Position numbers and translations under genes: made by a program | NCBI GenBank assembly: GCA_009773155.1 | Contig: WOVA01000039.1 | Span: forward strand, 1 to 32,263 | DNA: 32,263 bases | DNA from: Elusimicrobiota bacterium | Lineage (GTDB): Bacteria > Elusimicrobiota > Elusimicrobia > Elusimicrobiales > UBA9959 | Direction: 5' to 3' | Shown here: positions 1-32,263 of the stretch, in pieces | How the letters are laid out: each line of letters opens with the position of its first letter | Numbering within the stretch: position 1 is the stretch's first letter | The notes under the pieces: model-generated | Seen by the model: the letters and a program-made list of their open reading frames with translations, nothing else | Database searches by the model: none | Told to the model about the DNA's origin: nothing

Positions 1-35
1 GGACGGAATAGCCCCGGTTTTCAAGGCAAAACAGG

Positions 36-92
36 TTTCATGCTCATTTTGCGTTGGAAACACGGGAAATTTCATGCTCATTTTGTATTGGA
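36..92. repeat. 23-bp direct repeat, two copies 34 bp apart
   Basis: Copies at 36-58 and 70-92 share TTTCATGCTCATTTTG followed by two differing bases and TTGGA (21 of 23 identical). Start-to-start spacing is 34 bp, just over three helical turns. They lie upstream of the permease gene and of a perfect TATAAT at 129-134, so a tandem operator is possible. The window begins at base 1, so further copies upstream cannot be excluded. Confidence 0.6.
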
Positions 93-128
93 TAATTCTG
101 GGTATTCCGGAGCCTCCTTTAATAAATA

Positions 129-134
129 TATAAT
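129..134 (+). promoter_or_regulatory. Possible -10 box for the permease gene
   Basis: TATAAT lies in an AT-rich stretch (121-137) about 50 bp before the permease start. No convincing -35 hexamer is found 16-18 bp upstream, so the call rests on the -10 match and the local AT richness within a GC-rich region. Confidence 0.35.
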
Positions 135-187
135 AGTACCTGTATTCCCGCGTGTGCGTCGTATCTCGCCCCGGCGGGACCTGAAAA

Positions 188-2206
188 ATGAATCCTCCTC
201 CTTCCTCCTCCGACAGGCCTTCGCTTAAAAAGGTCTTCGTACTCAGCACCGCGATGCTGAGCTTCATCTCTTTCTGGAAGGCCTCGGCCATAGTCCTGTG
301 CGACTTCGGCTCCAGCGCCTATTATTCCGGCGGCATAGCCATGAAGGCTTACGGCCCGGCCTTCCCCTGGTTCATACTGGGCGTCATGCTCTTCGCCGGC
401 GTGATGCTGGCGGTATATGTCGAGTCCTGCTCCATGTTCGTCCGCGGAGGCGTCTATGTCGTGGTTCGCCACGCCATGGGTAAGTTCGTGGCCAAAATAG
501 CGGTCTCGGCGCTGGTCTTCGATTACGTGCTGACCGGTCCGATAAGCGCCATAAGCGCCGGTCTCTACATCTCCTACCTGGCGAAAAGCCTCATGGGTAT
601 GGCCGGCGTCGAGGCTTCATTTTCCCCGAACATGCTGGCGGTGGTATTCGGCGTGGCGGTCATCTCCTATTTCTGGAAGGCCAATATCCGGGGAGTGAAG
701 GAATCGGGCGACACCAACGTTAAGATCGTCCTGTTCGTCGCCTTTATAGCGGCCGTGCTGCTGATCTGGTCCCTGTTAACCGTTTATGTCCGCGGTTTCA
801 CTCTGCCTCCCTTCAAGCTGGAGTTCAGCGATTACGCGCTGGGCTGGGCGAAGGACATTTCCTGGCTCAAGCCGGTGGGCATGATAGGGATATTCATGGC
901 CTTCGGCCACTCCATATTGGCCCTCAGCGGCCTGGAGAGCATGGCGCAGGTCTATCGCGAAATAGAGGATCCCAAGATCCCCAACCTTAAAAAGACCGCG
1001 ACCATAGTATTTCTTTTCAGCCTGCTTTTTACCGGCGTCCTGACCTTCCTCTCCGCGATCATCATACCGGCCGAGCGCATCGTCGGCGAGTATTCCGAGA
1101 ATCTTCTCAGCGGTCTCGCGCTGGAACTGCACGGGCCGTATTTCGCCAGGCTGGGGCTGCAGGTGCTGGTCGTCATCTCCGGCGGCCTCATACTGATGGG
1201 CGCCGTGAACACCTCCTTCGTCGGGGCCAACGGGATACTGAACCGCGTGGCCGAGGACGGCATCCTGCACGACTGGTTCCGCAAACTGCATCCGAAATAC
1301 GGGACTACCTCCCGGATAATCACCATGGTGGCGCTCCTGCAGATAACCATAATAATTATTTCAAGGGGCGACATCTTCCTGCTGGGTCAGGCTTACGCGT
1401 TCGGCGTGATGTGGAGCCTGATCTTCGACACCCTTTCCCTTGTGGTGCTCCGCTTCAAGGATACCGAATTCGAGCGCGAATGGCTGTTCCCTTTCAATAT
1501 CCGCGTCAAACGCTACCAGGTCCCGGTGGGGCTGATGGCCGTCCTGCTGGTGCTTCTTATAACCGGAACGATGAACCTCATTACCAAGCCGACGGCCACA
1601 GTCATGGGCCTCATTTTTACCGCCGCGTTCTTCACGATTTTCCAGGTCTCGGAGAAGATGAACGAAAAAAAGGCGACGCTGCACGTCGAAGACGAGGAGG
1701 CGGAGGAGAAGCTCAATCTCAAGAGTGAGGCCGATATCAACACCATCCTGCCCGAGCTCTCCAGGCCCAACCGCATACTGGTGCCGGCCCGCAACCCCGA
1801 CAACCTTGTCCACCTCAAGCAGATACTCAAGACCGTGGACGACTCGACCACCGATATAATCGTTCTTTCCGCCAAGGTCACCAAGAACATGGAGTTCGGC
1901 CGCGAGGAGAACCCGGTCACCGACGAGGACAAGGACCTGTTCCGCAACGTGGTGCTGATGGCCGAGAAGTACGGCAAGACGGTCAAGCCTATGCTGGTCT
2001 TCTCCAACGATCCTTTCCTCTCGATAGCGCAGGTGGCCTACGCCGCCCGCGTCAGCGAGATCGTCATGGGCGTCTCCGGCTCCGTCGGCGCGGAGATACA
2101 GCTGGAGAAACTGGCCATGGCCTGGGGCATGCTGCAGAAAGAGGACGGGCTGTCGGTTAAGGCCAGGGTCATCTGGCAGGGCCGCGAGATGAGCTACAAA
2201 CTTTGA
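188..2206 (+). CDS. APC-superfamily amino acid permease with C-terminal cytosolic domain
   Basis: This 672-residue protein is probably an inner-membrane amino acid transporter. Residues ~15-490 carry about twelve hydrophobic segments in the pattern of the amino acid-polyamine-organocation family, with the early glycine-rich stretch (FGSSAYYSGG) typical of the first helix break. Residues ~500-672 are hydrophilic; the segment starting NRILVPARNP, with alternating beta strands and a late GVSGSVG stretch, resembles a universal stress protein domain, a fusion known in several APC permeases. The substrate cannot be read from the sequence. The ATG at 188 has no strong Shine-Dalgarno sequence. It is followed 17 bp later by def, but the two have no obvious functional link. 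Confidence 0.85.
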   Translation: MNPPPSSSDRPSLKKVFVLSTAMLSFISFWKASAIVLCDFGSSAYYSGGIAMKAYGPAFPWFILGVMLFAGVMLAVYVESCSMFVRGGVYVVVRHAMGKFVAKIAVSALVFDYVLTGPISAISAGLYISYLAKSLMGMAGVEASFSPNMLAVVFGVAVISYFWKANIRGVKESGDTNVKIVLFVAFIAAVLLIWSLLTVYVRGFTLPPFKLEFSDYALGWAKDISWLKPVGMIGIFMAFGHSILALSGLESMAQVYREIEDPKIPNLKKTATIVFLFSLLFTGVLTFLSAIIIPAERIVGEYSENLLSGLALELHGPYFARLGLQVLVVISGGLILMGAVNTSFVGANGILNRVAEDGILHDWFRKLHPKYGTTSRIITMVALLQITIIIISRGDIFLLGQAYAFGVMWSLIFDTLSLVVLRFKDTEFEREWLFPFNIRVKRYQVPVGLMAVLLVLLITGTMNLITKPTATVMGLIFTAAFFTIFQVSEKMNEKKATLHVEDEEAEEKLNLKSEADINTILPELSRPNRILVPARNPDNLVHLKQILKTVDDSTTDIIVLSAKVTKNMEFGREENPVTDEDKDLFRNVVLMAEKYGKTVKPMLVFSNDPFLSIAQVAYAARVSEIVMGVSGSVGAEIQLEKLAMAWGMLQKEDGLSVKARVIWQGREMSYKL

Positions 2207-2223
2207 GGTAACGGACCCTGAAT

Positions 2224-2787
2224 ATGGCGATAAGACGCATCTGCAAGTACGGCGAGAAGATACTCGCCAAAAAGACCGGGCCGGTCGATTTTAGGGCTCT
2301 CAGGCCTTCGCTGCCGGCGCTGCTCGCCGACATGTTCGACACCATGGATATAGTCGGCGGGGCGGGCCTGGCCGCCAACCAGATAGGCCTCGACATGCGC
2401 CTCGCGGTCATAAAGGTGACGCGCGAAGAGGACGAGCTGCGGGTGGTCATCATAAACCCGGAGGTCGTCTCCGGCTCCGACATCGTGGAAGAGGACGAGG
2501 GCTGCCTGTCCTTCCCCGGGCTTTTCGCGAAGATAAAACGTTTTTCCAAGGTGAAGGTCCGCGCCCTCAACGAGAAGGGCATGCCGGTCGAGATCACGGC
2601 CGAGGGCCTGCTGGCCAAGGCGCTGCAGCACGAGATAGACCATCTCGACGGCGTGGTCTTCATAGACCGCCTGCCGGTGCTGACCCGGCTCAAGCTCAAG
2701 CCTGTGCTGATGCGACTCAAGCGCCAGTGGAAGAAGACCGACGAGAGCCGCATATCGCGCGGCCCCGCCAGGGACGGCTCAAAATGA
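2224..2787 (+). CDS. def: Peptide deformylase
   Basis: Removes the formyl group from the N-terminal methionine of new proteins. The 187-residue product carries all three family motifs: GGAGLAANQ (residues 45-53), EGCLS (92-96) and HEIDH (136-140). Cys94, His136 and His140 should bind the metal and Glu137 act in catalysis. The C-terminal ~35 residues are basic and extend past the core. The stop codon overlaps the fmt start in an ATGA at 2784-2787, the classic def-fmt pairing of formyl removal and formyl addition. Confidence 0.97.
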   Translation: MAIRRICKYGEKILAKKTGPVDFRALRPSLPALLADMFDTMDIVGGAGLAANQIGLDMRLAVIKVTREEDELRVVIINPEVVSGSDIVEEDEGCLSFPGLFAKIKRFSKVKVRALNEKGMPVEITAEGLLAKALQHEIDHLDGVVFIDRLPVLTRLKLKPVLMRLKRQWKKTDESRISRGPARDGSK

Positions 2788-3782
2788 GCGGCCCCCGGCT
2801 GGTTTTCCTGGGCACGCCCGGGACCGCCTGCCCGTTCCTTGAATCGCTGGTCTCGGCCGGTTTCGAGGTAGCCGGGGTCATAGCCCAGCCCGACCGTCCC
2901 GTCGGGCGCGGCATGAAGATGTGCTGCCCCCCCGTCAAGAATTCCGCGCTCGCCCTGAACCTTCCCGTATTCCAGCCCGCGTCGGGAGCGGAACTGCGCG
3001 AGGCGGTCGCGGCACTCAAGCCCGACCTCGGCGTGGTGGTGGCCTACGGCCGCCTCATAAAGAAAGAAGTCCTCTCCCTTCCCCCGCTCGGCTTCATAAA
3101 TCTCCATTTTTCGCTGCTGCCCAGGTACCGCGGCGCCGCGCCTGTGCAGTGGTCGCTTATCAACGGCGAGACGGAGACCGGCGTGACCGTCTTTCGCCTG
3201 GACGAGGGCATGGATACCGGCCCCGTCGTCGCCTCGGTCCGCACGCCGGTGGACCCGGCCGAGGACGCGCCCGCGCTTTTCGCCCGCCTGACGGAGCTGG
3301 GACGGGCGCTCCTGGTCTCGTCCGTCAGGGAGATAGGGGCGGGCCGCGCCTCCTTCACTCCGCAGTCCGGGGAGCCGTCTCACGCCCCCAAGATACGGCC
3401 GGCCCTCTCTTTTCTCTCCCCGTCGATGACGCCCGCCGCGGCGTTCGATCTTTTTCGCGGTCTGGCCTGCGGTCCCCGCGCCCGCTTCGCGACGCCGGCC
3501 GGGATGACGGTGCAGGTGCTGAAAGCTTCGCTCCGGCCCCCGACCGTGGACACTATACCTCATGGTGTCCACGGCGCCGGCGTCCCGGGCACGGTAGGCC
3601 ACGTTGAGCCCGGCAGAGGATTTTTTGTAAGATTCACCGGCGGGAGTCTGTTCCTGGAGGAGCTTAAACCGGAAGGGCGCGGCCCCGTCGGCGCGGCCGA
3701 TTTTCTCAACGGCGCCCGGCTCGTCCCCGGCGACGCTCTCATAGTTCCGCCGACCGCCGGAGGCGAAGGTCCCCATAAATGA
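2784..3782 (+). CDS. fmt: Methionyl-tRNA formyltransferase
   Basis: Formylates initiator Met-tRNA with 10-formyl-THF. I start it at the ATG overlapping the def stop (332 residues); an in-frame ATG at 2727 lies inside def and would add 19 unrelated residues. The N-terminal domain has the Rossmann start VFLGTP, the catalytic Asn107, His109 and Asp144, and the signature SLLPRYRGAAPVQW. The C-terminal OB-like domain is shorter and more divergent. Residues ~254-264 are encoded by a palindrome (3544-3574) related to intergenic repeats of this region and appear as an insertion before the conserved PGTV stretch. The stop overlaps the next start at 3779-3782. Confidence 0.96.
   Translation: MSGPRLVFLGTPGTACPFLESLVSAGFEVAGVIAQPDRPVGRGMKMCCPPVKNSALALNLPVFQPASGAELREAVAALKPDLGVVVAYGRLIKKEVLSLPPLGFINLHFSLLPRYRGAAPVQWSLINGETETGVTVFRLDEGMDTGPVVASVRTPVDPAEDAPALFARLTELGRALLVSSVREIGAGRASFTPQSGEPSHAPKIRPALSFLSPSMTPAAAFDLFRGLACGPRARFATPAGMTVQVLKASLRPPTVDTIPHGVHGAGVPGTVGHVEPGRGFFVRFTGGSLFLEELKPEGRGPVGAADFLNGARLVPGDALIVPPTAGGEGPHK
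3544..3574 (+). repeat. R3 palindrome inside fmt
   Basis: CCGTGGACAC (3544-3553) and GTGTCCACGG (3565-3574) form a perfect 10-bp inverted repeat. The interior (ACACTATACCTCATGGTGT) matches the intergenic R3 core ACACCATGCCGCATGGTGT at 15 of 19 positions. It keeps the fmt reading frame and encodes roughly VDTIPHGVHG. Confidence 0.65.
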
Positions 3783-4777
3783 AAAAAGTCATAGACACTA
3801 TCAGGAAAGTCCAGGAAGACATCCCGATAAATTTCGCCTTCATCGCCAAGATAAGTTCGCTGGCGTTGTTCGTCTTCCTGCTCACCTTTCTCTCCTTCTC
3901 GTGGACGATGCAGACCGTCATCCACCACCGCAAGGATGTCATAGTCCCCGACATAAAGGGCAAGTCCTCCGTCAACGCGCTGCAGCTGCTCTCCGAGAAC
4001 GACCTGGCCATGCGCATAGGCGGCTACGAGTTCAACGAGGGCGTACCGATCGCCACCGTGCTGCGCCAGCATCCCGCCGCCGGCACCACCGTGCGCGAGG
4101 GCAAGATCATAACGGTCGTCTTCAGCCAGGGCGGCGAATCGGTCTTCGTGCCCAACCTGATAGGCCTGCCCCTGCGCAACGCCGAACTTTTCCTGCGCCA
4201 GCGCCAACTGCTGCTGGGTTCGGTCAGCGAGTCCTATTCCCTCAAGGCGGACAAAGGCACCGTGCTTTTGCAGGACCCCAAGCCGGAGATCAGCGTCGGC
4301 AAGAGCCAGATGGTCAGCGTCGTGGTTTCGGCCGGCAACCCGCCCTCCGGCATCAACCTGATGCCGGATTTCAGGCAGAAGAAGGCCGACGACGCCTACG
4401 CCTGGGCGGCGACCTCCGGCCTGAACATCAATATTCTCGAGGACGCGTCCTCGCTCTTCCCGCGCGGCACCATCATCGACCAGGCCCCGCCGCCGGACAC
4501 CGTGGTCTCGCAGGAGAGCCGTATCAACCTCACGGTCAGCGCGCGCTCCGTCTCGGCCGAGCCCGAGCTGGAGTACCACGTGCGCTACGAGGCGCCCCAG
4601 AGCGGCGTGCAGCGCCATATAAGGATAGTCTCCGTCAGCAAGTCGGGCGACAAGGAGATCTTCAACGGCCTGCGCGACCCCGGCTCCAAGATAGACCTCA
4701 CGATACCTTTCGGCAGCGCCGACAAGATCCGCATCTTCGTCAACGGCATCCTCGTAGAAGAGCGCCCTGTAAAATGA
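3779..4777 (+). CDS. Membrane-anchored PASTA-domain protein (no kinase domain)
   Basis: A 332-residue bitopic protein: a short cytoplasmic tail, one membrane segment at ~19-42, then three PASTA repeats at about 53-118 (beginning VIVPDIKGKS), 120-188 (FVPNLIGLPL) and 190-255 (LMPDFRQKKA). A C-terminal region (~257-332) is predicted beta-rich and unassigned. PASTA domains bind muropeptides or peptidoglycan in PrkC/Stk kinases and class B PBPs. Neither a kinase nor a transpeptidase domain is present. It overlaps fmt (3779-3782) and rpe (4774-4777) by 4 bp each. In Firmicutes the fmt-rpe interval holds the PASTA kinase PrkC, so this gene occupies that position with only the sensor half. A role in envelope sensing or cell-wall enzyme control is inference. 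Confidence 0.88.
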   Translation: MKKVIDTIRKVQEDIPINFAFIAKISSLALFVFLLTFLSFSWTMQTVIHHRKDVIVPDIKGKSSVNALQLLSENDLAMRIGGYEFNEGVPIATVLRQHPAAGTTVREGKIITVVFSQGGESVFVPNLIGLPLRNAELFLRQRQLLLGSVSESYSLKADKGTVLLQDPKPEISVGKSQMVSVVVSAGNPPSGINLMPDFRQKKADDAYAWAATSGLNINILEDASSLFPRGTIIDQAPPPDTVVSQESRINLTVSARSVSAEPELEYHVRYEAPQSGVQRHIRIVSVSKSGDKEIFNGLRDPGSKIDLTIPFGSADKIRIFVNGILVEERPVK

Positions 4778-5451
4778 ACTTCCCGCTGCCCGATGGAAGA
4801 ATAGCCGTGGTGCCGTCGGTGCTGTCGGCCGACTTCACGAGGCTCGGCGCCGAGCTCCGGCGCGTGCGGCCCCATTCCGACTGGGTGCAGCTCGACGTGA
4901 TGGACGGCCGCTTCGTCCCCAATATCAGCTTCGGCCCCCATGTAGGCGCGGCGGTGGCCCGCGCTTCCGGCCTGCCCGTGGACGCGCACCTGATGGTGGA
5001 GCGGCCGGGCGACCTGGTGGAGGCCTTCGCCCGCGCCGGCTGCGGCCTCATCACCGTCCATTACGAATCCCGCGGCGCCCTGGCCGCGCTGAAGAAGATA
5101 AAGTCGCTCGGCCTGCGGGCCGGCCTCGCCGTCAAGCCGGCCACCCCGCTGGCCGGTCCCCTGCGCCTGCTGCCCATGCTGGACCTTTTCCTGGTCATGA
5201 CCGTGGAGCCCGGTTTCGGCGGCCAGAAGTTCATCTCCGGGATGCTGCCGCGCATAAAAGCCGTCCGCGCCGCGATAAAGAAGTCCGGCCGGCCGGTCTG
5301 GCTGCAGGCGGACGGCGGCATAAACGCGGAGACCGCCCCGCTGGCCGTAAGGGCCGGGGCCGATTCGCTGGTGGCCGGCAGCGCTTTGTTTTCGTCCGGC
5401 AATCTTGTAGAATTTACCCGCGCGCTCAGGGGGAGCCGCGGGGGTCGCTGA
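4774..5451 (+). CDS. rpe: Ribulose-phosphate 3-epimerase
   Basis: Interconverts ribulose 5-phosphate and xylulose 5-phosphate in the pentose phosphate pathway. The start is the ATG overlapping the PASTA gene stop (225 residues, normal length); the frame stays open far upstream but only as a shadow of the PASTA gene. Visible motifs are PSVLSADF, LDVMDGRFVPN (Asp41 in the metal site), DAHLMVERP (His72), MTVEPGFGGQKFI and the C-terminal phosphate-binding ADGGIN...AGADSLVAGSA. The TIM-barrel motifs are complete. The stop is 1 bp from the response regulator start. Confidence 0.97.
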   Translation: MNFPLPDGRIAVVPSVLSADFTRLGAELRRVRPHSDWVQLDVMDGRFVPNISFGPHVGAAVARASGLPVDAHLMVERPGDLVEAFARAGCGLITVHYESRGALAALKKIKSLGLRAGLAVKPATPLAGPLRLLPMLDLFLVMTVEPGFGGQKFISGMLPRIKAVRAAIKKSGRPVWLQADGGINAETAPLAVRAGADSLVAGSALFSSGNLVEFTRALRGSRGGR

Positions 5452-5452
5452 A

Positions 5453-5824
5453 ATGGCAAAAAAAGTCCTTATAATCGATGACGAGCCGATGATCGTGAAG
5501 GTGCTCAGCCTTCGCTTCGAGCAGTCCGGTTATGAAATAGCCTCCGCCTTCAACGGCGAGGAGGGCCTGGAGGCCGTGAAGAAAGAGAAGCCCGACCTCA
5601 TCCTCCTCGACATCGGCCTCCCGGTCATAGACGGCAACACGCTCTGCGAGCTGATAAAGAACGACAAGGACCTCAAGCATATCCCCATCATAATGCTCAC
5701 CGGCAAGAAGCTGGTCGGCGACATGGAAGACGCCTTCAAGGCGGGCGCCGACATCTACGTCAACAAGCCTTACGACTGGCACCGGCTGCTGGAGCACGTG
5801 ACGAAGCTGGTAGGGCCGGCCTGA
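5453..5824 (+). CDS. Stand-alone CheY-like response regulator receiver
   Basis: A 123-residue single-domain receiver with no output domain. The acidic pair Asp9/Asp10, phospho-acceptor Asp53 (ILLDIGLP), Thr83 (MLTGKK) and Lys105 (VNKPYDW) are all in place, so it should accept phosphate. It starts 1 bp after the rpe stop, so it is probably co-transcribed with def-fmt-PASTA-rpe. No histidine kinase gene is in the window, so the partner is unknown. A signalling output by protein contact, as for CheY or Spo0F, is inference. Confidence 0.93.
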   Translation: MAKKVLIIDDEPMIVKVLSLRFEQSGYEIASAFNGEEGLEAVKKEKPDLILLDIGLPVIDGNTLCELIKNDKDLKHIPIIMLTGKKLVGDMEDAFKAGADIYVNKPYDWHRLLEHVTKLVGPA

Positions 5825-5858
5825 CCCCCCCCAGCAGCATTCGCAAAAGTCCCGGAAA

Positions 5859-5869
5859 TATAATATAAT
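5859..5869 (+). promoter_or_regulatory. Probable promoter (-10) of the rpsP operon
   Basis: Two overlapping perfect TATAAT boxes (5859-5864 and 5864-5869) lie between the response regulator stop and rpsP. The best -35 is TTCGCA at 5840-5845, which is weak. Transcription would start near 5875, giving a leader of about 65 nt. Confidence 0.55.
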
Positions 5870-5876
5870 TACAGGA

Positions 5877-5903
5877 CGCGGTCCCTGCGGGCCGCGGGTT
5901 TTT
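5877..5903 (+). terminator. Leader hairpin with short T-run before rpsP (possible attenuator)
   Basis: An 8-bp stem including one G-T pair (5877-5884 with 5889-5896, loop CTGC) is followed by GG and five T's at 5899-5903. It sits right after the predicted transcription start, so it could be an attenuator or a structured ribosomal-protein leader, or a terminator for the upstream operon. Confidence 0.4.
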
Positions 5904-5926
5904 CACGATTTCTTAAACGCAGATCC

Positions 5927-5932
5927 AGGAGG
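5927..5932 (+). promoter_or_regulatory. Strong ribosome binding site of rpsP
   Basis: AGGAGG, 6 nt before the rpsP ATG, is one of the best Shine-Dalgarno matches in the window. It confirms the rpsP start. Confidence 0.8.
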
Positions 5933-5938
5933 AGTATT

Positions 5939-6202
5939 ATGGCAGTAGTTTTAAGGCTTCAGCGGTTCGGCAAGCGGGTACAGCCCCATTACCGCGTGGT
6001 GGTCATAGAGCGGAACCGCGGTCCCCACGGCAAGCCGCTGGAGATCATAGGGCATTACAACCCCAAGGCCGACAAGGACAAGGAGAAGATCACCCTCGAT
6101 ATCTCCAAGACCGACCGCTGGCTCAAGAACGGCGCCAAGCCGTCCCAGACCGTCGGTAACCTGATAAACAAGGCCCGCAAGCTCATAGAGCCCCAGGCCT
6201 GA
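5939..6202 (+). CDS. rpsP: 30S ribosomal protein bS16
   Basis: An 87-residue small-subunit protein with the family N-terminus MAVVLRLQRFGKRVQPHYRV and the conserved IGHYNPKAD and DRWLKNGAKPSQTV stretches. Length is normal. It is the first gene of the conserved rpsP-khpA-trmD-rplS cluster, with its own promoter and strong ribosome binding site, so it probably opens a translation operon through yraN. Confidence 0.98.
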   Translation: MAVVLRLQRFGKRVQPHYRVVVIERNRGPHGKPLEIIGHYNPKADKDKEKITLDISKTDRWLKNGAKPSQTVGNLINKARKLIEPQA

Positions 6203-6223
6203 TATCCGTAAGGGGACCGAAAC

Positions 6224-6451
6224 ATGAAAGAACTGGTCACTTATATGGTCAACGCCCTGGTCGACGACAACCAGGGAGTGAAGCTTTCGATGTCGGAGGA
6301 CGGCGGCGTGGTGCGCTTCAGGCTCAGCGTCTCGGCGTCCGACAGGGGTAAGGTCATAGGCCGGGAGGGCCGCACCATCAAGGCGATGCGCTCCCTGCTG
6401 CAGGCCTCGGCCGAGAAAGAAGGCAAGAAAGTTTTTCTCGACATAGTGTGA
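6224..6451 (+). CDS. khpA: KH-domain RNA-binding protein KhpA
   Basis: A 75-residue protein made of a single KH domain with the GxxG loop in VIGREGRTIKAMR. KhpA (YlqC) proteins bind RNA, often with KhpB/Jag, and affect cell-size and envelope gene expression in Gram-positive bacteria. The position after rpsP is the standard one. The usual next gene, rimM, is missing: trmD starts only 4 bp after the khpA stop. Confidence 0.95.
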   Translation: MKELVTYMVNALVDDNQGVKLSMSEDGGVVRFRLSVSASDRGKVIGREGRTIKAMRSLLQASAEKEGKKVFLDIV

Positions 6452-6455
6452 ACGG

Positions 6456-7118
6456 ATGAGGGTAGACGTCGTCACCCTCTTTCCGGAACTGGTGGACGGT
6501 CCCCTCTCCGGCAGCATAGTCGGAAGGGCCAGGGCGAGGAAACTGCTCGAACTGGGCTTCTCCAACCCCAGGGATTTCACCGGGGACAGGCACCGCACCG
6601 TCGACGACAGGCCCTACGGCGGCGGACCCGGGATGCTGATGATGGCCGAGCCGCTCTGCCAGGCCGTCAGGGCGGTGAAGAAGCGCGGCTCCAGGGTGAT
6701 CTTCCTGACCCCGCGCGGGCGGAAGTTCGACCAGCGGCTGGCCCGCGAGCTCTCTAAGGAAAAGCGGCTGGTGCTGGTCTGCGGGCATTACGAGGGCGTG
6801 GACGAGAGGGCCCATTCGCTGGCCGACGACGAGCTCTCACTGGGAGATTTCGTCCTGACCGGCGGCGAGCCCGCCGCGGTGGCGGTGATAGACGCGCTGA
6901 CGCGGCTGCTGCCGGGCGTCCTTAAGAAGTCCGACGCGGCGGAGAAGGAGTCGTTCACCGAGCCGCTGCTGGAGGCGCCGCAGTATACCAGGCCCGCGGT
7001 CTGGCGGGGCAAAAAGGTGCCGGCGGTGCTGATGAGCGGCGATCACGCGGCGATAGAGGCCTGGAGGGCGAAGGAAGCCCTGAAACTGACCAGGAAGAAG
7101 AGACCCGATTTACTTTAG
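6456..7118 (+). CDS. trmD: tRNA (guanine-N1-)-methyltransferase
   Basis: Methylates G37 of tRNAs with G36, preventing +1 frameshifting. The 220-residue protein shows the SPOUT features: MRVDVVTLFPEL, the GGGPGM loop, LTPRGR, the CGHYEGVDERA stretch and the SLGDFVLTGGEPAA knot motif. It is somewhat shorter than the usual ~240-250 residues; the C-terminal DNA/tRNA-binding part is compact but ends with the expected GDHAAIEAWR. It lies between khpA and rplS without rimM. Confidence 0.97.
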   Translation: MRVDVVTLFPELVDGPLSGSIVGRARARKLLELGFSNPRDFTGDRHRTVDDRPYGGGPGMLMMAEPLCQAVRAVKKRGSRVIFLTPRGRKFDQRLARELSKEKRLVLVCGHYEGVDERAHSLADDELSLGDFVLTGGEPAAVAVIDALTRLLPGVLKKSDAAEKESFTEPLLEAPQYTRPAVWRGKKVPAVLMSGDHAAIEAWRAKEALKLTRKKRPDLL

Positions 7119-7130
7119 AATGGAGGAAGT

Positions 7131-7565
7131 ATGGAACAACTGCAGAAACATCTCGGACTGAAGCCCGGCAAATTCGATTTCAGGCCCGGCGACACGGTCA
7201 AGGTCCACACGAAGGTAGTGGAGGGCGACAGCGAGCGCATCCAGATCTTCGACGGAACCGTCATCGCCCGCCGCGGCAGCGGCATCTCCTCGACCTTCAC
7301 CGTGCGCAAGATCTCTTACGGCGTGGGCGTGGAGCGCGTCTTCCCGATACACTCCCCCCGCATCGACAGGATCGAGCTGGTCAAGTCCGGCAAGGTCCGC
7401 CGCTCCAAGATCTATTATCTGCGCGAGCTCTCCGGTAAGGCCGCCCGCCTCGCCGAGCTTAAGGACGACAACGCCAAGTCTCCCCAGGCCGTCAAGCCCG
7501 AGGCCGCGGCGCCCGCTCCGGCGCCGGCTCCGGCTCCGGCCGTCCAGCCCGACGCCCAGAAGTAA
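7131..7565 (+). CDS. rplS: 50S ribosomal protein bL19 with Ala/Pro tail
   Basis: Large-subunit protein at the 30S-50S interface. Residues ~1-115 are a normal L19 with [24 protein letters not shown] and the [12 protein letters not shown] stretch. Residues ~118-144 are an added low-complexity tail of alternating Ala and Pro, a flexible extension not needed for the fold. GGAGG lies 5-6 bp before the ATG, 12 bp after trmD. Confidence 0.97.
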
Positions 7566-7581
7566 GCCACAGAAGGTTCCG

Positions 7582-8235
7582 TTGCCACTGGCCGGATTCG
7601 ACCTCTCCCTCTCCCAGGACTGCGGCGGCAAGCCCGTCGTGGGAGTGGACGAGGCCGGCCGCGGCCCTCTGGCCGGCCCGGTCACCGCCTGCGCCGCCCT
7701 GATCCCCACCGGCGCCGCGCACCTGCTCTCCCAGGTCGACGACAGCAAGAAACTCACGCCCGCCCGCCGCGAGAAAGCCTTCGCGCGGATGAGCGAGGCC
7801 GGCGTCCTGTTCGGCTTCGGTTACGCGCTGCACTCCGAGATAGATTCCTCCGACATACTTTCGGCCACTTTCCTGGCTATGCGCCGGGCGCTGGAGCGCC
7901 TCTCCGCGTCGGCCGGCAGGCCGCTCTCCGATTTCGTCGTGGCGGTGGACGGCTCGATGAAGATACGCGGCCTGGAGGCCGACCAGCGCGCGATAGTGGG
8001 CGGCGACGGCAAGTCTCTGGCCATAGCCTGCGCCAGCGTGCGCGCCAAGGTGCTGCGCGACCGCTGGATGGCGCGCCTGGACGGACTTTACCCCGGCTAC
8101 GGTTTCGCCGGCCACAAAGGTTACGGCAGCGCCGGCCACATGGCCGCCATCCGCGAGAAGGGCCCGTCGCCGGTGCACAGGCTCAGCTTCGCCCCCGCAA
8201 GGCGAGGACAAGCGCCGCTGAAGGCGGGCGTCTGA
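7582..8235 (+). CDS. rnhB: Ribonuclease HII
   Basis: Cleaves RNA in RNA-DNA hybrids and at single ribonucleotides in DNA. The start is a TTG at 7582 behind AGAAGG; no ATG gives a better N-terminus. The product has 217 residues. Active-site acids appear as Asp23-Glu24 (GVDEAGRGPLAGP), Asp123 (AVDGSMK) and Asp160 (RAKVLRDRWM). The C-terminal HRLSFAP is typical. The TGA stop overlaps the probable CTG start of yraN. The rplS-rnhB-yraN order is common. Confidence 0.95.
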   Translation: MPLAGFDLSLSQDCGGKPVVGVDEAGRGPLAGPVTACAALIPTGAAHLLSQVDDSKKLTPARREKAFARMSEAGVLFGFGYALHSEIDSSDILSATFLAMRRALERLSASAGRPLSDFVVAVDGSMKIRGLEADQRAIVGGDGKSLAIACASVRAKVLRDRWMARLDGLYPGYGFAGHKGYGSAGHMAAIREKGPSPVHRLSFAPARRGQAPLKAGV

Positions 8236-8588
8236 GAAAGATCGGTACCGTTTACGAGGAGCAGGCCGCGGCCTGGCTGGCCGCGAAGGGTTACAGGATA
8301 ACCGAACGCTCTTTCTCCTGCCCGCTGGGCGAGGTGGACCTCATAGCGGAGCAGGGCGGAGACCTGGTGTTCGTCGAGGTGAAAGCCCGGCGCGGCGAGG
8401 CCTACGGCCGTCCCTACGAGGCCGTCACGCGGTCCAAGCAGGCGAAGATAATAAAGGCGGCGCTGGTCTATATCAAGTCCAAAGCCCTCAGGCCCGCGGG
8501 TATCAGGTTCGACGTGGTCTCGATAAAGATGGGTTCGGAACCGGAACTCATAAAGAACGCTTTCGACGCGCCCGGTTACTACTACTGA
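8232..8588 (+). CDS. yraN: UPF0102 / YraN family endonuclease-like protein, probable CTG start
   Basis: Translation from CTG at 8232 gives 118 residues with the full family N-terminus MRKIGTVYEEQAAAWLAAKG. The restriction-endonuclease-like motif follows: Glu34 and Asp36 in GEVDLIA, then Glu49-x-Lys51 in VFVEVKA. No ATG, GTG or TTG lies in frame between the rnhB 3' end and the conserved core. The first standard start, GTG at 8334, would delete about 34 conserved residues including Glu34. GAAGG (8220-8224) lies 7 bp before the CTG, and CTGA overlaps the rnhB stop. The function of the family is not established; a role in DNA repair or recombination is usually suggested. Confidence 0.85.
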   Translation: MRKIGTVYEEQAAAWLAAKGYRITERSFSCPLGEVDLIAEQGGDLVFVEVKARRGEAYGRPYEAVTRSKQAKIIKAALVYIKSKALRPAGIRFDVVSIKMGSEPELIKNAFDAPGYYY

Positions 8589-8608
8589 AGACGCAACAGG
8601 AGTTGAAA

Positions 8609-9439
8609 ATGAAGAACGACGACAGATTTTCCGCGGTGGAAAAGACGGCGGCCTGGCTGCTGAAAAAGACCGGCGGCTTCCGCCCCGGGACCGCGATAAT
8701 CGCCGGCTCCGGCCTGGCCAACGCCCTGCCCGACCTCGCCGGGAAAAAGACCGTGCCCTACGGCGAGATACCGGGCTTTCCCGGCACCACCGTGAAAGGC
8801 CACAAGGGCGAGCTCGTCTTCGGCACGCTCGGCGGCAAAAAGGTGGTCATCATGCGCGGCCGCTTCCACTATTACGAGAGCGGCAATATGGCCTTCATCG
8901 CCTTCCCCGTGCGCGTGCTGGCGGCGCTGGGCGTGAAGAACCTGCTGGTCACCGCGGCCGTCGGCTCGCTGAGCCGCGATATCCGCCCGGGCGATATCAT
9001 GGCCCTGCGCGACCACATAAATATGATGGGCACCAACCCGCTCATCGGCAATCATCACGAGGGTTTCGGCGCCATGTTCCCCGACATGAACGACCCCTAC
9101 GACGCCGCGCTGCGCAGGACCTCGCTGAAGCTGATGCGCTCGGCCGGCATGAAGCCGCGCGAGGGCGTCTATTTCGCCGTCAGCGGCCCCACCTACGAGA
9201 CGCCGGCCGAGGTGAAGCTCTACAAGCGGCTCGGCGGCAGCGTCGTCGGCATGTCCGTCGTCCCTGAGGTCATAGCCGCCCGGCAGCTGAAGCTGCGCGT
9301 GGCCGGCCTCTGCTGGATCTCCAATTTCGCCAGCGGCATCTCCAAGGAAATCCTGGACCACGCCGACGTGCTCGCCCTGGGCGAGAAGGTCTCGGTCAAG
9401 ATGAAGGGCCTGCTGGAAGGCCTGGTAAAGGCGGCCTGA
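8609..9439 (+). CDS. Purine nucleoside phosphorylase (trimeric PNP family)
   Basis: Splits purine nucleosides with phosphate into base and (deoxy)ribose 1-phosphate. I choose ATG 8609, with AGGAG six bases upstream, over the in-frame TTG at 8603; the product has 276 residues. Motifs are AIIAGSGLANAL (phosphate site), GRFHYYE (the His of the family GRxHxYE), TAAVGSL, SGPTYETPAEV and VGMSVVPEVIAA. The usual Ala-Gly-Gly after TA is AVGS here and the TN..A motif near the end reads SNFASGI. These differences leave purine preference (guanosine/inosine versus adenosine) open. First gene of a three-gene salvage operon. Confidence 0.93.
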   Translation: MKNDDRFSAVEKTAAWLLKKTGGFRPGTAIIAGSGLANALPDLAGKKTVPYGEIPGFPGTTVKGHKGELVFGTLGGKKVVIMRGRFHYYESGNMAFIAFPVRVLAALGVKNLLVTAAVGSLSRDIRPGDIMALRDHINMMGTNPLIGNHHEGFGAMFPDMNDPYDAALRRTSLKLMRSAGMKPREGVYFAVSGPTYETPAEVKLYKRLGGSVVGMSVVPEVIAARQLKLRVAGLCWISNFASGISKEILDHADVLALGEKVSVKMKGLLEGLVKAA

Positions 9440-9458
9440 GGGCCGGGAGGAAAATATT

Positions 9459-10769
9459 ATGAGAATGCTCGACCTTATACTCAGGAAGCGCTCCGGCGGC
9501 GAATTGAATACCGCGGAGATAGAGTTCATAGCGATGGGCGCCGCGACCGGCGCCGTGCCGGACTATCAGCTCTCCGCCTGGCTGATGGCCGTCTATTTTA
9601 AAGGCCTGACCGGGCGCGAGACGGCCGATCTGACGCGCGCGATGGCGCGCTCCGGCGACAGGCTGGACCTGGACTCGATAAAGGGCGTGAAGGTCGACAA
9701 GCATTCCACCGGCGGCGTAGGCGACGGCGTCTCGCTGGCGCTGGCCCCCGTGGCCGCCGCCTGCGGCGTGATAGTCCCGATGATGAGCGGCCGCGGCCTG
9801 GGCCACACCGGCGGCACGCTGGACAAGCTCGAGGCCGTGAAAGGCTTCAAGGTGCGCCTGCCGCAGCCCCGCATTAAGGCGCAGTTGAAAGCCACCGGCC
9901 TGTCCATGTTCGGCCAGACCGGCAACCTGGCCCCGAGCGACAAGAAGCTCTACTCGCTGCGCGACGCCACCTGCACGGTGGAGTCGCTGCCGCTCATCGT
10001 GGCCAGCATACTTTCCAAGAAATACGCCGAGGGCATCAGCGGCCTGGTCATGGACGTGAAGTACGGCTCCGGCGCCTTCCTGCGCGACTATAAGCCCAGC
10101 CGCGAGCTGGCCGTGGCGCTGATGAAGACCTCCAGGCTGCTGGGCATACGCTGCGTGGCGCTGCTGACCGCCATGGAAGAGCCGTTAGGCCTAGCCATAG
10201 GCAACGGCATAGAGATGGAGCAGTCCATAAAGATACTGCAGGGTGAGAAGGGCCCGGCGGACTTCACCGAGGTGCTGGAAGTTCTCGCCGGCTGGATGAT
10301 AAAGCTGGGCGGACAGGCCCGCACCCCCGAAGAGGGCCGCGGGAAGGCCCGCCGGGCCATCGCCGACGGCTCGGCGCTGGAGAAGCTGAGGCTGATGGTG
10401 AAATGGCAGGGCGGCGACCCCCGCGTCGCCGACGACCCGGTCCGCCACATGCCGCGCGCGAAGTTCTCCGCCGTGGCCAAAGCCCCGGCCGCCGGCTTCC
10501 TCTACCGGCTCGACGCCAGGACGATAGGCCAGGCCAGCGTGGTGCTGGGCGCGGGCCGCGGCAAGGCCGAGGACAAGGTGGACTTCGGCGCCGGCCTGCT
10601 GCTGTCGGCCAAGCTGGGCGACCGGCTGGCGAAGGGCGCGCCGCTGGCGACGATCTACTCGTCCGATAAGAAGAAGCTCTCCGAGGGCGTTAAGATGTTC
10701 ATGTCCGCCGTAGAGGTGAAGAAGTCCAAGCCTTCAAAGTCCAAGCTGATAAAGGAGATACTGGTCTGA
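9459..10769 (+). CDS. Pyrimidine-nucleoside (thymidine) phosphorylase
   Basis: Phosphorolysis of uridine/thymidine to the free base and sugar 1-phosphate. The 436-residue product has the family signature in order: KHSTGGVGDGVSLALAPVAA, then MSGRGLGHTGGTLDKLEAV, the SLPLIVASILSKK helix and VMDVKYGSGAF. The length is that of the deoA/pdp family. GGGAGG sits 8 bp before the ATG. deoA and pdp are not separable by eye, so no symbol is given. The following uracil phosphoribosyltransferase suggests uridine is a real substrate. Confidence 0.95.
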   Translation: MRMLDLILRKRSGGELNTAEIEFIAMGAATGAVPDYQLSAWLMAVYFKGLTGRETADLTRAMARSGDRLDLDSIKGVKVDKHSTGGVGDGVSLALAPVAAACGVIVPMMSGRGLGHTGGTLDKLEAVKGFKVRLPQPRIKAQLKATGLSMFGQTGNLAPSDKKLYSLRDATCTVESLPLIVASILSKKYAEGISGLVMDVKYGSGAFLRDYKPSRELAVALMKTSRLLGIRCVALLTAMEEPLGLAIGNGIEMEQSIKILQGEKGPADFTEVLEVLAGWMIKLGGQARTPEEGRGKARRAIADGSALEKLRLMVKWQGGDPRVADDPVRHMPRAKFSAVAKAPAAGFLYRLDARTIGQASVVLGAGRGKAEDKVDFGAGLLLSAKLGDRLAKGAPLATIYSSDKKKLSEGVKMFMSAVEVKKSKPSKSKLIKEILV

Positions 10770-11395
10770 TGAAGAACGTATTCGTCTCCACTCATCCCCT
10801 GGTGCTCGACAAGGTGGCGCGGCTGCGCGACCGCCGCACTAATGTCGCCGATTTCCGCCGCGTCATGGGCGAGATCTCGATGCTGCTGGGCCACGAGGCG
10901 CTGGCCGAAGCGAAGCTCAAAAAAGTGCGCGTGCGCACGCCGCTGGGCGTCTGCGAGTCGCAGGCGCTGGCGCAGGACCTGGTCTTCGTCGCCATACTGC
11001 GCGCGGGCCTGGGCCTGCTCGACGGGCTTATGCGGCTGGCGCCCGAGGCCAGGCTGGCCCATATCGGGCTCTATCGCGACGAGGAGACGCTGCGGCCGGT
11101 CAACTACTATGTCCGGTTCCCCAAGGATATCTCGGCTAGCTTCGTGCTGCTGGCCGATCCCATGCTGGCCACCGGCGGTTCGGCGGTGGAGGCGGTCAAC
11201 ATACTCAAGGCGCGCGGGGCGCAGAAGATAGCTTTCGTCTGCCTGATAGCCTCCAAAGAGGGGCTCAGGAAGCTCGCGACGGCCCATCCCGACGTGCCGA
11301 TATACGTGGCCACCGTGGACGAGAAGCTCAACGGCGCCGGCTACATCATGCCGGGCCTGGGCGACGCCGGCGACCGCATGTTCGGCACCAACTAG
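10769..11395 (+). CDS. upp: Uracil phosphoribosyltransferase
   Basis: Converts uracil and PRPP to UMP. The 208-residue protein has VFVAILRAGLGLLDGL, the PRPP loop LADPMLATGGSAVEAV and the C-terminal uracil-binding YIMPGLGDAGDRMFGT, all characteristic. The start overlaps the previous stop by one base (TGATG), so translation is likely coupled. With the two phosphorylases it completes a route from nucleosides to bases, sugar phosphate and UMP. A bidirectional terminator lies at 11811-11839, beyond two repeat elements. Confidence 0.97.
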   Translation: MKNVFVSTHPLVLDKVARLRDRRTNVADFRRVMGEISMLLGHEALAEAKLKKVRVRTPLGVCESQALAQDLVFVAILRAGLGLLDGLMRLAPEARLAHIGLYRDEETLRPVNYYVRFPKDISASFVLLADPMLATGGSAVEAVNILKARGAQKIAFVCLIASKEGLRKLATAHPDVPIYVATVDEKLNGAGYIMPGLGDAGDRMFGTN

Positions 11396-11415
11396 CCCTC
11401 GTTTTTTCCTCCAGG

Positions 11416-11572
11416 CGGAATAACTATTCCGGGGGCATGTCGGCGTGTCAGCACGCAGGACACGGACTCGCGCGCATAGCGCGTCGGTCCTCGGCTCTCG
11501 GCGCTCGCGCTTACGATGCTCGCGCCTCCGAGGCGGTCCTGCTTAGCCGCCTCCCCCGGCTGTCTCCTTAAT
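11416..11572. repeat. R1 nested palindromic element, copy 1
   Basis: The element lies in the 462-bp gene-free gap after upp. It is built of nested inverted repeats: CCGGGGG (11429-11435) with CCCCCGG (11553-11559); GCAGGAC (11455-11461) with GTCCTGC (11536-11542); CCTCGG (11489-11494) with CCGAGG (11528-11533); GGCGC (11500-11504) with GCGCC (11522-11526), around a 17-nt loop. Small hairpins lie at 11416-11431 (CGGAATA/TATTCCG) and 11471-11483 (GC stem, ATA loop). The same architecture occurs at 24437-24707. It has no plausible coding capacity. Confidence 0.8.
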
Positions 11573-11590
11573 GGGCTGATTGGCGGGCAA

Positions 11591-11791
11591 GGCTTCATTG
11601 CCGGGCCTTCCGAAGCCACATCGGAGGCTTTCCCCAAGCGGAGCGAGGGAACCGGCACTGCCGGACGGGCATGAATGTTCGAGGCCCGAGGCGCTATGCG
11701 CCCGGGCCGAGTTCGTGCCCGGCCGAGCGCAGCGCCGGGTGCATTACAGAAAGCCGAACCCGTGGCGGAGTGAAGGCCCGGCGAGGGAGCC
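11591..11791. repeat. R2 MITE-like element, copy 1
   Basis: About 200 bp bounded by GCCGGGCCTTC (11600-11610) and its exact complement GAAGGCCCGGC (11772-11782), with a weaker outer pair GGCTTC/GGAGCC. The interior (about 11634-11757) closely matches, in reverse orientation, 17540-17670, including CCGGC-ACT-GCCGG and GGCGC-TAT-GCGCC (11690-11702) hairpins. It sits between upp and its terminator. Short open frames across it are repeat-derived, not genes. Confidence 0.8.
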
Positions 11792-11810
11792 TGAGGTATT
11801 ACGATAAATG

Positions 11811-11839
11811 AAAAGGACGGCCGCGGGGCCGTCCTTTTT
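11811..11839. terminator. Bidirectional intrinsic terminator between upp and the FNR-like gene
   Basis: A perfect 12-bp stem, AAAAGGACGGCC (11811-11822) and GGCCGTCCTTTT (11827-11838), with a GCGG loop and T-run to 11839. The A-tract on the left makes it work for both convergent genes. Confidence 0.9.
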
Positions 11840-11857
11840 CGTTGAGGGAACGCGGGG

Positions 11858-12568
11858 TCAGTGGGCTTGGTGGGCTATCTTGACCAGCATGTCCTTGTCG
11901 AGAATCCTGAGCGACTTGGTCTCGCGCTTGATGACCTTCTTCTTCTCCAGGTCCGCGAGGATGCGCACCACGGTCTCCAGCGCCAGGCCGGTGATCTCGG
12001 CTATCTCGGTGCGCTTGATGCCGTGGATGGTGGGCATGGACGTGTTCTTGCTCTTGAACGAGACATGCGTCAGCAGGGTCGAGGCCACCTTGGCCTTGGC
12101 GGGCTTGTAGGCCGTGTCCTTGAGCTTGAACTGTATGCGCTTTACCTCGTTGGCCATCTTCTTGAGCATCAGCGGGTAGGTCTTGGGGAACTTCTCCAGG
12201 AAGTTGATGAAGCTCCTGCCGTCGATATGCGACAGCGTTACGGCGTTCATCGCCTCGGCGTTGCAGAAATACTCGGTGCCGGAGAACAGCGCGATATGTC
12301 CGAACAGTTCGCCGGGATGGCGTATCCAGGTTATCATCTGCTGGCCCTTGGCGTCGGTGCTGTACACCTTGGCGCGGCCCCTGCAGACGATGTAGATGCC
12401 GGTAGGCTTCTGCGTCTCGGAGTAGATGATCTGGCCGTCCTTGAGCTGCAGCACGCTGCGGCTCTCGTTCCAGATCTTCTGGGCCGGCGCTTCCAGCGCG
12501 TCGAAAATGCAGTTCTGCCGGAACTGGCAGACATAACAGTTGGTCTTTGTTTTCACTGAGCTTTCCAT
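11858..12568 (-). CDS. Crp/Fnr-family regulator with FNR-type cysteine cluster
   Basis: A 236-residue transcription factor. The start is the ATG at 12568, behind a G-rich Shine-Dalgarno stretch; an upstream in-frame ATG at 12673 would run through the promoter and repeat R4. Residues ~28-125 are a cyclic-nucleotide-type sensor fold. The C-terminus carries a winged helix with recognition helix GLALETVVRILADL, comparable to FNR's GLTVETISRLLGRF. Cys11-x2-Cys14-x5-Cys20 reproduces the spacing of E. coli FNR Cys20/23/29; a fourth ligand could be Cys62 or Cys102, since FNR's Cys122 position is not cysteine. An oxygen- or redox-responsive [4Fe-4S] protein is likely but inferred. Confidence 0.9.
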   Translation of the reverse strand: MESSVKTKTNCYVCQFRQNCIFDALEAPAQKIWNESRSVLQLKDGQIIYSETQKPTGIYIVCRGRAKVYSTDAKGQQMITWIRHPGELFGHIALFSGTEYFCNAEAMNAVTLSHIDGRSFINFLEKFPKTYPLMLKKMANEVKRIQFKLKDTAYKPAKAKVASTLLTHVSFKSKNTSMPTIHGIKRTEIAEITGLALETVVRILADLEKKKVIKRETKSLRILDKDMLVKIAHQAH

Positions 12569-12601
12569 TTCCCTTTTTCCCCCTGCCTGTATTTCACCCC
12601 T

Positions 12602-12610
12602 ATTATAGCA
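12602..12610 (-). promoter_or_regulatory. Extended -10 promoter of the FNR-like gene
   Basis: Read on the minus strand this is TGCTATAAT, an extended -10 motif, 34 bp before the start codon. The -35 region is poor (GACGGG), as expected for an extended -10 promoter. Confidence 0.6.
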
Positions 12611-12636
12611 AATCCGGGGCCTCTCCCGTCGGGAAG

Positions 12637-12690
12637 CGGCCGGTCGCAGTGTTCCCGGCACCGACCGCGGCATAGCCGCCCTGTTCCGGC
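12637..12690. repeat. R4 repeat, intergenic copy
   Basis: In reverse orientation this ~54-bp segment matches 12944-12996 with one 1-nt indel and about four to five substitutions. It contains the hairpin GCGGC-ATA-GCCGC (12667-12679). It lies in the divergent intergenic region between the FNR-like gene and the flippase, upstream of both starts. Confidence 0.8.
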
Positions 12691-12693
12691 AAA

Positions 12694-12699
12694 TATGAT
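12694..12699 (+). promoter_or_regulatory. Possible -10 box for the flippase gene
   Basis: TATGAT lies 18 bp before the ATG. No clear -35 is seen and the leader would be about ten bases with no Shine-Dalgarno sequence, so the call is weak. Confidence 0.3.
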
Positions 12700-12717
12700 A
12701 AACTTTTCCCTCACTCC

Positions 12718-14238
12718 ATGAAGAAGGACATAGGCAGGCTCGGCGGAGAATCGCTCATCTACGGACTTTCCACGGTCGCGGCGCGGCTGCTCACCTTCCT
12801 GCTGATGCCGTTCTACACCCATTACCTGCCGCCGGCGGGCTACGGCGTGGTGGCGGCCGTCTTCTCCTACATCGCTTTCCTCAACATCGTCTACCATTAC
12901 GGCCTGGACCAGTCCTATATGCGCCACCGCTCCGAGGACGCCGGCCGGAACAGGGCGGCATTGCCCGCAGTCGGTGCCGGGAGCACTGCGACCGGCCGGG
13001 CCTGGAGCTCGTCGCTGGCCTGCCTGCTGGCCTCCACGGCCTTCCTGACCCTGCTCATGTGCCTTTTCCCCTCCGCGCTGGCGGGGCTGGCGGGCATAGG
13101 CGCCGATTCCGGGCGGCTGGTGCTCTACGCGGCCGCCATACTGGCGCTGGACACCCTCTCGCTGCTGCCCTTCGCCGAGCTGCGCATGCGGCACAAGGCG
13201 CTGCGCTACGCGCTGGTGCGGACGGCTTCTATCGCGCTCAACGTCGCTCTCAATGTCTATTTCCTGGCCTTCCGGGGCATGGGCGTGGAAGGCGTCTTCC
13301 TGGCCAACATCCTCTCGTCGGCGCTCTCGCTGCTGCTGCTCTCGGACCTGCTCTTTTCGGCCATGCCGTCCTTCGACCGGGGCATGGCCCGCCGGCTGCT
13401 CTCCTTCGCCCTGCCGCTGCTGCCCGCCGGGCTGGGCGCGATGGCGGTGCAGGTCATAGACCGGCCGATAATGCTGGCGCTCTCGGGCGAGGCCGCCGTC
13501 GGCCTCTACCAGGCCGGCTACCGGCTGGGCATCTTCATGATGCTGATAGTGAGCATGTTCGACGCCGCCTGGCGCCCGTTCTTCCTGGAGCGGGCGGATA
13601 AGCCGGAGGCGCCGCCGGTCTTCGCGCGGGTGCTGACCTATTTCACGGCGCTGGCGGCCTGGACGCTGGTGGGAGTCTCGCTGCTCATCGAGGACGCCGT
13701 GAAGGCGGACCTGGGCGGCTTCTCGCTGATACACCCCGATTACTGGGCCGGGCTCAGGATAGTCCCCGTGGTGCTGGCGGCCTACCTGCTCAACGGCGTT
13801 TATGTGAATTTCCTGGCGCCGGTAATCATCGCAAAACGCACCGGCGAGATACTTAAAGTCACGCTGGCCGGCGCGGCCGCCAGCGTGGCCGCCAACTTCC
13901 TGCTCATCCCGCCGTTCGGCGCCATGGGCGCGGCGGCCGCGGCCCTGCTGGCTTACGCCGTCATGGCCGGCCTTATGTACCGCGCCGGCCGGGGGCTCAT
14001 GCAGGTTCCCTACGAGTGGGGACGGCTGTCGAGGCTGGCCGCGGTTACCTGCCTCTTCCTCGCCGGCCATTACGCCTTCGGTTCCGGCGCCCACGGCCCC
14101 GCCGCCTTCGGCGTGAAAGCCGCCGCCGCCCTGCTTTTCCCCGCCGCCCTCTGGCTGGCGGGCTTCTTCCTGCCCGGCGAAAAAGCCGAGGCCGCCGCTC
14201 TCCTGTCGCGTTTCACGCGCAAGAAGCCGGCGGCCTGA
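12718..14238 (+). CDS. Wzx-like polysaccharide/lipid flippase (MOP superfamily)
   Basis: A 506-residue integral membrane protein with about 12-14 hydrophobic segments. The N-terminus GGESLIYGLSTVAARLLTFL and the MPFYTHYLPPAGYGVVA stretch are typical of oligosaccharide flippases of the MOP/MATE superfamily, which move lipid-linked glycans across the inner membrane. Residues ~76-93 (around RNRAALPAVGAGSTATG) are encoded by an in-frame copy of repeat R4 and look like an insertion in the loop after the second helix. No glycosyltransferase genes lie nearby, so the substrate is unknown. The gene is divergent from the FNR-like regulator and converges with the ABC permease 19 bp away. Confidence 0.87.
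   Translation: MKKDIGRLGGESLIYGLSTVAARLLTFLLMPFYTHYLPPAGYGVVAAVFSYIAFLNIVYHYGLDQSYMRHRSEDAGRNRAALPAVGAGSTATGRAWSSSLACLLASTAFLTLLMCLFPSALAGLAGIGADSGRLVLYAAAILALDTLSLLPFAELRMRHKALRYALVRTASIALNVALNVYFLAFRGMGVEGVFLANILSSALSLLLLSDLLFSAMPSFDRGMARRLLSFALPLLPAGLGAMAVQVIDRPIMLALSGEAAVGLYQAGYRLGIFMMLIVSMFDAAWRPFFLERADKPEAPPVFARVLTYFTALAAWTLVGVSLLIEDAVKADLGGFSLIHPDYWAGLRIVPVVLAAYLLNGVYVNFLAPVIIAKRTGEILKVTLAGAAASVAANFLLIPPFGAMGAAAAALLAYAVMAGLMYRAGRGLMQVPYEWGRLSRLAAVTCLFLAGHYAFGSGAHGPAAFGVKAAAALLFPAALWLAGFFLPGEKAEAAALLSRFTRKKPAA
12944..12996. repeat. R4 repeat inserted in frame in the flippase gene
   Basis: This near-identical inverted copy of 12637-12690 is read in frame as about 18 residues rich in Ala, Gly and Arg. 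The 1-nt indel relative to the intergenic copy lies in the central hairpin loop, where ATA-type bases become ATT. Confidence 0.8.
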
Positions 14239-14257
14239 GAACCGTCCGTAATAAAAT

Positions 14258-15013
14258 TTACTTTTCCTGCTGAATGGCGCCGAAGGCGGCCACGCCCAGC
14301 GCCGTGGTCACGGCGCAGAAGCCCAGCAGCGCGCCCAGGCTGACCAGCGGCGGGAAATAGCCGTAGCCGATGAGGACATAGCGCATCAGGTCCACCGCGT
14401 AGGTGACCGGGTCGAAGAGCGCGACCACGCGTATGTAGGGCGCCGCCGTCGCCAGGTCGAACAGCGCCCCGCTGAAGAAGAACATCGGCCAGGTGAGGAA
14501 GCTCATCACCAGGCCGAACCCCTCCATCGATTTCATCCGCGCGCCGATTATGAGCCCGATATTGGTGATCATGTAGGCCACCGGCACCGAGGCCGCCAGG
14601 CACAGCAGCAGTTTCCAGAGCGGCAGCGGCATGACGAAGGCCATGCCGATTACCAGCAGCAGCAGCGTCTCTATGATCCCGCCCAGCATCCCCCCCAGCG
14701 CCTTGCCCAGGAAGAGCGTGGTCCGCGAGATAGGCGCGGCCAGCACTTCTTTAAGGAAGTCCAGCCGCTTGTCCCAGATGATGTAGAGCCCGTAGGTTAT
14801 AGAGGTGAAGAGTATCACCATCACGACGATGCCGGGGAAGATGAACTGCTGGTAGGTGTAGCCCTCTACGGGGCTGGAGCCGGAGAGCCCTTTGCCCACG
14901 ACGAAGAGGAACAGCAGCGGCGAGACGAGTATAGCGGCGATGCGCTCCTTCTCCCGGAAATAGATCAGGGCCTCTCTCATCAGCAGGGCGTAGATGGCGG
15001 CGAAGTTGAACAT
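14258..15013 (-). CDS. ABC-2 type transporter permease
   Basis: A 251-residue membrane protein with about six hydrophobic segments and the ABC-2 exporter pattern, including the motif around GLYIIWDKRLDFLKEVLAAPISR and the conserved FDPVTYAVDLMRY near the C-terminus, as in DrrB/NodJ-type permeases. The gene begins 3 bp after the ATPase stop, so the pair forms one exporter, probably a homodimer of each. Substrates of this class include drugs, lipids and glycans; nothing here decides among them. Confidence 0.93.
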   Translation of the reverse strand: MFNFAAIYALLMREALIYFREKERIAAILVSPLLFLFVVGKGLSGSSPVEGYTYQQFIFPGIVVMVILFTSITYGLYIIWDKRLDFLKEVLAAPISRTTLFLGKALGGMLGGIIETLLLLVIGMAFVMPLPLWKLLLCLAASVPVAYMITNIGLIIGARMKSMEGFGLVMSFLTWPMFFFSGALFDLATAAPYIRVVALFDPVTYAVDLMRYVLIGYGYFPPLVSLGALLGFCAVTTALGVAAFGAIQQEK

Positions 15014-15016
15014 AGG

Positions 15017-15988
15017 TCAGCGCCTGCTATTGCTCTCGGCTATTCGCTCGAACATGGAATGGTTCTCGGTCTCGTCCTTTATCTGGTGGCCGGCGAACTT
15101 GAGGAACACGTCGTCGAGCGTGACGCGGCGCACCTCCACCTCTTCCACGTCGCCGGCGGCTTTGAGCAGTGCCTGCAGGTTGCGGCCGGAATCGTCCAGG
15201 GTCAGCCGTATCCGCCCGTCCTCCTCTATCCCCTCGCTTATGAAGGGCAGGTGCTTGACCTTCTCCAGCGTGCCGGGCGGGCAGGTGAGATAGACTATGT
15301 CCTGGCCCACCTTGCGCTTGAGCGCGTCCGGGGTGTCCAGCTCTATGATGCGGCCCTGGTCTATGATGCCGATGCGGTCGGCGAGGCTGTCGGCCTCCTC
15401 CATGTAATGGGTGGTGAGGATTATCGTGGTGTCGCCGGCGTCCTTGAGGCCGCGGATATACGTCCAGACGTCCTTGCGGCTGGCGGGGTCCAGGCCCAGC
15501 GTCGGCTCGTCGAGGAAAAGCACTTTTGGCTGGTGTATGAGGCCGCGCGCTATCTCCAGCCGCCGCCGCATGCCGCCGGAATAGGTTTTCACAAAACTGT
15601 CCGCCCGGGCGGTCAGCCGCACCAGCTCCAGCATCTTCTCCATGCGCCCTTTTATCTCGGCGCGCGGCACGCCGTAGAGCAGCGAATGGAGCCACAGGTT
15701 CTCGCGGCCGGTGAGCAGATCGTCCACGCTGGGCTCCTGGAAGACTATGCCGATATTGCGGCGCACTTCAAGCGGCTCGCGGTTTATGTCGCGGCCCGCC
15801 ACCAGCGCGGTGCCCGAGGTGGCTTTAAGCAGGGTTGCGAGCAGGTTGATGAGCGTGGTCTTGCCGGCGCCGTTGGGGCCCAGCAGGCCGAAGACCTCGC
15901 CCTCGCGTATCTCCAGGTTTATGGAGTCCACGGCCGTGAGCGCGCCGAAGCGCTTGGTCAGGTCCGTGGTTATTATCGCCGGGGGCAT
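15017..15988 (-). CDS. ABC transporter ATP-binding protein (DrrA/CcmA-like)
   Basis: A 323-residue ATPase with Walker A GPNGAGKT (~residues 38-45), Q-loop FQEPSVDD, signature YSGGMRRRLEIARG, Walker B VLFLDEPTLGLDP and switch His in LTTHYMEEAD. After ~residue 230 it has the additional C-terminal domain typical of DrrA-type exporters (GVTLDDVFLKFAGHQI-like ending, here RRVTLDDVFLKFAGH). It starts 13 bp after the hydrolase stop and is followed directly by its permease. The last 15 or so residues are variable. Confidence 0.95.
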   Translation of the reverse strand: MPPAIITTDLTKRFGALTAVDSINLEIREGEVFGLLGPNGAGKTTLINLLATLLKATSGTALVAGRDINREPLEVRRNIGIVFQEPSVDDLLTGRENLWLHSLLYGVPRAEIKGRMEKMLELVRLTARADSFVKTYSGGMRRRLEIARGLIHQPKVLFLDEPTLGLDPASRKDVWTYIRGLKDAGDTTIILTTHYMEEADSLADRIGIIDQGRIIELDTPDALKRKVGQDIVYLTCPPGTLEKVKHLPFISEGIEEDGRIRLTLDDSGRNLQALLKAAGDVEEVEVRRVTLDDVFLKFAGHQIKDETENHSMFERIAESNSRR

Positions 15989-16001
15989 GGAGTATATCCT
16001 A

Positions 16002-16850
16002 TCAAAGGTGCTGGCTGAAAAATAGCCCCACCCGGCGCTCGTATTCTTTGCCGGCGGCGCCGGACGCCTGGCCGTGGTCCGCGCCCGGCACCAGCCAGAG
16101 CTCGGCGTGCGGGAAGGCTCGCTTGAGCTCCTCGGAATGCGACGGCGGGATGGTCCCGTCCCCGGAGCCGTGTATGAGCAGCAGCGGGTCGGCGCCGGGA
16201 CCGGCGGCGTGGCGCGCGTCGGCCCCGGAGAGGCCGGCGCCGAAAGACAGGCGGTACCAGAGCCCCATGGTCCATATGAGAGGGCGCCGCAGCGGGCCCA
16301 GGCCGGCGAAGATGATGTCCAGCATGGCGCGCAGCGAATAGTAGGGAGAGTCGCAGACCCTTGCGGCTATAAGCGGGTGATTGGCCAGCAGGGCGGTGGT
16401 GCCGCCCATCGAAAAGCCGAACAGGCCGATCTTTTCCATCCCCCTGCCCGCCAGCCAGGAGGCGGCGGCCTCCGCGTCGCGGGCTTCCAGCGTGCCGCCC
16501 GAGGTCAGCCGTCCGCCGCTGGCGCCCATGGCGCGCAGGTCCGGGAGCAGGATATTGTGATCGGCCGCCAGGAAAGAGACCAGCGAGAGTATATTGCCTT
16601 TGTCCATCGGGTAGCCGTGGAGGGCGATGACGGCGGTCTTAGAGGTCTTATGCGGTATCAGCCACGCGGCCAGCGGCTTGCCGTCGAAGGACTTTATCCC
16701 GACGGTCTCGAAGGGCAGTCCGAACTCGGCCGGGGTGAAGGGGCTGACATAGCGCTTAGGTTTTGTGTACATCAGGAAGAAGAGGACGGAGAAGACGCCC
16801 AGCAGCAGGCCGGAATAAACGAAGAGCCGCAGAAGTATCTTAGTCGTCAC
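16002..16850 (-). CDS. Membrane-anchored alpha/beta hydrolase
   Basis: A 282-residue protein with an N-terminal membrane segment (~8-27) and an alpha/beta-hydrolase fold. Visible are the oxyanion HGYP (78-81), nucleophile Ser147 in GFSMGG, acid Asp231 in IHGSGDGTIPP and His259 in GADHGQ: a complete triad. The family resembles BEM46/YqkD-type hydrolases of unknown substrate. GTG start overlapping the pcm stop as GTGA (16847-16850). Its location between pcm and an ABC exporter gives no clear substrate. Confidence 0.88.
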   Translation of the reverse strand: MTTKILLRLFVYSGLLLGVFSVLFFLMYTKPKRYVSPFTPAEFGLPFETVGIKSFDGKPLAAWLIPHKTSKTAVIALHGYPMDKGNILSLVSFLAADHNILLPDLRAMGASGGRLTSGGTLEARDAEAAASWLAGRGMEKIGLFGFSMGGTTALLANHPLIAARVCDSPYYSLRAMLDIIFAGLGPLRRPLIWTMGLWYRLSFGAGLSGADARHAAGPGADPLLLIHGSGDGTIPPSHSEELKRAFPHAELWLVPGADHGQASGAAGKEYERRVGLFFSQHL

Positions 16851-17509
16851 TCTTTTTCCCCTTTAAGGAGCGGTACGAATACCACTTCGCCGGCGTCCTC
16901 TGTTTCCGTCAGCCCTTTGTCCAGGCGGAAGACTTTGAGCCGCTGCCTGTCCTTGCCGAGCGGCGCCACCAGCAGGCCGCCGGGCTTGAGCTGCCGCTCT
17001 ATCCCTTCCGGCAGCGTCTCCGGGGCGCAGGTGAAGATTATCCTGTCATAAGGCGCGTGCTCAGGCCAGCCACCCGCCCCGTCGCCCAGCAGGCGCTTCA
17101 CGCCGGGCGCGTACTGCGCCAGCGGCTTGGCGCCGAAATTATAGAGATGCTTGTTTATCTCCACGGTATGGACCTCGGCGCCCAGCGCGGCCAGCAGCGC
17201 GGCGTTGTAGCCGGTGCCCGTGCCTATCTCCAGGACTTTTTCCCCGCCCTTTATGGCGGCCAGCCGCGCCATCAGCACGGCGATATAGGGCTGGGAGATG
17301 GTCTGGCCGTCCAGCACCGGCAGGGGGCAGTCGTCGTGGCAGCGGGTCCAGAGCTCGACGGGGACGAAGCGGTGTCGGGGCAGGGCGACGAAGGCGTCGA
17401 GCAGGCGCTTGTCCGTTATGCCGCGCGCCTCGAGCTGTTCCCTCGCCATGTGTCTGCGCAGGAAAGCGAAGTAATGCTCTTGTTTTTCCGCCAGCAGTTT
17501 GTGGAACAT
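16847..17509 (-). CDS. pcm: Protein-L-isoaspartate O-methyltransferase
   Basis: Repairs isoaspartyl residues using S-adenosylmethionine. I start at ATG 17509 (220 residues). The frame continues upstream to 17632, but that part is repeat R2 and cannot be native protein. A second candidate, ATG 17449, fits the E. coli Pcm N-terminus better and would give 200 residues. Motifs: DGQTISQPYIAVLM, the SAM loop LEIGTGTGYNAALLA and GLLVAPLG. The Shine-Dalgarno candidate GGGAAG (17519-17524, minus strand) falls in the outer end of R2, so the repeat may supply the leader. Confidence 0.92.
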   Translation of the reverse strand: MFHKLLAEKQEHYFAFLRRHMAREQLEARGITDKRLLDAFVALPRHRFVPVELWTRCHDDCPLPVLDGQTISQPYIAVLMARLAAIKGGEKVLEIGTGTGYNAALLAALGAEVHTVEINKHLYNFGAKPLAQYAPGVKRLLGDGAGGWPEHAPYDRIIFTCAPETLPEGIERQLKPGGLLVAPLGKDRQRLKVFRLDKGLTETEDAGEVVFVPLLKGEKE

Positions 17510-17513
17510 GATC

Positions 17514-17723
17514 AGCGGCTTCCCGCCGGCCCTTCCGGACCGCCGCGGTCCGGCTTTTTGAAATACACCCTGCGCTTCGCTCGGCCGGGCACGAACTCGG
17601 CCCGGGCGCATAGCGCCTCGGGCCTCAGACATTCATGCCCGTCCGGCAGTGCCGGTACCCTCACTCCGCTTGGGAAAAAACCTCCATCATGCGGCTTACC
17701 GGAAGGGCCGGCGGAAATCCGCT
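17514..17723. repeat. R2 MITE-like element, copy 2
   Basis: Bounded by perfect 16-bp inverted repeats CCGCCGGCCCTTCCGG (17523-17538) and CCGGAAGGGCCGGCGG (17699-17714), plus an outer AGCGG/CCGCT pair (17514-17518, 17719-17723) separated by 4 bp on each side. The interior matches 11634-11757 in reverse orientation, including GGCGC-ATA-GCGCC at 17605-17617. It fills the whole gap between the CoA-binding protein gene and pcm. Confidence 0.87.
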
Positions 17724-17729
17724 TTGCTG

Positions 17730-18101
17730 TCACCATACGCCTTTGACCACCATGAAGCAGGCGGTGGCGGCTTTTATGCCGTATTCCTTCGCTTTCTCCG
17801 TCGCGGCGCCGGATTCCGAGCCGGGCTGCATCCAGACGGCCTTTATGCCGAGCCGGTTGCATTCCTCCACCACTTTTTCCGTGACCGCCGGGTGAACGAC
17901 GGTGATGACCAGGTCGGGCTTCTTCTCCATCTCCGCGAGGGACTTGTGTATGTGGCGGCCCAGGACGAAACCGCCTTTCGGGTTCACGCCTTCCGCGGGA
18001 TAACCGGCCTTCAGCAGGTCCCGGAAGATGCGGTGGCCGAACTTGGACGCGTCGTTGGAAACGCCTACCACGGCGATGAGAGAGTATTCCTTCGGGTTCA
18101 T
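17730..18101 (-). CDS. CoA-binding domain protein (YccU-like)
   Basis: A 123-residue single-domain Rossmann-type protein of the CoA_binding_2 family: IAVVGVSNDASKFGHRIFRDL at the nucleotide loop, then GYPAEGVNPKG and the C-terminal KAVWMQPGSES. Such proteins bind CoA or a related nucleotide; the physiological role is not known. The ATG overlaps the stop of the M3-like peptidase gene (18098-18101). GAGG lies just upstream. Confidence 0.9.
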   Translation of the reverse strand: MNPKEYSLIAVVGVSNDASKFGHRIFRDLLKAGYPAEGVNPKGGFVLGRHIHKSLAEMEKKPDLVITVVHPAVTEKVVEECNRLGIKAVWMQPGSESGAATEKAKEYGIKAATACFMVVKGVW

Positions 18102-20050
18102 TTCCTCTTCTCCAGCGCCGCTATCGCGGCGGCCGCCGCCTTTATCATCGGCTCAGGCGAGATGGGGCCGCCTACGGCCTGCCGCATCCATTCGCCGGGA
18201 GTGATGGAGCCCAGCCGGCACATCCGCTCCATCTCGGACGCGAGGCCGTGCTTCTTAAGGTGTTCCTCCACCTGGAAGGCGATTATGTGGCCCAGCGGGT
18301 AGTCGGGCAGGTAGAGCCCGGCGCAGATCATGTGCGAGTAGATCGCCAGCAGCGGGCTGCCGGTCACGCCCAGCACCGGCGCGAAGTAGCGGTCCCAGAC
18401 GCCCTTGGCTATCTCGGTTACGGCCTCGCGCAGCTCGCCGGGCTCGGCGTCGGCGTTCTTGTACATCCAGCGCCAGGCGTTCATGTCCACCAGCGCCACG
18501 CCGGCTATCTCGCGCGTCGCCCAGAAATTATCCAGCGCCGACAGATGCGCGGCCAGGGGGTCCTTGTTCTCGATGCCCAGCATCTCCAGGTCCCGCGACT
18601 GGAAGACGAAGGCGAAGCCCTCGGTGAAGGCCGTGTTGGGCACGCCGGAGAGCAGCGTGTGGTCCGCCTTGTAGAGCGAGAGGACCTGCTCCACGCAGTG
18701 GCCCAGCTCGTGCATGGCGATATTGAAGCCCTGGTAGTTCATGCCGCCCGCCGGCACCCGCGTGCGCAGGTGCGCCTTCTGGCCGCGCATGCCGGGACCC
18801 CAGGCGTGGCCCGCGCCGCGGGCCGGGTCCACTTCAATCTTCGAGCCTATGAAATCGGCCGTCTCGCCGTCGAAGCCCAGCTTGCGCAGTATAGCGGGGA
18901 TGTCTTTTTCGAAGGCCCCGGCGTCGGGGTAAAGGCGGGCGGTGGTTTTGTCCAGCTCCGCCTGGGGCATGGAGGAGCGGGGCTTGAAGCCGTCGTACCA
19001 GATGTCTAAAGCCTCCAGGTCGCGGCCCAGCCTGGCCTTTATCAGCGCGCCGGCCGCGGCGCCCTCTGGCGCGGTCAGCAGGCCGGTGAACATCTTCTCC
19101 ACCTCTCCTTCGGGTATCTCGCGGTCCAGGTTGAAGCGCCGGTCCATCAGCGTCGGCTCCGACGGGCAGAAGGCGTCCTCCTCGCGGTGGGCGCGGAAGA
19201 TATCGAGCATATGCGCGTAGCGCGCGCCGCCCTCGCCGGCCGCGGGCTTGCCGTCGAGCGTGTTGGCGAAGGGCTCCCAGGGCCGCCGGTCGGAGTTGAC
19301 CGCCCTGGCCGGGATCTCCTGCGCGATTATGCGCTCCATGATCTTCTGTATGACGCGCTGGCGGGCCAGGTTGCCGTCGCCTTTGGCGTAAAGGCCCTTG
19401 AGCTCGTCGCGCAGGCCCCAGTGGGTGATGAGCTTGAGGCCCTTGCGGAACATGGGCTTGCCGTCGGGATCCGTCACGGCGTTCATGTGGACATTGTAGG
19501 AATAGATGTAGGCGTCCGCTTCTGAATAAGCCCGGGCGATCTTCTGGTTTATTTCCGCCGGCACCCTGAAGGCGAAGCGCCGGGCCAGGCGGGTGCGCGC
19601 CCATTCGTCCCGGCCCCAGTTTTCCCCTTTCTCCAGGCACTCCGCCAGCCGGCGCACGGGGAAGTTAAGCAGGACCATGAAGGCCAGTTTGGAGGCGAAG
19701 AGGTCCTCGGTCAGGTGCGCCGACGGGGAGAGCGCGGCGAAAAGCCCGTCGGCGGGATGCAGCGGGCCGGTGTCCTCGTCCATCGCATGGCGCAGGTTCA
19801 GCGACAGGCCGTTGAAAGCGCCGGCGCAAGCCTCCAGCTTGTCCTCGAAGCGGGTCAGCAGCGCGTCCAGGTCCGGGCCGGTCATGAGGAAACTGGCGGA
19901 ACAGAAATCCTTGAACTGCTTAGGCCCTCCGTCCTTTTTAGTCCACATGGCGGCGGTCTGGTCCACGCCGGTCTCTATGCGGGCGGCCTCGTCGGGATAT
20001 TTTTTGGCGAGCTTCTCTTTAATCCTGGCTATAACTTCGGGCTTAAGCAT
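18098..20050 (-). CDS. M3-like zinc metallopeptidase
   Basis: A 650-residue soluble protein, no signal peptide. The zinc motif HELGH is at 447-451 and a downstream glutamate, Glu477 in TAFTEGFAFVF, is the likely third ligand, giving a gluzincin of the thimet-oligopeptidase (M3) or M32 type. The N-terminal ~400 residues are helical and carry no motif I can name, so I cannot assign it to PepF, PepO or a carboxypeptidase. GGAGG precedes ATG 20050. It lies 40 bp after surE, with a 10-bp hairpin between them. Cytosolic oligopeptide turnover is the best guess. Confidence 0.82.
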   Translation of the reverse strand: MLKPEVIARIKEKLAKKYPDEAARIETGVDQTAAMWTKKDGGPKQFKDFCSASFLMTGPDLDALLTRFEDKLEACAGAFNGLSLNLRHAMDEDTGPLHPADGLFAALSPSAHLTEDLFASKLAFMVLLNFPVRRLAECLEKGENWGRDEWARTRLARRFAFRVPAEINQKIARAYSEADAYIYSYNVHMNAVTDPDGKPMFRKGLKLITHWGLRDELKGLYAKGDGNLARQRVIQKIMERIIAQEIPARAVNSDRRPWEPFANTLDGKPAAGEGGARYAHMLDIFRAHREEDAFCPSEPTLMDRRFNLDREIPEGEVEKMFTGLLTAPEGAAAGALIKARLGRDLEALDIWYDGFKPRSSMPQAELDKTTARLYPDAGAFEKDIPAILRKLGFDGETADFIGSKIEVDPARGAGHAWGPGMRGQKAHLRTRVPAGGMNYQGFNIAMHELGHCVEQVLSLYKADHTLLSGVPNTAFTEGFAFVFQSRDLEMLGIENKDPLAAHLSALDNFWATREIAGVALVDMNAWRWMYKNADAEPGELREAVTEIAKGVWDRYFAPVLGVTGSPLLAIYSHMICAGLYLPDYPLGHIIAFQVEEHLKKHGLASEMERMCRLGSITPGEWMRQAVGGPISPEPMIKAAAAAIAALEKRK

Positions 20051-20060
20051 CTTTCCTCCG

Positions 20061-20086
20061 GCGGCCTGGCGGTGGAGCCAGGCCGC
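20061..20086 (-). other. Intergenic hairpin between surE and the peptidase gene
   Basis: GCGGCCTGGC (20061-20070) and GCCAGGCCGC (20077-20086) form a perfect 10-bp stem with a 6-nt loop. No T-run follows on either strand, so it is more likely an RNA-processing or stability element than a terminator. Confidence 0.6.
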
Positions 20087-20090
20087 GCCG

Positions 20091-20846
20091 TCAGATATCC
20101 CAGGTCTCCAGCTCGCTGAGGAACTTGTAGTCGGTCAGGTCGAACTGTATGGGGGTCACGGAGATGAAGCCCTTGTCCACGGCGGACACGTCGCTGCCCG
20201 GCTCCGCCGAGCAGGTGCGGAACTTGCCCGTCATCCAGTAGTAGGTCTGGCCGTGCGGGTCGACCCGCTTCTGGAACCAGTCGCGGAAGAGCGTATGGCT
20301 CTGGCTGGTGAACTTCACGCCCTTCACGCGGGACTTGGGCAGGGCAGGCACATTGACGTTGAGCAGCGTGCCTTTAGGGATCTTTTTCTTCTTGAGCGCC
20401 AGCGCCATCTTCACCGCGAACTCCGCCGCTACGGAGAAGTCGGGGTCGACGAAGGTGTCCAGCGAGATGGCGAACGAGGTTATCCCCAGCAGCGCGCCCT
20501 CGGTGGCGCCCGAGACGGTGCCGGAATAGAGGATGTTCATGCCGGAGTTGGCGCCCAGGTTGATGCCCGAGACCACCAGGTCCGGCTTGCCCTTCATTAT
20601 CGACTTTATCGCCAGCTTCACGCAGTCCGCCGGCGTGCCGCTGGTGGCGTAGCCGAAGAATTTCTTGTTCCTGCGCGCCTTGCCCACGCGCAGCGGGTCG
20701 GTCAGCGTTATGGCGTGACCGACCGCGCTGCGCTGGGTGTCCGGGGCGACCACCGTGACTTCGCCCACTTTCGCGAGCGCCGTCGCCAGGGCGTAGATCC
20801 CGTCGGCGTAGATGCCGTCGTCGTTGGTTACCAGTATTTTCATCAT
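20091..20846 (-). CDS. surE: 5'-nucleotidase SurE
   Basis: Metal-dependent nucleotidase acting on nucleoside monophosphates. The 251-residue protein begins with the metal-site TNDDGIYADG (Asp9/Asp10), followed by VVAPDTQRSAVGHAIT, GTPADCVKLAI and SGINLGANSG, all family hallmarks. Two consecutive ATGs (20846, 20843) are possible; the first overlaps the DUF1015 stop. surE often pairs with pcm in proteobacteria; here pcm lies in the same orientation about 2.6 kb downstream. Confidence 0.97.
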   Translation of the reverse strand: MMKILVTNDDGIYADGIYALATALAKVGEVTVVAPDTQRSAVGHAITLTDPLRVGKARRNKKFFGYATSGTPADCVKLAIKSIMKGKPDLVVSGINLGANSGMNILYSGTVSGATEGALLGITSFAISLDTFVDPDFSVAAEFAVKMALALKKKKIPKGTLLNVNVPALPKSRVKGVKFTSQSHTLFRDWFQKRVDPHGQTYYWMTGKFRTCSAEPGSDVSAVDKGFISVTPIQFDLTDYKFLSELETWDI

Positions 20847-22099
20847 AGCAGGGGGTTGGAGACGACGCCGTCGGCCAGCTTAGGCTCGAACCAGGTGGAC
20901 TTGGGCGGCATGACCTGGTTATCGTCGGCCACCGAGATCAGCTCTTCGGGCGTGGTCGCGAACAGCGCGAAGCCCGCGGCCATCTCTCCGGAGTTGACGC
21001 GCTTTTCCAGTTCCCCCAGCCCGCGTATGCCGCCGACGAAGTCGACGCGGTCGGACTTGCGGAGGTCCCTGATGCCGAGTATCCCGTCTAACACCAGGTC
21101 GGACAGGACGCTGACATCCAGCGCTTTCACCGGGTCCTCTTCCCTGGCCGGGGTCTTCACCGTCGGCTTCATGGCGTACCACTTGCCGGCCAGGTAGAGG
21201 CCGTACTCGCGGCGCGCGGCCGGCTTGGCCTGGCCGGGGGTTTCCGTCACCTCGAAGCTCTCCCGGACCTTCGCCAGGAACTGCTCGGGCGAAAGCCCGT
21301 TGAGGTCCGTGACGACGCGGTTGTAGTCCCAGATTTTCATCTCGTTGACCGGGAAGGCGGCGGCCAGGTAGACATTGTAAGGCTCGTCGCCCTTGTGGGC
21401 CGCGCCGCGCTGCTCCACCATGAACTTCTTGACCCGGCTGGCGGCCGCGCTGCGGTGATGGCCGTCGGCGATATAGACGGTCTTCTGTTTCTCGGACGCG
21501 TCGGCGATGGCCCTGATGTCGGCCTCGTCGTCTATCAGCCAGAGCGTGTGGATCACGCCGCCCTGCCCGGTAGCCGAGAACAGGGGCTCTTTGGCCGTGT
21601 TCTTCTTTATGACGGCGTCTATTTCGGGCACCTGCTTGTAGGCGATGATGCCGGGGCCGGTCTGCGCTTTGACGTACTTGATCTGGTTGACGCGGTCGTC
21701 CTCTTTCACGGGACGGGTGAACTCATGCCGGCGGATGCGGCCGGCGTCGTAGTCGTCCACGCAGGCGCCCACCATCAGGCCGGTCTGGACATGGCCGCCC
21801 ATCTTGAGGCGGTAGGCGTAGAAGCAGGGCTTGCCTTCGCGGACAAGCAGTCCTTCCTTCATCATACGTTCGAAATTGTCGGCGGCCTTTTTATAGACGG
21901 CCTCGTCGTGCGTGTCGGTGCCGGGCGGCAGGTCTATCTCGGCCTTGGAGACGTGCAGGAAACTGTTGGGTTTGCCCTTGGCCAGTTCCCGGGCCTCTTC
22001 GGAGTCCAGGACGTCGTAGGGAGGGGCGATTATCTCCTGCGCCTTGCCGGGTGCGGGGCGGATGCCGTAGATCGGCGAGAAAAGCGGTAGTTTTGGCAT
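20843..22099 (-). CDS. DUF1015 family protein in the serine biosynthesis operon
   Basis: A 418-residue protein of unknown function, recognised by FSPIYGIRPAPGKAQEIIAPPYDV at the N-terminus, the RRHEFTRP stretch and ADGHHRSAAA (residues 211-220). The start is ATG 22099 with GAGG upstream; the open frame reaches 22132 but adds only unrelated residues. DUF1015 genes are often found with serA and serC. The DGHHR box recalls the ParB/Srx-type folds, one member of which (SerK) handles serine phosphate; that likeness is only by eye. No phosphoserine phosphatase is visible in the window. Confidence 0.88.
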   Translation of the reverse strand: MPKLPLFSPIYGIRPAPGKAQEIIAPPYDVLDSEEARELAKGKPNSFLHVSKAEIDLPPGTDTHDEAVYKKAADNFERMMKEGLLVREGKPCFYAYRLKMGGHVQTGLMVGACVDDYDAGRIRRHEFTRPVKEDDRVNQIKYVKAQTGPGIIAYKQVPEIDAVIKKNTAKEPLFSATGQGGVIHTLWLIDDEADIRAIADASEKQKTVYIADGHHRSAAASRVKKFMVEQRGAAHKGDEPYNVYLAAAFPVNEMKIWDYNRVVTDLNGLSPEQFLAKVRESFEVTETPGQAKPAARREYGLYLAGKWYAMKPTVKTPAREEDPVKALDVSVLSDLVLDGILGIRDLRKSDRVDFVGGIRGLGELEKRVNSGEMAAGFALFATTPEELISVADDNQVMPPKSTWFEPKLADGVVSNPLL

Positions 22100-22136
22100 T
22101 ATGTTTTCCTCTTGTGCGCTGACAGGGGGCAAAGGA

Positions 22137-22165
22137 CGGGGACACCATGCCGCATGGTGTCCCCG
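22137..22165. repeat. R3 palindrome between serA and DUF1015
   Basis: CGGGGACACCATG (22137-22149) and CATGGTGTCCCCG (22153-22165) form a perfect 13-bp stem with loop CCG. It lies just after the serA stop and before the DUF1015 leader. With no T-run it is not a normal terminator. Confidence 0.85.
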
Positions 22166-22181
22166 CCCGGGCGCGACAGGA

Positions 22182-23132
22182 TTATATCTTGTCGCCGTTG
22201 ACCGCGTGCGTGCGCTTGCCGCAGAGCAGGTAGTCGGCTATCTGCTCCGCCGCCTGCCGCGCCACCGTCACCTGCGCGTCCTTGGTGGAGGCCGCGATAT
22301 GGGGCGTGCAGATTACCTTCTCCATGCCGAAGAAGATGTGCTTGGTCGCGGGTTCCTCGGCGTAAACGTCCACGGCGAGGCCGGCGATGTGGCCGCTCTC
22401 GACCGCCGCCTTAACATCGGCTTCCACCATGATGCCGCCGCGGGCGCAGTTGATGACGCGCACGCCTTTCTTCATCTTGGCGATGGCGTCCTTGTTGAGC
22501 ATCCCCTTGGTGGCCGGGTTGATGGTCACGTGGTAGGTGATGAAGTCGGCCTTGGCGTAGAGCTCGTCGAGCGTGACCATCTTCACGCCCAGCTCGCGGG
22601 CGCGCTCCGTGGTCATAGCCGGGTCGAATACCAGCACGTTCATCTTGAGGCCCCGGGCGCGGTCTGCCACGACGCCGCCGATATTGCCGCAGCCTACTAC
22701 GCCCAGCGTCTTGTCGGTGAGCTCGACGCCCTCGAACTTGCTTTTCTCCCACTTACCCGCGTGCGTGGACGCGTGGGCCTGGGGGATGTGGCGCGCCAGC
22801 GCGAACATCATCGCTATGGCGTGCTCGCCGGTCGAGACGGTGTTGCCGAACGGCGTGTTCATGACCAGCACCTTCTTCTCGGTGGCGGCGGGGATGTCGA
22901 TGTTGTCGACGCCGGCGCCGGCGCGGGCCACGGCCTTGAGGTTAGTGGCGGCCTCCATGATCTCGCGGGTTATCCTGCTGGCCGAGCGGACGATGATGCC
23001 GTCGAACTCATGGGCGCAGGCCTTGAGCTCTTCGGGCTTCATGCCGGTCCTGACCACGGCCTCTATGCCGCGGTCCTTGAGGGTCTTCTCGCAGAGGGGA
23101 TCGGCTTTATCGGCTATAAGGACTTTGCTCAT
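22182..23132 (-). CDS. serA: D-3-phosphoglycerate dehydrogenase, short form
   Basis: First step of serine synthesis: oxidises 3-phosphoglycerate with NAD. The 316-residue product has VRSASRI, the NAD loop GCGNIG (147-152), and the catalytic set Arg231, Glu260 and His278 (CTPHIAAST). It ends at HAVNGDKI, where long forms continue into ASB and ACT domains, so feedback inhibition by serine through an ACT domain is not expected. The family also contains other 2-hydroxyacid dehydrogenases, but overlap with serC supports SerA. ATG overlaps the serC stop (23129-23132). Confidence 0.93.
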
Positions 23133-24307
23133 TTCACTGCCTCCTTGGAATATTCTTTGGCTACCTGCTCATAGGCCCAGTCAAGCCAGGGGATGAGGGT
23201 CTCGATGTCGGAGGTCTCGATGGTGGCGCCGCACCAGACGCGGATGCCGGCCGGGGCCTTGCCGTAGGAGTTGATGTCGTAGGCGACGCCTTCCTTGCCG
23301 AGCATGCCGGTCAGTTTCTTGGCGGCCGCGGCCTTGTCCTCGTCGGACAGCTTCAGGAACCAGTCGGCCTTTATTTTGAAGCAGACCGAAGTGCTGGACC
23401 TGGTCTCCTTCTTCTCGGCCAGGAAGTCTATCCAGTCCGACTTTTCCACCCACTTCTCGAAGGCGGTCAGGTTGGCGGTGGAGCGCCTGACCAGGCCCGG
23501 CAGACCGCCGACGGTCTCGGCCCATTTCAGCGCGTCTATGGCGTCCTCGACGCAGAGCATCGACGGCGTGTTGATGGTGCTGTACTCCAGCTCGCCGGGC
23601 AGCAGCTTCTTCTCGTCCACGAGGCGGAAGATCTTGGGCACGGGCCAGGCGATCCTGGAGTTCTGCTCCTCCATGCGCTTGACCGCCTTAGGCGAGAGGA
23701 TGATCACGCCGTGCGCGGCCTCGCCGCCCAGCACCTTCTGCCAGGAGAAGGTGACCACGTCGAGCTTTGTTAAGTCGATGTCCATCGCGAACACGCCGCT
23801 GGTGGCGTCGCAGATCACGAGCCCTTCCTGGTTCTTGGGGATCCAGTTGAGGTCCGGGACCTTCACGCCCGAGGTGGTGCCGTTCCAGGTGAAGATGATG
23901 TCGTTCTGCGCGCTGGCTTTGGTCAGGTCCGGCAGCTTGCCGAAGTCGGCCTTGTACTCGTTGACGCTCTTGAGCTTGAGGTACTTCACGGCGTCGGTGA
24001 TCCAGCCCTTGCTGAAGGCTTCCCAGCCGAAGATGTCGACGGGGCGCGGGCCCAGCAGCGTCCACATCGCCAGCTCTACGGCGCCGGTGTCGGAGCCGGC
24101 GACTATGCCTATGCGGTAATCCTGTGGTAAGTTGAGCACCTTCTTCATCCGGTCGGAGACCTCCTGGAGGCGGGCTTTGCCTTCCTTGGAGCGGTGGGAG
24201 CGCCCGACCAGGGCGTTTTTCAGGGCTTCTACGGTCCAGCCGGGGCGCTTGGCGCAGGGGCCGGACGAGAAGTTGGGACACTTGGTTTTCACTGTGGGTT
24301 TTTCCAT
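23129..24307 (-). CDS. serC: Phosphoserine aminotransferase
   Basis: Transaminates 3-phosphohydroxypyruvate to phosphoserine. The start is ATG 24307 behind GGAGG (392 residues); the upstream frame to 24337 is palindrome R3. N-terminal [13 protein letters not shown] and the PLP lysine, Lys191 in [13 protein letters not shown], together with [15 protein letters not shown], mark the larger SerC subgroup found in alphaproteobacteria and archaea rather than the E. coli type. It is the first gene of the serC-serA-DUF1015-surE run. Confidence 0.96.
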
Positions 24308-24326
24308 GTCTTTCCTCCGTTGGTGC

Positions 24327-24353
24327 GGGGACACCATGCCGCATGGTGTCCCC
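24327..24353. repeat. R3 palindrome upstream of serC
   Basis: GGGGACACCATG (24327-24338) and CATGGTGTCCCC (24342-24353) form a perfect 12-bp stem with loop CCG, identical in core to 22137-22165. It would lie in the serC leader, about 20 bp before the start codon. Confidence 0.85.
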
Positions 24354-24436
24354 TATATAAGCGCGCTCGCGCGCGCGTAAATCACTATATACAAAATAGA
24401 ATATTTAAGTATGCCTGTCCACCCCGCCCCGGAGGG
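24354..24436 (-). promoter_or_regulatory. AT-rich probable serC promoter region with GC-alternating tract
   Basis: 24379-24411 is very AT-rich in a GC-rich genome. On the minus strand it contains TATAGT, a plausible -10, but no -35 convinces me. A GCGCGC-TC-GCGCGC tract (24360-24377) lies between it and the R3 hairpin. No gene is visible here; this stretch and R1 make up the 397-bp gap before RNase R. Confidence 0.35.
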
Positions 24437-24707
24437 CCTAATTAAGGAGGAATTATTCGGGGGCATGACGGCGCGACAGCCCGCGGGGTACGGACTCGCG
24501 CGCATAGCGCGTCGGTCACGCATAGCCCGCATAGCGGGCTTGCGCGACCCCACCTCGGCGTTTTCGCTTACGCATGAAAACGCCTGCGGCCTTGCGGACC
24601 TGCACCGCAGGTCCTCACCTCGGCTCTCGCCGCTCGCGCTTACGATGCTCGCGGCTCCGAGGCGCCCCCGCCGGGCTGTCGCGCCGTCTCCCCCGGTTGT
24701 TCCCTTA
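24437..24707. repeat. R1 nested palindromic element, copy 2
   Basis: A larger relative of 11416-11572. Its outer arm pairs GACGGCGCGACAGCCC (24467-24482) perfectly with 24673-24688, flanked by CGGGGG (24458-24463) and CCCCCG (24690-24695), and continues inward with GCGGGG/CCCCGC. The inner core keeps the copy-1 geometry: CCTCGG (24618-24623), GCCGC (24629-24633), 17-nt loop, GCGGC (24651-24655), CCGAGG (24657-24662). Extra hairpins lie at 24524-24540 (AGCCCGC-ATA-GCGGGCT), about 24557-24584 (GGCGTTTTC/GAAAACGCC) and about 24597-24615 (GGACCTGC/GCAGGTCC). The right end runs into the RNase R stop codon. Confidence 0.85.
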
Positions 24708-26774
24708 TTTCCGCTTTCTTTTTATGTTCCAGTGGGGCGGAAGGCCTGGCTTCTCGGCGGGCGAGAGGTCTATCTTCCCGTCAATGGGATTGATCGACTC
24801 TATCTTCACGCGCACGCGGTCGCCCGGCTTGAGCCAGGTCGCCCCGCGCAGCAGCCCGTCGGCGCCGCTCTCGGCCAGCGAGACGAACGCGCCGCTGCCG
24901 GCCGCGGCCGTCACCACGCCGTCCATCACCTGGCCGATCATCGTCCGCAGCAGCTCCGCCTTCATCAGGTCGGAGATCTTGCGCTCGGCCTCGGTGGCCG
25001 CGCGCTCACGCTCGGAGCAGTGCTCGCCGGCCTTTATCAGCGGCACCTGCGCCGCCTCTTTCTTGCCGGGGAAGATCGCGTTGAAAGCGCGTACTATATG
25101 GCCGGGCTTGGGCTTCAGGCCGTGCAGCAGCGCCTTGATAGCGCGGTGGGCCATCAGGTCCGGGTAGCGCCGTATCGGCGAGGTGAAATGCGCGTAGTAG
25201 CGCGCGGCTATACCGAAATGGCCCTTGGATTCGGGCGAGTAGACGGCCTGCCGCATGCTGCGCACTATCAGCGAATTTATCGTGGCCGAGAGCGGGTGCG
25301 TGCCCGTCTTGGCCAGTATGTCCTGCAGGCCGCGCCGCGCGTTGGAGCCGCGGATGTGGCCGGCGCTCAGCCCCAGGCTGCCCAGCGTCTCCGACAGGGC
25401 GAGCAGCTTGACCGGGTCCGGGTCGTCGTGGCGCCTGTGCAGGAACGGCGACTTGGCCTGGTTGAGCTCCATCGCTATCGACTCGTTGGCCAGCAGCATG
25501 AACTCTTCCACCAGGCGGTGGCTCCGCAGGCGGGGCCTGCGCGAAACTTTAACGGGAAGGCCGCGCTCGTCGGTCTCCACCTTGTACTCGGGCAGGTCGA
25601 AGTCCAGCGCGCCGCGCTTTATGCGGATGGCGTAGAGTTTGGCGGCCAGCACGCCCATCTTCCTGACGGCGGCGTAGGCGGCCTGCGATATGGCGGGCAG
25701 CTTTTTGCCCTCCAGTATCTCCTGCGCGTCCTCGTAGGTGAGCCGTCGGCAGGACTTGATGACCGTCTCGGCCATGCGGCGCTTGACCACATTGCCGGAC
25801 TGGTCCACGTCCATGAACACCGACAGGGTCAGCCGCTCCTGGTCGGGGACCAGGCTGCAGAGATTGTTGGAAAGCGTGTGCGGCAGCATCGGTATGACGC
25901 GGGCGGGCAGGTACACGCTGGTGGCGCGGGCATAGGCTTCCAGGTCCAGCGCCGTGCCGGTCCTGACGTAGTTGGCTACGTCGGCGATATGCACGCCCAG
26001 CCGCATTTTCCCCCCGCCGATATCCTCCAGCGAGACGGCGTCGTCGAAATCCTTGGCGTCCGCGCCGTCGATGGTCACCACCGGCAGGTCGAAAAGCTGC
26101 TCGCGGCCCTTCCAGTGCTTCGGTTCCAGCCGCTCGCCGAAAGAGGCGGCTTCCATCAGGACCTCCGGCGGGAAGGTCTCCCGTATATTGAGCGAGCGCA
26201 CGGTGGCGGTGGTCCTGGCGCGCAGGTCGCCCGGGTCCCCTATCAGCTCGGTGATCACGCCGGAGGCGGCGCGGCCCTCTTCGGGCCAGCGCTTTATCTC
26301 GAGCGCGGCCAGCTGGCCGCTCTCCGGCTTTATGCCCGGGGCGAAGCTGTCCACGCGCGTGGGCGGGGCGAAGCCCTTCTCCTGTTTGAGCACCCAGGAG
26401 GAGCCCTGCGCCTGCAGCAGGCCGACTATGGAAGTCCTCGCCCGCTTGACCACCTTTACTATCTCGCCGGCCAGGCGTCCGTCGCTCTCCTTGAAAGTGC
26501 GCGCCTGTACCCTGTCGCCGTCCATGGCCAGGTCCAGCGTGCGGCCGCGCAGGAAGACGTCTCCCTGGCCCTCCTTCTCCGAGATAAGGAAGGCGAAATT
26601 ACCGTGATGCTGTATGGTCCCCTCGGCCAGCGGTTCGCCGCGCCCGCCCTGCCTGGCGCGGTCCCCGCCGCCCCGCCCCGTGGACTGGGCGCCGCCGCCC
26701 CGGGAGCGGCGCGCGTCGCGGCCGGCTCCCCGTTTCTTGTTCTTATTGTCGTTCTTCTGCCAATGTCTGTTCAT
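24705..26774 (-). CDS. rnr: Ribonuclease R (RNase II/RNB family exoribonuclease)
   Basis: Degrades structured RNA 3' to 5'. The 689-residue protein begins with a ~45-residue Arg/Gly-rich basic tail, then a cold-shock-like domain (from EGTIQHHGNFAFLI), the RNB domain with DGADAKDFDDAVSLE and GVHIADVANYV carrying the metal-binding aspartates, SPIRRYPDLMAHRAI, and a C-terminal S1 domain (~600-675) ending in Lys/Arg. All active-site motifs are intact. The stop codon lies in the outer end of repeat R1. It has its own promoter and a ~175-nt leader with two palindromes. Confidence 0.95.
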   Translation of the reverse strand: MNRHWQKNDNKNKKRGAGRDARRSRGGGAQSTGRGGGDRARQGGRGEPLAEGTIQHHGNFAFLISEKEGQGDVFLRGRTLDLAMDGDRVQARTFKESDGRLAGEIVKVVKRARTSIVGLLQAQGSSWVLKQEKGFAPPTRVDSFAPGIKPESGQLAALEIKRWPEEGRAASGVITELIGDPGDLRARTTATVRSLNIRETFPPEVLMEAASFGERLEPKHWKGREQLFDLPVVTIDGADAKDFDDAVSLEDIGGGKMRLGVHIADVANYVRTGTALDLEAYARATSVYLPARVIPMLPHTLSNNLCSLVPDQERLTLSVFMDVDQSGNVVKRRMAETVIKSCRRLTYEDAQEILEGKKLPAISQAAYAAVRKMGVLAAKLYAIRIKRGALDFDLPEYKVETDERGLPVKVSRRPRLRSHRLVEEFMLLANESIAMELNQAKSPFLHRRHDDPDPVKLLALSETLGSLGLSAGHIRGSNARRGLQDILAKTGTHPLSATINSLIVRSMRQAVYSPESKGHFGIAARYYAHFTSPIRRYPDLMAHRAIKALLHGLKPKPGHIVRAFNAIFPGKKEAAQVPLIKAGEHCSERERAATEAERKISDLMKAELLRTMIGQVMDGVVTAAAGSGAFVSLAESGADGLLRGATWLKPGDRVRVKIESINPIDGKIDLSPAEKPGLPPHWNIKRKRK

Positions 26775-26810
26775 TTATCTTTTACTCTCCATGTATGTAA
26801 CCGGACTTTC

Positions 26811-26838
26811 CGGGACACCATGCCGCAGGGTGTCCCCG
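26811..26838. repeat. R3 palindrome in the RNase R leader
   Basis: GGGACACC (26812-26819) pairs with GGTGTCCC (26829-26836) around an ATGCCGCAG centre that differs by one base from the R3 consensus (A/G mismatch). It lies 37 bp before the rnr start. Confidence 0.8.
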
Positions 26839-26930
26839 GGGGCCGATGTCTGCATGACCTGTAACTTTTGGGCTTGGTGCGGAAGGAAATAATCCGGAAC
26901 TTTCGCTGCAAAATTCACTTTCGGTATGCC

Positions 26931-26948
26931 CGCGGCGATATCGCCGCG
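26931..26948. repeat. Perfect 18-bp palindrome at the rnr transcription start
   Basis: CGCGGCGATATCGCCGCG reads the same on both strands. It begins within a few bases of the predicted rnr transcription start, so it could be an operator or a 5'-end stability hairpin. Confidence 0.7.
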
Positions 26949-26956
26949 ATGAATAT

Positions 26957-26986
26957 ATTATAACTTAAAAACGGCTTTCCTGTCCC
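26957..26986 (-). promoter_or_regulatory. Promoter of RNase R gene
   Basis: On the minus strand, GGGACA (26986-26981) and a perfect TATAAT (26962-26957) are separated by 18 bp. This lies just after the gpsA stop, so rnr is probably a separate transcription unit. Confidence 0.6.
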
Positions 26987-26995
26987 CCGGCTCAT

Positions 26996-27994
26996 TCAGT
27001 CCCGGAAACCGGCCGCCCTGAGTATCGACGAGGGGTTATGACCCTTGTAGACTATGCGCCAGATGCAGTCTATAACCGGCGTCTTTATCCCGTGCCTGGC
27101 GCAGAGACCGCGCGCCGTCTTTATAGCCTCGAAGCCTTCTACGACGGTCCTTATGCGCTTCTGCGCCTCGGCCGGCGCGAGACCCTGCCCTATCTCCCTG
27201 CCGAACCTGAAATTGCGCGATTTGGCCGAAGTGGCCGTGAGCAGCAGGTCGCCCATGCCGCTGAGGCCCCAGGCCGTGCGGTTCTTGCCGCCGAGAGATT
27301 TTATGATGCGGCGCAGTTCGGAGGCGCTCTCGATGAGGAAGGCCGCCTCGCTGTTCTTGGCCGCCTTCGACAGGCCGTCGATGATGCCGCTGCCGACGGC
27401 GTAGACGTTCTTGAGCGAGCCGCCCAGCTCCGCGCCCAGCCTGTCCGAACAGGGTTCCAGTTTCAGCGGTCCGCCTTCGATCAGCTTCCGTGTCCTCTCC
27501 ACCTCGCGGGGATCCAGGCCCGCCAGCACGGCCTTGGTGGGCGCGCCGGCCGCCAGCTCCACGGCGAAGCTGGGCCCGGTCAGGATCATGGTCCGGCGCC
27601 TGGCGCGGGGGATCTCCTCTTCCATTATCCCGCAGACCGTCAGGAATTTGCCGGCCTCTATCCCCTTGGAGACGGCGACTATGTGCGGCAGCTTTTTCCC
27701 TTCCAGCAGCGGGTTTATCGCGCGGGCCAGCGCGCGCACGTGGCGCGAATCCACGGCCATCAGTATGAGGTCGGGCGAGACCACGGCCTTCTCAAGTTCC
27801 GTGAAGACCTGCACGCCGGCGGGCAGTTTAAAGCCCGGCAGGGCCGAATGGGTGCGGTTGTCGCGCAGATGCGCCGCCATCACCCGGTTGTATTCCCAGG
27901 CCCGCACGGAATAGCCTTTTTTTGCCAGCAGGGCGGCCAGCGTGCTGCCCCACATACCGGCGCCTATAACGGAGACTTCGATATTCTTTTTCAT
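26996..27994 (-). CDS. gpsA: Glycerol-3-phosphate dehydrogenase [NAD(P)+]
   Basis: Makes sn-glycerol 3-phosphate for phospholipid synthesis from dihydroxyacetone phosphate. The 332-residue protein has the nucleotide loop GAGMWG (11-16), VSKGIE with Lys110, LTGPSFAVELAAG, the catalytic Lys195 in GGSLKNVYAVGSGI and SRNFRFG. Its ATG overlaps the stop of the short TonB-receptor gene (27991-27994), so translation is probably coupled to it. Confidence 0.97.
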   Translation of the reverse strand: MKKNIEVSVIGAGMWGSTLAALLAKKGYSVRAWEYNRVMAAHLRDNRTHSALPGFKLPAGVQVFTELEKAVVSPDLILMAVDSRHVRALARAINPLLEGKKLPHIVAVSKGIEAGKFLTVCGIMEEEIPRARRRTMILTGPSFAVELAAGAPTKAVLAGLDPREVERTRKLIEGGPLKLEPCSDRLGAELGGSLKNVYAVGSGIIDGLSKAAKNSEAAFLIESASELRRIIKSLGGKNRTAWGLSGMGDLLLTATSAKSRNFRFGREIGQGLAPAEAQKRIRTVVEGFEAIKTARGLCARHGIKTPVIDCIWRIVYKGHNPSSILRAAGFRD

Positions 27995-28794
27995 AAGCCG
28001 GGAAAATGCCGCCCGCGGCCGCCGCCGTAGGAGGCGTCCGCCGAGGTCCGGGCGCCCACCTTTATGTCCTCGCGTTCGAACTCCGCCCCGGCCATGACGC
28101 CGAGCGGAGCGTCCGGCCCGTAAAAAGCGGTGAGGCCGCCCGTATAGTGCCGGACGGCCTTGTCGTAGGGGAAATGCTCGTCGTTCTCGTTCCAGGGCTT
28201 GGAGTACTGGAAAGAAATTATGGGTTCCAGCCGCAGGTCCGCGCCGGCCGCGACCGAGCCTTTCCCCTCCAGCGAATACACCGGGAACTTTATGCGCGTC
28301 GCGCCGGTGGAAAGGATGGCCATCTCGCCCAGCCCGCCGTATATCACCGACCCGGGGCCCTTGATGATCTCTATCCGCTCTATCTGGTCCACGGGGAACC
28401 TGTCGAACTGTACCGTGCCGTAGAGCGCCTCGTTGTACGTCTGTCCGTCCCAGAGCACCCGCACCTTCCCTTCTATCGCCGAGTTCCCCCTCACGCTGAG
28501 CCCTATGTTCCCCTGCACGTCGGAGACGAATTCAAAATCCGGGATGCGGCGCGGCAGGTCCACCAGGTTCCTGGCCCCGGCTAGTTCTATATCCTCCCGC
28601 GTTATGACGGTGACTATGCCGGGCGTTTTGCGGAGCTCGACCGGTATGCGGGAGGCCACGGAGGTCTCCGTGTCCAGGAGCTTCTCCAGCGAAGTCCGCT
28701 CCAGCCGGTAGAACCGGTCCTCGTCGGTGACCGGCTGCGCCGTCGCCGCCGCCGAGAGGAGGAAAAGCGTGAATAAGGAAAAAATAATGTTCAT
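27991..28794 (-). CDS. Shortened TonB-dependent receptor (plug plus partial barrel)
   Basis: A 267-residue protein from ATG 28794 (a GTG at 28821 is in frame) with a likely signal peptide ending ATA-QP near residue 19. Residues ~35-160 are a TonB plug domain: TPGIVTVITREDIELAGARN, VRGNSA and the closing IERIEIIKGPGSVIYGG. Full receptors continue with ~500 residues of 22-strand barrel. Here the usual vINiiT segment after YGG is missing and only about 90 beta-rich residues follow before a Gly/Arg-rich end. It looks like an internally and terminally deleted receptor, yet the frame is intact and coupled to gpsA. It may be a remnant or a plug-like periplasmic protein. Confidence 0.75.
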   Translation of the reverse strand: MNIIFSLFTLFLLSAAATAQPVTDEDRFYRLERTSLEKLLDTETSVASRIPVELRKTPGIVTVITREDIELAGARNLVDLPRRIPDFEFVSDVQGNIGLSVRGNSAIEGKVRVLWDGQTYNEALYGTVQFDRFPVDQIERIEIIKGPGSVIYGGLGEMAILSTGATRIKFPVYSLEGKGSVAAGADLRLEPIISFQYSKPWNENDEHFPYDKAVRHYTGGLTAFYGPDAPLGVMAGAEFEREDIKVGARTSADASYGGGRGRHFPGL

Positions 28795-28832
28795 TATCCG
28801 GATGCTCTTGCCCCGTACCACCCGCGGCTATT

Positions 28833-29642
28833 CTACAACAAAACAAGTCCGCGGGCCTGGCAGAAAGCGCGCAGGTCGGCGGGCAGCGGCACGGAGAACA
28901 CGCGCTCCAGGCCCGCTTCGCGCATATCTATTTCGGCGCAATGCAGCGCCTGCCGCGGCAGCAATAGTCTCTCTTGCAGGGCCGGCGTCCAGCCGGCGTC
29001 GAGAAAATCCAGGTAGCAGCGGGCGTCCGGCCCGTAGATCTTATCCCCCACCAGGTTGTGCCCCAGCCATTGCGCGTGGGCCCTGATCTGGTGCATGCGG
29101 CCCGTTTCGGTGACGACCCGCGCCAGCGTGAACCCGCCCCCGGAGGCAAGCGGGTTAAAACGCGTCACCGCGGGCTGGCCGTCCGGCCTTACGCCGGCCT
29201 TGCAGTACACCGGGCTGTCCTCGTCGTCGCCCAGAGGCTGGTCGACCGTGACCGGCCCGCGAAGCCCGCCCGTCATTATCGCCAGGTAAGTTTTGCCCAC
29301 CTGCCGCCGCTGCATGGCGGTCTGCAGGCGGGCCGCCACCTCGGGATTTTTAGCGAACACCACCACGCCGCTGGTCTCGCGGTCGAGCCGGAAGACCAGG
29401 TGCGCCGCGGCAAGGCCGAAGCGCGCGCGCACGGCGCCCGCGAGACTGGACCAGGGCCCGTCCTTGGACGGGTGGCAGAGCACGTCCCCCGGCTTGTTCA
29501 CCACTATGACCTGCTCGTCGTGGTGGATAATCCAGCCGTCGAGTTCCTCCGGAGCTATCCGGCGCACGTTAACCAGCCTGGCCCGGCGAGGCCAGGGGCA
29601 GGCCAGGCGGGGATTGAATGAGGGGAGACCGGTTCCTTTCAT
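28833..29642 (-). CDS. RluA-family pseudouridine synthase
   Basis: Isomerises uridine to pseudouridine in rRNA or tRNA. I start at ATG 29642 (269 residues); the frame runs on to 29759 but that part crosses a promoter-like TATAAT. The catalytic Asp lies in RLDRETSGVVVFAK (usual HRLDRxTSG, His replaced by Phe). Also present are VVNKPGDVLCHPS, GKTYLAI and RMHQIRAHAQWLGHNLVGD. No S4 domain is present at the N-terminus. The exact target (RluA, C or D type) is not clear. The next gene, the shortened TonB receptor, begins 38 bp downstream. Confidence 0.92.
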   Translation of the reverse strand: MKGTGLPSFNPRLACPWPRRARLVNVRRIAPEELDGWIIHHDEQVIVVNKPGDVLCHPSKDGPWSSLAGAVRARFGLAAAHLVFRLDRETSGVVVFAKNPEVAARLQTAMQRRQVGKTYLAIMTGGLRGPVTVDQPLGDDEDSPVYCKAGVRPDGQPAVTRFNPLASGGGFTLARVVTETGRMHQIRAHAQWLGHNLVGDKIYGPDARCYLDFLDAGWTPALQERLLLPRQALHCAEIDMREAGLERVFSVPLPADLRAFCQARGLVLL

Positions 29643-29652
29643 ACGTAGTTGT

Positions 29653-29658
29653 ATTATA
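29653..29658 (-). promoter_or_regulatory. -10 box of the rluA-like operon
   Basis: A perfect TATAAT on the minus strand, only ten bases before the chosen ATG at 29642, so the transcript would be leaderless or nearly so. No good -35 is seen. Confidence 0.5.
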
Positions 29659-29680
29659 CTAGGAAGGGACGACATTTGTG

Positions 29681-29750
29681 GGGCGCCGGGAACGGTTTCC
29701 GGCAAGAAGAATAGCGATCCGGTCACGTTCCCGGGAGGAGAGCTGCGCCC
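29681..29750. repeat. Intergenic inverted repeat between rluA-like and GH4 genes
   Basis: GGGCGC (29681-29686) pairs with GCGCCC (29745-29750), and CCGGGAACG (29686-29694) with CGTTCCCGG (29726-29734). It lies upstream of both divergent genes. I find no second copy in this window. Confidence 0.6.
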
Positions 29751-29776
29751 CTGTTCCACGGCCGGACCGCCGCCGA

Positions 29777-29805
29777 TTTACAGTCCGGGGAAAAACTGAT
29801 AAAGT
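29777..29805 (+). promoter_or_regulatory. Probable promoter of the GH4 gene
   Basis: TTTACA (29777-29782), 17-bp spacer, TAAAGT (29800-29805). The -35 matches 5 of 6 and the -10 matches 4 of 6 bases of the sigma-70 consensus. Leader about 50 nt. Confidence 0.5.
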
Positions 29806-29848
29806 AGGCTGGCGCCGGCGGTTTTTCGCCGCGTGACATGCGAATTTC

Positions 29849-29863
29849 GGTAAAAGGTTTACC
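29849..29863 (+). promoter_or_regulatory. Hairpin containing the GH4 ribosome binding site
   Basis: GGTAAA (29849-29854), loop AGG, TTTACC (29858-29863) ending directly at the ATG. The short Shine-Dalgarno AGG sits in the loop, so the fold could modulate initiation. Confidence 0.4.
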
Positions 29864-31159
29864 ATGACTAAACTGGCTATCGTAGGGGCGGGGTCGAGTT
29901 ACACCCCCCTGCTTATCGATCACATCCTGAATTCCGGGCTGGACCAGGCGGTGTCCGAGGTCTGCCTCATGGACATAGACGCCGGGCGCCTGAAAGCCGT
30001 GCACGGCTTCATGCGGCGGCTGGCCGAAAAGTCCAGGTCGAAGCTGGCCCTGAAGGCCACGCTCAGCCTCAACGAGGCGGTGAAGGGCGCCAGGATAGTG
30101 GTACCGCAGATCCGCGTGGGCATGATGGCCGCGCGCCGGCGCGACGAGGAACTGGGCCGCAAATACGGCATCATCGGCCAGGAGACCACCGGCGTGGGCG
30201 GTTTCTCCAAGGCCCTGCGCACCATACCGCAGATCAGGAAGATCGCCGACGCCCTGCTGCGCTACGGCGCCAGGGACCCCTGGCTGGTGAATTTCACCAA
30301 CCCGGTGGGCATAGTCACCGAGGCGCTGGCGCGCTTCCACGAGATCAGGGCCGTGGGCATCTGCAACGGCTCGCTTACCATGCACAAGGGCGTGAGCGAC
30401 CTGCTGGGCGCGCGGATGGAAGACACCGAGATAGACTATGTCGGCCCCAACCATTTCGCCTGGGTGCTCGATGTGCGCCGCGGCGGCCGCTCCGTGCTGG
30501 GCGCCGTGATAAAGAAGATGACAGAGAAGGAAGGCCTGCCGACCGCGCTCAATATCACCAAGGTGAAGATGACGCCAGAAATAATGGCGCGCGCTAAAAT
30601 AATCCCGACCGGGTACCATAAGTATTTCTTCCACGCCGGCGCGGTGGTAAAAGAGGACCGCTCGACCCCGTCGCGCGCGGCCAAGGTGGCCGAGATAGAA
30701 CGGCGCATCTTCGCGACCTACCGCTCGCCGGAAGCCTCGGAGATCCCCGAGGCCGTCAAGGAGCGCGGCGGCGCCTTCTACAACGTGGTCGCCTACGACG
30801 TCATCGCCTGCCTGCTGGGCCTGCAGAAGAAGCGCGTCACCGTGGCCGTCCCCAACAACGGGACTTACGACGGCTTCGAGGATAAACATGTGCTCGAGAT
30901 GCCCTGCCGTATAGACAAGGGCGGCTATAAGCCTATGAAGACGGCGCAGCTGCCGGTTTTCGCCAAAGGGTTGTCGCAGCGCATAAAGGCCTACGAGGCG
31001 CTTACCGCCGAGGCCGCGTGGAAATGCGACTTCGACCTGGCCTACCAGGCGCTGCTCTTGAACCCGCTCACCCCCGACGCGGACGTCACTTTCCGCCTGC
31101 TCAAAGAGGTGCTCGCCCGGAACTCCGCCTTTCTGCCGCCCTACAAGGGGGCCCGGTGA
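29864..31159 (+). CDS. Family 4 glycoside hydrolase (6-phospho-beta-glucosidase type)
   Basis: GH4 enzymes hydrolyse sugar 6-phosphates or galactosides by an NAD+- and Mn2+-dependent redox-elimination mechanism. The 431-residue protein begins with the NAD fold KLAIVGAGSSYTPLLID, then IIGQETTGVGGFSKA, NFTNPVGIVTEA, Cys167-Asn168 (GICNGS), His197 (GPNHFAW) and Tyr251 (GYHKYFFH). Cys167 and His197 match the metal ligands and Tyr251 the likely catalytic base. The usual CNVP reads CNGS, so the substrate pocket differs. It overlaps the sugar kinase by 4 bp, which suggests the kinase makes or uses its substrate or product. No PTS gene is in the window. Confidence 0.9.
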   Translation: MTKLAIVGAGSSYTPLLIDHILNSGLDQAVSEVCLMDIDAGRLKAVHGFMRRLAEKSRSKLALKATLSLNEAVKGARIVVPQIRVGMMAARRRDEELGRKYGIIGQETTGVGGFSKALRTIPQIRKIADALLRYGARDPWLVNFTNPVGIVTEALARFHEIRAVGICNGSLTMHKGVSDLLGARMEDTEIDYVGPNHFAWVLDVRRGGRSVLGAVIKKMTEKEGLPTALNITKVKMTPEIMARAKIIPTGYHKYFFHAGAVVKEDRSTPSRAAKVAEIERRIFATYRSPEASEIPEAVKERGGAFYNVVAYDVIACLLGLQKKRVTVAVPNNGTYDGFEDKHVLEMPCRIDKGGYKPMKTAQLPVFAKGLSQRIKAYEALTAEAAWKCDFDLAYQALLLNPLTPDADVTFRLLKEVLARNSAFLPPYKGAR

Positions 31160-32064
31160 AGTATTTTCTCGGCGTGGACGGCGGCGGCACCAAGATCGCC
31201 GTAGCCCTGCGCTCCGACGGCGGCGCGGTGCGCGTGGCCCGGGTGCCGGGCGCGAACCTGGAGGTGAAGGGCGTGCATGCCGTTTACGCCCTTATCAAAC
31301 GGGGCGTGGAGAAACTCGCCCGCGGCAGGAAGATAGAGCTGTCCGGCGCCCGCTTCTGCCTTTGCGGCATAGATTTCCCCCGCGACCCCGAAATGGCAGA
31401 ACCTTACTTCAGGCAGCGTCTCAAGCGCGATTTCGGCTATGCCGGGCCGATGACCTTCGAGAACGACGCCTTTGCCGCGCTGCGCGCCGGTACGGCGGAG
31501 CGCCCGGGCTTCATAATTTCCCTCGGCACGGGCTTTACCATAGCCGCCATCGACGCCGCCGGCCGCGAGCGCCTGCTCTGCGATTACCAGGTAAGGAACC
31601 TGCTCAACACCATGGTACTCGGCGTCTCGAGCGCGGCCCACGGCCTGCTGCCAGGCGCCAAGCCCTCGCGGCTGCTCGGCGAGATAATGGCGCTCGCCCG
31701 CTGCGAAGCGCCGTCCGATCTCCTTGCGCGGCTATGGGTCTGCGATTTCAGAAAATACGCCAGGCCCCTGCCGCAGGAACTCAAGTACAGGTTCGTGCCG
31801 CTGTTCTACAAGCATTACGCCAAGGGCGACCCGCTGGCCGTCATGATACTGGGCGAATACGCCGAAAGGATAGCCCGCGCCCTCTCCGCCCTTAAAAAAT
31901 TCGCCGGCGGCGAAGGCACCGTGGTCTTCTCGGGCAGTTCCTTCACCAAGTATCCCAAAGAAAGCGCGTTCTTCAGGAGTGAGATACTGCGGCTGGCCGG
32001 CTTCCGCCGGGCGCGTCAGGTTACGTTGGACAAGGAACCCGTCTACGGGGCCGTGCTCCCCTGA
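31156..32064 (+). CDS. BadF/BadG/BcrA/BcrD-type sugar kinase (N-acetylglucosamine kinase-like)
   Basis: A 302-residue ASKHA-fold protein. The start is GTG 31156, overlapping the GH4 stop as GTGA with AAGGGGG upstream; the open frame continues further 5' only as a shadow of GH4. The phosphate-1 motif YFLGVDGGGTKIAVAL and phosphate-2 motif SLGTGFTIAAID are clear, as in GlcNAc/MurNAc kinases. FENDAFAALRAG supplies the likely catalytic Asp, and VVFSGSS the adenosine motif. The family also holds CoA dehydratase activases, but those carry Fe-S cysteines absent here. Role with GH4 in amino-sugar or disaccharide use is inferred. Confidence 0.87.
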   Translation: MKYFLGVDGGGTKIAVALRSDGGAVRVARVPGANLEVKGVHAVYALIKRGVEKLARGRKIELSGARFCLCGIDFPRDPEMAEPYFRQRLKRDFGYAGPMTFENDAFAALRAGTAERPGFIISLGTGFTIAAIDAAGRERLLCDYQVRNLLNTMVLGVSSAAHGLLPGAKPSRLLGEIMALARCEAPSDLLARLWVCDFRKYARPLPQELKYRFVPLFYKHYAKGDPLAVMILGEYAERIARALSALKKFAGGEGTVVFSGSSFTKYPKESAFFRSEILRLAGFRRARQVTLDKEPVYGAVLP

Positions 32065-32089
32065 CCGGCCCCGCGGGCGCCGCAAAGCG

Positions 32090-32124
32090 ACGCCGCCGCA
32101 TTTACCGTGCGGCGGCGTTTCTTT
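32090..32124 (+). terminator. Intrinsic terminator after the sugar kinase
   Basis: An 11-bp perfect stem, ACGCCGCCGCA (32090-32100) and TGCGGCGGCGT (32108-32118), loop TTTACCG, followed by a T-rich tail (TTCTTT). It ends the GH4-kinase operon. Confidence 0.85.
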
Positions 32125-32133
32125 AAAATGTTA

Positions 32134-32263
32134 ACGCCGCGGCAGCCGCGGCGAGGGGCGAAAAGGCGATTTCGGAAATTTGGGGTGATTTTCAGGCCTC
32201 AGTGATAACCTACTTTGCGCAACATCCCGAGGAAACACTATGAATTCCTTTTGAATCTGCGGT
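32134..32263. other. Gene-free right end with a short palindrome
   Basis: CGCCGCGGC-A-GCCGCGGCG lies at about 32135-32153. The rest to the window edge shows no gene: the only ATG (32240) runs into TGA after four codons. Confidence 0.5.

Follow-up and report, generated by a model that had tools for sequence, protein, structure and literature searches.

The best-known in-frame palindromic inserts in protein genes come from Rickettsia and a small number of other lineages, and they are usually exceptions. A palindrome lying in frame within the gene fmt of an Elusimicrobia genome raised the question of whether it belongs to a dispersed repeat family and, if so, how such a repeat can be accommodated in the genes of conserved proteins. 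We analyzed the surrounding stretch of 32,263 nucleotides (here referred to as the window), sampled stretches of the same genome and the corresponding loci of its relatives.

The fmt palindrome and its loop

The gene fmt (2784–3782, + strand) encodes methionyl-tRNA formyltransferase, a protein of 332 aa with the Pfam domains Formyl_trans_N and Formyl_trans_C whose best solved relative is 1fmt. A palindrome of 31 nt, CCGTGGACACTATACCTCATGGTGTCCACGG, lies in frame within this gene at 3544–3574 (+ strand), with its core at 3548–3570. Its fold is a hairpin with 13 bp in the stem and 5 nt in the loop (-23.7 kcal/mol, z -6.0). The first-pass annotation had placed about ten residues just before the conserved PGTV stretch, and indeed the palindrome encodes residues 254–264 (TVDTIPHGVHG) directly ahead of AGV-PGTV.

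The same annotation had described the palindrome as matching the intergenic units of a repeat named R3 in both core and arm. This was correct for the 23-nt core, which differs from the R3 consensus GGACACCATGCCGCATGGTGTCC by 3 mismatches. It was not correct for the outer arm, which reads GTGG...CCAC in fmt and GGGG...CCCC in the intergenic units; these are two paired changes and the stem is kept. Further R3 copies of the short form were found in the window at 22137–22164, adjoining the gene at 22182–23132, at 24326–24353 and at 26810–26837. All three are on the + strand, outside called genes, and absent at the orthologous site in a congener stretch (L256). The fmt copy is read in the favoured phase of R3 (DTIPHGV, see below). 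Judged by its sequence, the fmt palindrome is a diverged R3 copy, and probably an older one.

A match to Fmt was present in 59 of the 61 genomes searched. We aligned 30 fmt loci, 29 of which cover the loop, while the locus of the same-genus genome G003 stops at a contig edge before it. The residues VDTIPHGV occurred only in the Fmt of this genome among the 29 loop-covering loci; none of these homologs therefore has them encoded by non-palindromic codons, and the in-frame R3 copy in fmt was upheld. The two same-genus orthologs are 87% and 79% identical to this Fmt and carry LPPGAPA- and LPAGAPA-type loops (G001 and G002, respectively) without the R3-encoded residues. Compared to E. coli Fmt, the loop is longer here, as had been proposed and as the alignment to 1fmt confirmed.

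Relative to G001 the fmt loop has a net gain of +18 nt (6 residues), and relative to G002 one of +24 nt (8 residues). In other genera (L041, L044, L058) this position is occupied by unrelated loops of greater length, so it tolerates change; for the same reason a clean insertion of 31 nt in fmt is not demonstrable.

A structural model of Fmt was calculated with AlphaFold2 (41 rows, mean pLDDT 92, pTM 0.88). Its main internal stretch of low confidence is the loop between the strands 242–249 and 270–275, with block means of 59 (block 251–260) and 71. The R3 residues are predicted to fall within this loop. The insert may be without effect on the activity of Fmt.

R3 and R4 in the genome

The short form of R3 is exactly 27 nt in size (GGGGACACCATGCCGCATGGTGTCCCC); in the long form of about 45 nt, GCCGCATCAGC and GTACCG flanks are added. 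The consensus ends are GCCGCATCAGCGGGGGACACC...GGTGTCCCCGTACCG, and folding energies ranged from -23.7 to -28.1 kcal/mol with z below -4.7. A scan of the whole genome for R3 and its reading frames, as suggested by the first-pass annotation, revealed about 142 places, with most of the examined copies inside genes and one frame favoured. Allowing up to 3 mismatches, 142 matches were obtained per strand versus 0 for the reversed control pattern; we counted those on the two strands as the same palindromic places read twice. A stricter pattern gave 127 copies in this genome and 9, 11 and 13 copies in the same-genus genomes G001, G002 and G003. Elsewhere in the phylum, 4 genomes had a single copy each, and the other 286 of the 294 genomes had none. 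The amplification of R3 is lineage-specific. Carriage by phages or plasmids was rejected, as searches of viral contigs, plasmids and phages all came back without a match. In addition to R3, the window contains a further pair of long repeats (11430–11542 and 24458–24671, families D9 and D10) that are about 90% alike.

For the position relative to genes, 108 copies from 86 stretches of this genome and the window were examined (up to 5 substitutions, at least 8 of 10 arm pairs). This match rule is looser than the one giving 142 places, the two sets nest only approximately, and near-perfect copies are over-represented among the 108 because these were drawn from places listed by the search. Genes were called with our own simple caller, a codon log-odds model trained on 10 ORFs of the window. 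In total, 73 of the 108 copies were located inside gene calls and 35 outside. Compared with the coding density of 0.94 in the sampled sequence, R3 is thus under-represented in genes.

The 73 in-gene copies were distributed over the three phases as 59/10/4 (binomial p 1e-16 versus one third), although such counts are not fully independent because some copies are in tandem or share a gene (five in one ORF). The favoured phase is codon-aligned and reads GDTM[P/R]HGVP, with GDTMRHGVP in the other orientation. Among the 39 long-form in-gene copies with readable orientation, 29 were in sense and the favoured phase, 6 antisense in the favoured phase and 4 antisense in another phase. Avoidance of stop codons does not account for the bias and was rejected as its cause, since a stop is present in only one of the six frames of the long form (reversed, favoured phase, consensus) and in none of the short form. 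A preference for certain target sequences was rejected as well: weight matrices of the flanks predict 14–21% of copies in the favoured phase, not 81%.

The bias was also found where the gene was confirmed by an ortholog, for which tblastn alignments across the element to the sampled stretches of G001 and G002 and to the fmt loci were used; here 22 of 23 sites were in the favoured phase (p 5e-10). In the congeners themselves it was seen in 5 of 6 in-gene copies of G001 and 6 of 6 of G002, 11 of 12 in total, in stretches of 383 kb and 400 kb whose selection was guided in part by the R3 hits of these genomes. Another 15 copies in the congener stretches did not fall within a gene call; for at least one (L249) the caller had missed the gene. 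When frames were predicted from the flanks only, leaving out the element and 33 nt on each side of it, 55 of the 108 copies were uncertain, 18 had flanks that disagreed in frame on one strand and 1 had flanks on different strands. The other 34 had one shared frame, which was the favoured phase in 24.

Some individual loci deserve mention. R3 occurs five times in an ORF of 782 aa without Pfam match (L213:314–2662, - strand), each time in the favoured phase. At L219:594–1667 (- strand), R3 is read in a rare phase (GHHSAWCP) inside an ABC ATPase domain, shortly past the P-loop. At C18:22484 (L022:1501) an antisense long-form copy apparently provides the upstream gene with its stop codon and last residues.

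A second palindrome family, R4, was located by comparing the window with the sampled stretches. One copy lies in a flippase-like gene (12718–14238, + strand, 506 aa; a putative name from sequence reading) at 12941–13001 (+ strand), and a second is present outside called genes at 12636–12691 (- strand). The copy in the flippase gene is in frame, and its 51-nt unit adds 17 residues. Exactly these 17 residues are lacking from the congener ortholog (L256, 81% identical); RSEDAGRNRAALPAVGAGSTATGRAWSS here corresponds to RSEDAARAWSS there. A palindrome at 13860–13887 was rejected as a member of R4 because it is single-copy. R4 matched this genome 50 times (30 + 20) and G001, G002 and G003 3, 5 and 5 times, respectively. 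Of its 16 distinct copies in the sampled stretches, 8 fell within gene calls and were read in various frames; the R4 unit is open in all six.

The in-frame R4 palindrome noted earlier in the flippase is therefore a member of a repeat family, and the proposed pair of in-frame insertions in one window holds for both; its scale and frame were understated, as the pair belongs to a genome-wide population located mainly in genes, in which R3 strongly favours one codon-aligned phase. R4 was also found in the centre of R3 at L226:1440–1511 and L231:1504–1575. In these cases the 3 central nt usual in R3 are replaced by 54, an increase of exactly 51, and the frame is kept (GDTM-R4-HGV).

Host proteins and orthologous sites

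Pfam matches were obtained for 25 of the 30 R3 host proteins scanned. According to these matches, from which all gene names were read, the hosts comprise Fmt, a RimO/MiaB-like radical SAM protein (two copies), a hybrid-cluster protein, an ABC ATPase, a polyprenyl synthetase, an AMP ligase, FliG, MetH, a NuoL-like antiporter subunit, DnaX (two copies), a sigma factor, FtsK and others. Of the 29 elements in these 25 proteins, 8 were inside and 21 outside a Pfam domain, typically between domains; this tally is approximate because only the best stretch per family was listed. For example, R3 is located between the 4TM and alpha domains of FtsK, between regions 2 and 4 of the sigma factor, and between the pterin- and B12-binding domains of MetH. 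The flanks of R3 differ from the rest of the same proteins by more Ala and Pro (0.29 versus 0.19) and fewer large hydrophobic residues (0.26 versus 0.31). In one dnaX gene (L003:686–2473, - strand; L003 / L004), the linker past the last Pfam domain carries R3, R4 and R3 consecutively, all in frame. In the hosts at L012, L031, L214 and L217 (C15_19955, C27_51112, C74_11579 and C85_30967) the ASA/G of the long form (ASA followed by G) would, judged by eye, coincide with a putative cleavage site.

At 11 of the 23 ortholog-supported sites this genome has at least 4 extra residues and the ortholog lacks the motif, while at 6 sites the motif is clearly shared with the ortholog. Two sites are diverged or differently framed, one is a tandem partner of these and 3 are ambiguous; all classes were read from the alignment output. 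The hybrid-cluster protein, for instance, is 95% identical to its ortholog and carries 8 additional residues. Several comparisons revealed a small net gain or a replacement, not a full unit, and neither clean insertion boundaries nor target-site duplications were clear in the ortholog alignments.

Origin of R3 and comparison with known repeats

The fmt palindrome is very probably a diverged copy of a small non-autonomous mobile element, R3, that multiplied recently in this species and is tolerated in loops and linkers. The hairpin-forming palindrome would be copied to new places, genes included, and its copies would persist where the frame of the host is kept and the site is a loop, a linker or a protein end. 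Those surviving in genes would then be mostly codon-aligned, reading G-D-T-M-[P/R]-H-G-V-P. This favoured peptide contains Gly and Pro, is turn-like and is nearly the same in either orientation. The movement itself may have been by transposition, and selection is the probable cause of the frame bias.

A mechanism for such movement is offered by the tyrosine transposases of the RAYT/TIRYT type, and this would not contradict the explanation just given. R3 would then be a REP/TIR-type repeat whose hairpin is nicked in trans at the GGGGACAC foot, and the in-gene copies would be by-products. Three Y1_Tnp genes are present in this genome. One of them (L064) has palindromes starting with GGGGACACAATACC / GGGGACACAATACCTATTTC on both sides, and so do the corresponding genes of G002 (L284) and G003 (L281). 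R3 shares GGGGACACNATNCC with these flanking palindromes and the fmt copy has an intermediate GGACACTATACC; because of the shared foot and this intermediate form a kinship of both families is plausible. Additionally, the GGGGWSAS motif described for repeats flanking TIRYT/RAYT-like transposases (PMC3733652) fits GGGGACAC, which is found at both R3 ends. However, the palindrome that flanks one of the three Y1_Tnp genes is a different GGGGACAC palindrome, and the R3 core was not found within about 1.5 kb on each side of the three genes. The flanking family (about 45–51 nt) also behaves otherwise: 26 of its 29 copies are outside gene calls compared to 35 of 108 for R3 (Fisher p 2e-8), even though only one of the three frames of the flanking family is closed. 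No parent element with ends matching R3 was found in the Y1_Tnp loci and the sampled stretches, and the genes between two R3 copies (one pair inspected) did not look transposase-like by eye. A RAYT/TIRYT enzyme may have mobilised R3, yet we consider this rather doubtful.

The Y1_Tnp-flanking palindromes were also seen as a family in their own right. Those of L064, at 729–779 and 1948–1992, are long, of the GGGGACACAATACCTATTTC type and kept in the congeners, and many further copies are located on few contigs (C28, C45, C48, C68).

It is quite improbable that the R3 peptide itself was selected, as a linker, sorting or processing motif such as a signal-peptidase-like site followed by a spacer, with the DNA palindrome being secondary. 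The dominance of one frame would fit this, and several long forms directly follow signal-like sequences by eye (C15_19955, C27_51112, C74_11579, C85_30967). But the palindrome is conserved as DNA in the 35 copies outside genes too, the hosts are unrelated and include several cytosolic enzymes, and where species share a copy, its residues are altered (GDTMRHGV to GDAMRHGV or GDTVRHGV).

It is very improbable that R3 is an ordinary extragenic palindrome, a terminator or mRNA stabiliser, some copies of which were placed in genes only by errors of gene calling or metagenome assembly. Short forms are often located just 3' of genes, the gene caller is a simple one, and 13 of 51 complete genes carry R3 within 40 residues of the C-terminus (6.1 expected). 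In 23 cases, however, an ortholog can be aligned across the element without a change of frame, and the flanks are collinear with those of relatives across 43 sites (blast). Moreover, the host proteins belong to conserved families, and the element lies inside their domains or between them. The reading as REP or terminator was thus rejected for most copies, whose in-gene positions are supported by orthologs.

Finally, a chance palindrome in a variable loop, without kinship to R3, is an extremely improbable source of the fmt copy: its 3 core mismatches and two outer-arm changes and the varying loop length in other genera would allow it, but the R3 core pattern has 4 places in the window and 0 matches in 100 dinucleotide shuffles of it, the outer-arm changes are paired, and the frame DTIPHGV is that of 59 of the 73 in-gene copies.

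The probable mobile element R3 is closest in behaviour to the Rickettsia palindromic elements (RPEs), followed by intragenic REPs (Opitutus and others). RPEs are described as hairpin-forming, lineage-specific repeats of about 100–150 bp that occur between genes and in frame in unrelated conserved genes, also in Wolbachia, and these papers present them as confined to Rickettsiales (PMC10969869, PMC3767692, PMC2229807). R3 likewise is a dispersed hairpin-forming palindrome (142 matches per strand), found both between genes (35/108) and inside unrelated genes with varied Pfam hosts (73/108). It is also absent from the orthologs of relatives without a break of frame, clearly so at 11 of 23 sites. 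It differs by its strong bias to one codon-aligned frame and, together with R4, by size (27–45 nt and 51 nt) and its Elusimicrobia genome in place of a rickettsial host. By analogy R3 and R4 appear to work like RPEs; we keep them apart from the RPE family.

Intragenic REPs of the GTAG and CGTC families (Opitutus terrae; RPE-4 and RPE-6 of R. conorii) were reported singly or grouped in coding regions including replication genes, with REPs in general being mostly intergenic according to the same source (PMC3733652). R3 resembles them as a short palindrome inside coding regions. Unlike the mainly extragenic REPs it is mostly found in gene calls (73/108), and its consensus end has no GTAG or CGTC tag. 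Codons are also added to hosts by the palindromic or inverted-repeat DNA of PARCELs and of MITE-encoded peptide fusions, such as ERIC, Correia and the Coxiella QMITE (PMC2996958, PMC10969869). In contrast to R3, PARCELs are tandem amphipathic repeats, and the elements in MITE fusions are usually longer and have terminal inverted repeats. For palindromes of Elusimicrobia no report was found in the open-licence literature.

We tentatively propose, at somewhat less than even confidence, that life inside protein genes is what R3 and R4 have adapted to as selfish DNA. Both unit sizes (27 and 51 nt) are multiples of three, and 5 of the 6 frames are open in the long form of R3. Moreover, the R3 palindrome is codon-symmetric and therefore reads nearly the same turn-forming peptide in either orientation. 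If this is true, a mobile element would have evolved toward harmlessness at the protein level, with coding DNA (94% of the sampled sequence) as its habitat and new loops in conserved enzymes as a result. In an uncultured lineage, two short families have provided conserved proteins with dozens of new peptide segments that are present or absent between congeners. R3 and R4 thus represent a natural experiment in mobile DNA adapting to coding sequence and in proteins gaining loops.

Follow-up and report, generated by a model that had tools for sequence, protein, structure and literature searches.

How a short repeat came to lie in frame inside a protein gene, with an inverted copy of itself just upstream, is the question raised by this locus. 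The window, the whole 32,263-nt stretch of DNA analysed here, is contig C70 of the 2.76-Mb genome of an Elusimicrobiota bacterium (G000), and the gene (12718..14238, + strand) encodes a polysaccharide flippase of the Wzx/MOP type with matches to Pfam PF01943 (Polysacc_synt) and PF13440. The stretches at 12637-12690 (+) and 12944-12998 (-) were found to be inverted copies of a single repeat, 91% identical to each other and 94% identical over a gap-free core of 34 nt, and their match is not due to chance (E = 7e-15 in a DNA search). The near-identical inverted pair described in the initial annotation was thus confirmed, and it forms part of a larger set: 42 copies were found in the host genome by DNA search and at least 95, a lower bound, with a covariance model. 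Judged by filled and empty sites, the two window copies are recent, mutually independent insertions of this genome-wide element.

The exact limits of both units were fixed via empty sites in relatives; all genomes were draft MAGs, and insertion was inferred by comparing filled with empty sites. Copy A (12638..12687, + strand; 71.5 bits with covariance model R1) is a 50-nt unit GGCC...TTCC without a bulge in hairpin 2. It is intergenic, with a divergent Crp-type regulator gene on one side and the flippase gene on the other, and about 50 bp are missing at the corresponding site in three congeneric MAGs (G017, G018 and G019). Copy B (12947..12997, - strand; 87.1 bits with R1) is a 51-nt unit in frame within the flippase gene, and exactly 51 bp or 17 residues are missing from the same three genomes as well as from 10 remoter orthologs. 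The two copies had been treated as one unit, a pairing which did not hold up, since they are separate insertions of 50 and 51 bp, each missing in all three congeners. In G019 and G017, where the target of copy B (12939..13001, + strand) is unfilled, it reads GACGCCGGCCGGGCC, and CCGGCCGG now flanks the copy on both sides; the empty-site sequence in G019, G017 and G018 is GAGGACG-CCGGCCGG-GCC or similar. An in-frame ATG at 12673 within copy A can be read from the divergent Crp-type gene (12568-12673), so that automatic annotation may stretch the N-terminus of the Crp-type protein into the repeat; the protein more probably starts with MESSVKTK, near 12568. Scanning the copy A region (12540-12760) for sigma-70 promoters gave no match.

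In the flippase, the insert corresponds to residues 76-92, GRNRAALPAVGAGSTAT. The protein is 84-95% identical in the three congeneric MAGs, where it is short by exactly 17 residues. Preservation of the frame had been read correctly in the initial annotation, but the insert had been put at about 18 residues rather than 17; the alignment of orthologs proposed there as a check bore the insertion out, as exactly residues 76-92 are missing from 13 of the 13 aligned sequences, whose identity ranges from 95 to 55%. The stretch that holds the insert is hydrophilic and is flanked by hydrophobic segments with centres near residues 50 and 110, a position that fits the loop following helix 2.

The length missing at empty sites was a net 51 bp at about 15 loci, 54, 60 or 99 bp elsewhere and 50 bp at copy A. 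Comparison of these sites defined a clean unit GGCC...TTCC inserted before G(G/T)C and usually behind CC; G(G/T)C is frequent on one side of the empty sites and CC is likewise preferred on the other, giving a loose target preference CC^G(G/T)C. The junctions often have 1-8 nt common to the element end and the target, and are ambiguous over 8 nt where the target is CCGGCCGG. At sites such as GGGGAT^GTCC and GGA^GAGG a single base is shared, so there is no target duplication. This agrees with a host repeat in the distant genome G174, some copies of which carry a 48-nt unit at GGA^GAGG; the filled copies are longer by exactly 48 nt, and nothing is duplicated. In G000, at least two copies of the element occupy the middle of a 28-nt palindrome. 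The G174 repeat itself (L272, L273 and L275) is a palindrome of ~130 bp; most of the copies examined contain, at one spot, a 48-nt relative of the element, and others are empty there, which suggests that the smaller element travels with the larger repeat.

The element is built to a common plan of ~48-51 nt: stem-TCGCAGWGCTC-stem, a ACCGACTG linker, stem-AAT-stem and a TG[AT]TCC tail. In copy B, hairpin 1 (12976..12996, - strand) has the stem GCCGG/CCGGC, with five pairs changed on both sides, and the loop TCGCAGTGCTC, while hairpin 2 (12955..12968, - strand) has the stem GCGG(n)C/GCCGC and the loop AAT. An alignment of 66 copies gave two hairpins with 98.7% of cells paired and six of 11 pairs changed on both sides (25 double-change cells against 3.4 in shuffles), and RNAalifold recovered the same fold unaided. 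Members from another family of the class keep the plan with different stems, namely stem-TCGCAGWGCTC-stem, ACC, a second hairpin and a TTCC or CTCC tail. When these distant members were aligned jointly, 99.2% of cells were paired and seven of 11 pairs carried double changes (29 against 6.8 in shuffles). The compensatory changes in these alignments demonstrate that the single-strand fold has been kept, remote families of the phylum included; part of the covariation could come from hairpin-templated mutation instead of selection.

A second subfamily of 48 nt, with for example the loop TCGTATAACTC, is present in the same genome (L078:8972-9025, L075:2470-2523 and L075:8018-8071), and copies of it are nested in 51-nt copies at L003 and L187. 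Judged by sequence, forms of greater length, 99 nt and about 123 nt, are interpreted as nested insertions of sister elements. An apparent split element in L078, with halves 1.3 kb apart, was rejected, as it comprises a full second-subfamily copy and a chance match.

Searches with the covariance model found 45 copies in G010, 17 in G018, 10 in G019 and 7 in G017, the last of these genomes being 78% complete. At C9, C10, C29, C42 and C73 of G000, copies are paired head to tail with a period of exactly 51 nt, and G010 has triples. Most copies with an available orthologous site are missing in the relative, and few are held in common (e.g. L082_17262 with G019 and L089_9256 with G017). A scan of 84,980 species genomes for the exact core pattern gave matches in Elusimicrobia alone, the carriers being the Elusimicrobia/Elusimicrobiales MAGs UBA11179, WAS_Bin_5, Ess09-09 and NC_groundwater_1498, and the exact element pattern had no match in viral contigs. 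In a further family of the class, model R1 matched weakly. With model R2 the family was detected in 15 of 341 Elusimicrobiota genomes, representing nine genera and five families, under strict filters and a cap per genome that make a negative genome no proof of absence. Against Rfam, the window held no family at the gathering threshold, and two relatives with long forms gave sub-threshold chance matches only.

Taken at the level of sequence, these comparisons establish that the element is mobile, that it moves as a clean unit with a conserved fold, and that it is tolerated in genes. We consider it probable that it is a non-autonomous selfish mini-element of two hairpins, moved in trans by a HUH/Y1-like enzyme that reads a folded single strand. 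The element has multiplied recently in this Elusimicrobiota lineage, and the burst to at least 95 copies, set against the counts in the congeners and in G010, was counted in favour of this explanation. The candidate enzyme would recognise the folded single strand and join it beside a short target, in the mode of HUH/Y1 (IS200/IS605-type) transposases, which among enzymes that insert single strands bordered by hairpins, and do so without duplication, are the best-known type. Likeness of the element's own 3' end to the preferred target would account for the exact head-to-tail 51-nt arrays. Nothing specific would be given to the host.

Non-autonomous derivatives of IS200/IS605 (Y1) elements and REPINs have hairpins near both ends, cause no target duplication and adjoin a short target motif. 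The present element resembles them in its clean insertion without target-site duplication and in its subterminal hairpins, conserved as a single-strand structure. It differs in that no Y1 gene with matching ends was found: among the 13 Y1-transposase genes of G000, G010 and G017-G019 there was no mobilising enzyme for the element, no autonomous relative with matching ends lay near them, and none was bordered by element copies, the nearest of which lies ~570 bp off, in G010. Most of the 13 are flanked by different inverted or direct repeats, several of the GGGGAC type, and the palindromes found with Y1 genes in these genomes are not those of the element. Y1 genes are near-universal in the family and their presence does not track that of the element; a Y1-transposase partner was rejected, these genes being common in the family yet, at the 13 loci, not bordered by the element. 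Classical MITEs, which depend on DDE transposases, are likewise short, non-coding, mobile and present in many copies, but the element has neither long terminal inverted repeats nor target-site duplications.

A broader version can be put forward tentatively, in which an unknown enzyme mobilises a superfamily of mini-elements, recognised as single strands, in at least five Elusimicrobiota families. A bulged base in hairpin 2 of the 51-nt lineage would then have made the unit divisible by three, opening the niche of essential genes and leading to the burst. Somewhat doubtful, to our minds, is spread of the same mobile repeat with no transposase at all, either through RNA copying by reverse transcription or through hairpin-promoted template switching at sequences such as CCGG during replication or repair. 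The 1-8 nt frequently common to element end and target would fit such a process, as would the frequent swapping of both bases of a hairpin pair together, expected of hairpin-templated correction, and the want of a transposase partner among the 13 Y1 genes. Against it, the ends of the unit are constant even at the one-base sites GGGGAT^GTCC and GGA^GAGG, and the loop and tail sequences are conserved across families, which suggests a specific recogniser.

Copies of the element often lie inside genes. We sampled 559 kb around known copies, with 57 copies in all, and judged coding status by codon statistics and homologs; the fractions of coding copies are biased by that choice of sample. Coding sequence continued in one frame on both sides of 19 of the 57 copies. 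All 19 are open in the frame used, and the core lengths of 18 share one class modulo three, the exception being a copy near the C-terminus of PurQ. Since 51 nt is a multiple of three and five of the six frames are stop-free in 48-51 of 51 copies, insertions into genes keep the frame and add 17 residues. At 12 sampled gene loci, including argS, kdsB, ftsX and hprK, the relatives are short by exactly 17, 18, 20 or 24 residues, with the frame intact and no stop; the flanks are mostly 64-98% identical, that on the left at L069 matching at only 6 of 10 positions. Further in-frame copies are found in cysS, pheS, purQ and nuoC. By Pfam and NCBIfam the hosts are CysS, ArgS, PheS (two tandem copies), KdsB, PurQ (two copies), NuoC, HprK, FtsX, PUFA-synthase-like FabA and ketoacyl-synthase proteins, a GNAT protein, a TsaD-domain protein and others. 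The KdsB insert appears as extra residues when aligned with solved KdsB, and that of PheS falls in the linker joining the N-terminal and catalytic domains; some insertions, as in kdsB and a protein kinase, are within conserved domains. G010 has triple arrays of 153 nt that keep the reading frame of three genes, those for a radical SAM protein, an O-antigen ligase and CoaB.

Selection of the encoded peptide or of an RNA motif for a host function would agree with the strong conservation of fold and loops, but we regard it as very unlikely. Genes use both orientations and all six frames of the element and so encode unrelated peptides, and conservation therefore does not lie in the peptide; many copies are intergenic and most insertions are missing in close relatives. 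Ribosomes bypass inserts in the byps of yeast mitochondria, and inserts in essential enzymes, at times in the conserved domains mentioned above, might invite the idea that the element is cut from the mRNA or bypassed rather than translated. This is harder still to credit, as an element that is skipped would be free to shift the frame, which is kept so consistently here. Least credible of all is that the inverted pair at 12638-12997, its copies ~260 bp apart, acts as a switch inverting the flippase start or as a long regulatory stem: the copies were inserted separately, most other copies are single, and the promoter-start inversion raised in the initial annotation finds no support, the intervening segment having the same, ancestral orientation in G017, G018 and G019.

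Other repeats were also seen in the window. A different 28-nt palindrome, CGGGGACACCATGCCGCATGGTGTCCCC, occurs at 3545-3572, 22137-22164, 24326-24353 and 26810-26837 and has 93 BLAST matches, both strands counted, in the sampled genome. Within it, GGGGACAC matches GGGGWSAS, the motif at the ends of Y1 transposase genes flanked by TIRs (PMC3733652); palindromes with GGGGACAC also border several of the Y1 genes in this genus. The copy at 3545-3572 is in frame within fmt (methionyl-tRNA formyltransferase, NCBIfam match), making this a second repeat family that enters coding sequence. A diverged two-part repeat, GGACTCGCGCGCATAGCGCGTCGGTC..., is found at 11430-11542 and 24458-24671 (88-91% identical), with one more copy in the sampled genome, and an inverted 132-nt repeat at 11629-11760 and 17547-17678 (92% identical) has one more copy in L075.

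The mini-element is comparable in its behaviour to two kinds of known intragenic repeats. Rickettsia palindromic elements (RPEs) are described, in the passages of PMC10969869 that treat them, as palindromes of about 150 nt lying in frame in many unrelated protein genes and lengthening the product (Ogata et al. 2000/2002). The likeness to RPEs drawn in the initial annotation stands as regards behaviour, a palindromic repeat in frame in unrelated protein genes being what is found here as well. Kinship in sequence does not: no common sequence was found, as judged by the core pattern scan of 84,980 species, the core pattern occurs only in Elusimicrobia, and the CGTC end tag reported for some RPEs is missing. 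The present element also differs in its length of 48-51 nt, against the figure given in those passages, in its Elusimicrobiota host, and in the two covarying hairpins, clean insertion site and 51-nt head-to-tail arrays documented here. GTAG- and CGTC-tagged REPs also occur within ORFs, for example in Opitutus terrae and Rickettsia conorii, where they encode 20-30 or more residues, and the CGTC repeats likewise have no dedicated transposase (PMC3733652). The element shares with them the form of short palindromes, single or grouped, within ORFs, but it ends in GGCC...TTCC(GG) instead of GTAG or CGTC, its unit comprises two hairpins with conserved spacing and loops, and, unlike GTAG REPs and their RAYTs, its copies do not flank a Y1 gene at any of the 13 loci. 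Since the tags are missing, the pattern scan gave no match beyond Elusimicrobia and Rfam gave none, the element is, on sequence grounds, a new family with a defined unit and fold that shows a known kind of behaviour.

Selfish palindromes in frame in essential proteins have so far been described chiefly for Rickettsia, and intragenic REPs for a small number of further bacteria. The present family is unrelated to these and belongs to a different phylum; its numerous recent insertions, the clear empty sites in closely related genomes, its defined unit and its covarying fold make both the mechanism and the tolerance of proteins directly testable. It shows that small repeats can repeatedly lengthen enzymes, tRNA synthetases among them, by whole codons, and it carries a warning for annotation: where a 17-residue insert in one of these genomes is otherwise unexplained, it is mobile DNA.
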